DNA from: Crystallibacter permensis
GTDB lineage: Bacteria; Actinomycetota; Actinomycetes; Actinomycetales; Micrococcaceae
Assembly: GCF_025960875.1 (NCBI RefSeq)
Contig: NZ_JAODLR010000003.1
Coordinates: 1 to 64,000, forward strand
Reading direction: 5' to 3'
DNA: 64,000 nucleotides
Translations under genes and position numbers: made by a program
Part shown: one piece after another, positions 1 to 64,000 of the stretch
How the letters are laid out: every line of letters begins with the position of its first letter
How positions within the stretch are numbered: position 1 is the stretch's first letter
The notes under the pieces: model-generated
What the model was told of the DNA's origin: nothing
The model's input: only the letters and a program-made list of their open reading frames with translations
Database searches by the model: none

Positions 1-10
1 CGTTTGACCG

Positions 11-78
11 CACATGCTACGCTGAAGACGTAGCGTGAGCTTGCGAACCTGGCGGCGGAGTCGAGGGCGTAGCATGTG
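11..78. repeat. 12-bp perfect inverted repeat at left edge
   Basis: CACATGCTACGC at 11-22 is exactly complementary to GCGTAGCATGTG at 67-78. Inside the left arm a second small dyad, GCTACG (16-21) with CGTAGC (29-34), forms a competing hairpin. No gene is credible between 1 and 445, so this may be an insertion-sequence end, a recombination site or an operator of a gene beyond the window edge. The pairing is directly seen; the role is unknown. Confidence 0.5.
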
Positions 79-399
79 GCCGGAAAACCGCCCTCAACGC
101 CCCTCCCGGCAGCCCTGCTTCCATCTTCCCGCCCGAACGGCGCATGCAGTCCGTAACCGCCGCCAGCGCCGTCTTTCCACTGTTGAGAAGTGAGCCCGAC
201 CGTAGGCCCTGGGGCCACTACCGGAGGGCTTGATTGGTCCTCCAGGGCGGAAGGCGCAGCGGCCCCGACCTTGCTGGTCTTGGCAGATCCGTTGTTATGG
301 CTTCCTGTCTGCGTCACGGGCCAGGACAACTGCATGGGTCCTTACATCAGCGGTTCAGTCAGCAGACCGAGTCGCGGTCCGGGTCTCACTGTTCCTCGG

Positions 400-437
400 C
401 CGACTGTGCCCCTGACCTAAGCCAGGGGCACAGTCGG
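400..437. terminator. Bidirectional hairpin terminator after the copper operon
   Basis: A perfect 15-bp stem (400-414 with 423-437) with an 8-base loop lies 8 bases past the stop of the YHS gene on the minus strand. It has no long T tract, as is usual in high-GC actinobacteria. It probably ends the copZ-to-YHS operon. Upstream bases 79-399 hold no coding sequence that I can support. Confidence 0.7.
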
Positions 438-445
438 GAGGGTCG

Positions 446-685
446 TCAGGCGGTTACGGCGTAGCGGGCAGGGTCGGCGTCGAAGGCCGGGCCGCAGCCG
501 GCGCAGCAGAACCAGTACCGCTGGCCGTTGTAGTCGCGGAACAATCCCTTGGCTTCGGCGTCCACCTTGACGACCGGGGTGCCGGCCATGACGGGGCACC
601 GGGCGATCGTGTCATCTGTCTGTTCGGGGCGGGCGGTGAGGGTCAGGTCCTCGGTCGTGGTCTTTGAGCTGCAGCAGCTTCCCAT
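446..685 (-). CDS. YHS-domain metal-binding small protein
   Basis: This 79-residue protein is the last gene of the copper operon. It starts MGSCCSSK and carries a YHS-type core: CPVMAGTPV near residues 37-45, then RYWFCCAGCGPAF near 58-70. The CPVM and C-C-x-x-C cysteines are the usual metal or redox ligands of this family. The ATG at 685 was chosen because AAAGGAAA lies about 10 bases upstream and the 34-base gap after copA suits an operon; a longer reading would run into copA. YHS proteins beside copper ATPases are thought to bind or hand over copper, but that role is inferred here from position and cysteines only. Confidence 0.8.
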   Translation of the reverse strand: MGSCCSSKTTTEDLTLTARPEQTDDTIARCPVMAGTPVVKVDAEAKGLFRDYNGQRYWFCCAGCGPAFDADPARYAVTA

Positions 686-719
686 GGTGTGTGGTTTCCT
701 TTCGTTGGTGTGGGGTGGT

Positions 720-3041
720 TCAGGCGTTGATGGATGCATGCGCGGGGGTGCGCGGAGCAGCCGGTGCCGGCTGCCGATCGGTTGCCTTGCTCTTGAAGGA
801 GCGCAGGCGCAGGCTGTTGCCGACGACGAAGACGCTGGAGAACGCCATGGCAGCACCGGCGAGCATCGGGTTCAGCAGTCCTAGCGCCGCCAGCGGGATC
901 GCGGCGACGTTATAGGCGAAAGCCCAGAACAGGTTGGTCTTGATCGTGCCCAGGGTCTTGCGGGACAGGCGGATCGCGTCGGCTGCCGCGCGCAGGTCTC
1001 CGCGGACCAGGGTCAGGTCGGCGGCCTCGATGGCAGCGTCGGTGCCGGTGCCCATGGCCAGGCCGAGGTCGGCCTGGGCCAGGGCGGGGGCATCGTTGAC
1101 GCCGTCGCCGACCATGGCCACAACCTTGCCTTCTTTCTGGAGCCGGGCGACCACCTCGACTTTGTCCTGGGGGAGGACTTCGGCGATGACCTCGTTGATA
1201 CCGACCTGCGCGGCGATCTGTTCGGCCACGGCCTGGTTGTCGCCGGTCAGCAGTACCGGAGTCAGGCCCAGGTCCTTCAGCTGCCGGATCGCTTCGGCGC
1301 TGGTGGCCTTGACAGCGTCGGCCACGGTCAGCACGCCGCGTACTGCGCCGTCCCAGGCTACGACCACGGCGGTTTGCCCGGCCGCTTCGGCGCCGGCCTT
1401 TGCGGCGGCGAGGTCCGCGTCGATGTCCAGGGACCAGTCGGCCATCAGGGAGGTGCGTCCGACCAGAACGAGATGCCCGTCGACGATTCCCTGCACGCCC
1501 TTGCCTTCGATATTCTTGAAGGACTCGGGGACCGGGAGCTGTCCGGTACGTTCGACGGCGCCCTTGGCGATGGCCTGGGCGATCGGATGTTCGGAGGAGT
1601 CTTCGACTGCGCCGGCGAGGCGCAGCAGTTCGTCCTCGTCGGTGCCTGCTGCCGCGTGGATGCCCAGCAGGGTCATTTTGCCGGTGGTGACGGTGCCGGT
1701 CTTGTCCAGTACGACGGTGTCGATTTTCCGGGTGCTTTCGAGGACCTCCGGGCCCTTGATCAGGATGCCCAGCTGTGCGCCGCGTCCGGTGCCGACCAGC
1801 AGCGCGGTCGGGGTGGCCAGGCCAAGCGCGCAGGGGCAGGCAATGATGAGTACGGCTACGGCCGCGGTGAAGGCTGCTTCGAGCGGGAAGCCCGCGCCGA
1901 TCCAGGCTCCGAGCGCCGCGACGGCGACGGCGATCACGATCGGGACGAAGATGCCGGAGACGCGGTCGGCGAGGCGCTGCACTTCGGCCTTGCCTGATTG
2001 GGCGTCCTCGACGAGCCGGGCCATCTGTGCCAGCTGGGTGTCGGAACCGATCCTGGTGGCGCGGACCACGAGGCGTCCGCCGACGTTGACGGCGGCGCCG
2101 ACGACAGGGTCACCCTCGGCGACCTCGACCGGGACGGATTCGCCGGTAAGCATCGACTGGTCGACGGCGCTGCGGCCATTGACGATGACGCCGTCGGTGG
2201 CGATCTTTTCACCGGGCCGGACGATGAATTCGTCGCCCACGGACAGCTCCTCGACGGGGATCCTCGTCTCGGTGCCGTTACGGATAACGGCGACGTCTTT
2301 GGCTCCCAGTTCGAGCAGGGCGCGCAGCGCGGCGCCGGCCTGCCGTTTGGAGCGTTTCTCGAAGTAGCGCCCTGCCAGGATGAACATGGTGACACCGGCG
2401 GCAACCTCAAGGTAGATGTTCGCCGCGCCGTCGCTCGGGGCGATGGAGAACTCGAAGCCGTGGGTCATGCCCGGGGTGCCGGCGGTACCCAGGAACAGGG
2501 CATAGAGCGACCAGAGCAGCGCAGCGATGGTGCCGAGGGAAACGAGGGTATCCATCGTGGCGGTGCCGTGCCGCAGGTTCGTCCAGGCGGCTTTGTGGAA
2601 GGGCCAGGCCGCCCAGACGACGACCGGGGCCGCCAGGGCCAGCGAGGCCCACTGCCAGTAGATGAACTGTAGCGCCGGGACCATGGCCAGCACGATCACC
2701 GGCACCGACAGGATGATGCTGCCGGCCAGCCGGTGCCGCAGCGAGACCAGTTCGGTATCCGGCTGCTCCGCGCCGGCCTCCGCGGCTTGCTCCTGCCTTG
2801 CTGCCGGGAGCGCGGCGGTGTAGCCGGTCTTCTCGACTTCCTTGATCAGGGCCTGCGGGTCATAGCCTGCCGGCGCGGTGATCCGCGCCTTTTCGGTCGC
2901 ATAGTTCACGGTGGCGCTGACGCCGTCGAGCTTGTTGAGCTTGCGCTCGATCCGGTTGGCGCACGAGGCGCAGGTCATCCCGCCGATCTCAAGCTCGACA
3001 TTGGTGCCGGGGGCATCCGGCTGGGCCGGGGATGCAGACAT
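720..3041 (-). CDS. copA: Cu(I)-exporting P1B-type ATPase
   Basis: A 773-residue copper-exporting ATPase of the inner membrane. It has an N-terminal heavy-metal domain with C24-x-x-C27. Two membrane spans lie near 105-145 and two near 165-225. The actuator TGES is at 299-302, the transmembrane ion site CPC at 402-404, the phosphorylation motif DKTGT at 446-450, the HP pair at 485-486 and GDGVND at 645-650. Length and motif order are those of complete CopA/CtpV-type pumps, and the CPC motif indicates a monovalent ion such as Cu(I). It lies between the secreted His-rich protein gene and the YHS gene, in the operon driven by CsoR-like operators upstream of copZ. It has no visible defect. Confidence 0.95.
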
Positions 3042-3095
3042 TGGTTTCCTTCTTTCTGTTCGAAGCCGGTTCCGGCACGCGTGCCGTACGCCGGG

Positions 3096-4067
3096 TCAGT
3101 GGCCGCTGTGTCCGTCGGCGGCCGTGCCGGCGTCGGTGGCGGTGCCGGAAGATGCACTGGTGTCGACGACGAACGGTGCGGTGCGGACCTGGCCGTCAAT
3201 CTGGAAGTCGAAGTAGAGGTAGTACGGCCCCGGGCTCGGCGCCGCAACAGCGAATTCGACCGCGGGCCCGGAGGTCTGCCCCTCAACGGGGCTGTCGCCT
3301 TCGGGGTGAACATGCAGATATGCAAGGTCACCCGCCCGCAACGCGACCAGGTGCCCGTAGGCGCCCAGATAGGGTTCGAGGGCCGTCACCGGTTGTCCGT
3401 CACGGGTGACGCTGATCGACAGGGCGGACGCACCGCCGGCGGTCAGGTTCCCCTCCAAGGTCACGTCGTAACCGTCGACTTCGTCACGGGTGGAGACCTT
3501 CGTTGCTTCGGCCGGTTCGAAAGAGCCGGCAACATGCACGGTGCGGGTCAGCGTCAAAGGCTCCCTGGTTGCTGCGGGAACAATGTCGGCGTAGACCCGG
3601 TAGGTTCCAGCCTCTTCCCACTGCCACGGCAGTGACCAGCGCCCCGCATCGTCCATCACGGGATGGGCGTGGCGGAAATGTTTTCCGTCGGAGCGCACCA
3701 CGATCAGATGCAGGTCCATCTCGTGGGAGGTCTCAAACTTTGTGACCGGCTGGCCATCAGCTGTGGTGATCATGAAGGAGAGCTGCCCCTCATTACCGGT
3801 CGTTGCAGGCGCGGATACCCCCTGCAGAATGTATCCGCCCTGTTCGGCTGTCACGCCCCGCACGGCGTGGGCGGAATGTTCGCCGCCGGCGGCTGCCGTC
3901 TGCTTCATTTCTTCTCCTTCGGGTGCTGTTTTGTGTCCCTGCGCTGCCGACTGGGTCCAGCCGGCGGCAACCTCTGCCGGCGCGAGGGCGCCCGCGGAAG
4001 CGAAGGCTCCGGCGAACACCACGGCCAGAGCCGCACCGTAAGCGCCCAGCCGGCCGGCGGTATTCAC
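3096..4067 (-). CDS. Exported His-rich copper-associated protein
   Basis: 323 residues. The N-terminus (about 5-35) is one hydrophobic segment rich in Ala, fitting a signal peptide or membrane anchor. The mature part has two beta-rich blocks with histidine clusters: HLIVVRSDGKHFRHAHP near 120-136 and YLHVHPEG near 254-261, ending in GHSGH. The start overlaps the copZ stop by four bases (ATGA, 4064-4067), so translation is probably coupled to copZ. A clear paralogue lies at 8068-8886 behind another CsoR-like operator. I infer extracytoplasmic copper binding or buffering. The family is often annotated only as hypothetical or heavy-metal-binding protein, and I do not know a proven biochemical role. 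Confidence 0.8.
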   Translation of the reverse strand: MNTAGRLGAYGAALAVVFAGAFASAGALAPAEVAAGWTQSAAQGHKTAPEGEEMKQTAAAGGEHSAHAVRGVTAEQGGYILQGVSAPATTGNEGQLSFMITTADGQPVTKFETSHEMDLHLIVVRSDGKHFRHAHPVMDDAGRWSLPWQWEEAGTYRVYADIVPAATREPLTLTRTVHVAGSFEPAEATKVSTRDEVDGYDVTLEGNLTAGGASALSISVTRDGQPVTALEPYLGAYGHLVALRAGDLAYLHVHPEGDSPVEGQTSGPAVEFAVAAPSPGPYYLYFDFQIDGQVRTAPFVVDTSASSGTATDAGTAADGHSGH

Positions 4068-4279
4068 TGCTGCTTCACCGCCTGGTAACCGGCTTCCTCA
4101 ACCGCGGCGATGACAGCAACCTCATCGACAGGCCCTTCGCTGCCGATGACGAGTTTCCCGGTCTTCGCGCTTACTTCGACGGTCCCGACACCAGGAACCT
4201 CCTGGACCTCTTCGCGAACGGAGAGTTCGCAGTGTCCGCAGGTCATTCCCGTCACTTCGAATTCGGTAGTGGTTGGCAT
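4064..4279 (-). CDS. copZ: Copper chaperone, HMA domain
   Basis: A 71-residue soluble heavy-metal-associated domain protein of typical CopZ length. The metal loop is GMTCGHCE, with cysteines at about residues 14 and 17, followed by the usual beta-alpha-beta-beta-alpha-beta pattern. It should carry Cu(I) to CopA. It is the first gene of the minus-strand operon. The ATG follows GAAGGGAAGG, and a TTGACA -35 box with two CsoR-like palindromes lies just upstream. Its stop overlaps the next start by four bases. Confidence 0.92.
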   Translation of the reverse strand: MPTTTEFEVTGMTCGHCELSVREEVQEVPGVGTVEVSAKTGKLVIGSEGPVDEVAVIAAVEEAGYQAVKQQ

Positions 4280-4300
4280 GATCTATTCCTTCCCTTCATA

Positions 4301-4359
4301 TACCCCTTGGGGGTACTCCTTTGTCGATAGATATACCCCCATTGGGTATATGCTGTCAA
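4301..4359 (-). promoter_or_regulatory. copZ promoter with two CsoR-like palindromes
   Basis: Two G/C-tract dyads are visible. One is TACCCC-TTG-GGGGTA at 4301-4315; the other is ATATACCC-N5-GGGTATAT at 4331-4351. On the minus strand a TTGACA -35 hexamer is read from 4359-4354, and a TATATC/GTATAT -10 lies near 4331-4336. The second palindrome therefore fills the spacer and -10. This layout and the A/T-flanked C/G dyad match CsoR (copper) or CstR (sulfur) operators; copper is preferred because of the genes controlled. Confidence 0.8.
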
Positions 4360-4490
4360 GGTGGGGCAGCGGTCGTTTTCGCGCAGCGCCGCCTGTCGGC
4401 TTCAGGAGGGGCGGTCCGCTGCCCTGTTCCCTGCGGCTATCTCCATCCAGGGTGATCCTGCTGTGCCCAGACTTATGTAATAATCTGCGT

Positions 4491-4856
4491 ATGAATGCAG
4501 GTAAGGAAGTGTGTGGCCGTGATACCGATAGCCAATACGTCGAATTGGCGGTAGAGATTTTTTCGATGCTGGCCGATGCCACGCGTGTGCGGTTGATTCT
4601 GGCGTTGCGTGACGCGGAATTGTCCGTCAACCAGTTGGCCGGCATCGTAGGTAAGTCCCCGGCGGCTGTGTCACAGCACTTGGCGAAAATGCGTCTGGCG
4701 AGAATGGTTTCCAGCAGGCAGGACGGAACCAAAGTCTTCTATCGATTGGCGAACGAACACGCCCGGCAACTGGTCACTGATGCCATTTTCCAAGCAGAAC
4801 ATGCCCTGGGCGGCACACCGCTGCACCATCACAAGGAAGCGGAGGACAACCGATGA
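4491..4856 (+). CDS. ArsR/SmtB-family metal-sensing repressor
   Basis: A 121-residue winged-helix protein. The region FSMLADATRVRLILAL (24-39) begins the ArsR fold. SVNQLAGIVGKSPAAVSQHLAKM (45-67) is the recognition helix-turn-helix. The tail LHHHKEAED is a possible metal-binding end. The start at 4491 gives the standard family length; a longer reading upstream would add an unrelated sequence and cross the promoter zone. It overlaps the CDF exporter by four bases (ATGA), so it most likely represses its own operon and is released by a divalent ion such as zinc, cadmium or nickel. Which ion cannot be told from sequence. Confidence 0.88.
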   Translation: MNAGKEVCGRDTDSQYVELAVEIFSMLADATRVRLILALRDAELSVNQLAGIVGKSPAAVSQHLAKMRLARMVSSRQDGTKVFYRLANEHARQLVTDAIFQAEHALGGTPLHHHKEAEDNR

Positions 4857-5911
4857 AACCGTCTGCAAGCCACCACCATGCTAACGATCACCGCCAGGAT
4901 GGCCGCACTCACCACGGACCTGCATCTGATGACCACGAGCACGGCCACGAGCATCAATCGGGGTTGCGCGGCGCCATCCACGGCCTGATCTTTCCCCACA
5001 GCCATGACGTCTCGGACTCGATCGACGACGCGATGCAGAGCAGCGCCAAGGGTATCCGGGCCGTCAAGATCTCCCTTCTTGGCCTTGGCCTGACTGCGGC
5101 CTTTCAACTCGTCGTGGTGCTGATCAGCGGATCCGTCGCGTTGTTGGCCGATACCGTCCATAATTTCTCCGATGCGTTGACCGCTGTCCCGTTATGGATA
5201 GCGTTTCTGCTGGGCAGACGGGCTGCGACGCGCCGCTACACGTTCGGGTACGGGCGTGCCGAGGACCTGGCGGGGCTGTTCATCGTTGCGATGATCGCCC
5301 TCTCCGCAGTCGTGGCCGCCGTCGAGTCGATCCGTAGGTTCTTCGAGCCCCAGCCTTTGGAGAATCTCGGCTGGGTTCTGGCAGCGGGCGTGGTCGGCTT
5401 CGTGGGCAACGAACTGGTAGCGATCTACCGCATTCGTGTGGGTCGGCAGATTGGATCCGCCGCCCTTGTCGCGGATGGGGTCCATGCCCGCACCGATGGG
5501 TTCACCTCACTGGCGGTGGTTCTCGGCGTTGCTGGTGTCTGGCTGGGCTTTCCGCTGGCAGACCCCATTATTGGCCTGCTTATATCGGCGGCGATTGCCA
5601 TATTGCTCTGGGGAACGGCGCGGAACATCGGCCGGCGGCTCATGGACGGTATTGATCCTGATCTGGTCAGCCGGGCAGAGAAGGCTATTGAGCCTATCGT
5701 GCCCGCGGAATCCAGTGTTCGCATGCGTTGGATGGGGCACAAGCTCCATGTGGAGGTCACGACTCCCGTGGCTAATGTCCCGTCTGTTTCAGCATTGAAG
5801 GAGCGGAGCCAGTTGGTGGAACAAGCAATCAGAGGGTCGGTGCCAAATATCGGGACGATTGTAATCATTCCGACCTGGAAAGCGTCCGCAGAGCCTACTT
5901 TCATGAAGTAA
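4853..5911 (+). CDS. CDF-family divalent metal exporter
   Basis: 352 residues, six predicted membrane segments between about 70 and 260, then a cytoplasmic C-terminal domain. The N-terminus is full of histidines (HHHANDH, HHGPASDDHEHGHEH). Paired HxxxD metal sites are visible: HNFSD near 104-108 in the second span and HARTD near 210-214 in the fifth. These HxxxD pairs fit Zn/Cd-type CDF proteins. It is translationally coupled to the ArsR repressor before it. A short CACCGG/CCGGTG dyad just past the stop may terminate it. The likely job is proton-driven efflux of zinc, cadmium, nickel or cobalt. Confidence 0.9.
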   Translation: MKPSASHHHANDHRQDGRTHHGPASDDHEHGHEHQSGLRGAIHGLIFPHSHDVSDSIDDAMQSSAKGIRAVKISLLGLGLTAAFQLVVVLISGSVALLADTVHNFSDALTAVPLWIAFLLGRRAATRRYTFGYGRAEDLAGLFIVAMIALSAVVAAVESIRRFFEPQPLENLGWVLAAGVVGFVGNELVAIYRIRVGRQIGSAALVADGVHARTDGFTSLAVVLGVAGVWLGFPLADPIIGLLISAAIAILLWGTARNIGRRLMDGIDPDLVSRAEKAIEPIVPAESSVRMRWMGHKLHVEVTTPVANVPSVSALKERSQLVEQAIRGSVPNIGTIVIIPTWKASAEPTFMK

Positions 5912-6054
5912 TCACCGGACAGCGCAGCCGGTGGGAAACGGGTCATCGGAATACCAAGCCGTCACGGAGGGATTGAGGTAACCGCACGAGGTTTTTACGC
6001 CGTGCGTGCGGAGGCGCACTGGTAAGCGGCAACGGTTCCTTGGGCCGCCTCTGC

Positions 6055-7308
6055 CTACGCAAGGTTGCGCGGTTCGGGAGTCACACGGCCGCGGCGTGCC
6101 GGAGCTTCGTTTTCTCCGGTGTCGGTGCGTGGCCAGAGTGCGACGGCTGTGACGGCACCCAGTACGGCGAGCACTGCCAAGATGAACCAGGTGGTCGTGA
6201 AGCCCAGGCTCGTACCGATCCAGCCCGCGATGGGATAGGTCAGGAGCCACGCGAGGTGGGAGAGCGAGAACTGGGCGGCGAAGACTTCGGCTATGCGGTT
6301 CGGTTCAATCGACGCGCGCAGGATCCTGCCCGTAGGCGTGACGATCAAGGTCATGCCGCCGCCGAGCACTGCCCAGACCGACGTTGTGCCGAGATAGGTC
6401 GCGGCGCCCGTCGCCGTGAAAATCACGGCTCCTGCCGTCCCGGCAACGAGCACTAATGCTCCGGTGATCATTACAGTACGTTCGGCGACGCGATCCAGGA
6501 CTCGCGGAAGGAAGTGCCGTCAACAGCGTCCCGCCGCCAGAGGCGGCGAGCATCCAGCTGACGTCGGCTTGTGAGCCGCCGAGTTCGTCGCGCACACAGT
6601 TGACGGTGTTCACGATCGCGATGGATCCTGCCGCGGCCACGACCAGGTTTAGCGCCATGATGCCGCGGAGCATTGGCGTCCGGACGAAGGTCCTGATTCC
6701 TGCGGCAGCCCGGTCCCACGCTTTGGTGTGGGCGCTGAGACGCGCGTTGGGGATGCGGGTGGAGAGCACCAGCACAGCCGAGACGATGAACCCGGCTGAG
6801 GTCCCGGCGAACAGCCAGTTGAAGGTCATGAAGCTCAAGGCGACCGCTGCGAGCACCGGGCTCAGAAGGCCTTCCATGGTGTAGGCAACCTGGGAGGCCG
6901 AAAGGGTGCGCGTATACGCGTCCTTATCGGTACAATGTCGGGAATCACGACCTGGAAAGTCGGGGTGAAAGCGGCGGATGCTGCCTGGAGCAAGGCGATG
7001 AGGACGTAGATCTGCCAGATTTCGGTGACGAACGGCAGTCCCAGGACCACACCTGCTCGCAGGACGTCCAAGGTCACCAGGAACGCCCGACGTGGAGTCC
7101 TGTCTAAGTAGGCCGCTGCGAGCGGGGCGATGATCACGTAGAGGACCATCTTGATGGTCAAAGCGGTGCCGAGAACGGCGCCGGCGTTGGGACCGGCGAG
7201 ATCGTAGGCGAGCAATGCGAGGGCGACGGTCGCCAGGCCGGTCCCGAAAAGGGCGATGACTTGGGCGCTGAAGAGATGGCGATAGTCGCGGATGGCGAAC
7301 AAGCGCAT
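6055..7308 (-). pseudogene. MFS transporter with two compensating frameshifts
   Basis: The minus strand encodes an MFS protein of about 418 residues in three pieces. The N-terminal frame (from 7308, MRLFAIRDYRHLFSAQ) runs to IPDIVP. The middle frame resumes at DKDAYTRTLSASQ. The last frame resumes at RVLDRVAERTVM and ends at 6055. The first break, near 6926-6931, reads as loss of one G in CCGGATAAG. The second, near 6510-6515, reads as one extra T in CACTTCC. Together they restore the frame. Without both errors this is a complete 12-span efflux protein. It follows a CMD gene by 54 bases. It is either a dead gene or a gene with two read errors. Confidence 0.75.
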
Positions 7309-7362
7309 AGTCCTGTTCCCTTTCCATGTGCGGTTCGGCTGGTATCCGCAGCCGAACCGGGG

Positions 7363-7902
7363 CTAGGGCCTGCGGCCGGAGGAGGGGCTGTGCGGGGTCA
7401 GGCCGGCAATAAGGTTGAACGCTCCCGTGAGAATGTTCAATGACACGACACCGACGACGTCGGTGATCTCGCGTTCGCTGTAGCCGTGATCGTACAGGGC
7501 GAGGATTTGCTCGTCGGTGATGGACGTCGGCTCCCGGTAAACCTGGAGCCCTAGGGTGATCATCGCCGCGACACCGGGGTCCGCGGACGTTCCGGTCCGG
7601 GCGCGATCGATTTCCTCGTCGTCGATCCCGAGCGCGAAAGCGGCACTGATGTGCGATTCCAGGCACAGGCCGCACCCTTGCTGGGTTTGGACGGCGATCG
7701 AGATCAGTTCGCTGACCTTCCGGCTGAGCTTGGCCCGCTTCATGGCACGGCTGAGCTGCAGGTAGCCGGTCAGGACGGCGGGGGAGTGCGCCATGGTTGC
7801 GACCATGTCGCCGATCTGGCCGTGTCGAGATACCAGGTCGGTCAGAAGGTCGCGGGAGGCGCCGGTTGCTGTCTGGGGAGTTAGTCGAGCGAGGCGAGGC
7901 AT
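7363..7902 (-). CDS. Carboxymuconolactone decarboxylase / AhpD-like protein
   Basis: 179 residues with the CMD fold. The redox motif C77-x-x-C80-x-x-x-H84 in QQGCGLCLESH, with E65 upstream, is the AhpD-type catalytic set used for peroxide-linked thiol reduction. A start at the inner ATG (MPRLARLTP) is preferred because AAAGGATCAG lies 6-9 bases before it. The longer reading adds ten poorly supported residues. It lies just upstream of the broken MFS gene, probably in one transcript. Its substrate is unknown. Involvement in oxidative or metal stress is an inference from context. Confidence 0.8.
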   Translation of the reverse strand: MPRLARLTPQTATGASRDLLTDLVSRHGQIGDMVATMAHSPAVLTGYLQLSRAMKRAKLSRKVSELISIAVQTQQGCGLCLESHISAAFALGIDDEEIDRARTGTSADPGVAAMITLGLQVYREPTSITDEQILALYDHGYSEREITDVVGVVSLNILTGAFNLIAGLTPHSPSSGRRP

Positions 7903-8016
7903 GGTGATCTGATCCTTTGGCGGGCTGTGCAAGGTGATGAAGTTGTTGTGAGGCGGAGGAGCATCGACGGCCAGGCGGCGGGGGCCCGGGGCGTCCGGTC
8001 CGGCCGATGCCTGTCG

Positions 8017-8051
8017 GGGCGCACCGGTGCTATAGGTCGTGCGGTGCGCCC
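8017..8051 (-). terminator. Hairpin after the His-rich protein gene
   Basis: GGGCGCACCG at 8017-8026 pairs perfectly with CGGTGCGCCC at 8042-8051 around a 15-base loop. It begins 17 bases past the stop of the 8068-8886 gene on the minus strand. No T run follows, so termination strength is uncertain. Confidence 0.55.
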
Positions 8052-8067
8052 GGCGGGTCGTGTTACA

Positions 8068-8886
8068 TCAGGATGTGGCGGCCGCAGTCGCGTGCACGGT
8101 GAACTGTGCTGTCCGGACGGTGTCCTCGTGCTGGAAGTCCAGGTGGAGACGGTAGGTACCGCCCGATGGGGCGATAGTGAAGAACGATACCTTCGGTCCC
8201 GGCGCCGTCTGCCCGTCGCCCGGGGCGCCTTCCGGGTGTACGTGGAGGTAGGCGAGATCGCCTATTCGCAGTGCCACCAGGTGACCGAATGCTCCCAGAT
8301 AAGGCTGGAGGTCGGTTACGGGTTCATCGTTCCTGTTGACGGTGAACGTCAGTTCGCTGGCCTCGTTAGCCATGAGCTCGCCCTCGAGCGTCACGGTGTA
8401 GGTGCCCAGCTGCACCGTCCGGTCCGCGGCGGGCAGTTGCTGCGGCTCATACGTGCCGCCGACGGAGGCATCGATACCCAGGGTCATCGGCTGACCGCGC
8501 CCGGCAGGGTGGAAGTCGGCGAAGATCCGCCAGACACCGGGGCTTAGGTTCAGGTCGATGATCCAGGTTCCGGAAGCGTCCCGCACCGGATGTACGTGCT
8601 GGAAGTGGGCCATGTCGCGACGGACGGCGATCAGGTGCAGTTCCTTGTCATGCACGTTCTGGTACTCAGTGACCGGCTGCCCATCGGGTCCGATGATCCT
8701 GAAGCTCACGGTCTGCAGTCCGCTGCCCAGGATCGGGGCGTCCAGCTCGAGAGTGTAGCCATGCTCGGACACGAGCACTCCGCCGGGCTGGGTATTGCGG
8801 TGACCGGCATCGTGCCCGGCACGGTGTCCCTGGGGGCTGTGGCCCCCGTGGCTTTCGTGGTTTGTGTGATCGAGTTCGTTTGTCAT
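8068..8886 (-). CDS. His-rich protein, paralogue of the copper-operon protein
   Basis: 272 residues, about 40 percent alike by eye to the exported protein at 3096-4067. Shared blocks are ELHLIAVRRDMAHFQHVHP, YLGAFGHLVALRIGDLAYLHVHPEG and a C-terminal TAQFTVHA strand. The N-terminus is a histidine string (HTNHESHGGHSPQGHRAGHDAGH) and lacks a signal peptide, so this copy may stay in the cytoplasm. The ATG at 8886 has AGGTGGG upstream; an in-frame ATG at 8997 sits only 12 bases from the operator and would suit only a leaderless message. A CsoR-like palindrome at 9010-9026 suggests copper control. I infer copper storage or buffering. Confidence 0.75.
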   Translation of the reverse strand: MTNELDHTNHESHGGHSPQGHRAGHDAGHRNTQPGGVLVSEHGYTLELDAPILGSGLQTVSFRIIGPDGQPVTEYQNVHDKELHLIAVRRDMAHFQHVHPVRDASGTWIIDLNLSPGVWRIFADFHPAGRGQPMTLGIDASVGGTYEPQQLPAADRTVQLGTYTVTLEGELMANEASELTFTVNRNDEPVTDLQPYLGAFGHLVALRIGDLAYLHVHPEGAPGDGQTAPGPKVSFFTIAPSGGTYRLHLDFQHEDTVRTAQFTVHATAAATS

Positions 8887-9009
8887 GTCATTCCCACCTT
8901 TTGTTGTCAGCTCTGATTCGAAGGAGCAGTCCGCCAGGATGTAGGCGGGAAATCTCTGTTCGTTCCTTGGATCGGCACCTTTGGAGTGTCTGCCCATTAC
9001 TAGAACTGT

Positions 9010-9026
9010 ATACCCCTACGGGGTAT
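9010..9026 (-). promoter_or_regulatory. CsoR-like operator of the His-rich protein gene
   Basis: ATACCCC-TAC-GGGGTAT is a perfect 7-bp dyad with a 3-base centre. On the minus strand it overlaps a TATACA -10 box (9012-9007). Its core TACCCC-N3-GGGGTA is the same as at 4301-4315 and 9432-9446. It resembles known CsoR sites of Bacillus in layout. Confidence 0.75.
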
Positions 9027-9051
9027 TCCTCTACAGTGTGAAACTCCTGAT

Positions 9052-9294
9052 TTAGACGATTCGTGAGGTTAACAGTGAACCCCGGTGCACGAAGAAGCCG
9101 GAGATCAGGATGGCCGTCACGACGTTGTCGGCGGGCTGGCCGTCCGTCCGGCGCTTCATCAAGGTCACCCCGGTCTTCAGTGGCAGCTCCCGCAACCGGA
9201 ATGTGGCGCCATTCCGGCCGACGTCGACTTCGCCGTCCGGGCGAAGGCCGTTGAGCAGATCCACGGTCGGTTGTCCCGTGCCAGGGATCGTCAT
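9052..9294 (-). CDS. Small hypothetical protein
   Basis: An 80-residue reading frame, MTIPGTGQPTVDLLNGLR at the start and GFFVHRGSLLTSRIV near the end. Its third codon positions are strongly G/C, like real genes here. It has no clear ribosome site and no family that I recognise. It ends 26 bases before the operator at 9010-9026, on the same strand as the His-rich gene. It may be a real short gene or the tail of a decayed one. Confidence 0.35.
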   Translation of the reverse strand: MTIPGTGQPTVDLLNGLRPDGEVDVGRNGATFRLRELPLKTGVTLMKRRTDGQPADNVVTAILISGFFVHRGSLLTSRIV

Positions 9295-9431
9295 TGCTTG
9301 CCTGCTTGCCAGGTTGCTAGGGCGGGTTGCCCCCAGGGTGAACCCGAGTGCACCTGCCTCTCCCGCCGAGGGGCGCCGCGGCTCCGGTGGCCCGAAACTG
9401 CCTCCGCAACAATAGTTCGTCAAATCGGGAA

Positions 9432-9446
9432 TACCCCCGGGGGGTA
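9432..9446 (+). promoter_or_regulatory. CsoR-like operator before the MFS exporter
   Basis: TACCCC-CGG-GGGGTA is a perfect dyad, identical in arms and spacing to the operators at 4301-4315 and 9011-9025. It sits between a weak -35 (TTCGTC) and a TAATGC -10-like box, 83 bases before the MFS start codon. It links the exporter to the copper regulon. Confidence 0.72.
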
Positions 9447-9529
9447 ATGCGGTTCTGATGTGCATGGCGCGATGAGCCGATACAGGTCGACCCGGGCACC
9501 ATGAACCGCAACGGAAAGGAGCTGCAGAA

Positions 9530-11023
9530 ATGAAAACGTTGCCACTCGCAATCTGGGCGATGGTCATCGGCGCATTCGCAATGGGAGCCGATGAGTTCAT
9601 CGTCGCCGGGGTCGTCAGAGAGATCGCCGAAGACCTCAACGTCACTTACGGGCAGGTCGGCGCACTCGAAAGCATCTACGCGCTCGGCGTCGCAATCGGC
9701 GCCCCAGTGTTCACCGCGATCGGTACCAAGTTCGGGCGCCGGTCCATGCTGCTACTGACAACCGCAGTATTCCTCTTTGGCAACGTGGTGTCGGCGCTGG
9801 GGCCCAGCTACGAGCTGATCATGGTCGGACGCGTGATCTCCGCCACAGCACACGGCGCATTCCTCGGCATCGCCGCCGTCTTTGCCGCGGAACTTGTCGA
9901 TGCGGCGAGGAAGGGACGGGCTGTCGCGATCGTCTTCTCCGGTCTCACGGCGTCCACGGTGCTGGGCGCCCCGCTCGGTGCCGCGGTTGGTCAGGCATTC
10001 GGATGGCGGTTCACCTTCTGGACGCTGGTCGTCTTCGGGGGAATCGCGCTGCTGGGACTGCTCATCTCACTGCCGCGAACCGCCAAGAAGGGGGTGCACG
10101 CGTACGATGCGCACCACGCCCACGATTCCGCAGGTGTGCACGCACATACCCATGAACCGACGGTAGGGCAGAGCCTCGTCGAGCCCGTCGACACCTCGGA
10201 GGCGTCGCACGGGCACGGGCACGCCTCTCCAGCAGTCGGCAGCGAATTTGAGGGGCTCGATGCCCACGCTCTGGCCCACCTCGGCGGCGCCGGAAACGGG
10301 CCTACTCTGCGAGAGCAACTCAAGGCACTCGCCCGGCCGGCTGTCTGGGGAGCTTTGCTCACCACACTCTTCGGTTACGGCGGTGTGTTCACCAGCTTCG
10401 TTTACCTCGCGCCGCAATACACCGAGGTCACCGGGTTCGACGCGGCCTGGATCACCCCGCTCCTGCTGCTGTTCGGCGCCGGTCTCTTCGTCGGGAATGC
10501 GCTCGGAGGAAAGCTCGCCGACAAGGCACTCATGCCCACCGTGCTCGGCGCACTCGCAACCCTGGCAGTGGTGCTCTTCGGGATGACCTTCGCCATCCAA
10601 AATCCGATTTCCGCAGTGATCATGACCTTCGTGTTCGGTGTGACCGCGTTCGCGGTCGTCGCACCCCTGCAACTGCGCGTCATGAAGGCTGCCGGCCACG
10701 CCCCCGACGTGGCGTCCGCGGCGAACATCTCCGCGTTCACCCTCGGCAGCGCCATCGGCATCAGCCTCGGTGGCGCAGCCATTGACGGCGGACTCGGGCT
10801 GGCGTCGGTGAACTGGATCGGCGGCCTCATCACTGCAACCGGGCTCATCATCGCGGTGGTCACCTGGGCGCTGCTCGACAGGCGCGCCAACGTCACGACG
10901 CATGATCGCGCCCACGAGCGCGAGCAAAGCTCAGCCGGCGAAAGGCATGACCACCACAGCGACACGATGGCGCCAGCCGGACCGGCCACCGCCGGACACG
11001 GTCACGCAGCACACCATCACTAA
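9530..11023 (+). CDS. MFS exporter with His-rich loop and tail
   Basis: 497 residues, DHA1-type major facilitator with about 12 membrane spans. The motif-A-like loop GTKFGRRSMLL follows the second span. The loop between spans 6 and 7 (about 187-255) is unusually long and carries HAYDAHHAHD, HAHTHE and SHGHGHA. The tail carries GERHDHHSDT and ends HGHAAHHH. GGAAAGGAG precedes the ATG. Normal DHA1 drug exporters lack such histidine clusters. With a CsoR-like operator upstream, metal (copper?) efflux or metal-triggered gating is a fair inference, but sugar- or drug-efflux relatives of AraJ/YdhP type cannot be excluded. Confidence 0.85.
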   Translation: MKTLPLAIWAMVIGAFAMGADEFIVAGVVREIAEDLNVTYGQVGALESIYALGVAIGAPVFTAIGTKFGRRSMLLLTTAVFLFGNVVSALGPSYELIMVGRVISATAHGAFLGIAAVFAAELVDAARKGRAVAIVFSGLTASTVLGAPLGAAVGQAFGWRFTFWTLVVFGGIALLGLLISLPRTAKKGVHAYDAHHAHDSAGVHAHTHEPTVGQSLVEPVDTSEASHGHGHASPAVGSEFEGLDAHALAHLGGAGNGPTLREQLKALARPAVWGALLTTLFGYGGVFTSFVYLAPQYTEVTGFDAAWITPLLLLFGAGLFVGNALGGKLADKALMPTVLGALATLAVVLFGMTFAIQNPISAVIMTFVFGVTAFAVVAPLQLRVMKAAGHAPDVASAANISAFTLGSAIGISLGGAAIDGGLGLASVNWIGGLITATGLIIAVVTWALLDRRANVTTHDRAHEREQSSAGERHDHHSDTMAPAGPATAGHGHAAHHH

Positions 11024-11044
11024 GCAGCATCCCATTGCACCATC

Positions 11045-11077
11045 GGGCCGTCCCGTCGAACGCAAGCGGGACGGCCC
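11045..11077 (+). terminator. Hairpin after the MFS exporter
   Basis: GGGCCGTCCCG at 11045-11055 pairs with CGGGACGGCCC at 11067-11077, an 11-bp perfect stem, 21 bases past the exporter stop. No T tract follows. Confidence 0.65.
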
Positions 11078-11186
11078 CTCGATCCGACGGGAAGACCTAT
11101 TGATCAACCCCGAATTTCGGAACGCTGTCCAAACCCTTGTGAAGATCAAGCTTTCCGACGCGGGTAACCTCGTGATGGCATTCGTT

Positions 11187-11348
11187 CATGCCGGCGTATC
11201 ACGAGCTGCGCTCCGAGGCCCGCGAGGTCATCGCGAGGTCACCCGGTCCGGCTACACGACCGCGATGCTCACCGGCGACAACACCATCACCGCCAACGGC
11301 CTCGGCAAGGAAGCCGGCATCACCGAGGTCCAAGGCACGCCTAAGTAG
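11187..11348 (+). pseudogene. P-type ATPase fragment (ion-pump hinge region)
   Basis: Two frames together give the stretch that follows the nucleotide domain of metal ATPases: HELRSEAREVIAR (about 11197-11235), then, after a shift, SGYTTAMLTGDN and ANGLGKEAGITEV (11253-11336). MLTGDN is the classic motif. Only some 50 residues remain of a protein that is normally 650-800 long. The fragment abuts, tail to tail, the truncated PhnD-like remnant on the other strand, so an old deletion or rearrangement joined them. Confidence 0.7.
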
Positions 11349-11907
11349 GCGCTCATGGCCAGCATCGCCGAGTCATGGCCGCCCGCGAACGTGAATTCGT
11401 AGTCCTCTCCGTCCGTCAGCCCGTTATCGGCAAGTAAGGGACTTCGGCATGAAATAGCCTGTGGTGGAACCCGGATCAACGAAAGCAACCTGCTGGCCGG
11501 CGACGTCAGCGATGGAGTCGATGCCGCTGTCCGGCCGTGAATAGCAGAACGACGCCGGCTAGTCATCGCCCTTCCAGACCACCAGGGGGCCACTGAACCG
11601 TATTTGACAGCCAGGGCAGTGGAGAACGGACTCATCAATGCCACATCCGCCTGGCCCTGGCGCACTGCTTCCACCACGCCCTCGGGCATTTCCCGCTGCA
11701 CTTCCTTGCCGGTCGCATCGGCGATCATCTGTTCGATGATCTCGGATCCGGCGAGGATGTCCGGATCATCAGTACCGGGCGGCATCGCGAACACGAGCGA
11801 GGCGTCCTCCGGCGGGGCTGCGGATTCGCCGCTGCCTCCGCAGGCGGTCAGGGTCAAAGTATCTGTGAGGCGGCCAGGGAGAGGGCTGGCGTAGAACGCT
11901 TGGACAT
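11349..11907 (-). pseudogene. Decayed PhnD-like ABC binding protein
   Basis: The start MSKRSTPALSLAAS at 11907 and a lipobox-like LTACGGSGES in another frame show a lipoprotein signal broken by a frameshift near 11855. The body, with SLVFAMPPGTDDPD, VVEAVRQGQADVALMSPFS and LLADNGLTDGEDYEFTF, fits phosphonate/phosphite/arsenite-type PhnD-family binding proteins. There is also a shift at VAPWW, an in-frame TAG after KGDD near 11560, and another shift at the LLADNG block. The C-terminal half is lost at the ATPase fragment. The gene is surely dead. Similar proteins near arsenic genes include AioX, but the ligand here is a guess. Confidence 0.7.
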
Positions 11908-12085
11908 GGGATTGCCTTCGAGAAAACGAACGGGAGCGGGCCGGTCGCCAGCAACAAGAATTCTGGAGCGCCAAGGTTTCGACGAATTTCGAGAACGCTG
12001 GACTTGAAAATCCGCAAAGATGACCGGTTGCCCCAGCGTCAATATCGGGTGCGCCAAGTCAGTGTGGAGACTGTTCCCTGGCCAG

Positions 12086-12667
12086 CTATTTCGCTGCCTC
12101 GTCCCGGGCGGGCATCGGATAGAGAGCGGCGACAACGGCGATCCCGATGGCGCAGCCGAGGACTTGCGCCAGGACGAACGGCAGGACAGAGCCGGGGGCG
12201 ATACCGGCGAAAGTGTCGCTGAAGATGCGGCCGACGGTGACAGCGGGATTGGCGAACGACGTTGAACTGGTGAACCAGTAGGCCGCGCCGATGTAGGCGC
12301 CCACGGCGGGCCCGGCCAGCCCGGGACGGCCGGTGCGGACGAGGAGGAAGATCACCGCGACAAGTCCGGCGGTGGCGACGGCTTCTGCCAGAAATAGCCC
12401 GGGGCTGCTGCGTACCGTCGTGGAGATCGCTGTCGGAACGTCGAACATTAGGTTCGCGAGAAGGGCGCCGGCAACGCCGCCCGGTACCTGTGCACCGATG
12501 TAGGCGGCCGCAACCGACAGGGTCGGGCCGTGGTGCAGGTGCCGCCCAAAGTACCAGTCTGCCAGCGAAACGACGGGGTTGAAATGCGCCCCGGAGACCG
12601 GGGCGAGCACCACGATGAGTACGGCCAGGCCAAGGGCTGTCGTGATCGAGATTTCCAGCAGCTGCAG
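12086..12667 (-). pseudogene. Aquaporin/MIP channel lacking its N-terminus
   Basis: About 193 residues remain, from LQLLEISITTALG to the TAG at 12086. Both pore motifs are present: NPV in SGAHFNPVVSL and NPA in SFANPAVTV. The protein has lost its first membrane span and start codon: at 12667 the sequence changes abruptly to an opposite-strand LMW-phosphatase fragment. Channels of this kind in arsenic operons pass arsenite out of the cell. The reading upstream of 12667 on this strand is arginine-rich shadow sequence and should not be taken as its N-terminus. Confidence 0.75.
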
Positions 12668-12668
12668 T

Positions 12669-12899
12669 CTGCCGCACGTGCGTCCCCAACGCGTCGGCGA
12701 CGTCCGCTGTGACAGCGACCTGGTTGTGACCGTGTGCGACCGGGCCCATGAGGAGCCCGGCCTCGGAGCCGACCTGCACTGGTCGGTCCCGGATCCGGTC
12801 CGGGCCGGTACTCCCGAAGCCTTCGACCGGGCCTTCGAAGAGCTCAGCCGCAGGGTAGAAACCTTCGCCCCGCTCCTGGCCCCGGCCTCCACCAACTGA
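12669..12899 (+). pseudogene. C-terminal fragment of LMW phosphatase-type arsenate reductase
   Basis: About 76 residues: HVRPQRVGDVRCDSDLVVTVCDRAHEE, then LHWSVPDPVRAGTPEAFDRAFEEL. This is the C-terminal half of a LMW-phosphatase fold. The VPDP block is the usual DP-loop region. The P-loop cysteine and N-terminus are missing. Some relatives carry an N-terminal ArsR domain, but none is left here. It begins exactly where the aquaporin remnant breaks off, so both genes lost their 5' ends in one event. The next gene, arsC, starts 61 bases on. Confidence 0.65.
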
Positions 12900-12960
12900 A
12901 AGCCGTGACGGGTCGGCCCCGGCCCCAACATCAGACCACCCTCTAAGGAGCACCACGATC

Positions 12961-13380
12961 ATGAGCGCCGAAACCACCAGGAAGCCCTCCGTCCTCTTCG
13001 TCTGCGTCCACAACGCGGGACGTTCCCAGATGGCTGCCGCCTACCTCACCCACCTTGCTAAGGGCGCCATCGAAGTCCGTTCCGCCGGCTCCCAGCCCGC
13101 AGAGCAGGTGAATACTGCGGCCGTGGATGCGATGCGTGAAGAAGGCATCGACATTTCGGCCGAACTGCCCAAGGTCCTGACTACCGAGGCCGTCAAGGAT
13201 TCCGACGTCGTTATCACTATGGGCTGCGGCGACGAGTGCCCCTACTTCCCCGGCAAACGCTACGAGGACTGGGTTCTCGAAGACCCGGCCGGCAAGGGCG
13301 TTGACTTCGTCCGCCCCATCCGCGACGAGATCAAGGGCCGCATCGAAAAGCTCATCTCCGAGCTCCTGCCTGCCACGTAA
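12961..13380 (+). CDS. arsC: Arsenate reductase, LMW phosphatase family
   Basis: 139 residues. The P-loop C15-VHNAG-R21-S is intact, as are the C89/C93 pair in MGCGDEC and the D108-P109 loop. These give the three-cysteine set used by thioredoxin- or mycothiol-linked arsenate reductases. It reduces arsenate to arsenite in the cytoplasm for export. AAGGAG lies 10 bases before the ATG. The thioredoxin-reductase-like gene follows after 25 bases, so reductant supply is encoded in the same transcript. No arsenite pump (acr3/arsB) is in the window, so that partner must lie elsewhere. Confidence 0.9.
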   Translation: MSAETTRKPSVLFVCVHNAGRSQMAAAYLTHLAKGAIEVRSAGSQPAEQVNTAAVDAMREEGIDISAELPKVLTTEAVKDSDVVITMGCGDECPYFPGKRYEDWVLEDPAGKGVDFVRPIRDEIKGRIEKLISELLPAT

Positions 13381-13405
13381 CCCGAACCCACCTGAAGGAA
13401 CCCAC

Positions 13406-14380
13406 ATGCCTGAACAGCTCATCATCATCGGCTCCGGCCCCTCCGGCTACACCGCTGCCATCTATGCCGCCCGTGCAGGATTGAAACCCCTTGTCCTCGC
13501 CGGATCCGTCACCGCCGGCGGCGCCCTGATGAACACCACCGAAGTCGAAAACTTCCCCGGGTTCCCGGACGGCATCCAGGGCCCGGACCTGATGGCCGGC
13601 CTGCAGAAGCAGGCCGAAAACTTCGGCGCTGTCATCGAGTACGAGGACGTCACCGAGGTCGAACTCGCCGGACATTCCAAGCGCGTGACCACCGGCTCCG
13701 GCAAGAGCTACCAAGCCCAGGCAGTGATTCTCTCCACCGGCTCCGCCTATAAGGACCTCGGCCTGCCCGAGGAAAAGAAATTTTCCGGCCATGGCCTGTC
13801 CTGGTGCGCCACCTGCGACGGCTTCTTCTTCCGCAACCAGGACATCATCGTTGTCGGCGGCGGCGACTCCGCCATGGAAGAAGCACTCTTTTTGACCCGG
13901 TTCGGCAAGACGGTCACCGTCGTCGTCCGCCGCGCCACCCTGCGCGCTTCAAAGATCATGGCCCAGCGCGCCCGCGACAACGAGAAGATCCGGTTCGAAT
14001 ACAACAGCGCCGTTACCGCCATCCATGGCGATGCCAAGGTCACCGGCGTCACTCTGACCGACACCGTCGCCGGGGATACACGTGAGCTGGCGGCGACCGG
14101 GATCTTCGTGGCCATCGGACACCTGCCCCGGACCGAACTGGTGAAGGGCCAGATCGACCTGGACGAGGAGGGCTACATCAAGGTTGACGCGCCCACAACC
14201 GTGACCAACCTCCCGGGTGTCTTCGCCTGCGGCGACGCCGTCGATCACCGCTACCGGCAGGCCATCACCGCCGCGGGCACCGGCTGCGCCGCGGCGCTGG
14301 ACGCCGAACGCTACCTCGCCGCCCTGGAAGACAGCGACAGCATCGCCACCGCACTCGTTGAGGAGAGCACCCATGCCTGA
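13406..14380 (+). CDS. Thioredoxin-reductase-like FAD/NAD(P)H enzyme
   Basis: 324 residues, full length for the TrxB family. The FAD site is GSGPSGYTAAIYAA (9-22), the redox pair C134-A-T-C137, the NADPH site GGGDSA (151-156) and the FAD end GDAVD near 275-279. The internal ATG is chosen because TGAAGGAACCC precedes it and the sequence then begins at the FAD strand; a longer reading would overlap arsC. Its place between arsC genes suggests that it recharges the thiol donor of the arsenate reductases. Relatives in actinobacterial ars operons are called trxB or arsO-like; I keep the symbol empty. Confidence 0.88.
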   Translation: MPEQLIIIGSGPSGYTAAIYAARAGLKPLVLAGSVTAGGALMNTTEVENFPGFPDGIQGPDLMAGLQKQAENFGAVIEYEDVTEVELAGHSKRVTTGSGKSYQAQAVILSTGSAYKDLGLPEEKKFSGHGLSWCATCDGFFFRNQDIIVVGGGDSAMEEALFLTRFGKTVTVVVRRATLRASKIMAQRARDNEKIRFEYNSAVTAIHGDAKVTGVTLTDTVAGDTRELAATGIFVAIGHLPRTELVKGQIDLDEEGYIKVDAPTTVTNLPGVFACGDAVDHRYRQAITAAGTGCAAALDAERYLAALEDSDSIATALVEESTHA

Positions 14381-14456
14381 CCGCAGCGCCGAGAGCGGTC
14401 AGTTCCCGTCATTGCGGCCCGACCAGGAGCGCCCTGCAGAGAAGAAGGAGCAGCAA

Positions 14457-14869
14457 ATGCCCACGGCACCCGTGTCCTGTTCATCTGCGTGAAAAACGGC
14501 GGCAAGTCCCAGATGGCCGCGGGCCTGATGCGCGATCTCGCCCGCGGAACCATTGAGGTGCACTCGGCCGGTACCAAACCCGGCAAGGCCATCAACGCGC
14601 TCTCGGCCGAATCCCTGGCCGAGCTCGGCATTGACATCAGCGCCGAAAAGCCGAAAGCCGTCACCGAGGAAGCACTGCGGGCGGCCGACGTCGTCGTGAC
14701 TCTCGGCAGCGAAGCGAAGGTCACGGTACCCGAGGGCACGCGTTACCAGAACTGGGACATCGATGAGCCCTCCGAACGCGGCATCGAAGGCATCGAGCGG
14801 ATGCGCCTGGTTCGCGACGACATCTGCCAACGGGTGAAGGCGCTCCACGCCGAACTCATCGGCGGCTGA
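14457..14869 (+). pseudogene. ArsC-like LMW phosphatase with frameshift after start and Lys in P-loop
   Basis: ATG at 14457 has a fine AAGGAG 7 bases upstream, but its frame stops after 11 codons. The frame one base off gives RVLFICVKNGGKSQMAAGLM and a complete 126-residue-plus domain through 14869. One extra base near 14463-14468 explains this. The only in-frame start otherwise is a GTG at 14489, just after the P-loop cysteine, which would remove the nucleophile. The P-loop reads C-VKNGG-K-S, so the usual phosphate-binding Arg is Lys. I recall similar Lys-type relatives in actinobacterial ars operons, so this may be a real subfamily, here broken by an indel or read error. Confidence 0.65.
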
Positions 14870-14950
14870 ATCGGCCGGCTTCCACCCAGGGACACTCTTA
14901 AGCGAGCCCACGCCCAGCACGCGCAATCATCGGAGCCACAGGAGAACAGC

Positions 14951-15610
14951 ATGGATAACGAACACGGCACTTGGGCCAACGGCCTGAACCACGCCGAGCA
15001 CGTCCTCGGCAGGATCAGTAGAGAGCTCGCCGTCAAGTTCGACGGTGTCTTCACCGCTGAAATGGTCGACCGCTACGTCTTCGAGTCCTACACCGCCCTG
15101 GCCCGGACGGCCCGGATCAAAACCTACCTGCCCTCCATCACCCGGCACTTCGCCTACGACCGGCTCACTGCCCTGGCCCACTCGCAGGGAACCCGCCCCA
15201 GCGGCAAGCCCGAAGTACTCTTCGTCTGCGTGCAGAACGCAGGCCGGTCCCAAATGGCCGCAGCACTGCTCAAACACCACGCCGGAGAAACCGTCAACGT
15301 CCGTTCGGCCGGCTCCATGCCCGCCGAGCACCTCCTGCCCAACGTCACCGCCGCCATGAACGACCTCGGCATCAACCTCGAACACGAGTTTCCGAAACCC
15401 TTGACCGATGACGTTGTCCGCGCCGCAGACGTCGTGGTGACCATGGGCTGCGGCGACGCCTGCCCCATCTACCCGGGGAAACGGTACGAAGACAGGAAAA
15501 TCGAGGACCCCGAAGGTGGGACCCTGCAGGATGTACTCACCATCAGGGACCAGCTCGACCAACGCGTCAAAAAGCTCCTAGCCAGTCTCTCCACCGAAGC
15601 CGGGCCCTGA
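14951..15610 (+). CDS. arsC: Arsenate reductase with N-terminal helical domain
   Basis: 219 residues. The first 85 residues are a helical domain (three-helix type seen on long actinobacterial ArsC proteins, with FDGVFTAEMVDRYVFESY). The rest is a LMW-phosphatase domain with C93-VQNAG-R99-S, C167/C171 in MGCGDAC and D186-P187. All catalytic residues are present. GGAG lies 8 bases before the ATG. It is the last intact gene of the arsenic block. The extra domain is often seen in the mycothiol/mycoredoxin-using forms; its exact role is not established to my knowledge. Confidence 0.88.
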   Translation: MDNEHGTWANGLNHAEHVLGRISRELAVKFDGVFTAEMVDRYVFESYTALARTARIKTYLPSITRHFAYDRLTALAHSQGTRPSGKPEVLFVCVQNAGRSQMAAALLKHHAGETVNVRSAGSMPAEHLLPNVTAAMNDLGINLEHEFPKPLTDDVVRAADVVVTMGCGDACPIYPGKRYEDRKIEDPEGGTLQDVLTIRDQLDQRVKKLLASLSTEAGP

Positions 15611-15876
15611 GCGATGCATCGAGCTGACGTCCGTGGTCACCTGTCCGGCCATTCGGGCAGGTGACCACCGCACAGGTGCCGACTGATGCCTGTCAGTTTT
15701 TCTGGGTTTGGCCCGCATGCAATCAACGTCTGCGATCCCGCGAGGGGGGATTGCTGCGTGTTCTACTCAGCCGCCCGGAGCTGATGAATACTCTGGCCTC
15801 CGCCGAAGCGTTGCCCGCCGCAACCGGGAACAAGGTCGCGCTGTGTCCGAAATATGGAACCCGGAAGGAGAGCTTG

Positions 15877-15990
15877 ATGAGCGCGGAAGGACGCTCCGAG
15901 CAGGAAGCGAACGGCTCACACGCAAAGGCCGGCGCCTCGCGCAATTCACCGTTGCCTACAACGTCATTGAAGGTGGCCTGGAACGCCGTC
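15877..15990 (+). pseudogene. N-terminal remnant of a cation transporter
   Basis: AAGGAG stands 7 bases before an ATG at 15877 (MSAEGRSEQ). After a shift the adjoining frame reads ERLTRKGRRLAQFTVAYN, then VIEGGL. That is the usual start of CDF-like transporters leading into the first membrane span, but the span itself and all later sequence are gone. Bases 15611-15876 hold nothing else that I can support. Confidence 0.45.
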
Positions 15991-16087
15991 GGCAGGGAGG
16001 TCTTCCGGGCCGTGGAGCCAGGCGATGCGGAACTGCAGACGGCACTGGCTGCCGCGAGACCGCTAAGCGGTCACGCATGAAGATGGG

Positions 16088-16477
16088 TCAGACGTAACTG
16101 CAGATCTGTTCCGCATCGCAACACTCCGGGTCCGCTGCTTCAGCATTTGCATAGTGTTCGGCCACGGTCGCCCGCAGCGCGGTGAGTTCCGCGATTTGCT
16201 GGTCCAGATCCACCAGCTGTTTCCCCAGGACGTCCCGTACGTGGCTGCATGGCGTTATGCCGTTATCGCGGACCCGCAGAATGCCCTGGATCTGCGCCAG
16301 GGTCAGCCCCGCAATCTGGCTGCGGCGGATGAATTCAAGACGGCTGAGGGTGTCTTGCGCGTAGTTACGATAGCCGTTGGCCGAGCGTTCAGACGGGGGG
16401 AGCAGCCCCCGGTCCTCATAAAACCTGATCGTCTTGGTTGTCATACCGACAGCGGCCGCAGCTTCACCGATTCGCAT
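16088..16477 (-). CDS. MerR-family heavy-metal regulator
   Basis: 129 residues. It opens with the MerR helix-turn-helix (MRIGEAAAAVGMTTKTIRFY, 1-20) and the wing ERSANGYRNY, followed by a dimer helix. Metal ligands are C77 and the C-terminal cluster C119-C120...C126 in PECCDAEQICSYV. That pattern is closest to ZntR/CadR/MerR-type sensors of Zn, Cd, Pb or Hg. A MerR-type operator lies upstream at 16515-16532. It points away from merA, with the ccdA remnant between, so mercury control of merAB is possible but not shown. Confidence 0.85.
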   Translation of the reverse strand: MRIGEAAAAVGMTTKTIRFYEDRGLLPPSERSANGYRNYAQDTLSRLEFIRRSQIAGLTLAQIQGILRVRDNGITPCSHVRDVLGKQLVDLDQQIAELTALRATVAEHYANAEAADPECCDAEQICSYV

Positions 16478-16514
16478 GTCAGGTCCTTATCTCGTTCCAA
16501 AAGCGTCCATAACC

Positions 16515-16532
16515 CTTCCATCTTACTGGAAG
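16515..16532 (-). promoter_or_regulatory. MerR-type operator before the regulator
   Basis: CTTCCA-tcttac-TGGAAG is a perfect 6-bp dyad. On the minus strand it is followed by GGGTTATGG, a -10-like box, 38 bases before the regulator ATG. CTTCCAGT-N-TGGAAGG elements with a following TTA box are typical autoregulated MerR/CueR-family promoters. Confidence 0.55.
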
Positions 16533-16765
16533 CTTCCGCGGAAACCTTTGGTTCATTGCCGCCGCTGCCCCTATCGCGGGGGTCCTGCTCCTGCTGGCGC
16601 TGTGCCGCGCCAGCCCGGGGGCGGATTGTTGCACCCGTTCCCATCCGGGGACCAGCCCGTCTGCGGGAGGTGCTGCTGCAACAAGGCATTCACCGCTGGA
16701 GCAGGCGCACTCCCGGCTCTCCCGGCTCACTGCCCCTGTCGCTGAGGATGCGGGGGGCCGGAGGC

Positions 16766-16999
16766 ATGACGGCGGTTTTGGGTCTGGCGTTTCTGACCGG
16801 GATGCTTGCCACGTGAATCCTCGCGGGTTTTGCGATGCTGCCAACCTATCTGGCGTACTTCATTGGTTCTGACCCCGGCGCCATGTCCCTGGACAGCACC
16901 GTCGTCGTCGCACCTGACGGTGAAGTCCTGCGCCGGGCCGACTCCCGGCCCATGAAGGCCGATGCCCTGGAGGCATTTCTGGACACAGCGCTTTCATAA
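16766..16999 (+). pseudogene. ccdA-like remnant fused to a foreign C-terminus
   Basis: From ATG 16766 the frame reads MTAVLGLAFLTGMLAT then stops. One base later the other frame gives GFAMLPTYLAYFIGSDPG. Together this is the CcdA start, but the VNPCG motif is destroyed by indels. The second frame then runs on into DSTVVVAPDGEVLRRADSR and ends at 16999. That tail looks like the end of a thioredoxin- or TlpA-like protein rather than CcdA. It is a deletion scar left from a cytochrome-biogenesis or thiol-transfer locus that often accompanies mer genes. Confidence 0.55.
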
Positions 17000-17127
17000 C
17001 AGCGGAAAATAGCCAGCTATTCGCCTACGGCTCTTGACCTTCCAGTGCAGGGGAAGGTGCAGACTGGGGCCAGCACGTACCGCATGAACGCCCTTGGGCT
17101 GTTCATCCAAGACTTGATGGAGGATTC

Positions 17128-18570
17128 ATGCCTGAGGCAGCACCGGATTTTGATTTGGCCGTGATCGGTTCCGGCGGCGGTGCCTTCGCCGCCGCCATCC
17201 GGGCCACCAACCTGGGCAAGCGGGTCGTGATGATCGAACGCTCCACGGTGGGCGGGACCTGTGTGAACACCGGCTGCGTTCCCTCCAAGGCCCTGCTGGC
17301 CGCCGCCGAAGCCCGGCACGTCGCGTTGGACGCATCCGGAAGATTCCCCGGGATCAGCACTTCGGCCGCCCCGGTGGACATGGGCGCACTGATCGACGGT
17401 AAACGCTCTTTGGTTGAGGGCATGCGCGCGGGTAAGTACGTGGATCTGGCCGCCGAGTATGGGTGGGACCTGCGTCAGGGTACCGCGGTGTTCGCCGGCA
17501 CCCCGGAGGAACCGGTCCTGGAGATCAACGGACCTGACGGGGCCCGCGATTCCGTGACTGCTGCCCATTATCTGGTCGCGACCGGTTCGGCCCCGTGGGC
17601 GCCCCCGTTGCCGGGACTGGATGAGGTTGACTACCTGACCTCGACCACCGCCATGGAACTGGATGAGGTGCCCGAGTCCCTGATCGTCTTCGGCGGCGGG
17701 TACGTTGCCCTGGAACAGGCCCAGCTTTTTGCCCGCCTCGGATCAAAAGTGACCGTGCTGGTCCGCTCCCGGCTTGCCTCGCGCGAGGAACCGGAAGCAT
17801 CCCGCGCGTTGATGGGTGTCTTCGCCGACGAGGGCATCCGTGTGGTCCGCCGCGCAGCCGTGACATCGGTCCGGACAGATCCCGCCGGGGCAGAAGTGAC
17901 TGTTACCGCCACGGTGGCTGGGGGCCAGGAGGAGTTCCGGGCCGCGAAGCTGATGGTGGCCACCGGGCGCCGCGCCGTCACTGACGGGTTGAATCTGGAC
18001 GCCGTCGGCGTTAAAACCGGCGATACCGGCCAGATCCTGGTCGAGAACACCCTGGCCAGCTCCAATCCCAGGATCTGGGCCGCAGGGGATGTGACCGGGC
18101 ACCGGGAATTCGTTTACGTAGCGTCCGCCCACGGGACCCTGATGGTGGAGAACGCTTTCAACAACGCTGGCCGCCGGGTCGACTACCGGCACCTGCCCCG
18201 GGTGACGTTCACCAGCCCGGCGCTGGCCGCGGTCGGCATGACCGACAAGGAGGCGAATGAAGCGGGCATCCGGTGTGAATGCCGGGTCCTGCCCCTGGAA
18301 TACGTTCCGCGTGCACTGGTGAACCGGGACACCCGCGGTTTCATCAAAATCGTCGCCGAGAACAGCGCCGGCCGCATTGTCGGGATCACCGCAGTCGGCA
18401 AGGAAGCCGGGGATCTGGCAGCTGCCGGGGTGTACATCCTGGAAGCCGGCATGACTGTGGAGCAGGTCGCGAACCTCTGGTCCCCGTACCTGACCATGGC
18501 CGAAGGGATCAAAATCGCCGCGCAATCCTTCACCACCGACGTCTCCAAACTCTCCTGCTGCGCCTCCTGA
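17128..18570 (+). CDS. merA: Mercury(II) reductase
   Basis: 480 residues, the short form without the N-terminal MerP-like domain. The FAD site GSGGGAFAAAI (14-24), the redox pair GGTC45VNTGC50VPSK, a second nucleotide site VFGGGYVALE, the GDVTG FAD motif, and the C-terminal vicinal pair C477-C478 (LSCCAS) are all present. The last pair delivers Hg(II) to the active site, so this is a true MerA rather than a lipoamide dehydrogenase. It reduces Hg(II) to volatile Hg(0) with NADPH in the cytoplasm. GGAGG precedes the ATG. merB follows after 38 bases. Confidence 0.95.
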   Translation: MPEAAPDFDLAVIGSGGGAFAAAIRATNLGKRVVMIERSTVGGTCVNTGCVPSKALLAAAEARHVALDASGRFPGISTSAAPVDMGALIDGKRSLVEGMRAGKYVDLAAEYGWDLRQGTAVFAGTPEEPVLEINGPDGARDSVTAAHYLVATGSAPWAPPLPGLDEVDYLTSTTAMELDEVPESLIVFGGGYVALEQAQLFARLGSKVTVLVRSRLASREEPEASRALMGVFADEGIRVVRRAAVTSVRTDPAGAEVTVTATVAGGQEEFRAAKLMVATGRRAVTDGLNLDAVGVKTGDTGQILVENTLASSNPRIWAAGDVTGHREFVYVASAHGTLMVENAFNNAGRRVDYRHLPRVTFTSPALAAVGMTDKEANEAGIRCECRVLPLEYVPRALVNRDTRGFIKIVAENSAGRIVGITAVGKEAGDLAAAGVYILEAGMTVEQVANLWSPYLTMAEGIKIAAQSFTTDVSKLSCCAS

Positions 18571-18608
18571 CCGCAGAAGGCCCCAATCCCCATCTGAAGG
18601 AAACAACG

Positions 18609-19274
18609 ATGCCGAACAACGTCAGCCAGGTCACCGACCGCCTCGCCTCCGCCGAAACCGGCATGCAGCCCTGGCTGTGGCTGCCGCTGCTGAAACTCGT
18701 CTCACTGGGCGATTCGGTCGATGTGAGTGACCTCACCACTGCCACCGGGCGGCCCGCCGCGGACGTCCGGGCCGCCCTTGCGGCTATGACCGATGCCGAG
18801 TACGACGGATCAGGCCGGATCGTCGGCATGGGATTGACCCAGCGCCCGACCAGGCACCGCTTCGAAGTGGACGGCGAACAGCTCTACACCTGGTGCGCGC
18901 TGGACACCCTGATCTTCCCTACCCTTCTGGGCGCCTCCGCACGGATCGAATCCGCCTATGACTCCGCCAGCACCCCCGTGCGTCTGCATGCCGGCAGCTC
19001 CGGGGTCACCGATGTTGAACCGGCCACCGCAGTCGTGTCCCTGATCAAGCCGAACGACATCAGTTCTGTGCGCACTTCTTTCTGCAACCAGGTCCATTTC
19101 TTCGCCTCACCCTCAGAAGCCGAACCTTGGCTCAGGGCCCATCCCGAGGGCACCGTGATCCCCGTGAAGGACGCGTACCGGCTCGCTTCGGACATGGCCG
19201 GAAAAATGCTCGCCGAAAGCGAAGCGCAAATCACCCGAAAACCAGGGAACCGGGTGCACAACTGCAACTGCTGA
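18609..19274 (+). CDS. merB: Alkylmercury (organomercurial) lyase
   Basis: 221 residues. Catalytic residues fall at the numbers of the classic plasmid enzyme: C96 and D99 in YTWCALD, and C159 in SFCNQVHFF. The N-terminal part (20-75) is the winged-helix-like domain of the family. It splits C-Hg bonds and passes Hg(II) to MerA. AAGGAAAC precedes the ATG, 38 bases after merA. The C-terminus ends in HNCNC, an extra cysteine pair. Organomercury resistance is thus complete except for a transporter, which is not seen here. Confidence 0.95.
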   Translation: MPNNVSQVTDRLASAETGMQPWLWLPLLKLVSLGDSVDVSDLTTATGRPAADVRAALAAMTDAEYDGSGRIVGMGLTQRPTRHRFEVDGEQLYTWCALDTLIFPTLLGASARIESAYDSASTPVRLHAGSSGVTDVEPATAVVSLIKPNDISSVRTSFCNQVHFFASPSEAEPWLRAHPEGTVIPVKDAYRLASDMAGKMLAESEAQITRKPGNRVHNCNC

Positions 19275-19363
19275 CAAGGCGCACCCCGGGCACCACAGTA
19301 TGCGCCGAAAAGACGTTTGACGAGAAGAACCCGAAAGATCAAGCCAATCTGAAGGAGATCACC

Positions 19364-20728
19364 GTGAACGAACATTTCGATGTTGCCGTACTTGGCATGG
19401 GTCCCGGCGGTGAGGTCGCCGCAGACCGCCTGCTGAAGGCAGGAAAGAAAGTCGTCATCTTCGAGCGGGAACTGATCGGCGGGGAGTGCGCATACTGGGC
19501 CTGCATCCCGTCCAAAACGGTCCTGCGGCCGCCGGAGGCACGCGCGGAGGTACAAAAAGCCGCCGGCGTCAGCGGCGCCGAACTGGACTGGGAAGAATCG
19601 GCTAAATACCGGGACCACATGATCCGGAACCTGGACGACAAAGCCCAGGTGGACGGTTATGCGAAGCACGGGGCGGAGGTCGTCAAGGAAGAGGCACGGC
19701 TGACCGGGCCGCGCCGGATCCGCGCCGGAGGCCGGGACATCACCGCCGAGCACATCATCATCGCCACCGGGGCCGACGCGGTGATACCTCCCCTGGAAGG
19801 CATCGAACAGATCACCGCATGGACCAACCGGGAGACCTACACCGCCTCGACCCTGCCCGGGCGGGCGGTGATCATCGGCGGCAGCGCGGTCGGGGTTGAA
19901 ACCGCGACGTTCCTGGCACGCTTCGGCGTCAAAGTCACACTGGTCCACCGCGGACAGCGGCTGATCGACCGGGAAGATCCTCGCGTCGGGGAACTGGCCC
20001 ACACCTACCTTCAGGAAGCCGGCGTCAGCGTCCGCCTCGGCGCAACCGCTGCCCACGCCAGGCACGAGGGCGCAGACAGCATCATCAGACTCAAGAAAGC
20101 GGACGGCGAAGATGGCGGCGAAGTCGCCGCCGACGTCGTGATCTTCGGCACCGGTCGAAAGCCACGCACCGAAGGCCTGGGCTTTGAACATTCCGGAATC
20201 AGTCTGGGGGATCGCGGCGAAGTGCTGGTCGATGAGAACTGCCGCGCCGCGGAGAACATCTGGGCCATCGGGGACGTCACAGGCATCATGCCGTTCACCC
20301 ACGTGGCCAAATACCAGGGAAGAATCGCCGCCGACGCCATTCTCGGCCAGCCCCGTGCCGCCACCTATGACGGCATACCGCGTGTAGTGTTCGCCGACCC
20401 CGAAATCGCTGCCGCCGGGCTGACCGTCCGCCAGGCACAACAACGCGGACACCGGGTTGCCTCGGCCGAGCTGGACCTCGCCAACGCCATCGCCCGGCCC
20501 TGGACCTACGAGAAAGATCCGCGCGGACACTTAGGCCTGCTGGCCGATCCGGACCGGAAAATCCTCATCGGCGCCTGGGCAGTCGGGCCGATGGCCGGCG
20601 AATGGATCCATCAGGCTTCCCTGGCCATCCGGGCCCAGATACCCGTCGACACCCTCCTGGACCAGGTCGCACAATTCCCCACCTACCACGAGGCCTACCA
20701 CGCTGCCCTGGAAAAACTGGACCTCTGA
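19364..20728 (+). CDS. Pyridine nucleotide-disulfide oxidoreductase, MerA-like
   Basis: 454 residues from a GTG that has GAAGGAG 7 bases upstream; a longer reading would overlap merB. The FAD site is GMGPGGEVAA (11-20), the redox motif GGEC42AYWAC47IPSK, the NAD(P) site IIGGSAVGVE and the FAD end GDVTG. The C-terminal interface domain is complete and ends KLDL, without the vicinal cysteines of MerA. It belongs to the MerA/lipoamide-dehydrogenase family, but the EC-AYW-AC active site is unlike both. It is the third gene of the mer cluster. A role in thiol recycling or mercurial reduction is possible; the substrate is unknown. Confidence 0.85.
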   Translation: MNEHFDVAVLGMGPGGEVAADRLLKAGKKVVIFERELIGGECAYWACIPSKTVLRPPEARAEVQKAAGVSGAELDWEESAKYRDHMIRNLDDKAQVDGYAKHGAEVVKEEARLTGPRRIRAGGRDITAEHIIIATGADAVIPPLEGIEQITAWTNRETYTASTLPGRAVIIGGSAVGVETATFLARFGVKVTLVHRGQRLIDREDPRVGELAHTYLQEAGVSVRLGATAAHARHEGADSIIRLKKADGEDGGEVAADVVIFGTGRKPRTEGLGFEHSGISLGDRGEVLVDENCRAAENIWAIGDVTGIMPFTHVAKYQGRIAADAILGQPRAATYDGIPRVVFADPEIAAAGLTVRQAQQRGHRVASAELDLANAIARPWTYEKDPRGHLGLLADPDRKILIGAWAVGPMAGEWIHQASLAIRAQIPVDTLLDQVAQFPTYHEAYHAALEKLDL

Positions 20729-20738
20729 CTTCCCTTCC

Positions 20739-20766
20739 GTACCTGCGGTGTGGCCGCCGCAGGTAC
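20739..20766 (+). terminator. Hairpin ending the mer cluster
   Basis: GTACCTGCGG at 20739-20748 pairs perfectly with CCGCAGGTAC at 20757-20766 (8-base loop), 10 bases past the oxidoreductase stop. No T run follows. Confidence 0.65.
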
Positions 20767-20796
20767 GAGCGGGTACACATCGAGGGGGAAGGGACT

Positions 20797-20916
20797 GGTG
20801 TAGGCAACAGGATCGAAGACGCAGCCGGCAGCCTGCCGGGCAGACACCGGTTCAGGTGCCACAAGTTACGGCACGGCACGGCCACTTGGATCGGAACTCG
20901 TGGGGCCTCAGGATGT
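20797..20916 (+). pseudogene. Possible tyrosine-recombinase scar
   Basis: One frame reads GNRIEDAAGSLPGRHRFR then CHKLRHGTATW. The H-x-L-R-H block (20860-20874) is the usual box II signature of phage-type integrases. The catalytic tyrosine and the rest are missing. It lies just at the seam between the metal island and the conjugation genes, where an integrase relic would be expected. The match is short and could be chance. Confidence 0.25.
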
Positions 20917-20977
20917 GCTTCTTCCTTGCACGGCCTGGTCATCAGGCCCATGCTCGCCGAAAAGCGGGAGGACAGCC

Positions 20978-22399
20978 CTACCCGGTGATGCGCAGCCGCT
21001 CCGGCAGCTTGGCCTTGCCTGCGGCGCCGACCGCTTCGCCCAATGCCCGGCCCTTGGTCTTCTCGGGACGTGCCGGGGACTTGTGCACCAGGCGTGACCC
21101 GGCACGGGAGGACGGGGATCCGATCAGCCGCGTGTGGTCGCCGTTGCGCATCCAATACGGGGTTGCCGCGAGCAACGGGGCGTTCTCGATGACTGCGGTG
21201 GCGTCGAAGGTTTCCCAGGGCGTGAAGGGGTAGTCGCCGAGCAGTTCGCGGGATGCCCACTTGCCTGGGCCTTTGGCGTCGTTGAGGGCGAAGTCGGCGC
21301 GCAGCGTGAAGAAGGCTTCGCTCATCAGGTGCCTGCCGGGAAACCATTCCTCCCAGTTGGCGACGCCGATGCGTGAGGCCGGGGAGTCTTCGCCGGTGCC
21401 GGGGAAGGAGCGCAGTACTTCGGCCAGGGTGCGGTAGATGCCGGCGCGCGGGTCCTTGCCTCCGGCCGTGCGGTCCGGGTGCGGTGCGGCGACGAACAGG
21501 ACGGTCAGGCCGGAGGTTTCCAGCGGCCGTTCGGTCATCAGCTGCGCCCACTTGCGGACCTTGTTCTTGAACGAGTCGCCGGTGGTCGCGGTGAGTTCGA
21601 CCGCGATGCGCAGTCCGTCCGCGCGTACCAGGACGCCGTCCGCGCGGCGCTGATAGGTCTCCGGCAGTTTCTTGCCGAGGCCCGAACCGGCCAGCAGATC
21701 GACGGTCGCGTACTTCTCCCCGAGCACCGCGCCCAAAGGCAGATACTCGGCTGCGCGCAGGCACAGCTCGGTGGCCAGCACGTTGTGCCGGTCGTGCAGT
21801 CCGACGTTCGACCATTCGGTGCCGCCGGTAACGGAGAGTTCCTCGGGCCAGGTCAGCCGGGGGCGGATGAGGTTCTCGAAGGCGTCCGGGTGGGCCGGCC
21901 GGTAAAGTGCGCCGCGCCGGGAGGTCCGGATGGCCAGTGGGTCACGGAAAGTGCCAATGTCCATCAGCCCGAGGGCGAAGGAAGCGGCAACGGTGGAGCC
22001 GTTCTCATCCGCGAGGTAGCTGCGCCCGGTGATGGCTGCCATCTGCTCGGCGGTGACCGTGCGCCAAGAATCAAGCACGGCCCAACAGGCGAGCTTCTCC
22101 TTCCAGTTGTAGCCGTGCATCAGCTTTTCCAAAGCCTCATCCTGGTTCAGCTGCATCTCTTTGCGAAGACCGGCGGTCGCATCACCGGCGCGCTGACGTG
22201 CCATCGCTGCAGTCGTCCAAACCGCTTGCGAGCCGGGAGCCCAGAGGCGGTCCCAGTACGGATCGCGGCGCATGTCGGCAGCCAGCTTGGGATCGGGACA
22301 GGCCGAAGGAATCATCTCCGCGTGCAGTACGCCTTCGGGTTCGCGGCGGAACGGTGCAACGGCGGAAACTTTGCGCCCGTCGAGGGCAGTGGTGGTCAT
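20978..22399 (-). CDS. Replication-relaxation family protein
   Basis: 473 residues from MTTTALDGRK. The middle carries WRTVTAEQMAAITGRS (a winged-helix-like segment near 125-140), and later LRIAVELTATTGDSFKNKVRKW (near 285-306). The latter is the conserved core of the replication-relaxation family found on actinobacterial plasmids and conjugative elements. The start overlaps the stop of the ATPase gene by one base (TGATG arrangement), so the two are co-translated. The family is thought to help process or mobilise plasmid DNA; the biochemical activity is not settled. Third-position G/C is typical for the host group. Confidence 0.75.
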   Translation of the reverse strand: MTTTALDGRKVSAVAPFRREPEGVLHAEMIPSACPDPKLAADMRRDPYWDRLWAPGSQAVWTTAAMARQRAGDATAGLRKEMQLNQDEALEKLMHGYNWKEKLACWAVLDSWRTVTAEQMAAITGRSYLADENGSTVAASFALGLMDIGTFRDPLAIRTSRRGALYRPAHPDAFENLIRPRLTWPEELSVTGGTEWSNVGLHDRHNVLATELCLRAAEYLPLGAVLGEKYATVDLLAGSGLGKKLPETYQRRADGVLVRADGLRIAVELTATTGDSFKNKVRKWAQLMTERPLETSGLTVLFVAAPHPDRTAGGKDPRAGIYRTLAEVLRSFPGTGEDSPASRIGVANWEEWFPGRHLMSEAFFTLRADFALNDAKGPGKWASRELLGDYPFTPWETFDATAVIENAPLLAATPYWMRNGDHTRLIGSPSSRAGSRLVHKSPARPEKTKGRALGEAVGAAGKAKLPERLRITG

Positions 22400-24873
22400 C
22401 AGGCTGCCGCCTCCGTGTATCCCTGGGCCGCCGGGTAGGAGGCCATGTTCGCTTCGAAGTTGGGCAGCTTCACGATGAATGCTGACTGCCGCTTCTGGTC
22501 GACTTCGGAGCGGATGACGACGTGGAAGGGTTCGAGGAACTGGATGTCTTCCTGCGTCCATTCGCCGTGGCCGCCGAGGTTGGCGGCGATCTCCTGGGCG
22601 GTGCCGACGTCGGTCTGGGAGAACGAGATCAGTGTCGCGTAGGTGAGGAAGTTGGAGCGCAGCTGCGGGCCCAGCTGCTCGGGCCGCTGCGTCGCCAGGA
22701 TGGCGCGGATGCCGTAGGAGCGGCCCTGGTCGCGGATCCATCCGATCACCTCGGGGCTGGAGCCGGAGAGCAGTGAAAGTTCGTCGGCGAAGATGGTCAC
22801 GTACCGCTGCTGTTCGAGCCAGCCGGAGGTCAGGCGCTTGAGTGCGTTCTGCAGCGAGAACATCAGCAGCGACGAGATGGCGTGGTTGACGGAGTCGTCC
22901 AGGACGGCGCCGGTAGCGGACGTGCCGGTGTTGATGATGACCGACTTGTGGCCTTCGATGATCTGGTCCCAGGTGACCTTACGGCGCGAGGGCGACCACC
23001 ACTGTTCGAGGGCGAGCAGGTCCTCGATCTTGGAGAACGGGGCTTCGACCAGGCCGGCACGTTTCGACGGGGTGGTGCCGTCGTATAGGAACGCGATGGC
23101 GGCCCAGCCGGCTTCGATGACCGGGTCGGGGTTGCCGCGTTCGCGCAGCTTCACTGAGCGCGCCTTGATGCCTTCGGCGAGTTCGACGCCGACTTTGTCG
23201 GAGCGGCCGGCGAGCAGCAGGTAGGCGTAGTACATCGGCGACATGCCGGTGCGGATGACTGCCGGGTCGCGGCCTTCGATGGATTCGATGAGTTCGTCGT
23301 TGACGGCCAGCGCCGCGGTGAGCACCGCCTTCAGGGTGGTGGACGAGCGGTAGCCGATGGCGTCTTTGCCGAATGTGTAGGTCATCGCGTTGGTGAAGAA
23401 GAGCGCCTTCTCTTCGTTGCTGCCGGGGACGGCGAACAGGTCGATGCCCGGGGTGTCCGGGTCGGCGACGTCGATGACGAGCGTGCGGTCGCCCATGTTG
23501 TGCGCCCAAGCTTGGTATTTTGCGACGCCGTCGCCTTTTGACTCGAACGCGATGAGCGTGTTGTTGCGCCCGGGGTAGCCGGGCCGGCCGCACGGTGCCA
23601 CGCGCTCCAGGCAGTTCCAGCCGAACAATGTGCGGGTAACCACGCTCTTCCCTGACCCGGGTTTGCCGACGATAGCCGTACCAAATAATTGCGCAGGCGC
23701 GGAGAGATACGCGCTACCGTCCTGGTTGGTGCCGATGAGCGGACCGATGCCCTGCAGCATTGCCGGCGGGGTGGCGCGTTCGCGCGAGACTGTCTCGCCG
23801 GAGATGGCGCCGGCGTGCGGGGAGACCATCCCGACGATGACGGTGGGGCCGACCAGGAACACATCGGGGGCGAACGGGTAGTCGCCGTCGAACGCCTTGA
23901 TGTGTTTCTCGATGGTCTTCTTCTCGCCGCCCTCGTTGATGGTCCGCTTGATCGTCTCTTCCTTGTGCGGCGGCCGCGGTTTCCTCCTGCGGTGCGGCGG
24001 CGGCGGGAACCCGGCGGCCGATAGTTTGGCGCGCAGCTTCACCTCGGGGGAGCGCATCCGGCCGGTGAGCCCGGCGATGCCGGTGATGAGCAGGAGCCCG
24101 GCGACGGCGAACAACGACGGAGCCGTGGAGGCGGGCAGGCCGAGCGGGATCTGCGGCAGGCCGAAGATGGTCGCGGCCGCGAGCAGCAGGCCGGCCGGGA
24201 CGCCGAGCCAGGAGCTGTGCTTCGTCTTTGGGAAGCGCACGTCGGTGTCCAGGTCGAAGCCCGGCATGCCGGAGGTGAACTGGCCCAGCAGCGCGCGGAC
24301 TTCGTCCTGGCTGGCGCCACCGGCGGTCACCGAGATCATGATCGCGCTCGGCGAGTAGGAGTGGTGCTGCGGGTTGGCGTTGCCCAGCCGGTAGTTGTGC
24401 CACTTGGTGTGGTGCTTGCGCTCCTTGCCGGACGGCTTGCGGATGGACGCGGCGACCCAGGAGCCCTCGGGCATCGTGTTGGCCAGCAGCTTCGGGAACT
24501 CGGACGGGTCGATGCCGTTCTGGGTTTCGCGCAGCACCGGCGACGGGCGGAAGGTCAGCGTTCCGATGACCGGGGTGTCGCCCAGATCCTCCGGCAGCTG
24601 CGTCTCCTCGGACTTCGCGCCCACCGTGTGCGCCAGCGCCAGGGCCGCTTTCGACCGGGCGGCTTCGGCCGGCATGATCACGTATCCGTTGAGCCCGGAC
24701 TTCTCCCGCCGGGTCAGCAGCGTCGTCGTGCCGTACTGGGTTGCGGCCGAGGCGAAGGTGTTCGCCCGCTGCATGAAGGTGGTCGGATTGGTGTCGATCC
24801 CGCCGGCGCGGGCCATCCGGAAAATGCGCTGTTCCATACCCTTGAACATGCGTAGACGACGCTCCCGTGGCAC
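22399..24873 (-). CDS. Conjugation ATPase, VirD4/TraC-like
   Basis: 824 residues from a GTG; an in-frame ATG lies 24 bases downstream (24849) and may be the real start. Two membrane spans lie near 222-239 and 252-270. Walker A GKPGSGKS is at 403-410, Walker B YVTIFADE at 691-698 and the ATQRP sensor at 727-731. The order membrane anchor / Walker A / B / QRP is that of coupling or secretion ATPases of Gram-positive conjugative systems. It should bring DNA or substrate to the channel. No other channel genes are here, so the transfer module is incomplete within the window. A complex inverted repeat and a hairpin array lie upstream. Confidence 0.85.
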   Translation of the reverse strand: MPRERRLRMFKGMEQRIFRMARAGGIDTNPTTFMQRANTFASAATQYGTTTLLTRREKSGLNGYVIMPAEAARSKAALALAHTVGAKSEETQLPEDLGDTPVIGTLTFRPSPVLRETQNGIDPSEFPKLLANTMPEGSWVAASIRKPSGKERKHHTKWHNYRLGNANPQHHSYSPSAIMISVTAGGASQDEVRALLGQFTSGMPGFDLDTDVRFPKTKHSSWLGVPAGLLLAAATIFGLPQIPLGLPASTAPSLFAVAGLLLITGIAGLTGRMRSPEVKLRAKLSAAGFPPPPHRRRKPRPPHKEETIKRTINEGGEKKTIEKHIKAFDGDYPFAPDVFLVGPTVIVGMVSPHAGAISGETVSRERATPPAMLQGIGPLIGTNQDGSAYLSAPAQLFGTAIVGKPGSGKSVVTRTLFGWNCLERVAPCGRPGYPGRNNTLIAFESKGDGVAKYQAWAHNMGDRTLVIDVADPDTPGIDLFAVPGSNEEKALFFTNAMTYTFGKDAIGYRSSTTLKAVLTAALAVNDELIESIEGRDPAVIRTGMSPMYYAYLLLAGRSDKVGVELAEGIKARSVKLRERGNPDPVIEAGWAAIAFLYDGTTPSKRAGLVEAPFSKIEDLLALEQWWSPSRRKVTWDQIIEGHKSVIINTGTSATGAVLDDSVNHAISSLLMFSLQNALKRLTSGWLEQQRYVTIFADELSLLSGSSPEVIGWIRDQGRSYGIRAILATQRPEQLGPQLRSNFLTYATLISFSQTDVGTAQEIAANLGGHGEWTQEDIQFLEPFHVVIRSEVDQKRQSAFIVKLPNFEANMASYPAAQGYTEAAA

Positions 24874-24885
24874 TCAGGCCCAGGA

Positions 24886-24945
24886 CCGGTGATTTGCGGC
24901 CTGAAATCCGCTGAGATTTCGGATACGGACCCTGCAAATCCCCGG
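24886..24945. repeat. Nested inverted repeats upstream of the conjugation ATPase
   Basis: CCGGTGATTTGC (24886-24897) is complementary to GCAAATCCCCGG (24934-24945) at 11 of 12 positions. Nested inside is a perfect dyad, GAAATC (24903-24908) with GATTTC (24915-24920). It lies 13 bases from the ATPase start on the upstream side. A nested dyad at the head of a transfer operon could be an autoregulatory operator or a nick region (oriT). Confidence 0.5.
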
Positions 24946-25275
24946 AAGCCGGTTATCGGCGGCTCCCGACCCCTTCAGTAGGCATTTCTCTGTCATCACG
25001 TGCAGCGGCCGCGAGGACCTACTTCACCTTGCCGGGGGCGGTCCCGGCCTGGTCATCTTGGGTATCTGATCTTGTGTGTGCGGCCGGGGCGGCGGGCGGA
25101 GGGGTTGGCGCGGACTTTGTCCGGGATTTTCTCCCAGTTGTACAACCTGTCAATCGTCCAGCCTGCAGCTGGGCACCCTGTAAAGCATGAAGCTTATCTG
25201 TACGGCTACGCCAGGACAATGATGAATCATCGCCTGCCCCTGACCTTTGCTTCGCAGAAGCTCAGGACCGTAAGG

Positions 25276-26388
25276 GCGGCTGCGCCGCGGGAGTCGGTGG
25301 GTCCGGCCGCAAGCGGCCTTGATGTGTGGGTTGGTGTCCGGCCGCCCGGCTGTCGGTTGCTGCGCAACGCTCCGTGCCGTGCGTCCTGGCGGGGGTGCGT
25401 GTCGGCCAAGACGGGGTCGATGAAGAGGGTGCAGTATTGCACGGGGCAGTGGTCAGCTTGTGCATGAATGTGCACTTGGGAGATGTGGCCTTCGGCCATG
25501 AAGGAGCGGGGTCGTCTCATCGACGACCGGACCGGTCTGCGACCCGGATGACGGATAGGCTGCCCATCAAGCAGCATCCTCTCCGGCAGGGCGGAGCCCT
25601 GCACAGCGACCAGCCAACGTTCAGCCAGACGATAAGGGAACGAACAGCGTCCCCTGCCGCGCAGCGGCATCCACCACGAGCAGGCCAGGGACCTGCAGCA
25701 ACACCCGGCTAGGCACCCACCCTGCGGCGAAGCCGCAAGACACCATGAAGCACCGCACTACGTGCGGCGCAAATGTCCCACAGGCTGCGGGAGATTCCCC
25801 ATCAAGAGTGCAACAAGCCGTTGCACTAATCGGGGCACTAAAAGTGCCACAAGCCGTGGCACCTTCGGGATCACCCAATGGTCCAAAGTTCTCTGGACAA
25901 TTCGAGAAGGACGCCAATAGTCCAGACACCGTCTGGACAAATAGAGCCACGCCAATCGTGCAGACACTCTCTGCACAAAGAGGCTCCGCTAGTTGCGCAG
26001 CAGGCCGCTGCCCGAATCAACGCGAAGCCCGAGACAACAACAGGCACGGCCAGCAAGGAGCCAAAGCAACCAAGAAGCATCCATGCGGCGCAGCCGCACG
26101 TCATACGCACAGCAAACCGGGGAGTGAAACGAAAAGGGAAACGAAGCGGGACCGCCCGCGCAGCGGGCTGGAAAGCGGAACGTCACCATGCAGGGGAGGC
26201 GTCACGATGCACGGGGTCACCAAAGCGACGGGAGCGCCAGCGACCAAAGCGAAGGAGACCCGGCGGCGCAGCCGCCAGTTCACCACAAAGGACAACCGAG
26301 ACGAAGACGACACGACACCAAGGTGAACGCATCGGGACCCGGACAGCAACACGGAACGGTTCGCTTTCGGGTGAGGCGCGCCAGCGCC
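25276..26388. repeat. Array of short perfect hairpins in a gene-free region
   Basis: Some twenty small dyads lie in 1.1 kb with no supportable gene (the whole of 24874-26558 is otherwise empty). Six share a stem closed by C-GNA-G: 25586-25602 (loop GGA, 7 bp), 25655-25669 (GCA), 25723-25737 (GAA), 26084-26098 (GCA), 26154-26168 (GCA) and 26262-26276 (GCA). The stem sequences differ but both arms change together. Others have GTGC/GCAC or GTCC/GGAC arms: 25429-25442, 25460-25475, 25807-25827, 25844-25862, 25920-25938 and 25958-25976. The array lies upstream of the minus-strand transfer genes. Seen: the pairings. Inferred: a structured DNA or RNA element. Confidence 0.7.
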
Positions 26389-26558
26389 GAACCCTCTTAA
26401 CATATGGGCCACCGCTGCATTCGGCTGACAAAAATTTCCCGATGGCCCGGCCGTAGCTCCCGTTCGGTTTCCGTACTCGGTCCTGCGGCTATCGCCGTCG
26501 TCCGGCCCGCGCGTTCGCTTGGCCTGGGCTTGCGGCTACCGCCGGCCTGCCGGATGGC

Positions 26559-27398
26559 TTAGGGCAGGTGGCTGCCGGCGGGGACAGGTTCTCCCGTCAG
26601 CATCACCGGCGCATCGCAAAAGCTATCTTCGGTGAACTGCAGGGTGGGGTCGGTGGAAATCGGATCGAGCATCCAGTGCGTGATCGACTCCCACTCGTCC
26701 GAATAGACGTCGTAGGGCGAATCAAACTGCAGTGTGGCCCCGGGCTTAAGCGAGATGTGGAATGGCCGCAGCTCACCTGGCGCGGTCTTGTACTTGTACT
26801 CGGGCCGGAATTCGGCTGCGCGTTCACCGTCACGGTCGATTCCAATGACGGCTACCGAATTCCAAAGGTAGGCTTCGACGGCGGCAACGGTGTCATTGGT
26901 CAGATGCCCGGAGACTTCCACCATCCGTGTGGCTTCCGAGTCGCCTTCGGCGATCACATTGACGTCTTCCAGGATCAGGGTTGCCTGACCGGCCGGGCAT
27001 GAAAGCTCCGGCCAGTCGTCATACTCAAGCGGGTCCGGATCATCAGCCGGAGCGGCAGGCTCCTCGAAAGGAGCGGAACCAGGCTGCGGCGCATTCGGCG
27101 TGGGGAGCGGCGGCTGAAATTGTTCAGGCTGTTGCTCTGCTGGTGGAGCGGGAGCCGGCGTTTGCAGCTCGGGTCGGGCAGCCAGCTGGGACTCCTCGGG
27201 CGTCGGGGTCTCGTTCTTCTCTGTAGCTGATGCAGCGGGAGGCGGCGAGGTCGGAGCCTTGACCGATGTTTGCGCCGCCTGGTTATTCGCCGAGTCGTCC
27301 GGGCCGGTCAGCCAGATCAGACCCAATGCAAGTGCAACGGCAACCGCGACGGCCAGGATGCCAAGCATCGCGAGCTCAATCCGGCTCATTTTCCCCAT
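26559..27398 (-). CDS. Membrane-anchored protein with Pro-rich linker
   Basis: 279 residues. One hydrophobic segment (about 8-30) anchors the protein. A linker of Pro, Ala, Thr and Glu follows (35-125, with APTSPPPAAS and PAPPAEQQPEQ). The rest (130-279) is a soluble domain with two cysteines (LSCPAG and SFCDAPV) that may pair outside the cell. It resembles surface proteins of plasmids and mobile elements in layout only. I recognise no family. The start gives a positively charged MGKMSR before the span. Confidence 0.65.
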   Translation of the reverse strand: MGKMSRIELAMLGILAVAVAVALALGLIWLTGPDDSANNQAAQTSVKAPTSPPPAASATEKNETPTPEESQLAARPELQTPAPAPPAEQQPEQFQPPLPTPNAPQPGSAPFEEPAAPADDPDPLEYDDWPELSCPAGQATLILEDVNVIAEGDSEATRMVEVSGHLTNDTVAAVEAYLWNSVAVIGIDRDGERAAEFRPEYKYKTAPGELRPFHISLKPGATLQFDSPYDVYSDEWESITHWMLDPISTDPTLQFTEDSFCDAPVMLTGEPVPAGSHLP

Positions 27399-27464
27399 GC
27401 CTTGGATTGTAGACTCCCGTGGCGCAACCGGTAGGTCCCATCACAGCATCCTCTTTGACAGCGG

Positions 27465-27749
27465 CTACCGCCGGGTGTTTCCGTTCTTGGCCGCGCTGAC
27501 CCCCGAGCGAAAGTCGTCCACGGATTCGACGCTGACCTCGTACTGATTCCCGGAGTGCAGGAGGATCCGCGCCTGCGGGCCGCAGGCAATGAAGCCTCGG
27601 TGGTCTTTGCCCAGATGTCGGTACCCGTACCCGAGGGTCGGAAAGTAGGACCGGTCGATGGACTCATTATCGCCGAGGAAGATCCGGGTGCGGAAGCCTG
27701 AGCTGGAGAGTGCTACCTCATCTGCCGTGACGATTGCCTTCGCCTTCAC
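27465..27749 (-). CDS. Hypothetical protein
   Basis: 94 residues, soluble, starting MKAKAIVTADEVALSSSG. No motif recognised. The first base pairs overlap the stop of the small membrane gene upstream by four bases (ATGA at 27746-27749), which suggests the two are translated together. Confidence 0.5.
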   Translation of the reverse strand: MKAKAIVTADEVALSSSGFRTRIFLGDNESIDRSYFPTLGYGYRHLGKDHRGFIACGPQARILLHSGNQYEVSVESVDDFRSGVSAAKNGNTRR

Positions 27750-27952
27750 ATGCGGCGCCGCGACGAAGATGCCGGCACCGAGGCCATGACAATAAGCATC
27801 GCGATCAGCTGCACGGTTGATGACTCATCGGACGGCAGAATGAGTCCCAGGAATCCTGAGCCCGCGGTGAGTATGCCGACGGTCCAATGAATGAACGTCA
27901 CGGTGGAATCGGCGTTTGCCGTTCGGTTCGAGATAAACTCGAAATGTTGCAT
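27746..27952 (-). CDS. Small two-span membrane protein
   Basis: 68 residues with two hydrophobic stretches (about 20-40 and 48-62) separated by LPSDESSTVQ, ending in SSRRRM. It overlaps the next gene by ATGA. The ribosome site is poor, and no family is recognised. The coupling is the main reason to accept it. Confidence 0.42.
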   Translation of the reverse strand: MQHFEFISNRTANADSTVTFIHWTVGILTAGSGFLGLILPSDESSTVQLIAMLIVMASVPASSSRRRM

Positions 27953-28221
27953 CTGATGAGACTGGCAACATCAAGCCCCGGCCGGAGCTTCACCGATCCC
28001 GGTCCCTCATTTTGGTACAAACGGGATCGGCAGTACGTGCCGCTCATGGCGGCAATTGGCCGACGGCGCCATATTAACTCTGGCCACAGTCTGTCGCCAG
28101 ATTGCCGGAGGCGAGACCCTTCAGCTCTCCTTTCGGCCAAGTACCGGAGTATGTGAGGCTGAGTGACACCTGTGGCCCACATCTAATCGTGTCAGCTGCC
28201 GGCCACAGGCCACTCTTTGCT

Positions 28222-28476
28222 CTAAGCGCTTACGGGTTCCTTGGTCACCCAAACTTCGTCAACGGAGGTGACGCTGACCCTGAAGTTGCCGATCATCAAA
28301 TCGACGCTGAAGGTGCCGGCGCTCTTGCCCTGGGTCCGCAGGTCGCTGAACCTTAGCTCTCGCAGCTCACCCATGATCACCGTGCCGTCCTCGACAGCCG
28401 TGATGCCGCGTCCCAGTTTCCTGGCCGTCAACTGGCCGGCCGCGATCTTGTCCGAAATCGAGGGGTCAAACTTCAT
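28222..28476 (-). CDS. Hypothetical protein
   Basis: 84 residues from MKFDPSISDKI. AAGGA lies 9 bases before the ATG; a longer reading adds an unlikely N-terminus. The sequence alternates short strands (GRGITAVEDGTVIMGELREL, then FSVDLMIGNFRVSVTSVDEV) and could be a small beta-barrel. No family recognised. Confidence 0.55.
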   Translation of the reverse strand: MKFDPSISDKIAAGQLTARKLGRGITAVEDGTVIMGELRELRFSDLRTQGKSAGTFSVDLMIGNFRVSVTSVDEVWVTKEPVSA

Positions 28477-28915
28477 GCTGGTACGTTCCTTCTGCAGTAG
28501 GTGCCTAACCCTACTAAACCTACAGATAAGAATGCGCAAGTAGGCATCTATGGAGAGAGCGTCTAATTTGCTGAAGGCGGTTGGCCAGGTCATGTCCTTT
28601 CCACAGCAGCCCGACAATCGCGACCTGAGTGTCCCAGGGATAGCACGGCAACCGTACGGCCCGAGTCCGTTGTTTCATTTGGGCTATGGCAACACTCGGG
28701 GCGAAATTTAACTATCACTCTTAGGCGCTGGCGTCGGCTTTCCAATCCCATCGCCTAGGGAAATTGGTGGAGAGGGTCAGGCCGCTCATAAGAGCAAATA
28801 GCACCACACACCTCAGGTACTATTCCCGCATGCGCTGTACCAGTTTGAGTGGCCCGATGCTAGGATTTGCCTAGCGTCTAAACGCTTCATCATCCGCGCC
28901 TTAGCTGGGGGAAAA
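28477..28915. other. Gene-free stretch
   Basis: About 440 bases without a frame that has coding bias or a start with a ribosome site. It separates the minus-strand hypothetical gene from the plus-strand excalibur genes and presumably holds both promoters. No clear dyad or -35/-10 pair stands out. Confidence 0.5.
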
Positions 28916-29848
28916 ATGTCAGGCCATCAGTCTCATCCTGCCCAAATTCAGTATAGGAAGTGGGTTCCGACGGCATCCTTCTGGATTACCGCGAGCATCC
29001 TCTTCCTCCTGTTGGTCCTGTTTTCCTTTGCCGCCGGGTTAGGGGGATTCGGCGTATTCCTTACTCTGCTGGGCATTATTTCCCTCATTACCGGGCTCTT
29101 TGCGCTGATCTTCAAACGCAGGTCCTGGATTGGATTGCAAAATCGAAAGGGCGCGAAGACGACCATTTGGAGCGGGGTTGTTGTTCTTGTCGTCGGGCTA
29201 GCTATTTCCGGTACTTCAGCCACAGCGGTCAATGAAGACGAGCCATTCGCAACGGCGACGGCGACTCCGTCGCCGAGTGCCAGCAGCATTGCCTTGACCT
29301 CCTGCGACGACGAAGATATGCGGCGCGGATTCCAATCGGAAATCTTCTTCTGCACTGAGGACGAGGACGGAGTCCTCGTGTGGATGGATCGGGATTCGCA
29401 CGACACGATCGTTGCTGACCGCGCAGCAGAGGCAGCAGAGCTAAAGGCGAAGGAAGAAGCGGCGAAGAAGGCCGCTGCTGAGAAGAAGGCCGAGGAAGAG
29501 GCAGCGAAGAAGGAAGCGGCTGAGAAGAAGGCCAACGAAGAAGCAGCGAAGAAGGAAGCGGCTGAGAAGAAGGCTCAGGAAGAAGCTGACCGGCAAGCTG
29601 AGGCCGAGCGGCAGGCCGAGGCCGACCGCCAGGCTGAAGAAGCCCGAAGGCTAGCTGAAGAGCAGGCACAGCAGGAAGCAGAGCCGTTCGTACCTGCTCC
29701 CGCACCAGCCCCTGCAGCACCTGCTGGCGGATTTGAGAACTGTTCAGCCGCTCGGGCGGCTGGAGCGGCCCCCGTTTACGCCGGGCAACCTGGCTATGGG
29801 TCCCACCTTGACCGCGACGGGGACGGAATCGGCTGCGATAACGGCTGA
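28916..29848 (+). CDS. Membrane protein with coiled coil and excalibur domain
   Basis: 310 residues. Three hydrophobic spans lie between about 20 and 100. After a short Cys-containing stretch (SCDDEDM...FFCTEDEDG) comes a long TolA-like helix, about 168-255, made of AEKKAEEEAAKKEA-type repeats. Then comes an Ala-Pro linker and a C-terminal excalibur domain, FENCSAARAAGAAP to LDRDGDGIGCD, a short calcium-binding motif of extracellular proteins. GGGGG stands 5 bases before the ATG. The coiled coil probably spans the wall to present the calcium domain. The next gene ends in the same domain. Confidence 0.75.
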   Translation: MSGHQSHPAQIQYRKWVPTASFWITASILFLLLVLFSFAAGLGGFGVFLTLLGIISLITGLFALIFKRRSWIGLQNRKGAKTTIWSGVVVLVVGLAISGTSATAVNEDEPFATATATPSPSASSIALTSCDDEDMRRGFQSEIFFCTEDEDGVLVWMDRDSHDTIVADRAAEAAELKAKEEAAKKAAAEKKAEEEAAKKEAAEKKANEEAAKKEAAEKKAQEEADRQAEAERQAEADRQAEEARRLAEEQAQQEAEPFVPAPAPAPAAPAGGFENCSAARAAGAAPVYAGQPGYGSHLDRDGDGIGCDNG

Positions 29849-29867
29849 CCTGCCTACCGTTCAAGTA

Positions 29868-29904
29868 GCTGCCTCCTGATGTGCAATAGCCATCGGGAGG
29901 CAGC
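29868..29904 (+). terminator. Hairpin between the two excalibur genes
   Basis: GCTGCCTCC (29868-29876) pairs with GGAGGCAGC (29896-29904), and an inner GATG/CATC pairing extends it. It lies 20 bases past the first stop. There is no T tract, so partial read-through into the next gene is likely. Confidence 0.5.
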
Positions 29905-29926
29905 AGCATAAGAAAGCACTCCCATC

Positions 29927-30967
29927 ATGATCAACCTCCGAAATGGCTTCGTAACGTCATTCGCCGCTGCCCTTGTCCTGCTGGCTGCCACCGCTTGCGA
30001 ACCGCAAGCGGTCAATGCAACGCCGCCAGTAGTCGAAAGCACACAATCCGCATCGCCGGCTCCTTCCGTATCGGCCACCACGCCGTCGCCGGTAGCCGAG
30101 GATGTCGCGCCGACGAATATCCAGGAACCGACTCCTTCCGAAGAGCCCGCAAAACCGGTGGCATCGGCAGGTACTGTTCTTGCCCAACTGGAAACGGTTC
30201 CGATCAAGGGGCGTGCACCGAAAACCGGTTATGACCGCGACTTGTTTGGCAACGGATGGAAGGACCCTGACCGCAATGGCTGCGATGCACGCAACGATAT
30301 GCTCAACCGTGACCTTACGGATAAGGCGCACAAGCCAGGAACTCAGGGCTGTGTCGTTACTTCTGGTGTCCTTGCTGATCCCTTCACAGCAACGACGATC
30401 AACTTCGTTCGCGGCAACGCCACGAGTACCGAGGTGCAGATTGACCATGTTGTAGCTCTCTCCGATGCTTGGCAGAAAGGCGCTCAGCAGTTAGCGCCGA
30501 ATCAACGTGAGGCGTTCGGCAATGACCCTCTAAATTTGTTGGCCGTCGATGGGCCAACCAACGGCTCCAAGGGGGACGGTGACGCTGCCACTTGGCTGCC
30601 GCCGAATAAGTCATTCCGGTGCGAATACGTGGGTCTGCAGACGGCTGTGAAAGCCAAATACGGGCTATGGATGACGCAGGCGGAGCACGACGCGATCCGC
30701 AGGATTCTTATCGCTTCGTGTCCGGACCAGCCTGTGCGTGCAGATGACGGGGGAGTAAGTGTGCCTGTCGCTGCCGAGCCTGCACCTGAAGCCCAAGCGC
30801 CGGCCCCACCGCAGGAAGCCGCTGCCCCTAAGCAGGCGACCGGGGCGAACCCTTTCTACCAGAACTGTTCTGCGGTGCGAGCCGCCGGGGCTGCCCCCAT
30901 ACGGGCCGGGGATCCTGGATGGGATACAAAGTTCGACAGAGATGGTGACGGGGTTGGCTGCGAGTAG
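29927..30967 (+). CDS. Secreted HNH-type nuclease with excalibur domain
   Basis: 346 residues. The N-terminus is a lipoprotein signal with the lipid cysteine at C24 (LLAATAC). A Pro/Ser-rich linker follows. The nuclease part (about 85-265) has the DUF1524/HNH layout: IDHVVAL (172-178), ND-PLNLL (199-205), TNGSKGD (211-217). At the end is an excalibur domain (YQNCSAVRAAGAAP...FDRDGDGVGCE, 311-346). It should be a surface-held DNase needing a divalent ion. Uses could be DNA scavenging, defence against incoming DNA or competition; none is proven from sequence. Confidence 0.85.
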   Translation: MINLRNGFVTSFAAALVLLAATACEPQAVNATPPVVESTQSASPAPSVSATTPSPVAEDVAPTNIQEPTPSEEPAKPVASAGTVLAQLETVPIKGRAPKTGYDRDLFGNGWKDPDRNGCDARNDMLNRDLTDKAHKPGTQGCVVTSGVLADPFTATTINFVRGNATSTEVQIDHVVALSDAWQKGAQQLAPNQREAFGNDPLNLLAVDGPTNGSKGDGDAATWLPPNKSFRCEYVGLQTAVKAKYGLWMTQAEHDAIRRILIASCPDQPVRADDGGVSVPVAAEPAPEAQAPAPPQEAAAPKQATGANPFYQNCSAVRAAGAAPIRAGDPGWDTKFDRDGDGVGCE

Positions 30968-31147
30968 CCCCTGTTTGCAGTTGCCCTCCGGCCAGATTCC
31001 GGGGATGCAGCCAGGGGGAACCTTCGGCCGAACTATCGCGAGAAGCTGAAAATGTACGGCGACGCCCTATGGACGAGCAGGCGCCGGTACGCCCCGGGCA
31101 AGGACGGCTCCAAGCATGCGGCCCGACGGCACGGACCCGAGGGCCGG

Positions 31148-31861
31148 CTAGCGCCGCACTTCCACGTTCAGGGGAGCGCAGAACCGGTGCAGCCACGCGT
31201 AGTCGGCCGGCAGGGCGAAAACCCTGGCGAACCCGCTGTCGATAACCAGGTCGTCTTCGCTCACCCGGTCGCCGAAGAACATGTACGCCCTGTCGGTGTT
31301 GCATTGCCTGCTCATCCAGACCAGGCCGTCGAATCCTTCCGGTCGGGCATGTGCGGCGGCGGCCCACAGCACGGTTTCCCGGTAGCGGTCGGCCTCGGTC
31401 CCCGTGAGGTTACTGGCCTCGACGCCCAGGGTGCGCAGCCCGGTTCCCATGAAGGAGGCCAGCCGCAGCTCCCGGCGCGGCAGCAGGCGGCCCATCACTT
31501 TGTCCTCGTAGTCGCCGGGCCGCAGGGCGCCGCCGGAAATCGGAACGTCGTGCAGCAGCGTTTCGCACACCGCCGCTTCATCGGTTTGGGCGGCGTAGAG
31601 CGTGGGCACGGGCGGATCGCCGAAGAAGGCGAAACGGGTGGGCTTGCCCCTTCCCGGGTTGAAGGTGTTGGCGTGGCGCTTGGGCCGGTTGGCGAACAGC
31701 CGGTACAAGTGTGATCCGGAGGGCAGGATCCACTGCTGGGCTTCTACTTCCCCGCGTCGAAACTTCTCAAGCCGCTCCCCGCGCTGCTGCTCCAAGATTT
31801 GGTCGTAGGACGGATTGGCCTGGTCCTCAAGCTGACTCCATAGATCCTTCGAGGTCACCAC
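31148..31861 (-). CDS. RES-domain toxin
   Basis: 237 residues. It carries the RES core: R54 in HLYRLF, FNPGRGKPTRFAFF (67-80), TLYAAQTDEAAVCETL (87-102) and a late VIDSGFARVFAL strand. RES toxins degrade cellular NAD+ and arrest growth. The start overlaps the antitoxin stop by seven bases, the usual antitoxin-first order. An N-terminal extension of about 40 residues precedes the core. Length is near the family norm. Confidence 0.85.
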   Translation of the reverse strand: MVTSKDLWSQLEDQANPSYDQILEQQRGERLEKFRRGEVEAQQWILPSGSHLYRLFANRPKRHANTFNPGRGKPTRFAFFGDPPVPTLYAAQTDEAAVCETLLHDVPISGGALRPGDYEDKVMGRLLPRRELRLASFMGTGLRTLGVEASNLTGTEADRYRETVLWAAAAHARPEGFDGLVWMSRQCNTDRAYMFFGDRVSEDDLVIDSGFARVFALPADYAWLHRFCAPLNVEVRR

Positions 31862-32397
31862 TCGACCCCGTAGTGGCCTTCGGCCGCGGCCAGAACCTGC
31901 TCGGGCTCGTCCAGGTAATCGACGGGGCGGTCACCGTCCAGGTAGCCGCTGGGGTCGCACATCCACTGGGCGAGGTCTTCGTCGGTGCGCCCGTGTTCCC
32001 GGATGACGCTGATCAGCCCGGGGATGGCTTCCCGGATCCGGCCGGCATCCTGGTCGAACTGGAAGCCCGGGTAGACCACAGCGTTGCGGCGCCGGACGCC
32101 GATGAGCTGGCCGGCCTTCCGTTTGTCCAAGGCGTAGGAGCTGCGTCCGGTGGCTCGGGAACCGAGCAGTTCGCCGACCTGGCTTCCGGTGAGCATGCCG
32201 AACTCGGCCTCAATAGCGCGCCACGAGTTTTCCGTCGACTGCATGCCGGCGACGACTTCGGGGCTGACCGGCAGTGGGAGTGAGGCGAGAGCGGGGCGGA
32301 TGGCCTCCATGCTGCGGTGCAGGTTCACGAGCGCAGCCTGCAGCGCGGCTGAATCTGCTCCCAGCTGGTCTTCCCGGTGGTGGATTTCGGTGTTCAC
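31855..32397 (-). CDS. Xre/MbcA/ParS-type antitoxin of the RES toxin
   Basis: 180 residues from a GTG with AGGAAGGAG 5 bases upstream. Residues about 55-105 (NSWRAIEAEFGMLTGSQVGELLGSR...ALDKRKAGQLIGVRR) are a helix-turn-helix. The C-terminal part, YPGFQFDQDAGRIREAIPGLISV to YLDGDRPVDYLDEPE, is the MbcA/ParS toxin-binding domain. An upstream ATG is in frame but would place the ribosome site inside the gene. It neutralises the RES toxin and should repress the operon through the palindrome at 32413-32445. A decayed relative lies at 41406-42015. Confidence 0.85.
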   Translation of the reverse strand: MNTEIHHREDQLGADSAALQAALVNLHRSMEAIRPALASLPLPVSPEVVAGMQSTENSWRAIEAEFGMLTGSQVGELLGSRATGRSSYALDKRKAGQLIGVRRRNAVVYPGFQFDQDAGRIREAIPGLISVIREHGRTDEDLAQWMCDPSGYLDGDRPVDYLDEPEQVLAAAEGHYGVEW

Positions 32398-32412
32398 GGC
32401 CGCTCCTTCCTG

Positions 32413-32445
32413 TGTTTCCTGCATTCTAGTCTAGTTCAGGAAACA
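32413..32445 (-). promoter_or_regulatory. Operator palindrome of the RES/Xre operon
   Basis: TGTTTCCTG (32413-32421) and CAGGAAACA (32437-32445) form a perfect 9-bp dyad with a 15-base centre. On the minus strand the centre contains TAGACT and TAGAAT, either of which can serve as the -10 box. The start of the antitoxin lies 15 bases further. This is a classic autoregulatory site. Confidence 0.75.
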
Positions 32446-32519
32446 GCAGGAGAACAGTCGTGCCCTGCATGTAGAGGGCAAGGCTCAGGGCTGTCCGCAT
32501 GCATGTCCAGGCACAAAAA

Positions 32520-32559
32520 TGCCCGGGCGGAGCTGACTACTGCCAGCCGCGCCCGGGCA
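32520..32559 (-). terminator. Intrinsic terminator of the cold-shock gene
   Basis: CGCCCGGGCA (32550-32559) and TGCCCGGGCG (32520-32529) form a 10-bp stem. On the minus strand it is followed by TTTTTG. It lies 10 bases past the csp stop. Confidence 0.85.
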
Positions 32560-32569
32560 CTTGTTTGTC

Positions 32570-32773
32570 CTAGAGAGGGCGGATGTCGACCGCCTGCAGG
32601 CCCTTCTGGCCCTGGGTCGTTTCGAATTCGACCTTCTGGCCTTCTTCGAGGGATTTGTAGCCGCCGCCGGAGATGCCGGAGAAGTGAGCGAAAAGATCCT
32701 CGCCTCCGTTATCCGGGGCGATGAAGCCGAAGCCCTTTTCCGAGTTGAACCATTTCACAGTGCCAGTTGCCAT
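32570..32773 (-). CDS. csp: Cold-shock domain protein
   Basis: 67 residues, the standard size of CspA-type RNA chaperones. It starts [18 protein letters not shown], with RNP1 (KGFGFI) and RNP2-like (DLFAHFSGI) motifs. It binds single-stranded RNA or DNA and melts structure. AGAAGGAAG precedes the ATG. A clear terminator follows, and the gene stands alone. It may have travelled with the element or be a displaced core gene. Confidence 0.95.
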
Positions 32774-33286
32774 GTTGCTTCCTTCTAGGCCTGCTTCGCG
32801 TGTTCCATATGCAAACACCGTTCCCGCTGCCTAGGTGAAACGGTAGGCGGTAATGTGTGTCGTCGGCAAGCATGAAACGCCTGCTGATTTGGGTCATTAG
32901 AGGGCGGGCGCTGCGCTGCAAGCGGCGCCCGCCCGTGGCCGCCAAGGTAGTTCATGAACCGGGGCACCTCCGGAACTTAGGACTCCACCCGTTGCCGGTG
33001 CCGTTGCCGAGTGGAAGTCCTGCCCAGTAACGATTGGATGATGACGCGATCTGATCAAGACTCCAGAGACTCACCGCCGTTCAGCAGTAGGTCGATCGCC
33101 ACGGGCACTCATACGGTAACGGAAACAACGTTCTCGAGGGCGCTTTCCGCCTCTCCGCGCACTAATTTGGGATCAAGCGTTTGACGTGCGAGGATGAGCA
33201 ATGTTGCCCGCACCCGGCCCATCCGTAACCGGAGGGCAGCCGTCGGCCCATTCCCTTGAATCGATGGCCGACAACCTCATACAGGA
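32774..33286. other. Gene-free stretch upstream of csp
   Basis: About 510 bases without supportable genes. The part next to csp is probably its promoter and a long 5' leader, as usual for cold-shock genes. Near 33180 a TTGACG hexamer points right, toward the orphan terminator at 33287-33324, but no matching -10 is clear. Confidence 0.4.
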
Positions 33287-33324
33287 AGAGCCCGACCGCA
33301 TCCCCATGCCGACGGGCTCTTTTT
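33287..33324 (+). terminator. Strong T-tailed terminator with no gene before it
   Basis: AGAGCCCG (33287-33294) pairs with CGGGCTCT (33313-33320) and the stem is followed directly by TTTT. A second dyad, CCGGCCGGG repeated around AACGAATAA, follows near 33340. No coding gene on the plus strand ends here, so a small RNA starting near 33190 is possible. Confidence 0.6.
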
Positions 33325-33618
33325 GCATCTTAAGGACCCGGCCGGGAACGAATAACCGGCCGGGCCTGCCGTCCCGTGCCCAATAGCAGAGTGAGTGCTG
33401 GCATGCGTTGGGATCGACTCGAACAGATTATGTGCCGTGAAAGGCGACACGCTAGGAGGTTGGTACGGCCACTGCGAACTCCCGAATCTCGGGCTTCAAT
33501 CCACGGACGGGCGTACTCTGGCCGTAATGCGGGGATGCATCAGTACGGTTGGGTAACGAATCCACCGCGTACCCACCGAGAACGGCAGAATGTCATTGTC
33601 CGGTGTTTAGATGGGCTC

Positions 33619-34002
33619 ATGAATAATCAGGGGAACTTATTCAAGACTTCCGCGCTCACGGCGCTGGCGACACTGCTTTTAGCGGTCGTCCTGTATTTCG
33701 TGGGAAGTGATGCAGGAGGCTCAGCTGGCACCTTCGTCATCACTGCGTTCATCCTTCTGCTGATCGCCGCGGCTGCTGCACTCACGGTGGCTTTGTTCGT
33801 CTACAGGGAGGACGGCCGCAAACCTGGCAGCACGCCACTCATCTACGCGGTGATCGCCCTGCCTGTGAGTATCGTCCTGTTCTTCCTGTTTATCCCGACG
33901 TCCGTTGCGCTGTTGATGCTTCTGGGCATGTTCGGTTTCGTGACCGGCCTGTTGGCTCTTGTTGCAGGTCTGGTAAAAAAGCTATCCATCAAAACTGCCT
34001 AG
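33619..34002 (+). CDS. Small four-span membrane protein
   Basis: 127 residues with four hydrophobic helices (about 12-30, 37-60, 72-93 and 98-118). The start MNNQGNLFK has no clear ribosome site. Bases 33325-33618 upstream hold no other gene. The stop overlaps the stop of the phage-type gene on the other strand. No family is recognised. Confidence 0.5.
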   Translation: MNNQGNLFKTSALTALATLLLAVVLYFVGSDAGGSAGTFVITAFILLLIAAAAALTVALFVYREDGRKPGSTPLIYAVIALPVSIVLFFLFIPTSVALLMLLGMFGFVTGLLALVAGLVKKLSIKTA

Positions 34003-35045
34003 CCGGCCCGCTGCTGCAAAACTTTGACGGGTGTGATGGTCATCGAGTCGCGCCATCCCTCGTTTTTGCTGCGCGTCGTTAGGTCAGCCCACCGGATCTT
34101 GCCGCTGTTGAGCAGGTCGAGCCGGTCCTTACCCATGATGGTCTTCTGCGTGTCCAGTGTCAGGTTACCGGACCATTCCTGAGCATCGGGGAACGTGTCC
34201 TTGGAGTCGGCAACGTCGAACCCGAGTTCCTTCCACGACTTGGTGACGGGCACCCGGGCGCATCGGCCTTGGTGATGATCGAGCGGTCCTGGCTCGGTGA
34301 TCGGGTGCAGGGACCCATGGTTGGCTAGGCAGCTGGGGCACGTGCGCGCTGTTTGGGACGCTGACCAGCGCCATCCCGCCATGACGTCCGCGTTGGCTTC
34401 GTCGGACAGTTTGGCGCCAGCCCGGTGCATGTCCAGGACTTCGTTGCGTGCGATCATCGCTGCCCGGGTGAGACCTCCGTTGAAGCGGCCCTCTGCCCGG
34501 CGAACAATGCGCCTTGCCGTGGTCTTCGGGTTGTCGCCCACGGCGATGCCGCGGACCAGCTCGGTTTTCATGATCCGCACGACTTCGTCAGCGAGTGGGC
34601 GGGTGCCCTTGTGGATCTGCTCCAGAGTTCTGGCCACCATCGCGTCGATGGGTGCGGCGGTCAACTTGTCCGTGACTAGTCTGGCACTAACTGCAGGCAG
34701 CTGCGAACCGATCATCGCCGTCTGCGCTGCGTGGCCCGTCGTGGCGGCCGTGGACAGGTTCGGCTCAAGGATGACCCCGACACTGTCTGCTAGTTCGCCT
34801 ATGCGCTCCTGTATCAGCGCCAGTGCGGCAGTGAGGCGCCGGCTGCGCTGAACCTGTGCGCAGGAAACGCGTCCGTCCTTGGCATCGGCGGCCAGCAGCA
34901 GGATGGAATCCGCGAGTTCTGGCCCGATCTCGTCCCAAGCGTTCACCCACGCTTCCGCGAGCTGAGGGATGTGCTCGTCTGAAATCCGGAGCAGCGCTGC
35001 CCGCGCATCATCAGACAGCCGGCGTGTTTCAGGTGTGATCGCCAT
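33999..35045 (-). CDS. Phage minor head / head-morphogenesis protein
   Basis: 348 residues. The C-terminal part, ARNEVLDMHRAGAKL, then WRWSASQTARTCPSC, and later LDHHQGRCARVPV, is the signature of SPP1 gp7 / Mu F-like minor head proteins. The Cys/His pairs (C-x-x-C and H-H-x-x-x-C) probably bind zinc. The N-terminal half is helical. No portal, capsid or terminase gene lies near, so this is a lone survivor of a prophage or a cargo gene. The frame is intact. Confidence 0.75.
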   Translation of the reverse strand: MAITPETRRLSDDARAALLRISDEHIPQLAEAWVNAWDEIGPELADSILLLAADAKDGRVSCAQVQRSRRLTAALALIQERIGELADSVGVILEPNLSTAATTGHAAQTAMIGSQLPAVSARLVTDKLTAAPIDAMVARTLEQIHKGTRPLADEVVRIMKTELVRGIAVGDNPKTTARRIVRRAEGRFNGGLTRAAMIARNEVLDMHRAGAKLSDEANADVMAGWRWSASQTARTCPSCLANHGSLHPITEPGPLDHHQGRCARVPVTKSWKELGFDVADSKDTFPDAQEWSGNLTLDTQKTIMGKDRLDLLNSGKIRWADLTTRSKNEGWRDSMTITPVKVLQQRAG

Positions 35046-35285
35046 TCATCCAGTGTCAATGGCACGTCCTGCTGACTGCTTCCGGGTTTCCACTGCTGGA
35101 AGAATTGAAATGCTTAGCCATATTTTTACTCTCCGCAGGTCACGACTAGAGCCATGTTGCGCTGCAATCCTGCCCTTATTCAGCGGCGATACCAAGCCGT
35201 TCCCGATTTGTGCGCGGCATGCTTAGCCCAGCCTAGGATCTACCCGTATTCAATGTGCATGATGTGACTATCCTTGGATTTCGGC

Positions 35286-35657
35286 CTATTTTTGGAAGCG
35301 GTAGGCCAACCATGCAGCGATCTCATCCACTTCGAGCCGATCGGTGATGACCTTCAGGACGAAGTCGACGCCCTGAAGGTCATCGATCTTATAAATCGGT
35401 GACTCGTTAGCTGCCAAGAAGATTTGGGTAGAGGCCCATGCCGCCCTCTTGTTCCCGTCGAGGAAAGCATGATTCATGGCCAGCCCGGACATCAGTGCCC
35501 CAGCCTTCTGCGGCAAGGTTTCGTACAACTCTGCACCGCCGAAGCTGGTCTTCGGTTTATGAACTGCCGACTCTAACGCATCCATCGAGTGCACGGGGCA
35601 GTCGATAATCCGGTTGTGGATCTTCACGACCTGCCCAGTGGACAGGTAGCGAATCAC
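35286..35657 (-). CDS. doc: Doc-type Fic toxin
   Basis: 123 residues. The catalytic motif H63-A-F-L-D67-G-N69-K-R71 is that of Doc toxins, which phosphorylate EF-Tu or modify other targets. It overlaps the DUF4065 gene by four bases (ATGA at 35654-35657). Length is normal. There is no typical Phd antitoxin; the upstream Panacea-domain gene stands in its place. Confidence 0.85.
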   Translation of the reverse strand: MIRYLSTGQVVKIHNRIIDCPVHSMDALESAVHKPKTSFGGAELYETLPQKAGALMSGLAMNHAFLDGNKRAAWASTQIFLAANESPIYKIDDLQGVDFVLKVITDRLEVDEIAAWLAYRFQK

Positions 35658-36205
35658 CGATCAGCCAGGATTCGCAGCAGTCCGTCCCAGCGGTCCAGTT
35701 CCGCGTCGATAACCGAGTCCAGATCCGCCTCACCGAAATCAGCCATGGGTAGCTGAGGTTTAGCGGGCCGGCTCCCCTTCTCGATTGCGAGAAGTGAGTA
35801 GTACGTTCGCATATCCGACGGGCGGATCTCTACCGATCCACGCATTATTGGAGATACCTCAACGTAGGCTTCACGCCACGGATTCTCACTGTGGGAGAGC
35901 TCGCTCAACTGGGAGCCGTTCAGCTGTCCATAGAACGACACGACGGCATTGACCGTCGCCTTTTCGGCGTCAGTAAGATCTTCGGCAGACGCGGAAATTG
36001 CGCTGCTCCAAGTCTTGTCAGCACGCCATGCCTTGGGGGTTACTGGGCCATTAACCCACGCCTCGATAGGCTCGCTAAAGAGCGGGGTGCCATGCCATAC
36101 GGTGTGCCATGCCTGCGCGTAATACAGAAGCTTCTGCCGTTGTAGCAGCCCGAGAGTGTCGAAGTTCTCCCGAATGTAGGCAAGGATTGAGATTGCTGAC
36201 GTCAT
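35654..36205 (-). CDS. Panacea (DUF4065) domain antitoxin
   Basis: 183 residues from the inner ATG (MTSAISILAY), preceded by GAGGTGATTCC; an ATG 18 bases upstream gives six more residues. The core LLQRQKLLYYAQAWHTVW and PIEAWVNGPVTPKAW is that of SocA/GepA-type DUF4065 proteins. Panacea domains serve as antitoxins for many unrelated toxins, and here the partner is Doc, one base frame away. It should bind and silence Doc. The region 36206-36477 upstream has no gene that I can support. Confidence 0.85.
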   Translation of the reverse strand: MTSAISILAYIRENFDTLGLLQRQKLLYYAQAWHTVWHGTPLFSEPIEAWVNGPVTPKAWRADKTWSSAISASAEDLTDAEKATVNAVVSFYGQLNGSQLSELSHSENPWREAYVEVSPIMRGSVEIRPSDMRTYYSLLAIEKGSRPAKPQLPMADFGEADLDSVIDAELDRWDGLLRILADR

Positions 36206-36477
36206 CGGAATCACCTCATTCATTCTCTAATCGGATTGCTTCGTCAACAGGTTTATCCACAGGGGATGCATACATTCTACGGGAATGTGGGACAGCTGTG
36301 GTACAAGCAGGCGGAGCTGCTCGAGTTCACGGGCTGCTAAGACACCAATCGCAGGTCCTATCAGGTTATCCAGCCATGCAGTAGGGGGATTGGAGGGCGG
36401 ATTGTCTCTGTCAGCCTCCAATCCACCGTTTACTCACCGCAAATGTATGGCACTGAGGACCAGCGTCATTCTGACGC

Positions 36478-36732
36478 CTAATCTTTGAGTGTTCCCGTTT
36501 CAATTTCACGGGCTACGACTTGCAGGTTGCGGGTGTTCGGCTCGAAGCCAGCCGCCCTCACGCGCTTCACCAGCTCTGCATACACCTTGCTCGAGGGCTG
36601 ACGGTTCATGCCATCCCTGACGCCGCGCACAATGTCCTGTATCTGCTCGTCGCTCTGTGGTTTGAGCCTGCGCGCCGCCTCTTGCTCAAGCTTCTTCATG
36701 CCAGCCTTGTTCAGCTTGAAATTGTTTGCCAT
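36478..36732 (-). CDS. Small basic helical protein
   Basis: 84 residues (MANNFKLNKAGMKKLEQEAARR...). It is charged, helical and without cysteines. The layout recalls small phage structural or chaperone proteins, but I recognise no family. The ribosome site is weak. Confidence 0.5.
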   Translation of the reverse strand: MANNFKLNKAGMKKLEQEAARRLKPQSDEQIQDIVRGVRDGMNRQPSSKVYAELVKRVRAAGFEPNTRNLQVVAREIETGTLKD

Positions 36733-36819
36733 GAAGGTAGCGTATGCCTTGCCTCTGGGTATGTGAATCGTTTACCGAAACCAGTGCCGAGAACTTTTAC
36801 TGGTCGCTATGCTTGCGTC

Positions 36820-36954
36820 ATGACATCTGATGAGAAAGACCCGAAGGACACTCCAGACGCCGGACAGGAGTTTTCCGTGGCTGACCGCCAAGCGGAACAA
36901 GAGTTGAAGGATTACTATTACGACCATGAGACATTGGCTGACGAGCTAGGCTAG
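36820..36954 (+). CDS. Very short acidic protein (uncertain)
   Basis: 44 residues, MTSDEKDPKDTPDAG to YYYDHETLADELG, very acidic with a tyrosine run. There is no strong ribosome site. It lies divergently from the small basic gene at 36478-36732. It may be a real microprotein or chance. Confidence 0.3.
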   Translation: MTSDEKDPKDTPDAGQEFSVADRQAEQELKDYYYDHETLADELG

Positions 36955-37013
36955 CCGGCTGGTGTGGCGCCAAGCCCGCTTGTGGGCGCAAGGCCGTCTT
37001 CTGAGTCCACGTT

Positions 37014-37202
37014 TCACGCTCCCACGAAAGACAGGGCGGCGTACACGGATTCCGGCACGACTCCCTGAACCTCATAGAGCGGGGTCGAGAGCAGAGTCAA
37101 GCGGGTCCCAAGCTCTGTATTCAGGTCATACCAGTCGCGGGGCAGCTTGCCAGTAGACACGAAGTATCGGATGACTGCTACCCGCGTGCTGTGTTGGAAC
37201 AC
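37014..37202 (-). CDS. Small hypothetical protein (uncertain)
   Basis: 62 residues (MFQHSTRVAVIRYFVSTGK...). The middle, DWYDLNTELGTRLTLLSTP, looks like an ordered protein. No ribosome site is clear and no family is known. It may be a remnant of a larger phage gene. Confidence 0.3.
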   Translation of the reverse strand: MFQHSTRVAVIRYFVSTGKLPRDWYDLNTELGTRLTLLSTPLYEVQGVVPESVYAALSFVGA

Positions 37203-37365
37203 TTGGAAGTCTCATCCTCCGCCCTTGCCGATCTGCTGGCCTGACCGTTCGCCGGTGATGCTGTCCGTGATCGGCCCGCGTTCCAACCCGCACTCTTCAA
37301 ACGGCTGCCTGTGCTGCTTCAATGCCCTTGCTGAATAGTGCCAGATTGATTGCTCCTGCCATTTC

Positions 37366-37566
37366 CTACTTCTTGCGGGTGACTACGCGGGCCATGGCGT
37401 CGGCCTGGCGGGCCACGGATTCGAGCCGCTCTGATTCGTAGTGAAACTTCTTCCCTGCCGCTTCGTATGCTTCATCTGCCATGGCCCTGGCTTCGGCCTC
37501 AGCCCCGTGAAAGTCGGTCCCGGGTTTTGCCTTCAGATAGCGGTGCCGGGGCGCCTCGTCCGACAC
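37366..37566 (-). CDS. Small charged helical protein
   Basis: 66 residues (MSDEAPRHRYLKAKPGTDF...ARVVTRKK), predicted mostly helical with heptad-like spacing between 25 and 60. No family recognised. It lies downstream of the broken membrane gene on the same strand. Confidence 0.42.
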   Translation of the reverse strand: MSDEAPRHRYLKAKPGTDFHGAEAEARAMADEAYEAAGKKFHYESERLESVARQADAMARVVTRKK

Positions 37567-37718
37567 CAGGAACTGAGCCGTCGAGGCGACTCTTCGTCCC
37601 TATAGATCTCCTGCGCGTCGTCCAGCTGCACGAGCAGGGGTCGGCCCCCGAAACGTCTGCAGCCCTCAGGATGCCTTCGATCAGGCTGCGTACGGCCGGG
37701 CTCACGGGCCGCACCCGC

Positions 37719-38111
37719 TCAGGTGGATAGGTATTCCGGCTCGGACCTCGTGGCCCGGTCCAGCAGGTAGGAACCGAACATGAGCGCCGTGGCGCCGGCC
37801 GCCAGCCACCAACGCGGGTGACGGGTACCCGCCGAGCGGAGTGCCTGGACCATGCGTGTGTCCAGCCTGTCGGATTTGTCGGCCAAGGCGAAGATGGCAC
37901 CGGCGGCAGTCAGCCCGACGGCCGCTCTCAAGGATACGAGAACGGGCTGTCGCCCGGTACGGAGACCGCGACGGTCCAACCAGTCAGCCCAGCCATAGCG
38001 GCACGGACCGCGGTGCGTCCGGCATCTTGAAGCCTGGCCGGGTCGATTAGGGTCAGGGCACCGACCGCTGCCGAGGAAACAACACCGAATGCCAGACCTT
38101 TGGTGAATCAT
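37719..38111 (-). pseudogene. Broken small membrane protein
   Basis: From an ATG at 38111 one frame fails at once. The frame beside it reads FTKGLAFGVVSSAAVGALTL to VAVSVPGDSPFSYP and stops at 37928. The original frame then reads PVLVSLRAAVGLTAAGAIFA to MFGSYLLDRATRSEPEYLST. Joined, they make a protein of about 130 residues with four hydrophobic segments. Two single-base shifts (near 38105 and 37940) break it. The original function is unknown. Confidence 0.5.
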
Positions 38112-38138
38112 TCTAATTCCAGTTGGGGGAATCCTTGA

Positions 38139-38306
38139 ACGTCTTGCTACTTCTGTGTACTGGACAACCACGCCAAGCGGCCCCATACCGCCGACGCGCT
38201 CGAGGAGTACATCGCGTCGGGTCAGGCCCATCCCGGCGTGAAGCTGCTGTTCCATTCCGCGAATGTCCGGCCGGCCCTCCCCGCCGACGCGCGCGTGGTC
38301 CGCTGA
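38139..38306 (+). pseudogene. C-terminal relic of an unknown protein
   Basis: An open frame without a start codon reads LDNHAKRPHTADALEEYIAS and then GVKLLFHSANVRPALPADAR, ending at a TGA. Codon bias is that of real genes. It directly faces the start of the broken membrane gene. I cannot name the family. Confidence 0.4.
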
Positions 38307-38400
38307 CAGGCGGGCTTCGGAGCGTTCCCGAAGAGCTTGCCTGGGCTTGGCCCGAAAAGGCGAAATGGCCTGAAGTCAGGCCTCCCCAAGCCAACTCACT

Positions 38401-38712
38401 TCAAGCCATTTTCCACAGTGCCGCAGTTCCCCGAGGTGGCACCGGTACGCCGGCGGCACGCAGGTAGTCCTCGATGCACTTGTCCACTATCTGACGGTCA
38501 TTCACCGTGAACGGTTCAGTGCGTGTTTCGGTGACACCGCCGGTTTCGATCGTGACCCGCATTTCCCTGCCGGTGTCATCGGCGGGCAGCTTGCAGATGT
38601 TTTCGGTGCCGGCTGCCCATGCGGCGAGCATGCCTCGCCCGGTTTCGGGTACCTCGGCCCATTCGCTGCTGCGGGCGCCGTCGGGAACCCCGTCCCAGTT
38701 TGTTGGACTCAT
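38401..38712 (-). CDS. Hypothetical protein
   Basis: 103 residues. It begins MSPTNWDGVPDGARSSEW, then a domain with ENICKLPADD, TIETGGVTETRTEPF and VDKCIEDYLRAAGV. Two cysteines are present. It lies 32 bases after the DMP19-like gene on the same strand, perhaps in one operon. No family recognised. Confidence 0.5.
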   Translation of the reverse strand: MSPTNWDGVPDGARSSEWAEVPETGRGMLAAWAAGTENICKLPADDTGREMRVTIETGGVTETRTEPFTVNDRQIVDKCIEDYLRAAGVPVPPRGTAALWKMA

Positions 38713-38744
38713 TGCGGGAATCCGAGCCCTTCAGCTGGCTGTAG

Positions 38745-39155
38745 CTACGGGCCGACAGGTGCCGGGTCAGCGAAGGCGTCCGGCTGATCGGCCAGCTTCT
38801 TGTTGAAGGCCCTGCCCAGGAGGTCGCTGCCCTGCTCGCCGAAGAAGAGTTCGTCCGCGCGCTCCTCCAGCTCGCTTTGCGCGTCCAAGCTATCAGGGTC
38901 ATCGACATCGATGCCTGCGGCCTCAGTGGCGATCGACACGATACCGTCGGCCAGGGCATCGAGGCCGAACCATCGGTAGCCGGCCACGGCCGCAGTGAGT
39001 TCATCCTGGTCGAGGACCTGGATGCCGTGCATCAGGCCGCCGTTCTGGGCGTCGTTGTCCAGCATCAGCAGGTCGTAGAGTGCCCGGTCTCCCTCGGCCC
39101 GCGGACCCTCATAGTCGTCGTCCAGTGCCCGGTTCCACACATCTTTTTCGCGCAT
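38745..39155 (-). CDS. DUF4375/DMP19-like protein
   Basis: 136 residues from MREKDVWNRAL, with CCGGAGA directly before the ATG; a longer reading adds an arginine-rich shadow. The centre, LLMLDNDAQNGGLMHGIQ, is like the NGGF motif block of DMP19-type proteins, and the rest is acidic and helical. DMP19 of Neisseria is a DNA-mimic protein; whether this one acts so is unknown. Confidence 0.5.
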   Translation of the reverse strand: MREKDVWNRALDDDYEGPRAEGDRALYDLLMLDNDAQNGGLMHGIQVLDQDELTAAVAGYRWFGLDALADGIVSIATEAAGIDVDDPDSLDAQSELEERADELFFGEQGSDLLGRAFNKKLADQPDAFADPAPVGP

Positions 39156-39337
39156 TCTCCGGAATCCCCTCAGCAGTCGTAGCCTCGTCCGGCGCCGGCG
39201 GAAGCGGCCCCACGACCGAGCATAACGGCAGCCACGGCGACGGCAAGGCCTACGACAGCATTCTTTTGTTACCGACAGCGGGGCGCCGTCCTCTTCCGGA
39301 ATAAGATGTAACCAATAACCAAGCAACTAGGGGAAAC

Positions 39338-39856
39338 ATGGCCAAGATCGAAAAGCTCATCGAACAGGCCCAGCCGCATCTTCAGCCCGGCGAAACCATC
39401 CAGGCCGCCGTCATGGGCACGTACGAGACCAAAATCCTGGGTAGCGATTCGGTGCGCACCGGTGTCATGCTGGCGACGGACCGGCGCATCGTTTTCTTTG
39501 CGAAGAAACTCGGCGGCTACGATCTGGAGTCCTTCGCCTACGGCAACATCTCATCCTTCGAGCAGTCGAAGTCGATGATGGGCCACCAGATGTCGTTCTT
39601 CGCCTCCGGCAACAAGGTCAACCTCAAGTGGATTTCGGACCTTCCTGCCTTCGAGAAGTTCACGCAGGTGTTCAAGTCCCGGATCGGCCAAAGTGCCCCG
39701 GGTCCCGCGGTACAGGCTCCCGCACCGGCTCAGGCAGCGAACCAGGCAGACGAGGTATTCGACCGGCTGCGTAAGCTCGGCGAGCTGCGGGATGCCGGGA
39801 TTGTGACATCGGAGGAATTCGACGCCAAGAAGGCGGAATTGCTGGCCCGGATCTAA
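39338..39856 (+). CDS. PH-like domain protein with C-terminal SHOCT domain
   Basis: 172 residues. Residues about 10-115 form a bacterial PH-like fold (LQPGETIQAAVMGTYETK, then MLATDRRIVFFAKKL). After an Ala/Pro/Gln linker comes a short SHOCT domain (FDRLRKLGELRDAGIVTSEE, then FDAKKAELLARI, 141-172). Such pairs occur in many actinobacteria and phages and probably mediate oligomers or membrane contact. GGGGAAAC precedes the ATG. Confidence 0.8.
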   Translation: MAKIEKLIEQAQPHLQPGETIQAAVMGTYETKILGSDSVRTGVMLATDRRIVFFAKKLGGYDLESFAYGNISSFEQSKSMMGHQMSFFASGNKVNLKWISDLPAFEKFTQVFKSRIGQSAPGPAVQAPAPAQAANQADEVFDRLRKLGELRDAGIVTSEEFDAKKAELLARI

Positions 39857-40069
39857 TTTATTCGCGATTTCTGTTTACGGTTCCTCTTCCCCGGCTTCAG
39901 GGGCTCCGTAGTCCAGTAATCCTGCAGCGATCACTTAGGCGGTGTGCCGGTAGTCGTCCCGGATGGAGTCCTCCAGCTTCACGGTCTCCACCCGCCATTG
40001 TTTCGCCACGCCTGGTCGCGGGGGAGGTCCCGTGCAGCGAGTCGGGGGCGTACTGTTTTGCCTAACGGT

Positions 40070-40768
40070 TCATCTCTGCATTGCCTGACGCAAGCGGATG
40101 GTCCAATCTTGATAAACGGAACGGCTGATTCGGACCTTTTCCAAGGCCTTCTTGAGTGTTGTCCCTCGGTTCCGGAGCCGGTCCACCTCCAGCACTTGTT
40201 CAAAGCGACTTACCTCGTGAGCCTTGCGATTGGCAGCATATTGAGCATTTGCAACAGCCCGTCGCGCCAGGAACCTTGACGAGGCTGAAGATGATTGAGA
40301 ATACGTTCCTGGTAGCGCAGGCAGGGTTACTTGCGCGGCTTCAGCAACGGAGATCAGCGGGTGATCCGGCTCGTGAACAGTCAACGCGCTGGCCAGATCT
40401 GCGATGAGCTTCACATGAAAGTTTCGTGCGAGTGATTCGACAGCATTTGCTGCCTGACTCGTCAGGGAGATGTGCTCGGGGTTGACGCAGGCGGCGACCC
40501 CACACCTGTGGTGCAGCGGCTTGGGTACTTCGTGATATTCGCCCCGCAAGTCCATTTGCGCTGCCCAGTAGACGAGGCGGTGGACGAGACGGTTCGTCTG
40601 ATGTCTCCCTGAATAGGCGTAGCCATTTACCCTTTTCGATCCGCGCCACAAGTGGCAACCATTGCCTGGATCGAACTCTGATCGATTGCGTATGACGGCC
40701 AACAGAGCGACCGCATCCTTCGTCTGAATAGCGTGTTCGATCGGGCCCAAGCGAGAGAGGTCATTCAT
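40070..40768 (-). CDS. HNH-like endonuclease with C-terminal helix-turn-helix
   Basis: 232 residues from MNDLSRLGP. The N-terminal part has the HNH_3 layout: GCHLWRGSKRVNGYAYSG, HRLVYWA, then PLHHRCGVAACVNPEHISL, where His and Cys probably bind metal. The C-terminal third is helical and ends EKVRISRSVYQDWTIRL, a possible DNA-binding segment. Homing-type or phage HNH enzymes look like this. Upstream residues in frame (to 40846) lack a ribosome site and are left out. Bases 39857-40069 downstream hold nothing clear. Confidence 0.7.
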   Translation of the reverse strand: MNDLSRLGPIEHAIQTKDAVALLAVIRNRSEFDPGNGCHLWRGSKRVNGYAYSGRHQTNRLVHRLVYWAAQMDLRGEYHEVPKPLHHRCGVAACVNPEHISLTSQAANAVESLARNFHVKLIADLASALTVHEPDHPLISVAEAAQVTLPALPGTYSQSSSASSRFLARRAVANAQYAANRKAHEVSRFEQVLEVDRLRNRGTTLKKALEKVRISRSVYQDWTIRLRQAMQR

Positions 40769-41001
40769 ACAGACGGATTGTAGGAGCCGGGTCTGACAGT
40801 AAGCGGGGGTGGCCATTCTGTGGTGGACGCGGGTTACCTTGTTCATGCGCTACTTCAGATAACGGTTTTGGGCGTTTCTACAGAGGCACGAGAACACGGT
40901 TCGGGGAGCGGTTCTCAAGGCGAGAGCATACGGGTCTTGCTGCTAAAACGTGTTAGACATGTCCAATTACATGTGTTCACATCTATTGATACCTTTGCTG
41001 T

Positions 41002-41340
41002 ATGACCGCTGTCTACGAACTGACTGATGCCGAAACTGGCGCTTATCGCTTGGTCTCTGCCTCAGGCTCCTTCTATCGCCTAGATCTCACGCTGCCCGGC
41101 CGCACGTTGACGCGCCTTCCATTTGAGCACGATCAACGTTCTGGATTTGATTTGGACCCGGCAAAGGTTCTGCGTCGAGACGGAGAGCCTTTGCCTCTTG
41201 TGTTTCTGGATACTTTGAGGGTGGGGGAGTGCGCGGGATTCTATGTAATCGTGCGTGGCGGAGTCCTCACGTGGCGCCGAACCTCGCCCATAATGAGCAT
41301 CGTCAAACTGGCAGATGAACGGTGTGCGCCTACAGGTTGA
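41002..41340 (+). CDS. Hypothetical protein
   Basis: 112 residues (MTAVYELTDAETGAYRLVS...). The pattern of a beta-rich domain is visible, with the block RVGECAGFYVIVRGGVLTWRR in the second half. No family recognised. Two ACATGT boxes 12 bases apart lie at 40957-40962 and 40969-40974, 28 bases before the start, possible operator half-sites. The start has no strong ribosome site. Confidence 0.45.
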   Translation: MTAVYELTDAETGAYRLVSASGSFYRLDLTLPGRTLTRLPFEHDQRSGFDLDPAKVLRRDGEPLPLVFLDTLRVGECAGFYVIVRGGVLTWRRTSPIMSIVKLADERCAPTG

Positions 41341-41405
41341 TCGGCTACCACCTGAAAGTGTGCCGCCACTGGCTGTCCAGAGAGTATGACCGATAGGGGG
41401 GCAAT

Positions 41406-42015
41406 ATGCGTCGCAAGAGGCGCTTTGCATCGACGGGCGAATCCGCCCGCCGGGAGTTGAAACACGCGCGCATCGCGAAGTTGGAGGTGAAACCAAGTCC
41501 GACAGCCGGTTCCAGCCTCATCGGGTCACGGCCGTTGAGGGCCGCGGTCAAGATGCAAAAGAACCTCAAAGTCTTTGGAGGCGCCGCGATCGAGACGTCT
41601 GTTTCGCCCGAGGTCGTCCAAAGCATCCAAGCCACTGAGAATGCCTGGCGTGCAATTGAGGCAGAATTCGGTCTGCTCTCCAGCATCGAAGTATCGACCG
41701 CTGTAGGCTGCTCAACACCGAATCGCAGCTTCGCCTACGACCAGAGGAAGGCAGGAAGACTGATAGCGGCCTCGCGTCCGGAGGGACTACGCTATCCCCG
41801 GCTTCCAATTTGATCCGGTCAACAGGACGGTCCGCCGTGTTATGAAGGATCTGATAAGCGCGGCTCGCAATGCAGGTCGCAGCGACGCCAGCTTGACCCT
41901 ATGGCTGAACACTCCCACGGGCTACCTTGATGGTGCCCGGCCGGTGGATCTATTTGAGGAAGCCACGGAGTCGGTTGTGGAAGCTGTACGCCAGTCTTTC
42001 ACCGTCGAATGGTGA
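41406..42015 (+). pseudogene. Frameshifted orphan Xre/ParS antitoxin
   Basis: Residues TENAWRAIEAEFGLLSSIEV and QRKAGRLIAASRPEGLRYP match the RES antitoxin at 31855-32397. The frame is lost at the CCCC tract 41796-41799: removing one C restores PGFQFDPVNRTVRRVMKDLI to YLDGARPVDLFEEATESVVE and FTVEW at 42015. No RES toxin follows. Either the toxin was lost and the antitoxin is decaying, or this was a solitary anti-toxin copy. The defect is a homopolymer, so a read error is also possible. Confidence 0.7.
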
Positions 42016-42108
42016 ATATTAGATGGTTGGTTGCTGGGCGGCATCCCAGCCCCCGCGCGGAAAATAAATATCCCGTAAATAGCCCTTGAGCCGCTTTTGG
42101 GCAAACAA

Positions 42109-42151
42109 AAACCCCGTCTGTCCAAGCGTTTTGCCTAGTCAGACGGGGTTT
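42109..42151 (-). terminator. Terminator of the tRNA-Lys gene
   Basis: CAGACGGGGTTT (42140-42151) and AAACCCCGTCTG (42109-42120) form a perfect 12-bp stem. On the minus strand it is followed by TTGTTTG. It begins 5 bases past the tRNA 3' end. Confidence 0.88.
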
Positions 42152-42156
42152 GTCAG

Positions 42157-42229
42157 TGCACCCCCCGGGACTCGAACCCGGAACCCATTGATTAAGAGTC
42201 AATTGCTCTGCCAGTTGAGCTAGAGGTGC
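42157..42229 (-). tRNA. tRNA-Lys (anticodon CTT)
   Basis: 73 bases with all four arms. The acceptor GCACCTC pairs with GGGGTGC (one T-G pair). The D arm is GCTC/GAGC. The anticodon loop CTCTTAA, between ATTGA and TCAAT, gives CTT. The T arm is CCGGG-TTCGAGT-CCCGG. The discriminator is A and CCA is not encoded. Its 3' end faces the accessory region, which is the usual side for element integration, though no repeat of its end is seen in the window. Confidence 0.95.
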
Positions 42230-42340
42230 AGTGTGTTTGGGAGAGTTTCGGACTTTTTCGTTTCCGTTCTCTCCCTCGCAACGACATGTAACTCTAGCAG
42301 GACTTTTTGGTGAATGCGAAATCCAGCGGGCGATTGTTGG

Positions 42341-43459
42341 CTACTTCACAGAAACGGCCAACATGCGGTCCGGATCGCCTCCATTTGTCAGTACCCACAG
42401 GTCGCCTTCGGGAGAGAGCGCCACGTCGCGGAGCCTGCCGTACTTGTCCGTCAGGAGCGCCGTAGGTTCGCCTGCGCCTTCCTCGGTCAGTTCTACGCGC
42501 CACAGCCGTTCGCCCCGCAGGGCCGCTATCCAGGCGACATCCTCCACAATGGCCATGCCGCTGGGGGAGGCTTCCGCCGTCGAAGGCCAAACAACGACGG
42601 CGTCCACAAACCTTTCGTCTCCAGGGGCGCCGGTAACGGCGGGCCAGCCGTAGTTCTGCCCCGGCTCGATGAGGTTGAGCTCGTCGTCCTCGGTGGGGCC
42701 GAATTCGGTGGCCCACATGCGGCCCTGCGAATCCCAATCCATGCCCTGGACGTTTCTGTGCCCGTAGCTGTACACGGGACTGTCCGGGAAGGGATTGCCC
42801 GGGACCGGCTCCCCGTCGGTAGTGACCCGGAGAATCTTGCCGCCCAAAGAATCCAGGTTCTGCGCCGTTTCGGAATTGCTCGCGTCCCCGGTGGAGATAT
42901 AGAGGTAGCCGTCCGGGCCGAACTCCAGCCGTCCGCCGTTGTGGATCCGCGATTTGGGGATCCCGGTGACAACTTCGCGCATGTCCGAGAGGGTGCCCTC
43001 GTTCCAGTGGTAGCTGATGAGCCGGTTGTCCTGAGGGGACGTCAGATAGACAAAGAGGCGCTGGTTTTCGGCGAAGTCCGGGCCTATGGCGAGACCCATC
43101 AGGCCGCCCTCTCCCGTTGTTTCGAGCGGGGAGTCAATTGGCACGGAAGCCACGGTGCGTCCGTCCCTGACGTGTTTGATCAGCCCGGTGTCGTTTTCCG
43201 AAATGAGCGCACTCCCATCCGGCAGCACTGCGATGGACCAGGGCGACTCCAGGTCCGTAGCTGCCGTTGTGACCGGGCCCCCTGATGACGAGGTGCTCCC
43301 GGCGTCTGGGGCGGCGTTATCGGATGGACCGGTGCAAGCCGCCAGGCCCAGCGCCAGGACCGCAGCGGTGGCTGGGAGCCGGCCGCGCCGAAGAATGCTC
43401 TTGCGGCGCCGGTCGGCCCGGTCGGAGGTGCCAGTGGGAGGCTGCGGCTTAGGTCGCAT
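42341..43459 (-). CDS. PQQ-type aldose sugar dehydrogenase lipoprotein
   Basis: 372 residues. A basic N-terminus and hydrophobic segment end in the lipobox LAAC near residue 42. The rest is a six-blade propeller of the GdhB/YliI family: LESPWSIAVLPDGSALISEN, HNGGRLEFGPDGYLYISTGD, YSYGHRNVQGMDWDSQGRMW, EFGPTEDDELNLIEPGQNYGW. The HNGGRL and GHRN blocks supply sugar and PQQ contacts. It should oxidise aldoses at the cell surface. The start overlaps the previous gene by 11 bases, so the two are co-transcribed. It is typical core sequence. Confidence 0.88.
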   Translation of the reverse strand: MRPKPQPPTGTSDRADRRRKSILRRGRLPATAAVLALGLAACTGPSDNAAPDAGSTSSSGGPVTTAATDLESPWSIAVLPDGSALISENDTGLIKHVRDGRTVASVPIDSPLETTGEGGLMGLAIGPDFAENQRLFVYLTSPQDNRLISYHWNEGTLSDMREVVTGIPKSRIHNGGRLEFGPDGYLYISTGDASNSETAQNLDSLGGKILRVTTDGEPVPGNPFPDSPVYSYGHRNVQGMDWDSQGRMWATEFGPTEDDELNLIEPGQNYGWPAVTGAPGDERFVDAVVVWPSTAEASPSGMAIVEDVAWIAALRGERLWRVELTEEGAGEPTALLTDKYGRLRDVALSPEGDLWVLTNGGDPDRMLAVSVK

Positions 43460-44096
43460 TCGTGCCGCGGTCGCCGTCGTTGTCCTCAATCTTGTCCACC
43501 CGCGGCTCGATGACGGTTTCGCCGTCGTGCGAAGGCCACTGCGTTTCATCGTAAAGCGGGTCCTGGCTGTCCACGGTGTTGCCGCGTTCCTGTGGCTTCG
43601 GCTCGGTCCCGGTGAAGGAACCGGCGGGCGCATCCGGCTCTACCGGTGCCGCATGCTTGCCGTGCGTAGGTGCCGGAGCGTCGGAGTCTTCAATGTATTT
43701 GTCCTCAACGGCGGGCTCGGAGTGTGCTGTTTCCGCGGCGCTCTCGGTCCAGCCGTCGATGGGTTCGGGGCCCTTGTCATTCGAGCCTGTCTCATTGGTA
43801 TGTCCGGCAATGAGACCGCCCGTAGCTGCACCGGCCGCAACCCCGCCGGCTGCCGGTTCGGAGCGGTGAGCTACATTGCCTTGCCGCGGCTTCGGGTCGT
43901 CCTCCGTCACGCCCATCCTGCCGACAGTAGGGGCCTGGGCGGCCGCATCGGATGGTCCGTGCGCCATGTTGGTCGGTGCGTGGCCCAGAGGCCCGCTCGA
44001 GGCCGGCACCTGCCCTGCCGAGGAGCCCCGGGTGAAAAGCCACCACAACAACGCAGCCACGATGACGACAATCAGTACCCAGATGAACCATTCCAT
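43449..44096 (-). CDS. Membrane-anchored low-complexity protein
   Basis: 215 residues. One N-terminal span (MEWFIWVLIVVIVAALLWWL) is followed by a long disordered tail rich in Gly, Ala, Pro, Glu and Asp, ending DNDGDRGTNAT. There is a short hydrophobic patch GGVAAGAATGGLIAG near 85-99. Such proteins are common in Micrococcaceae and have no known function. It runs into the sugar dehydrogenase gene. Confidence 0.7.
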   Translation of the reverse strand: MEWFIWVLIVVIVAALLWWLFTRGSSAGQVPASSGPLGHAPTNMAHGPSDAAAQAPTVGRMGVTEDDPKPRQGNVAHRSEPAAGGVAAGAATGGLIAGHTNETGSNDKGPEPIDGWTESAAETAHSEPAVEDKYIEDSDAPAPTHGKHAAPVEPDAPAGSFTGTEPKPQERGNTVDSQDPLYDETQWPSHDGETVIEPRVDKIEDNDGDRGTNAT

Positions 44097-44239
44097 GACG
44101 GGACCTTCTTCGGTTGGCGGCGTGGATCGTCTGATGCGTACGTTAGTTCCCGCCCCAGAGCATGTCCATAGCTGGGCAGTCGGGCCAGCAGGCCCGGCTG
44201 CTTTGGGCGCACTGCGGCCGCCGGGCTAAAGTTCCGAAC

Positions 44240-45190
44240 ATGGCTCAGCAGACTTTGATCAACTCCGTCACCTTTCCGGATTCATCCCTCTTGGAGGCGG
44301 TGGGGCCGCTGCCTTTCGGACTTCGGGCGGGAGTGTGGGACCTGCAGGGGCCGCCGGAAGGGATTGCCGCCGCCGAAATCGAAGCCGTAATTCTGCCGTA
44401 TGCCGCGGGCACCGACTGGGACGCGTTGAAGGACCTGCCACGACTGAAGCTGGTCCACACCCAGTCAACGGGCTATGACGGTCTGCCTGAGCTGGTGGGG
44501 CCGGATGTCGCCGTGGTCAGTGCTGCCGGTGTCCACGCCGCCGCCACGGCGGAACTGGCGGTGGGGCTGACGCTGGCGTCGCTGCGCGGCGTGGACCAGA
44601 TGGTCCGGGACCAACCCAAGGCGGTGTGGAATTCGGTGCGGCGGCAGTCCCTGGCCGACAGCCGGGTCCTGCTGGTCGGGATCGGCGGCATCGGCAGGGA
44701 GATTGCCAGGCGGCTCCAGCCCTTCGAGGTTGAACTCACGCGCGTGGGGAACACCGCCCGGACCGACGCCGAGGGCCGGGTGCACAGCGCGGACGAACTC
44801 ACCGCGCTGGCAGCAAAGTGCGACGTGATGATCGTCATCACCCCGCTCAACGCTTCCACCCATCAGCTGATCGACGCCGAAGTCCTGGCCGCGATGCCCG
44901 ACGGCGCCTTGCTGGTCAACGTTGCCCGGGGTGCGGTGGTCGATTCGGCAGCGCTGACCGCCGAGGTTCTCAGCGGCAGGCTCAAAGCCGCCGTCGATGT
45001 TTTCGACCCGGAACCGATCCCGCGCGACCACCCGCTCTGGCAGTCCGAAAACATCATCATCGCCCCGCACGTGGGCGGTAACACCACAGCGTTCTGGCCC
45101 CGGATCGTCAAGCTTCTGCAGGGCCAGCTGCAGCGGCTGTCCGCGGGGGAGCTGCCGGAAAACCTGGTTCAGCCCGGGCCCTTCGCCTAA
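44240..45190 (+). CDS. D-isomer 2-hydroxyacid dehydrogenase
   Basis: 316 residues from MAQQTLINS. The NAD site is VLLVGIGGIGREIA (about 142-155), followed by the family motifs ITPLNASTHQLIDAEVL and LLVNVARGAVVD, the DVFDPEP block and the catalytic HVGG near 287. It reduces or oxidises 2-hydroxyacids such as glyoxylate or hydroxypyruvate; the exact substrate is not visible. The substrate domain is somewhat short compared with SerA, and there is no ACT domain. Confidence 0.88.
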   Translation: MAQQTLINSVTFPDSSLLEAVGPLPFGLRAGVWDLQGPPEGIAAAEIEAVILPYAAGTDWDALKDLPRLKLVHTQSTGYDGLPELVGPDVAVVSAAGVHAAATAELAVGLTLASLRGVDQMVRDQPKAVWNSVRRQSLADSRVLLVGIGGIGREIARRLQPFEVELTRVGNTARTDAEGRVHSADELTALAAKCDVMIVITPLNASTHQLIDAEVLAAMPDGALLVNVARGAVVDSAALTAEVLSGRLKAAVDVFDPEPIPRDHPLWQSENIIIAPHVGGNTTAFWPRIVKLLQGQLQRLSAGELPENLVQPGPFA

Positions 45191-45212
45191 GTGCTCAGGC
45201 GGCCTCGAGTAC

Positions 45213-45656
45213 TCAAGCGACTTCGAGCAGGCCGGCCATGAAGCTGCGGAAATCCGCTTCGTCCTCTTCCTGCTCGATAACGTGCCCGGGAATCGGCAGC
45301 AGGCCACGGCCCTGGACCGTGAACCGGAAGGTTTTCCCCGTGCTCGTGCCTACTTCGTAGTCACTCTCCGCCAACTGGACGGCGTGGGAGAGATTGGTCA
45401 TGTTGATTGCCACCGGGGCGCTTCCCGCCGTGAGCGTGGGCCCGTTGAACGGGGCGAGGATCAGCTCCTGCGGACGCCAGCGATAGCCGATGACGTAATA
45501 CCGGCCTTTCCTCGAAACCGTCGGAAACTGGGCCGTCCGGTCCGCCCCTGCACTGCCAAAAACCAGATTGTAGTCGCCGTGGTTGGGGATCTGGGCGTCG
45601 AAAATGCCGCTCAGGATGTCCTTGAGTTCGTCGCTGGTGGGCGTGGTGGAGTGCAT
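45213..45656 (-). CDS. Conserved hypothetical protein
   Basis: 147 residues, soluble, MHSTTPTSDELKDILSGIFD to an acidic end EQEEDEADFRSFMAGLLEVA. The middle has several beta strands with GYRWRPQELILAPF. It is convergent with the dehydrogenase and divergent from ilvD. No function is known to me. Confidence 0.65.
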   Translation of the reverse strand: MHSTTPTSDELKDILSGIFDAQIPNHGDYNLVFGSAGADRTAQFPTVSRKGRYYVIGYRWRPQELILAPFNGPTLTAGSAPVAINMTNLSHAVQLAESDYEVGTSTGKTFRFTVQGRGLLPIPGHVIEQEEDEADFRSFMAGLLEVA

Positions 45657-45731
45657 GTTTCCATCCTAGGGAACCACTCCGTTGTGTTGCGCCCCCGTGT
45701 CACATGGTCATGGGGGCAGCGGGGCTGGTCA

Positions 45732-45744
45732 TAGAATCGAAGTC
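45732..45744 (+). promoter_or_regulatory. ilvD -10 box, probable leaderless start
   Basis: TAGAAT at 45732-45737 ends 7 bases before the ilvD ATG, and no ribosome site exists between them. This spacing is what leaderless actinobacterial messages show. A GCCCCC/GGGGGC dyad (45691-45696 with 45712-45717) lies upstream, between the divergent genes, and could bind a regulator. Confidence 0.6.
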
Positions 45745-47448
45745 ATGAGCGCGGACGTAACTCCTGATATCAAGCCCCGTAGCCGGGTAGTCACCGACGG
45801 CATTCACGCAGCCCCGGCACGCGGAATGTTCCGAGCAGTGGGAATGGGGGATGACGATTTTGCCAAGCCGCAGATCGGCGTCGCCAGTTCCTGGAATGAA
45901 ATCACCCCCTGCAACCTGTCGCTGAACCGGCTGGCCCAGGGCGCCAAGGAAGGCGTCCACTCCGGCGGCGGGTTCCCGATGCAGTTCGGCACCATCTCCG
46001 TTTCGGACGGCATTTCGATGGGGCACGAGGGCATGCACTTCTCGCTGGTTTCCCGCGAGGTCATCGCCGACTCGGTGGAGACGGTGATGCAGGCCGAACG
46101 GATCGACGGCTCGGTGCTGCTGGCCGGCTGCGACAAGTCCCTGCCGGGCATGCTGATGGCTGCCGCACGCCTGGACCTTGCCAGCGTCTTCCTCTACGCG
46201 GGCTCGATCATGCCCGGCTTCGCCAAGCTGGAGGATGGCTCGGAGAAGGAAGTCACACTGATCGACGCCTTCGAGGCCGTCGGAGCCTGTGCTGCCGGCA
46301 AGATGAGCCTGAAGGACCTGGACGCCATCGAGCGGGCGATCTGCCCGGGCGAAGGCGCTTGCGGCGGCATGTACACCGCCAACACCATGGCCTGCATCGG
46401 CGAAGCCCTTGGCATGTCCCTGCCCGGCTCCGCCGCCCCGCCCTCGGCCGACCGCCGCCGCGACATGTTCGCCCGTCAGTCCGGCGAGGCCGTGGTCAAC
46501 CTGCTGCGCCTGGGCATCACCGCGCGCGACATCATGACCAAGAAGGCCTTCGAGAACGCCATCGCCGTCACCATGGCCTTCGGCGGCTCCACCAACGCCG
46601 TGCTGCACCTGCTGGCGATCGCGCGCGAAGCTCAGGTGGACCTGACGCTCGAGGACTTCAACCGCATCGGCGACAAGATCCCGCACCTGGGCGACCTGAA
46701 GCCGTTCGGCCGCTACGTCATGTTCGACGTGGACAAGATAGGCGGCGTGCCGGTCATCATGAAGGCCCTGTTGGACGCCGGCCTGCTGCACGGCGACTGC
46801 CTGACCGTGACGGGCAAGACCGTTGCCGAGAACCTGGCCGAGATCAATCCGCCGGACCTGGACGGCAAAATCCTGCGCGCCCTGGACAACCCGATCCACA
46901 AGACCGGCGGCATCACGGTCCTGCACGGTTCCATGGCTCCGGAAGGCGCCGTCGTCAAGAGCGCAGGCTTCGACGCCGACGTCTTCGAAGGCACAGCGCG
47001 CGTCTTCGAACGCGAGCAGGGTGCGCTCGAGGCGCTGGACCGCGGCGAAATCAAGGCGGGCGACGTCGTCGTTATCCGCTACGAGGGTCCCAAGGGCGGT
47101 CCGGGCATGCGCGAAATGCTCGCCATCACCGGTGCCATCAAGGGTGCCGGCCTGGGCAAGGATGTCCTCCTGCTGACCGACGGACGCTTCTCCGGCGGCA
47201 CCACCGGCCTGTGCATCGGCCACGTGGCACCGGAAGCAGTGGACGGCGGTCCGATCGCGTTCGTCAAGGACGGCGACCGGATCCGCGTGGACATTGCCGC
47301 CCGCAGCTTCGACCTGCTGGTCGACGAGGCCGAGCTCGAAGGCCGCAAGATCGGCTGGGAGCCGCTGCCGGCCAAGTTCACCACCGGCGTTCTGGCCAAG
47401 TACGCCAAGCTGGTGCACTCGGCCTCCACCGGCGCATACTGCGGCTAA
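45745..47448 (+). CDS. ilvD: Dihydroxy-acid dehydratase
   Basis: 567 residues from [10 protein letters not shown]; a longer upstream reading is rejected because the -10 box lies in it. Iron-sulfur and active-site residues are visible: C56 in ITPCN, C129-D130-K131 in AGCDKS and C206 in GEGACGGMY. The late block GRFSGGTTG is also conserved. It forms the 2-oxo acids for valine and isoleucine by dehydrating dihydroxy acids. It is separated from ilvBNC by an attenuator, so it has its own promoter. Confidence 0.97.
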
Positions 47449-47455
47449 CCGAAGA

Positions 47456-47486
47456 ACGACGGCGGCGGGGAACCACCCGCCGTCGT
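47456..47486 (+). terminator. Hairpin after ilvD
   Basis: ACGACGGCGG (47456-47465) pairs with CCGCCGTCGT (47477-47486) 7 bases past the ilvD stop. No T run follows. Confidence 0.65.
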
Positions 47487-47511
47487 GCGCCTTCCGGTGG
47501 ACCCGGTTAGA

Positions 47512-47559
47512 GTCCACTAACTGGACAGAAATGTCCGTATAATGAGACAACGCTGTCTC
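47512..47559 (+). promoter_or_regulatory. Three small dyads around a TATAAT box
   Basis: GTCCA-N5-TGGAC is at 47512-47526, GGACA-N4-TGTCC at 47523-47536 and GAGACA-N4-TGTCTC at 47544-47559. The last two share GACA-N4-TGTC with starts 22 bases apart, two helical turns. TATAAT at 47538-47543 lies between them. This looks like a tandem operator controlling an upstream ilvBNC promoter. Confidence 0.5.
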
Positions 47560-47562
47560 CGG

Positions 47563-47589
47563 TTGACACTGATATCTGTGTGGTAGAAC
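47563..47589 (+). promoter_or_regulatory. ilvB leader promoter
   Basis: TTGACA at 47563-47568 and TAGAAC at 47584-47589 (15-base spacer, slightly short) lie just upstream of the leader peptide. The -10 ends 9 bases before its ATG, so transcription probably begins at or next to the start codon. Confidence 0.6.
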
Positions 47590-47598
47590 ACTGAAGTC

Positions 47599-47643
47599 AT
47601 GCAGAACGTATCCGTGGTCGTCCTTATCAAGCGCGTGGCGTAA
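47599..47643 (+). CDS. ilvBNC attenuator leader peptide
   Basis: A 14-residue peptide, [14 protein letters not shown], followed by TAA. Six of its residues from position 4 on are Val, Leu or Ile (V-S-V-V-V-L-I), with another Val near the end. It has no ribosome site and is probably translated from a leaderless message. When branched amino acids run short, ribosomes stall here and the downstream terminator should not form. It is too short for usual gene finders. Confidence 0.88.
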
Positions 47644-47673
47644 GCCCCGGCTGGTAAGACCACGTCACGCGCG

Positions 47674-47713
47674 AAACCCCATCGGAGCCAACCGGCTCGA
47701 CGGGGTTTTTTTA
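47674..47713 (+). terminator. ilvBNC attenuator terminator
   Basis: AAACCCC (47674-47680) pairs with GGGGTTT (47702-47708), with an inner GAGCC/GGCTC stem, and seven T residues follow. It starts 31 bases after the leader stop. The segment between (with GCCCCGGCTGG and ACCACG) can form competing pairs as an antiterminator. Confidence 0.88.
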
Positions 47714-47797
47714 TTTGCAGAAGAGAACAGAGCCGGTCCCGCTACAGGGAACCGGCAGGCACATCCGAAATTACAGAAGATCCGCAAAGGAAATCCG

Positions 47798-49702
<1,905 letters not shown>

Positions 49703-49705
49703 CCA

Positions 49706-50218
49706 ATGGCACGCCATACCCTTTCAGTGCTGGTTGAAGACGTTCCGGGTGTCCTGACCCGCGTCGCCAGCCTCTTTGCCCGCCGGGCGTTCAACATCCA
49801 TTCTTTGGCCGTAGGCCCCACGGAAACGTCCGGGTTCTCCCGCATCACCGTGGTGGTTGAAGCTGAAGGTGATCTGCTGGAGCAGGTCACCAAGCAACTG
49901 AACAAGCTCATCAATGTCATCAAGATTGTCGAGCTGGTTCCCGAATCCTCCGTGCAACGCGACCACATCTTGGTCAAGGTTCGTGCGGATGCCGCGACTC
50001 GGCTGCAAGTAACCCAGGCAGCAGATCTATTCCGCGCTTCCGTGGTCGACGTGTCTACCGACTCGTTGGTCCTGGAAGCCACTGGCACCGCCGAAAAGCT
50101 CAACGCACTGCTGTCGGTGCTTGAGCCGTTTGGCATCCGCGAAATTGTTCAATCAGGAACGCTGGCCATCGGCCGCGGCTCCCGGTCCATGAGCGACCGC
50201 GCCCTGCGTTCCGCCTAG
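49706..50218 (+). CDS. ilvN: Acetolactate synthase small (regulatory) subunit
   Basis: 170 residues. The N-terminal ACT domain (HTLSVLVEDVPGVLTRVASL, with FNIHSLAVGPTE) binds valine. The second half is the usual ACT-like extension. It gives feedback inhibition to IlvB. It starts 3 bases after ilvB, so the two are made together in matched amounts. Confidence 0.97.
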   Translation: MARHTLSVLVEDVPGVLTRVASLFARRAFNIHSLAVGPTETSGFSRITVVVEAEGDLLEQVTKQLNKLINVIKIVELVPESSVQRDHILVKVRADAATRLQVTQAADLFRASVVDVSTDSLVLEATGTAEKLNALLSVLEPFGIREIVQSGTLAIGRGSRSMSDRALRSA

Positions 50219-51280
<1,062 letters not shown>

Positions 51281-51328
51281 GGAACGCACGCGGCGTACCG
51301 CGCCGCACGCACACCTGAATTAACCGGT

Positions 51329-51380
51329 AAGGGGGCCGGGCGCACATTGGTATTCTTAACAATGCGCGTCCGGCCCCCTT
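51329..51380 (+). terminator. Terminator of ilvBNC
   Basis: AAGGGGGCCGG (51329-51339) pairs with CCGGCCCCCTT (51370-51380). An inner CGCACATTG/CAATGCGCG stem lengthens it to about 20 pairs. On the minus strand no gene uses it. The loop contains TATTCT, a possible -10 for serA transcription. Confidence 0.8.
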
Positions 51381-51434
51381 GTCGGTCTTAGACTGTACTC
51401 ACCCCACCATGCAACGCAGCGAAGGAACACCCCT

Positions 51435-53024
51435 GTGGAAAAACCTGTAGTTCTCCTTGCCGAAGAACTGTCGCCAGCGACCGTCGAGGCACTGGGTCCC
51501 GACTTCGAGATCCGCCAGACAGACGGGGCAGACCGCTCCCAGCTGCTCTCCGCCATTGCCGACGTTGACGCCATCCTGGTCCGTTCCGCCACCAAGGTGG
51601 ACGCGGAAGCCATCGCTGCAGCCAAGAACCTGAAGGTCATCGCCCGCGCGGGCGTCGGCCTGGACAACGTGGACATCAAGGCGGCGACGCAGGCGGGCGT
51701 CATGGTGGTCAACGCGCCGACGTCGAACATTGTCTCCGCGGCGGAGCTGACCGTCGGGCATATCCTCTCGCTGGCACGCCACATTCCGGCCGCCAACGCT
51801 GCCCTGAAGAACGGCGAGTGGAAGCGCTCGAAGTACACCGGTGCCGAGCTCTACGAAAAGAAGGTCGGCATCATCGGCCTGGGCCGGATCGGCGCCCTGA
51901 TCGCTGCGCGCCTGCAGGCCTTCGAAACCCAGATTCTCGCTTACGACCCGTACGTCACGAGCGCACGTGCTGCCCAGCTCGGCGTCCAGCTGGTGAGCCT
52001 CGACGAACTGCTTGAGCAGTCCGACTTCATCTCCATCCACATGCCCAAGACGCCCGAAACCATCGGCATGATCGGCGCCGAGGCCTTCGAGAAGATGAAG
52101 GCTTCTGCCTACATCGTCAACGTTGCCCGCGGCGGTCTGATCGACGAGGACGAGCTGTACACCGCCCTCAAGGAAGGCAAGATCGCCGGCGCTGCCATTG
52201 ATGTCTTCGTCAAGGAGCCCAGCACCGACCTGCCGTTCTTTGCCCTCGACAATGTTGTGGTCACGCCGCACCTGGGTGCGTCCACGGAGGAGGCACAGGA
52301 AAAGGCCGGCGTCTCCGTGGCCAAGTCCGTGCGCCTGGCCCTCGCCGGTGAGCTCGTACCCGACGCCGTCAACGTTGCCGGCGGCGTCATTGCTCCCGAG
52401 GTCCGCCCGGGCATCCCGCTGATCGAGAAGATCGGCCGCATCTTCACTGCGCTGACACACGACTCCGTCACCCAGATCGACGTCGAGGTAGCCGGCGAAA
52501 TCGCCGAACTGGACGTGAAGGCCCTGGAGCTGGCCGCGTTGAAGGGGGTCTTCAAGGACATCGTCTCGGAACAGGTTTCCTATGTCAACGCGCCGGTGCT
52601 GGCCGAACAGCGCGGGATCAGTACCCGCCTGATCACCACCACCGAGTCCGAGGAGTACCGCAACGTCCTGACCGTCCGCGGCGCGCTCTCCGACGGCAGC
52701 CGGATCTCGGTCGCCGGCACGCTGACCGGCCCTAAGCAGATCCAGAAGCTCGTGGGCGTCAACGGCTACGAAGTTGAAATTCCGATCAGCGAGCACCTGC
52801 TGGTCTTCACTTACGAAGACCGCCCCGGCGTCATCGGCACCCTCGGCCAGCTGCTCGGCAATCACAACATCAACATCGCCGGCATGCAGGTATCCCGCAA
52901 CGAAGACAAAAAGCAGGCCCTGGCGCTGCTGGCCGTGGACAGCTCGGTGCCGCAGGACGTCCTGGAGCAACTGCGCCAGACCATCGGTGCCACGCTGGCC
53001 CGGGAAGTCGACCTGCAGGACTAA
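51435..53024 (+). CDS. serA: D-3-phosphoglycerate dehydrogenase
   Basis: 529 residues from a GTG with GAAGGAAC upstream. The NAD site is GIIGLGRIGALIAARL near 146-161. The catalytic Arg/Glu/His set lies in VNVARGGLIDED, the VFVKEPS block and VTPHLGAST. The long allosteric-substrate-binding insert (about 310-450) and a final ACT domain (LLVFTYEDRPGVIGTLGQLL) mark the mycobacterial-type, serine-inhibited enzyme. It starts serine synthesis. It has its own terminators on both sides. Confidence 0.96.
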   Translation: MEKPVVLLAEELSPATVEALGPDFEIRQTDGADRSQLLSAIADVDAILVRSATKVDAEAIAAAKNLKVIARAGVGLDNVDIKAATQAGVMVVNAPTSNIVSAAELTVGHILSLARHIPAANAALKNGEWKRSKYTGAELYEKKVGIIGLGRIGALIAARLQAFETQILAYDPYVTSARAAQLGVQLVSLDELLEQSDFISIHMPKTPETIGMIGAEAFEKMKASAYIVNVARGGLIDEDELYTALKEGKIAGAAIDVFVKEPSTDLPFFALDNVVVTPHLGASTEEAQEKAGVSVAKSVRLALAGELVPDAVNVAGGVIAPEVRPGIPLIEKIGRIFTALTHDSVTQIDVEVAGEIAELDVKALELAALKGVFKDIVSEQVSYVNAPVLAEQRGISTRLITTTESEEYRNVLTVRGALSDGSRISVAGTLTGPKQIQKLVGVNGYEVEIPISEHLLVFTYEDRPGVIGTLGQLLGNHNINIAGMQVSRNEDKKQALALLAVDSSVPQDVLEQLRQTIGATLAREVDLQD

Positions 53025-53040
53025 TCCGGCTGTAGTGCAG

Positions 53041-53079
53041 GCCCGTTGAGCAGTTGGCTTTCGCTTCGGCTCAACGGGC
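53041..53079 (+). terminator. Terminator of serA
   Basis: GCCCGTTGAG (53041-53050) pairs with CTCAACGGGC (53070-53079), followed by CTTTGCGCTT. It lies 16 bases after the serA stop and argues that the next gene starts further down. Confidence 0.8.
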
Positions 53080-53137
53080 CTTTGCGCTTGTCTCCTCTCT
53101 TTTTCGTACCGTCAAGTCCTTATGTGGGGGAATCCAG

Positions 53138-55942
53138 TTGAACGCAGCAGCACGATTCTTACGTAGCCGCTCGCTCGTAGTCACGGTAGTGGTCCTGGTC
53201 GCGGCCATGCTGCTATCGGTGTTCATCCAGGACCGCGCCCAGTCCTCCTTGGGACAAGTAGTGGATACCAACTCCCGGGGACTCTACGACATCCTGGTGC
53301 TGCCAGAAGGCAAGGGCCCGGACGCGGACACGCTGAAACAGCCGGACTACGTTTCCGGTACCGGCGGCATCACCCAGGAACAGCTCGGGCAGATCCGCGG
53401 CCTCGCCGATGTCGGCGTCGCCGCCCCGATCAGCCTGGTCTCCAAGGTGGTCCAGGACATCGAGTTTCCCCAGCTGAAGGCCACTGACTACGTGGGCTAC
53501 AACGAAAACATCGAAGGCTACCTCGAACAGCAGAACATCACCGACGCCGTGCCCGCCGAGGAATGGCCTGAGCCGGATTCCGTGCTCAGCGAGGAACCGA
53601 AGAACTACCGGATCACGGCCAAGGCCGTCACCTCCAACGGCGTCAGCGATACCGTCCTGTTCGAAACCGCGGCGGAGGGCTCGCTCGGCCAGGCCCAGCT
53701 GGAGGAACTGAAGGTTCCCGGCGGCACCAGCCTGCGTACCGTGGCCCCGGAAGGGGAGACGGGCATCAAGTTCCCGGATCCCGCCGGCGGCAGTGCCCAC
53801 GGCGATTTCGACCTCACCATTGCCCTGCCGATGCTGCCCCAGATCACCGAGACCGTTGTTGCCGTTGACCCCGCCGCGGAGCAGGCACTGCTGGGCGAGG
53901 CCGGCGGCTTCCTCGCGCCCCTGGCCAAGGCTCCCGCGTCCGGCCGCAGCGCCATGGAACTGGGCGATAAGTTTTCGCAGCAGATGACGCCAGGTCTTTT
54001 TGCCGGAGGCACCGAATCAGCTGAAATAGACGGGCATCCTTTCAGGTTCTGGAGCCCGTTCCTGACCCAGTACCGCTCGGCGGTGGAAGCGGGAACACTC
54101 ACCGAGGATTCGAAGGTGATCCCGCTGGTGGTCCGCTCCGGCACCGACCTGGATCTGACGTACTCCGTTGACATCGAAGAGATTGACGACGCCGGCAATA
54201 CCGTTGCGGAGGTCGGTACCGTCAGCAAGGAGCTGGGGGAGGAGTACCTCCCGTTTGCGTCCTCCAAGCCCTTCCAGCTGCGCTGGCCCGGAGGCGAGGA
54301 CTACAACTACCTGCTGGGCTCCGGCGGGGTCCAGGTTGTGGCGGGGCTGCACCAGCCGGCCGAATGGACCACCGACTTCCTCTCCACCCCCGAGTACGTG
54401 GCCGGCGAAGCCAACCCGGACGGCAGCGTGGACCAGACGGTCACCCCACAGGGCTGGGTCACCGTGAACGAGCTGCCCGAAAAGACGCTGCAGTGGCAGC
54501 TGGAACCGGACCAGAGCCAGCGGGAGCCGGTCAAGGAGCAGTCCTACCGGACCAGCCTCGATGACCCGGCCGACGCCGCCGCACCCCTTCCGTTTGTCTA
54601 TGGCACCTTCGGCGCCGATGCCGTGCGCGATGCTGCCGGCGACGTGAACTACCTGCCGCTGGGCGGCTACGACCCGGCACCGGTGACCCTGACGGAGGAT
54701 GCCGAAGGCAACGACGTCGAGGACACCGAGCTCAAGCCGGGCCTCAGCGGTGCCGGCCTGGCAGTGCAGTCCGCCGGCGCCATCACGGACTTCAACGGGC
54801 TGGCCGCCGTGCGCGGGACCTCGGACACGGATCCGGTGATCGACGCCGTCCGCGTCCGGGTGGATGCCGCCGGCAGCTGGGCCGACGCCGCACCGAACAT
54901 CGATGCCGTCGCCGCCGCCATCGGCGACCTGGGCCTGGATGTCCAGGTTGTTGCCGGCTCCGCCCGCGAGGACGTCTCCATCTATGTGCCCGAGTACCAC
55001 CAGGAAGCCGATGGGACGGTCACCGACCTGGGCACGGTCAGCCAGTCCTGGGTCCGCCAGGGCGCTGCCTCTGCGGTCCAGAGCTCACTGGGCCAGGCCA
55101 GCTCGGCACTGCTCTTCCTGACCCTGGGCGGGGCCGCGCTGCTGACCGCAGCGAGCACGGTGGCGTTCACCCGCTCGCGCCGTACCGAAGCGGTAACGCT
55201 GCGCGCCATGGGCTGGACGCGGCCCAGGATCCGGTCCTGGTTCCTGGCCGAACTGCTCGTCGGCGCCGCGGCGCTGCTGGCGGTGGCGGTAGTGGTCAAC
55301 GCCTTCAGCCGCACGCTGACCACGCTGGTGGTTTCCGGCGTCGTACTCATGGTCTATGTCGCCGCGTCCTTCATCTCCTCAGCCTTGCTGAAGCCGGTCC
55401 CGCCGGCCGGGGATGCGCCGTCGTCGTCGGGCACGGCGCCGATGGTCGATACGCCGCTGAAATTCGCCGTGCGGCAGGTAAACACCAACCGGTTCAACGC
55501 CGGAGCTGTTGTTGTGGGCGTGGGTGTGCTCGGTGCGGCGGCGGGCGCGCTGGCGGCGGTCATCCTTGACCTCCCGCGGGCGGCCGGCAGCACGGCGCTC
55601 GGCTCGCTGGCGCTCAGCCAGACCGGCGGCGTGAACATCGCGCTGGCGGTGCTCGGCGTGGTGACGGCACTGGTGCTGACGCTGATGACCGGCCGTTTCG
55701 ACCTGGCCCGCAAACGCGAGCAGTGGGACATTCTCGAGGCGATGGGCTGGACTCCCACGCTGCTGCTCTCGCTCCGGCGCAGTGAAGCGGGGCTGCTGGC
55801 GGTGATGGCCCTGCCGCTGGCCGTCCTCGGCGCCGTCGGCGTTTCCCTCGCCGTGGCGCCGCATGCCGCGCTGCGTGCAGTGGCCGCAGGCGTGCTGGCA
55901 GTGATTCTCTGGTTCATCCTGATGACAAGGACACGGAAATGA
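53138..55942 (+). CDS. FtsX-type ABC transporter permease
   Basis: 934 residues from a TTG preceded by GGGGG; an earlier ATG at 53054 lies inside the serA terminator and is rejected. One span follows the N-terminus (SLVVTVVVLVAAMLLSVFI). A huge extracellular part (about 40-620) follows, then three spans near 660-770, another block near 800-870 and the last spans at the end. This is the MacB/FtsX-like layout with a large periplasmic-type domain. The ATPase gene overlaps its stop by four bases. The cargo is unknown; peptides or envelope lipoproteins are usual for the class. Confidence 0.82.
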   Translation: MNAAARFLRSRSLVVTVVVLVAAMLLSVFIQDRAQSSLGQVVDTNSRGLYDILVLPEGKGPDADTLKQPDYVSGTGGITQEQLGQIRGLADVGVAAPISLVSKVVQDIEFPQLKATDYVGYNENIEGYLEQQNITDAVPAEEWPEPDSVLSEEPKNYRITAKAVTSNGVSDTVLFETAAEGSLGQAQLEELKVPGGTSLRTVAPEGETGIKFPDPAGGSAHGDFDLTIALPMLPQITETVVAVDPAAEQALLGEAGGFLAPLAKAPASGRSAMELGDKFSQQMTPGLFAGGTESAEIDGHPFRFWSPFLTQYRSAVEAGTLTEDSKVIPLVVRSGTDLDLTYSVDIEEIDDAGNTVAEVGTVSKELGEEYLPFASSKPFQLRWPGGEDYNYLLGSGGVQVVAGLHQPAEWTTDFLSTPEYVAGEANPDGSVDQTVTPQGWVTVNELPEKTLQWQLEPDQSQREPVKEQSYRTSLDDPADAAAPLPFVYGTFGADAVRDAAGDVNYLPLGGYDPAPVTLTEDAEGNDVEDTELKPGLSGAGLAVQSAGAITDFNGLAAVRGTSDTDPVIDAVRVRVDAAGSWADAAPNIDAVAAAIGDLGLDVQVVAGSAREDVSIYVPEYHQEADGTVTDLGTVSQSWVRQGAASAVQSSLGQASSALLFLTLGGAALLTAASTVAFTRSRRTEAVTLRAMGWTRPRIRSWFLAELLVGAAALLAVAVVVNAFSRTLTTLVVSGVVLMVYVAASFISSALLKPVPPAGDAPSSSGTAPMVDTPLKFAVRQVNTNRFNAGAVVVGVGVLGAAAGALAAVILDLPRAAGSTALGSLALSQTGGVNIALAVLGVVTALVLTLMTGRFDLARKREQWDILEAMGWTPTLLLSLRRSEAGLLAVMALPLAVLGAVGVSLAVAPHAALRAVAAGVLAVILWFILMTRTRK

Positions 55943-56643
55943 TTGAACAACCGCAGACGCGCGCCGAGCAAATCGGGCGTACCGCGGACCATGCCATGCC
56001 GCTGGAGCTGCGTGGCATCACCATCCGCTATGATGGCGGCGGCGGCGAGCCGCTGGTGGTCGCGGAGGACTTCGACCTTGGCCTCGAGGCGGGGAGCATG
56101 CACTGCCTGGCCGGACGAAGCGGCTCGGGCAAGACCAGCATCCTGACCGTGGCGGCCGGCCTGACGCTGCCGACCTCGGGAGAGGTGTTCTGGCAGGGCG
56201 ATTCGCTCGATGAGATGGACGACGACGAAATCTCCGACCGGCGCCGAGCCCTTATCGGGTACGTGGACCAGGGCGGGGCGCTGATCGACGGGATGAGCGC
56301 GCTTGAAAACGTGCTGCTGCCCGCGGTGCCGGACAAACAGGTTGAAGCGAAAACCGAGATGGCGAGGGACCTACTGGACCTGGTGGGGCTGGGACGCCGG
56401 ATGCGGCATTACCCGGCACAGTTGTCCGGCGGCGAACGGCAGCGGGTGGCGATTGCGCGCGCGCTGATCCTGGGCACGCGTGTGCTCGTGGTGGATGAGC
56501 CGACGGCCAGCCTGGACCGCGAGCACGCCAACCAGATCATCGGCATCCTCAAGGACACCACCAAGGACGGGATCGCGGTCCTGGTCGCGTCCCACGACCA
56601 GGAACTGATCAAGGTGGCGGACAGCCGCACCCACATGTACTGA
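55939..56643 (+). CDS. ABC transporter ATPase partner of the FtsX permease
   Basis: 234 residues. Walker A GRSGSGKT (about 58-65), the Q-loop region YVDQGG, signature LSGGERQRVAIARAL, Walker B VLVVDEPTAS and the switch histidine in VASHDQEL are all intact. It overlaps the permease by ATGA, giving translational coupling. It belongs to the LolD/MacB-type group. Confidence 0.92.
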   Translation: MIEQPQTRAEQIGRTADHAMPLELRGITIRYDGGGGEPLVVAEDFDLGLEAGSMHCLAGRSGSGKTSILTVAAGLTLPTSGEVFWQGDSLDEMDDDEISDRRRALIGYVDQGGALIDGMSALENVLLPAVPDKQVEAKTEMARDLLDLVGLGRRMRHYPAQLSGGERQRVAIARALILGTRVLVVDEPTASLDREHANQIIGILKDTTKDGIAVLVASHDQELIKVADSRTHMY

Positions 56644-56689
56644 GGCGGGCAACCACCGCCGAAAGGCGGCGTAACCGGATGAGCCGGGT

Positions 56690-56718
56690 GCCGCCGTCGT
56701 TGTCAAGAAGACGGCGGC
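56690..56718 (+). terminator. Hairpin after the ABC operon
   Basis: GCCGCCGTC (56690-56698) pairs with GACGGCGGC (56710-56718). A smaller CCGCC-GAAA-GGCGG hairpin lies just before, at 56656-56669. Together they separate the ABC genes from metG. Confidence 0.65.
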
Positions 56719-56766
56719 GGCCGGCCGCTTTCGACAAGCGCCGAGCACACGCGGTAATTTCTATAG

Positions 56767-58326
56767 GTGACCTCTTCTGCTGACAAGCCCCCGTACTACA
56801 TCACCACGGCAATTTCTTACCCCAACGGTGTGCCCCACATCGGGCATGCCTACGAATTCATTGCCACTGATGCCATGGCGCGGTTCAAGCGGCTGGACGG
56901 CTACGACGTCTACTTCCTGACCGGAACGGACGAGCACGGGCAGAAGATGCTCCACACCGCGGAGAAGGAAGGCATCACCCCGCTGGCCCTGGCCAAGCGC
57001 AACTCGGACGTCTTCCAGGCAACCCAGGACGGCCTGGGCATCAGCTACGACCGCTTCATCCGCACCACGGACGAAGACCACTACAATGCCGCGCAGGCCA
57101 TCTGGAAGCGGATGGAAGAGGCCGGGGACATCTACCTCGACAAGTACGAGGGCTGGTACTCCGTCCGTGACGAGGCCTACTACGGCGAAGACGAGACCGA
57201 GGTCCGCGAGGACGGCAAGCGCTACTCGACCCAGACCGACACCGAAGTCACCTGGACCGAAGAAGAGTCCTACTTTTTCCGGCTGACGGCCTACCAGGAC
57301 AAGCTGCTCAAGCTTTACGAAGACCAGCCGGAATTCGCCGCACCCCGCACCCGTTTCAACGAGGTCATCAGCTTCGTCAAGCACGGCCTGACGGACCTGT
57401 CCATCTCCCGCACCACCTTCGACTGGGGTGTTCCGGTGCCGGGCAACTCTAGGCACGTGATGTACGTGTGGGTGGACGCGCTGACCAACTACCTCACCGG
57501 CGCCGGCTTCCCGGACACCGAGGCGGAAGCGTTCCGCAAGTGGTGGCCGGCCGATGTGCACGTGATCGGCAAGGACATCTCCCGCTTCCACGCCATCTAC
57601 TGGCCGGCCTTCCTGATGTCCGCCGGGCTGGAACTGCCCAAGCGCGTGATGATCCACGGCCATCTGTACAACCAGGGCGTGAAGATGTCCAAGTCGCTGG
57701 GCAACGTGATAGCGCCCGCCGACTGGGTGGAGCAGTACGGCCTGGACCAGATGCGCTTCTTCCTGCTGCGCGAAGTGCCGTTCGGCGCGGACGGCTCCTA
57801 CAGCCACGAGGCAATTGTGGGCCGGATGAACGCGGATCTAGCCAACAACCTGGGCAACCTGGCCCAGCGCTCCCTGTCCATGGTGGCCAAGAACTGCGAA
57901 GGCAAGGTCCCGCAGCCCGGAACGCTGGCTGCCGAGGACCACGAGCTGCTGGCGCAGGCCGAGCGGTTGCTGGAGAAGTCCCGCGCGGCCTACGAGCTGC
58001 AGGATTTCCACGCATCGCTCGAGGCGATCTGGACCGTCCTGGGAGACACCAACGCCTACTTCGCCGAGCAGGCCCCCTGGGTGCTGCGCAAGACCGACGT
58101 GGAGCGGATGAACACCGTGCTCTACGTGACCCTGGAGGTGCTGCGGATTGTCTCCATCCTGGTCCAGCCGGTGATGCCTGGTTCGGCCGCCAAGCTGCTC
58201 GAGGTGCTGGGTCAGAACGACGACGGCGCCCGCGACTTTGCCGCCATCGCCAAGGCTTTGGTGCCGGGTACGGAATTGCCGGCGCCTACACCGATCTTCC
58301 CGAAATACGAAGAGCCGGCCGAATAG
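56767..58326 (+). CDS. metG: Methionyl-tRNA synthetase
   Basis: 519 residues from a GTG. HIGH is at 24-27 and K306-M-S-K-S310 is the second signature. The insert lacks the CxxC zinc knuckle, so this is the Mycobacterium/Bacillus-type short enzyme; there is also no C-terminal dimer domain. TAATTT at 56755-56760 ends 6 bases before the GTG and no ribosome site is seen, which fits a leaderless message. It charges tRNA-Met and initiator tRNA. Confidence 0.96.
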
Positions 58327-58333
58327 CAGTGGC

Positions 58334-58861
58334 TTAGGAAGCCTCTGGCCTGGCCAGGAAGCGGTCCTTGGCCGTCCGCTCCATGATGCGGGCCATCGTG
58401 TCCAGCTGGCGGTGGGTCTGGTCCAGCAACTGCCGGAAACGCTGGGCGTCGAGCCGGGGCTCCGCTTCGGCGAGTACGATCAGGGTCCGCCAGAGGCATT
58501 CCTTGCCGCGGAGCGCGGACTGGAGCGTTTCCAGTTCCAGCTGCGCTCCGGCGCCGCCGCCCATGCGCAGCGGATTGAGCGGATTGATCTTGGCCACCAC
58601 TGCGCCCCCGGCGGCAGCGACTTTCTTGAAGGTGCTCCGCCGGTAGCCGAACTGTCCCATCAGCTCCTTGACCTCGCGGCGTTCGGCAATGACCTCATTG
58701 CGCAGCCGCTGGAGGTCCGCCTCGAACTCGGTTCCGGCCCAGGATTCCCGGGCTGAGCCGAAGAGTTTGATTCCGGTCTTGGCCCCCAGCAGATGATCGT
58801 CCAAGTAGGCGGCAAATTCGTCGTCGTCCATTCGGCCCGGCTGTTTGTGGTCCTGGTCCAT
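58334..58861 (-). CDS. Conserved hypothetical protein
   Basis: 175 residues from MDQDHKQPGRMDDDEF, with GGGAGGAAC 6-8 bases before the ATG. It is helical: LRNEVIAERREVKELMGQFGY (about 70-90) and a late LLDQTHRQLDTMARIMERTA helix. No enzymatic motif is seen. It is convergent with metG, with only 7 bases between their stops. Function unknown. Confidence 0.7.
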   Translation of the reverse strand: MDQDHKQPGRMDDDEFAAYLDDHLLGAKTGIKLFGSARESWAGTEFEADLQRLRNEVIAERREVKELMGQFGYRRSTFKKVAAAGGAVVAKINPLNPLRMGGGAGAQLELETLQSALRGKECLWRTLIVLAEAEPRLDAQRFRQLLDQTHRQLDTMARIMERTAKDRFLARPEAS

Positions 58862-58950
58862 CGTGTGTTCCTCCCGAGCGTCGGTCATCAGCATGCTTGC
58901 TATTTTTGCAGATCCTGATCGGGTTGTGGTGGATCCGGCGGGGAAAGGCC

Positions 58951-60357
58951 TCAGCCGCCCAGGTCCTCGGGATGCCTGATGCGGGTCTTCTTCGCCCGCA
59001 CACCCCGGTTCCACAGCCACGTCAGCAGCCACAGCACGATGCCCACGCCGATCATCACGCCGGCGATCTGGTATTCGACGGGATCCTGCGCCCACGGCCC
59101 GACCAGGAATCCGCAGGTCAGAACGCCCAGGTACGGGAGGAACTTCGGCGCGCGGAAGTGTTTCCGGTCGATCGGCCGGCGGCGAAGGACGAGCACGGCG
59201 ACGTTCACTACGGTGAAGACGCACAGCAGCAGCAGGGCCGTGGTGCCGCCCAGCGCGCTGACCGTGTCGGTGCCCATGAAGTTGGTGACCGTGATGATCA
59301 GCCCCACGGCGATCAGCGTTGTAAAGATGATGGAGGCCCACGGCGAGCGGCGGTTCGGCAGCACTTTGCCGAGCGAGCGGGGCAGCACGTCCTGTTTTGC
59401 CATGCCGTAAAGCAGGCGGCTGGCCATCAGCATGTTGATCAGCGCGGTATTGGCCACCGCGAACATGGACAGGAACGGATAGATGACGTCCACCGGCAGT
59501 CCCGGCGCCCCGGTCTGCACTACTTCGAGCAGCGGCGTGGTGCTTTCGGACAGGACGCCGATAGGGACAATCGCCACCGCGGCGATGGATACCAGGATGT
59601 AGATCAGCACGGTGATGCCCAGGCCCGTCAGCATGACCTTGGGGAAAATCTTGACCGGATCCTTGGTTTCCTCCGCCATATTGACCGAGTCCTCGAAACC
59701 CACCATCGAGAAGAAGGCAAGCGAGGTTGCCGCCGTGATGGAGAGGAAGGCACCCTTGTCCGCGGACGTTTCGAAGATCAGCACCCGGCTGAAGTCCACG
59801 TTGCCCTGGGACATCGCCCAGAATCCGATGAAGATCACGATCATCAGGCCGGTGAACTCAACCAGGGTCAGGACCACATTGAACTTGATGCTCTCGGCGA
59901 CGCCGCGGAGGTTGATCAGCGCCAGCACGACCATGAAGATCACCGCGACCCAGGTGACGCCGCCCTGGTCCCAGTCAAGGTTGAACCCTACGATGAAGTT
60001 CTCGGCCAGGAACTTGGACGCGGTGGAAGCAGACGTTATGCCGGAACTGAGCACCGCAAAGGTGACCAGGAAGGTCAGGAAATGGATGCCGAAGGCCTTG
60101 TGCGTGTAGAGCGCGGCGCCTGCGGCCTGCGGGTATTTGGTGACGAGTTCCAGATAGGAAAAAGCGGTGATGGTGGCCACGATGAAGGCCAGCAGGATCG
60201 GTGCCCAGGCCGCGCCTCCCACCTCGCCCGCAATGCGCCCGGTGAGCGCATACACGCCGGTGCCGAGGATGTCCCCGACTATGAACAGCAGCAGGAGCTT
60301 GGGACCTATGGCCCGTTTGAGTTCCGGTTGTTCTTCGGTTTCGGTGGTGCTGCTCAT
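58951..60357 (-). CDS. APC-family amino acid permease
   Basis: 468 residues from MSSTTETEEQ; an ATG six codons earlier is less likely because GGGAG precedes the inner one. About 12 membrane spans are visible. The first span has the APC motif FIVGDILGTGVYALTG, and span 6 has AATSLAFFSMVGFEDSVNMAEE, the typical substrate region. It imports amino acids, probably cationic or broad range. It is flanked by unrelated genes. Confidence 0.9.
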   Translation of the reverse strand: MSSTTETEEQPELKRAIGPKLLLLFIVGDILGTGVYALTGRIAGEVGGAAWAPILLAFIVATITAFSYLELVTKYPQAAGAALYTHKAFGIHFLTFLVTFAVLSSGITSASTASKFLAENFIVGFNLDWDQGGVTWVAVIFMVVLALINLRGVAESIKFNVVLTLVEFTGLMIVIFIGFWAMSQGNVDFSRVLIFETSADKGAFLSITAATSLAFFSMVGFEDSVNMAEETKDPVKIFPKVMLTGLGITVLIYILVSIAAVAIVPIGVLSESTTPLLEVVQTGAPGLPVDVIYPFLSMFAVANTALINMLMASRLLYGMAKQDVLPRSLGKVLPNRRSPWASIIFTTLIAVGLIITVTNFMGTDTVSALGGTTALLLLCVFTVVNVAVLVLRRRPIDRKHFRAPKFLPYLGVLTCGFLVGPWAQDPVEYQIAGVMIGVGIVLWLLTWLWNRGVRAKKTRIRHPEDLGG

Positions 60358-60557
60358 CGTTGAACTCCCGTCCAAGCGTGGTGCCTACGGTCAGAGACTT
60401 CACAGTCAACGTAGCACGCAGCCCCGGCCATGTCTCGGGGTCAGCGGTGACGGGTTTGCCGGAGCCTGAAGTCCTTCCGGCTGACGGCAGGAAGGGGACC
60501 GCCGGCGGCGTAGTCCTTGCGGAAACGACGCCGGCAGTCCTGATGGTTCAGGACAGG

Positions 60558-63080
60558 TCAGACCGTTGCCAGCCCCTCGACGGGGGAGAGCCGTGCCGCG
60601 CGGCGGGCCGGCATGACGGAAGCCAGCAGCCCGGCGACCACGGCCACTGCCAGCACGGCGGCCAGCTGCAGCCACGGAACGTCCGGCACGACGGCGGTGA
60701 ACGTGCCCAGCGCGGACTGCGCGCCGAGCCTGCCGTACAGACTGCCCAGCCCGGACCCGATCAGGGCAGCCACGCCGGCGATCAGGACGGCCTCAAGGGC
60801 CAGCATGCCGCGCAGCTGGTTCCGGGTCAGGCCCAGCGCCCGCAGCAGCGAAGACTCCTGGGTCCGTTCCAGCACCGAGAGCGATAGCGTGTTCGCCACG
60901 CCCACCAGTGCGATCAGCACCGCCACGGCCAGCAGCCCGGTGACCACCAGCAGCAGCACGTCGATGATCTGGTTGAACGCGGCCCGCTCAATGGCCGCCC
61001 CGGAGATCTGGTAGTCCTGCACGTTCAGCCCGGCGGCCAGTTCGCTGCGCAGTTCCATCAACGCCGTGGCGTCGAGATCCCGGTCCACGGACAGCCACAG
61101 CTGCGGCAGGGCCGAGAAGTACTCCTCGCTGTCGGCGGCAGCGGGGGCCGGGACACCGATCTCTTCGGCCACGGCGGAGGACATCAGCGGCGGGAAGGAA
61201 AAACTGCTCACCTCCACCACCTGGAACTCTTTGGAGCCGCTGCTGCCGGTGACGGTGAGCGTGTCCAGGCCCGAGCCTTCGGCCAGCAGCACGGTATCGG
61301 CGTCCAGCGTCAGGGACTGGTCCTGCAGCAGCTCCCGCTGTGCCGGCGTGAGCTGGTAAACGCCCGTCCGCTGGCCGTTCACCGTGGCGTAGCCGCCGGT
61401 TGTGATCAAGCCGGCGGCAGCCACGCCGTCGTACGTCAGGGCGGTTTCCGCGGCTGCCTCATCGAGCTGGCCGCCGTCTTCGGCGAGGTTGCCGATGCTG
61501 ATGTCCACCGGGTACTGCGCACTGAGCTCGGATTCGAACGCCGTCCGTGCGGTCTGCGCGCCGGTCATCATCATGACCACCAGCGTCACGCCGATGAGCA
61601 GGGCGGTAGCGGTGGCGGAAGTGCGGCCGGGATTGCGGACTGCGTTGACGGCCGCCAGCTTGCCGGGCACGCCCAGCGGCCTGGCCAGGGCACCGACTGC
61701 GGTGACCAGCGGCGGCACAAAGAGCGTGGCGCACAGCAGCAGGCCGATGAAGGACATGGCGCCGCCGGGCAGCGCGATGAGCAGGTTGGCATTGAGCGCG
61801 CCCAAGCCAAGTACGACGGCGCCGCCCACCACAAGCGCGATGCCGAACCCGAGCCTGACCTTGCCTTTCCGGTTGCCCACGCGGACATCCTCGGCCGGGC
61901 GGAGGGCCGCCAGCGGGGCGACGGTGGTGGCGGCGCGGGCCGGGGCAAGGGCAGCGAGGACCGTCATGACCACTCCGGTGACCAGGCCTACGGCGACAGC
62001 CAGCGGCGGGACGGCCAGGGCAGCGAATTCAGTGTCCGGACGGCCCTGCAGCACGGCAATGATGCCGGCCATCAAACCCACGGCTCCGAGCACGCCGATG
62101 ACGGAGGCCACAACGCCCACCAGCAGCGCCTCCACCAGCACCGAGCGGCGGATCTGACCGCGGCCGGCACCGATGCAGCGCAGCAGCGCCAGCTCCCGGG
62201 TGCGCTGGGCGATCAGCACCGAGAAGGTGTTGGCAACCACCAGGGCGGACACCAGGACCGCCACCAGGGCGAACGCCAGCAGCACAATGGTCAGCTGGTC
62301 CGTGCCCCCGGTGAAGCCGGCCACGACTTCCTTGGTCTGCTCGGCCGCGGTGTTGACAGTCGATTCCGCGAATCCGGCGGCGGTCAGGGCAGCGGCGACG
62401 GCGTCCTTCGCCGCGGCGGTGTCGGTGCCGGCGGCCAGATCCAGCTGGATGCTGCGCACCTGGACCGGAGCTTGTTCGTCGGCGAGCGCGGCGATGAATC
62501 CGCTTGTGCCGAAGAACTGCGGCTGGCCCATCATGAGCGGGTCCTTGGACGCCTTCACGATGGCTGAGACGGTGGCGGGGATGCCGCTGGCCGCCACGTC
62601 CTCGGCGGCCGCCATGCCGGCGCCCGGGGCGAATTCGAGCTTGCTGCCGACGGTCAGGGCGAGGCGTTCGGCGGTGGCGTCATCCACCGCCACTTCGCCA
62701 CTGCCGGGCAGCGCACCTTCGATCAGTTCCAGGTTGTCCAGGCCGGCCGACGGCGCGGTGTTCTGCAGCGCGCCGTAGCCGGCTTCACCTGCCGTGCCGA
62801 AGGCGACGTGGGTCTGCTGCTGGACGTAAACCTCGGCGACGCCGTCAGCGTCCGCAACGGCCTCGGCGGCCTGCTCATCCAGCGGCTTGTCCGGACCGGA
62901 GCTGAGCACCAGGTCGGCGTTGCGGAAACCGGCCCCAACGCTGTTGCCCAGCGAGGCCTCGGTGGAGGCGTTGACCATCAGGGTGGCGGTGAGGAAGCCG
63001 ACGGCCATCACCACGGCCAGTGCCACGGCGATGAACCGCCGCGCATGCTGCTTCACCTGTGCGAGTGCTACTTGCAGCAT
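60558..63080 (-). CDS. FtsX-type ABC permease (macrolide-export-like)
   Basis: 840 residues, two repeats of the FtsX/MacB layout. The first has a span near 15-36, a periplasmic-type domain (40-245) and three spans (260-390). The second has spans around 410-450, a domain (505-690) and three spans (710-830). The start MLQVALAQVKQHARRF is typical. It follows the ATPase by 3 bases. Such pairs export peptides, antibiotics or lipoproteins; the cargo is unknown. Confidence 0.87.
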   Translation of the reverse strand: MLQVALAQVKQHARRFIAVALAVVMAVGFLTATLMVNASTEASLGNSVGAGFRNADLVLSSGPDKPLDEQAAEAVADADGVAEVYVQQQTHVAFGTAGEAGYGALQNTAPSAGLDNLELIEGALPGSGEVAVDDATAERLALTVGSKLEFAPGAGMAAAEDVAASGIPATVSAIVKASKDPLMMGQPQFFGTSGFIAALADEQAPVQVRSIQLDLAAGTDTAAAKDAVAAALTAAGFAESTVNTAAEQTKEVVAGFTGGTDQLTIVLLAFALVAVLVSALVVANTFSVLIAQRTRELALLRCIGAGRGQIRRSVLVEALLVGVVASVIGVLGAVGLMAGIIAVLQGRPDTEFAALAVPPLAVAVGLVTGVVMTVLAALAPARAATTVAPLAALRPAEDVRVGNRKGKVRLGFGIALVVGGAVVLGLGALNANLLIALPGGAMSFIGLLLCATLFVPPLVTAVGALARPLGVPGKLAAVNAVRNPGRTSATATALLIGVTLVVMMMTGAQTARTAFESELSAQYPVDISIGNLAEDGGQLDEAAAETALTYDGVAAAGLITTGGYATVNGQRTGVYQLTPAQRELLQDQSLTLDADTVLLAEGSGLDTLTVTGSSGSKEFQVVEVSSFSFPPLMSSAVAEEIGVPAPAAADSEEYFSALPQLWLSVDRDLDATALMELRSELAAGLNVQDYQISGAAIERAAFNQIIDVLLLVVTGLLAVAVLIALVGVANTLSLSVLERTQESSLLRALGLTRNQLRGMLALEAVLIAGVAALIGSGLGSLYGRLGAQSALGTFTAVVPDVPWLQLAAVLAVAVVAGLLASVMPARRAARLSPVEGLATV

Positions 63081-63083
63081 GGT

Positions 63084-63866
63084 TCAGGCCCCCAGCTTTG
63101 CCAGCGCGGCCAGGATCTGCTCGGTGCCCGGGCGCTCGAGCTCGCCCACCAGCGCGCCGTCGTTCATCAGGACTACGCGGTCCGCGTACGACGCGGCGAC
63201 CGGATCGTGGGTGACCATGATGATGCTCTGGCCCATCTCGGTAGCGGAGCGGCGCAGCAGGGAGAGTACTTCGGCGCCGACCTTGGAATCGAGGTTTCCG
63301 GTGGGCTCGTCGCCGAAGATGACATCGGGCCGGGTGAGCAACGCCCGGGCTACGGCCACGCGCTGCTGCTGGCCGCCGGATAGCTCGTGCGGGCGGTGCG
63401 TGAGCCGGTCGGCCAGGCCCAGGGTGGAGGTCACGTAGCGGAACCATTCCTTGTCCACGGTGCCGCCGGCCAGTGCGATCGGCAGCGTGATGTTCTGTTC
63501 GGCCGTCAGGGTGGAGACCAGGTTGAAGGCCTGGAAGACGAAGCCCACGCGCTCGCGGCGCAGCTTGGTCAGCTGGTTGTCGTTCAGGGCGGTGATCTCG
63601 GTGCCGCCGATCCAGATCTTTCCCGAATCGGCGGTGTCCAAGCCGGCCAGGCAGTGCATCAGCGTGGATTTGCCGGAGCCGGACGGGCCCATGATGGCTG
63701 TGAACTTGCCGCTCTGGAACGCCACATCCACATTCTTGAGGGCATGGACGCGGGTATCGCCCGTGCCGTAGGTCTTGTTGAGGGCCTGTGTGGCCGCCGC
63801 GGCGGTGGAATTCCCGGAGCCGTTCGGGGCCCCGGAGGCGAGTGATTGCTCAGTGCTGGTTGTCAT
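63084..63866 (-). CDS. ABC transporter ATPase, MacB/LolD type
   Basis: 260 residues. Walker A GPSGSGKS is near 60-67, then VFQAFNLVSTLTAEQN, signature LSGGQQQRVAVARAL, Walker B VIFGDEPTGNLD and the switch VTHDP. An N-terminal tail of 27 residues is low complexity. It is the first gene of the pair, 3 bases before the permease. Confidence 0.93.
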   Translation of the reverse strand: MTTSTEQSLASGAPNGSGNSTAAAATQALNKTYGTGDTRVHALKNVDVAFQSGKFTAIMGPSGSGKSTLMHCLAGLDTADSGKIWIGGTEITALNDNQLTKLRRERVGFVFQAFNLVSTLTAEQNITLPIALAGGTVDKEWFRYVTSTLGLADRLTHRPHELSGGQQQRVAVARALLTRPDVIFGDEPTGNLDSKVGAEVLSLLRRSATEMGQSIIMVTHDPVAASYADRVVLMNDGALVGELERPGTEQILAALAKLGA

Positions 63867-63954
63867 ACTCCAACGCTACGTACGCAGGTCGCCCCGGCGG
63901 ATCGGCCCCCGGTCTGGTGTTCTGCAGCCCCGTCTCATACCCAGGGTTGAGAAG

Positions 63955-64000
63955 TCAGGGGCTGACAATCCCGGTTTCGTAGGCGATGACCACGGCCTGC
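63955..64000 (-). CDS. C-terminal end of a probable LuxR-type response regulator (partial)
   Basis: The minus strand enters from the right edge reading QAVVIAYETGIVSP and a TGA at 63955-63957. That ending is typical of NarL/LuxR-family response regulators, whose last helix reads VQAVVIAYETG. Only 14 codons are inside the window. It would lie upstream of the ABC pair, as regulators of such exporters often do. Confidence 0.5.
   Translation of the reverse strand, partial: QAVVIAYETGIVSP

Follow-up and report, generated by a model that had tools for sequence, protein, structure and literature searches.

Background

Double-stranded DNA sites of the KOPS and clt types are polar motif arrays in which a short core is repeated and complementarity of the flanks is not required. 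Sponge-type RNAs such as CsrB and RsmZ carry many hairpins that share a loop motif on variable stems. GNA or GNNA loops set on G-C pairs give extraordinarily stable DNA mini-hairpins, according to excerpts of one report (PMC4686876). Excerpts of work on actinobacterial telomeres describe GCTXCGC motifs and GCA loops in Tap-bound palindromes (PMC7276702, PMC4513846), the palindromes bound by Tap being II and III (PMC4513846). The present analysis concerns a gap in the genome of Crystallibacter permensis, for which no description was found in the open-access literature.

The gene-free gap and its hairpins

The window (the whole 64-kb stretch of C. permensis DNA that was analysed) contains the following features at and around the gap:

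20978-22399, minus strand: 473-aa protein, family unassigned, overlapping the stop of the coupling-protein gene
22399-24873, minus strand: VirD4/TraG-like coupling protein (T4CP), 824 aa, 60-66% identical to plasmid orthologs
24874-26558, no strand: gene-free gap containing the element in full, flanked by the coupling-protein gene and the next gene
24874-25492, minus strand: left half, minus strand T-poor and with more GNA loops than the plus strand
25153-25126, minus strand: promoter-like site, leftward (promoter scan)
25276-25288, minus strand: left-half dyad, minus-strand GNA, 5 bp
25356-25368, minus strand: left-half dyad, minus-strand GNA, 5 bp
25486-25498, minus strand: dyad at the switch point, minus-strand GNA, 5 bp
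25493-26413, plus strand: right half, main hairpin array, T-poor plus strand, AT skew +0.46, six GNA dyads and one TNC dyad
25586-25602, plus strand: hairpin 1, GGA loop, 7 bp, GCAGGGC.GGA.GCCCTGC
25655-25669, plus strand: hairpin 2, GCA loop, 6 bp, TGCCGC.GCA.GCGGCA
25723-25737, plus strand: hairpin 3, GAA loop, 6 bp, TGCGGC.GAA.GCCGCA
25776-26011, no strand: seven further palindromes with other loops, 33-40 nt apart, between hairpins 3 and 4
25894-25921, plus strand: promoter-like site, rightward (promoter scan)
26084-26098, plus strand: hairpin 4, GCA loop, 6 bp, TGCGGC.GCA.GCCGCA
26154-26168, plus strand: hairpin 5, GCA loop, 6 bp, GCCCGC.GCA.GCGGGC
26262-26276, plus strand: hairpin 6, GCA loop, 6 bp, GGCGGC.GCA.GCCGCC
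26373-26400, plus strand: conserved end motif, GAGG, hairpin, then CCTCTTAA, with CATATG coming next in the window
26559-27398, minus strand: next predicted gene beyond the gap (gene prediction)

An earlier sequence-only reading of this DNA had pointed out the six hairpins in the right half, and all six are there, with perfect Watson-Crick stems and all of the form C-GNA-G on the plus strand. At stems of at least 6 bp these are the six C-GNA-G dyads of positions 25500-26420, whereas 2000 dinucleotide-preserving shuffles of the same positions, counted at the same stem length, contained on average 0.007 such dyads and at most one. The plus strand of the rest of the window has one further dyad of this kind (at 29361), and the minus strand of the window has four, one of them (25753) within the array region. 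The view that the region lacks a credible gene also stands, as four open reading frames tested in the gap have no Pfam match at E 0.001, and homologous gaps on plasmids are mostly free of listed genes (the plasmid gene table being incomplete). A coding region was rejected on the basis of five pairwise alignments, in which 13 of 96 indels are multiples of three and substitutions have no codon period. A CRISPR-like array was rejected because positions 24900-26700 contain only five two-copy, partly matching repeat families. The six hairpins are not the whole of the element: it is much larger, and comprises two halves of opposed polarity and a conserved end motif.

Four of the seven palindromes between hairpins 3 and 4 were found by computation to be perfect with stems of at least 6 bp, and three were read by eye. 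They differ in their stems (e.g., GTCCAGACACCGTCTGGAC), and resembling palindromes are also present in the relatives G002 and G004. Palindromes like these occur singly elsewhere in the family, one of them within an open reading frame (L052:7124-7150). Variable palindromic repeats of this sort may form a family of their own.

The window is the start of a contig of 364.5 kb (C3), and housekeeping genes are located at 45-58 kb on the same contig; thus, this copy of the element is integrated rather than carried on a plasmid. Pfam matches at positions 720-20728 comprise genes of a heavy-metal P-type ATPase, cation efflux, an ArsR-type regulator and a disulphide oxidoreductase, read as a metal-resistance island adjoining the array. 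The tRNA-Lys gene at 42156 was rejected as an edge of this island, since its surroundings have no 16-nt repeat in the window or in C3 at 60-220 kb.

Distribution among related genomes

Related gaps were located on plasmids of approximately 400 kb in the Micrococcaceae and in chromosomes. The plasmid orthologs of the coupling protein listed above are encoded on five plasmids of 375-440 kb from Paenarthrobacter, Pseudarthrobacter and Arthrobacter, more distant orthologs are found in Curtobacterium and Glaciihabitans, and 14 of the 395 sampled genomes of the family, C. permensis included, possess the protein. On the five plasmids, and on both of those from Curtobacterium that were examined, the coupling gene is directly preceded by 1.3-1.9 kb without listed genes; the array end runs into a small annotated open reading frame in pYJN5-1. 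The coupling-protein gene is in two separated pieces in G002 (L024/L030), and contains two internal TGA codons in G345 (L026).

Of the 20 upstream regions extracted, 18 were counted; the two excluded, G243 and G229, are broken or fragmentary. Wherever the end motif was not found, the far end of the gap was placed by hand. The expectation that clusters of such hairpins recur in related elements was borne out: beyond 600 nt, 15 of the 18 gaps carry 3-9 plus-strand C-GNA-G dyads, and their shuffles average at most 0.1. There are no GNA dyads in the gaps of Curtobacterium sp. MCSS17_016 and G214 or in that of Glaciihabitans, which is just 604 nt long, and four in the other Curtobacterium gap. Most of these arrays were found by inspecting DNA upstream of the coupling gene, so the association of array and coupling gene is partly by design, from which the search for the end motif described below is exempt.

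In a DNA search of 148 related genomes, ten had matches, one of them being C. permensis itself. The matches of G002 and G004 run the length of the array, and that of G005 covers 43 nt at the end motif; in the remaining six they are limited to 25-52 nt, and the surrounding regions that were retrieved contain no GNA cluster. The genome_contigs collection contributed one near relative. The sole DNA match in the plasmid collection is of the surroundings of hairpin 3 to plasmid NZ_CP061722.1 (87.8% over 49 nt).

Strand asymmetry of the two halves

Within 1.3-1.6 kb, the gap holds 10 of 31, 5 of 22, 11 of 43 and 8 of 28 of all C-GNA-G dyads on four complete plasmids, and is their sole cluster, no other 1.6 kb having more than three. 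On each of the four, the strongest AT skew over 600 nt is likewise that of the gap (size 0.75, 0.67, 0.83 and 0.62), the next window outside the gap reaching at most 0.46. The right half in C. permensis holds the most extreme 600-nt AT skew of the 64 kb. The left half there has a plus-strand AT skew of -0.19, and the switch point, which was chosen as the point of greatest AT-skew contrast, is 619 nt from the start of the T4CP gene.

With fixed cuts, the AT skew is -0.11 to -0.51 in the first 620 nt from the coupling gene and +0.26 to +0.71 from 700 nt to the end in all 15 of 15 gaps, including both from Curtobacterium, although individual bins depart from this pattern, the clearest cases being two late ones in Curtobacterium sp. 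MCSS17_016. The hairpins follow the same division when the switch is set at the greatest contrast: in 11 homologs, the 110 triloop dyads of the right halves include 70 of the C-GNA-G and 9 of the C-TNC-G type, and the 42 of the left halves include 7 and 21, respectively. In each tabulated homolog, there is one region at which both the polarity of the hairpins and the AT skew reverse. The Curtobacterium gaps (L036 4208-5985 and L037 4100-5985) have a strong AT-skew flip with only four and no GNA dyads. Thus, AT skew is more broadly conserved than the hairpins, and may have a cause of its own.

Spacing, selection and turnover of the hairpins

Spacings of 50-72 nt account for 39 of the 85 between successive right-half dyads with stems of at least 4 bp in ten homologs. 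This range was picked after inspection, and hence the best 23-nt range was compared with 1000 random placements, for which the mean was 21.5 and the maximum 30, against the 39 observed; with eight lineages, the best range holds 31 of 68 spacings, against a random mean of 18.2 and maximum of 28. As judged from the sequences, the array has a preferred pitch of approximately 60 nt.

Stems of at least 4 bp extend from 82 of the 113 GCGNAGC cores in the right halves of 11 homologs, and stems of at least 5 bp from 65, compared with 135 and 26, respectively, of the 2092 such cores on both strands of the rest of the four plasmids. Thus, the palindromic extension, and not the core alone, is selected, in agreement with the sequence-only reading that the fold is under selection. 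The same counts speak against a plain double-strand heptamer code of the KOPS or clt type, in which complementary flanks would not be needed.

The further claim that the arms change together fared less well. Of 348 pair positions in nine array comparisons, which are pairwise comparisons of related arrays and not independent, 280 are unchanged, 15 have double compensating changes, 5 have single tolerated changes, 40 are broken, and 8 are gapped; in slid control pairs, both sides changed in 64 of 1689. The outer pair of hairpin 4, for example, is T-A in the window and G-C in G004. The 15 compensating changes speak for paired change of the arms and the 40 broken pairs against it, position-by-position covariation in the arrays is modest, and the differing stems are more a result of hairpin turnover than of clean covariation. 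The hairpins come and go; their polarity and spacing preference remain.

The end motif and the adjoining operon

The sequence CCTCTTAA with its hairpin closes the right half in 10 of the 20 upstream regions, and is absent, for example, from zg-Y1110 and zg-Y453. A longer pattern of the end motif was found in 8 of 395 genomes of the family, C. permensis included, with no control match among the matches listed. This search was made without the coupling protein, and seven of the eight sites are beside the coupling gene, the eighth (G434) being beside its operon partner. Among 396 genomes of the order, only C. permensis itself matched, and the end motif was not found in the viral collection. The end motif is a possible candidate for a nick site or an RNA 3' end.

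All five plasmid orthologs of the T4CP are annotated as 'type IV secretory system conjugative DNA transfer family protein'. The T4CP itself has no Pfam match at 0.001, and the pACHL01 ortholog has a TraG-D_C match below the Pfam cut-off. For the 473-aa protein, there was no match in the PDB, no Pfam match better than E 0.088, and no relative in the viral collection; no relaxase family of a known kind was recognised in it, and its single-sequence AlphaFold model (mean pLDDT 34) was unusable. An invariant D...E-x-T pattern, seen by eye in the alignment of this protein, could belong to a PD-(D/E)XK-like nuclease.

The 473-aa protein is present in 18 of 395 genomes, C. permensis included, of which five have no match to the coupling protein. 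Two of these, G395 (L159) and G434 (L148), have kept the array, CCTCTTAA and the 473-aa gene in the chromosome and have lost the coupling gene, of which an N-terminal remnant is left (49 aligned residues in the first of the pair, 21 at E 0.46 in the other). As for the others, G384 is cut by a contig end, and G009 and G184 have fragments without an array. A second copy in G434 has CCTCTTAA approximately 0.7 kb upstream and no dyads; here, the 8-mer could be due to chance. The sequence comparisons delineate a conserved module: end motif, GNA array on the T-poor strand, switch point, opposed half, and an operon of T4CP and 473-aa protein.

The C. permensis genome (G000) is without the AAA_10 ATPase (putatively VirB4-like) of pACHL01, so the copy in the window would need a helper. 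Plasmid pACHL01 (L060-L068) is annotated with its own DnaE, LigA, SSB, ribonucleotide reductase, RtcB, sigma factor, Tad and type IV pilus genes, and has no listed gene at 27.3-32.7 kb.

Possible functions of the gap

The gap is a non-coding cis region near transfer genes, as is expected of an oriT. Taken together, the end-motif sites, the losses of the coupling gene and the chemistry of the loops point to a transfer-related, single-stranded cis site tied to the 473-aa protein. The explanation that we tentatively favour is that the gap may be an origin-of-transfer-like cis site (an oriT or its single-strand processing region) that acts as folded single-stranded DNA; the step from the anatomy of the array to transfer is one that we infer. 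Nicking near the end motif followed by unwinding would expose the T-poor strand, which could fold into a row of very stable mini-hairpins. These might be recognised by the 473-aa protein, the coupling protein or another part of the relaxosome, and as a consequence the strand might be loaded, held or re-closed at the transfer channel.

Several observations weigh against a transfer site. The left half is polarised in the opposite direction, while the transferred strand is one strand, and the model leaves the left half unexplained. The gaps poor in GNA dyads (four and none in Curtobacterium, none in G214 or Glaciihabitans) do not fit it well, nor does PLSDB typing, by which the array-bearing plasmids are non-mobilizable, nor does the adjoining protein, in which no known relaxase family was recognised. 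Modest covariation, two outward promoter-like sites, and folding energies that are equal for DNA and RNA also count against it.

The suggestion of the sequence-only reading that the element works as single-stranded DNA gains from the loop types, which suit single-stranded DNA. C-GNA-G accounts for 83 of 124 triloops in 13 homologs. The 33 tetraloops of these homologs include 15 of the GNNA type, 2 of which are GNRA, and none of the UNCG type. The 13 non-GNRA loops of the GNNA type were all called GCCA, yet one further GNNA-type loop listed is GGGA, and five of the GCCA loops are the end hairpin itself; thus, with GNNA loops that are nearly all GCCA, the evidence from tetraloops is thinner than that from triloops. 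T-depletion could account for the absence of UNCG, but not for the missing GNRA. With ViennaRNA parameters, GNA and TNC hairpins are equal in energy, as DNA and as RNA, and the strand preference therefore rests on the cited chemistry of the loops.

A structured RNA, also suggested by the sequence-only reading, stays as the main rival, and is a substantial though doubtful possibility. On this view, two structured RNAs would be transcribed divergently from the gap: to the left, a leader of the T4CP operon, and to the right, a non-coding RNA whose end is the end motif. Their repeated GNA hairpins would bind a protein in a sponge-like manner. Divergent transcription would yield a flip of polarity and AT skew at one region, as is seen; T-poor linkers (T 8.4%, A 27.6%) suit unpaired RNA; and the end motif consists of a GC hairpin followed by a T-richer stretch. 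A promoter scan of positions 24850-26650 gave the two sites listed above, both directed outward, against 0.2 in shuffles; no site is within 300 nt of the switch point, although actinobacterial promoters may escape such a scan. Because the outward pair fits divergent transcription, we have slightly raised our estimate for RNA and slightly lowered that for DNA. RNA folding compared with shuffled sequence gave a divided result. The z scores are -4.8 and -3.3 in two 200-nt stretches of the plus strand of the window, and some stretches of G004, G005, G159 and YJN5 have values of -3 to -4.2 on either the plus or the minus strand. However, the low values in the window coincide with the second set of palindromes, most stretches of the right halves of G177 and G159 score close to zero, and the scores for A6 are modest. 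Tetraloops of the kinds that are stable in RNA are almost lacking, and at the gathering score Rfam matched only a tRNA in the window and nothing in the gap, while a permissive search of the window and the A6 gaps gave only sub-threshold matches (E up to 5, best 0.035). If the element is RNA instead, it would be a pair of long, U-poor, hairpin-repeat RNAs without an Rfam match.

It is improbable that the gap is only a regulatory leader or operator of the T4CP operon, kept beside the downstream gene as its promoter. The gap is directly upstream of the operon, one promoter-like site points to the operon, and deletions of the T4CP gene leave the gap upstream of the 473-aa gene; the hairpin-rich half, however, is distal, approximately 500 nt or more from the gene, and its polarity points away.

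The sequence-only reading had also proposed an origin, and a vegetative replication origin or primosome-loading site, with hairpins on the two lagging-strand templates of forks leaving the switch point, is quite unlikely. We infer that the polarity of both halves would fit the lagging-strand templates of divergent forks, but the arrays of A6, YJN5 and BIM B-2242 are 72-152 kb from both extremes of cumulative GC skew, the GC-skew maximum is near a primase-helicase-like gene on four plasmids, and the module also persists in chromosomes. In zg-Y453, the array is separated from the GC-skew minimum by approximately 20 kb and from the maximum by 70 kb, and there an origin, though still unlikely, is less firmly excluded. 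On the four plasmids (L060-L068, L073-L135), the GC-skew maximum is within approximately 12 kb of the primase-helicase-like gene (DUF3854 and helicase, weak Pfam matches), and perhaps marks the start or end of replication.

It is very improbable that the element derives from a telomere, whether as a relic lying internally or as a functional relative of the ends of linear plasmids in actinobacteria. The left ends of pAL1, pBD2 and pRHL1 do carry C-TNC-G palindromes within approximately 90 nt, with GNA thus on the 3' strand, and a C-GAA-G is found approximately 124 nt from the right end of pAL1. The array, however, is located internally in circular plasmid records or chromosomal contigs; tblastn with the 369 C-terminal residues of the telomere-associated protein of pAL1 gave no significant match in four plasmids and the window (best E 1.4); and four telomere ends have AT skews of only -0.15 to +0.21 over 300 nt.

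To return to a transfer site acting as single-stranded DNA, a more specific form of this explanation is a new class of mobilisation origin, in which a long bidirectional array of GNA mini-hairpins would act as folded single-stranded DNA together with a 473-aa relaxosome protein outside the known relaxase families, the array and this protein forming a portable unit carried even by chromosomes without the coupling protein; in this full form, it is rather unlikely. If the gap is a transfer origin, it would explain by what means actinobacterial plasmids of approximately 400 kb that are typed as non-mobilizable could move, as well as chromosomal copies beside metal-related genes, such as that of C. 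permensis, and would provide a sequence signature for finding further examples. In addition, it would offer a natural example of selection for DNA-specific hairpin loops that is legible in sequence, and would make the folding of single-stranded DNA in vivo directly testable.

Comparison with known systems

From the sponge RNAs CsrB and RsmZ, the array differs in that its loops suit DNA and the gap has no Rfam match at the gathering score. Like an oriT, the gap is a non-coding cis region by a coupling-protein operon, and in 10 of the 20 upstream regions a hairpin adjoins a conserved short motif that might be nic-like; unlike an oriT, it is long, repetitive and polarised on both strands, and no known relaxase family was recognised in the adjoining protein. 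With actinobacterial telomeres (Streptomyces palindromes II and III, Rhodococcus GCTXCGC motifs, and pAL1), the array shares short palindromes that close on C-GNA-G with strand polarity, but it is internal, extends over approximately 0.5-1 kb with 3-9 dyads at a pitch of approximately 60 nt, and has opposed halves and extreme AT skew. With the d(GCGNAGC) and GNNA mini-hairpins it shares the rule of the loops, which excerpts of that work present for oligonucleotides and aptamers (PMC4686876), whereas here these loops recur in a natural array.
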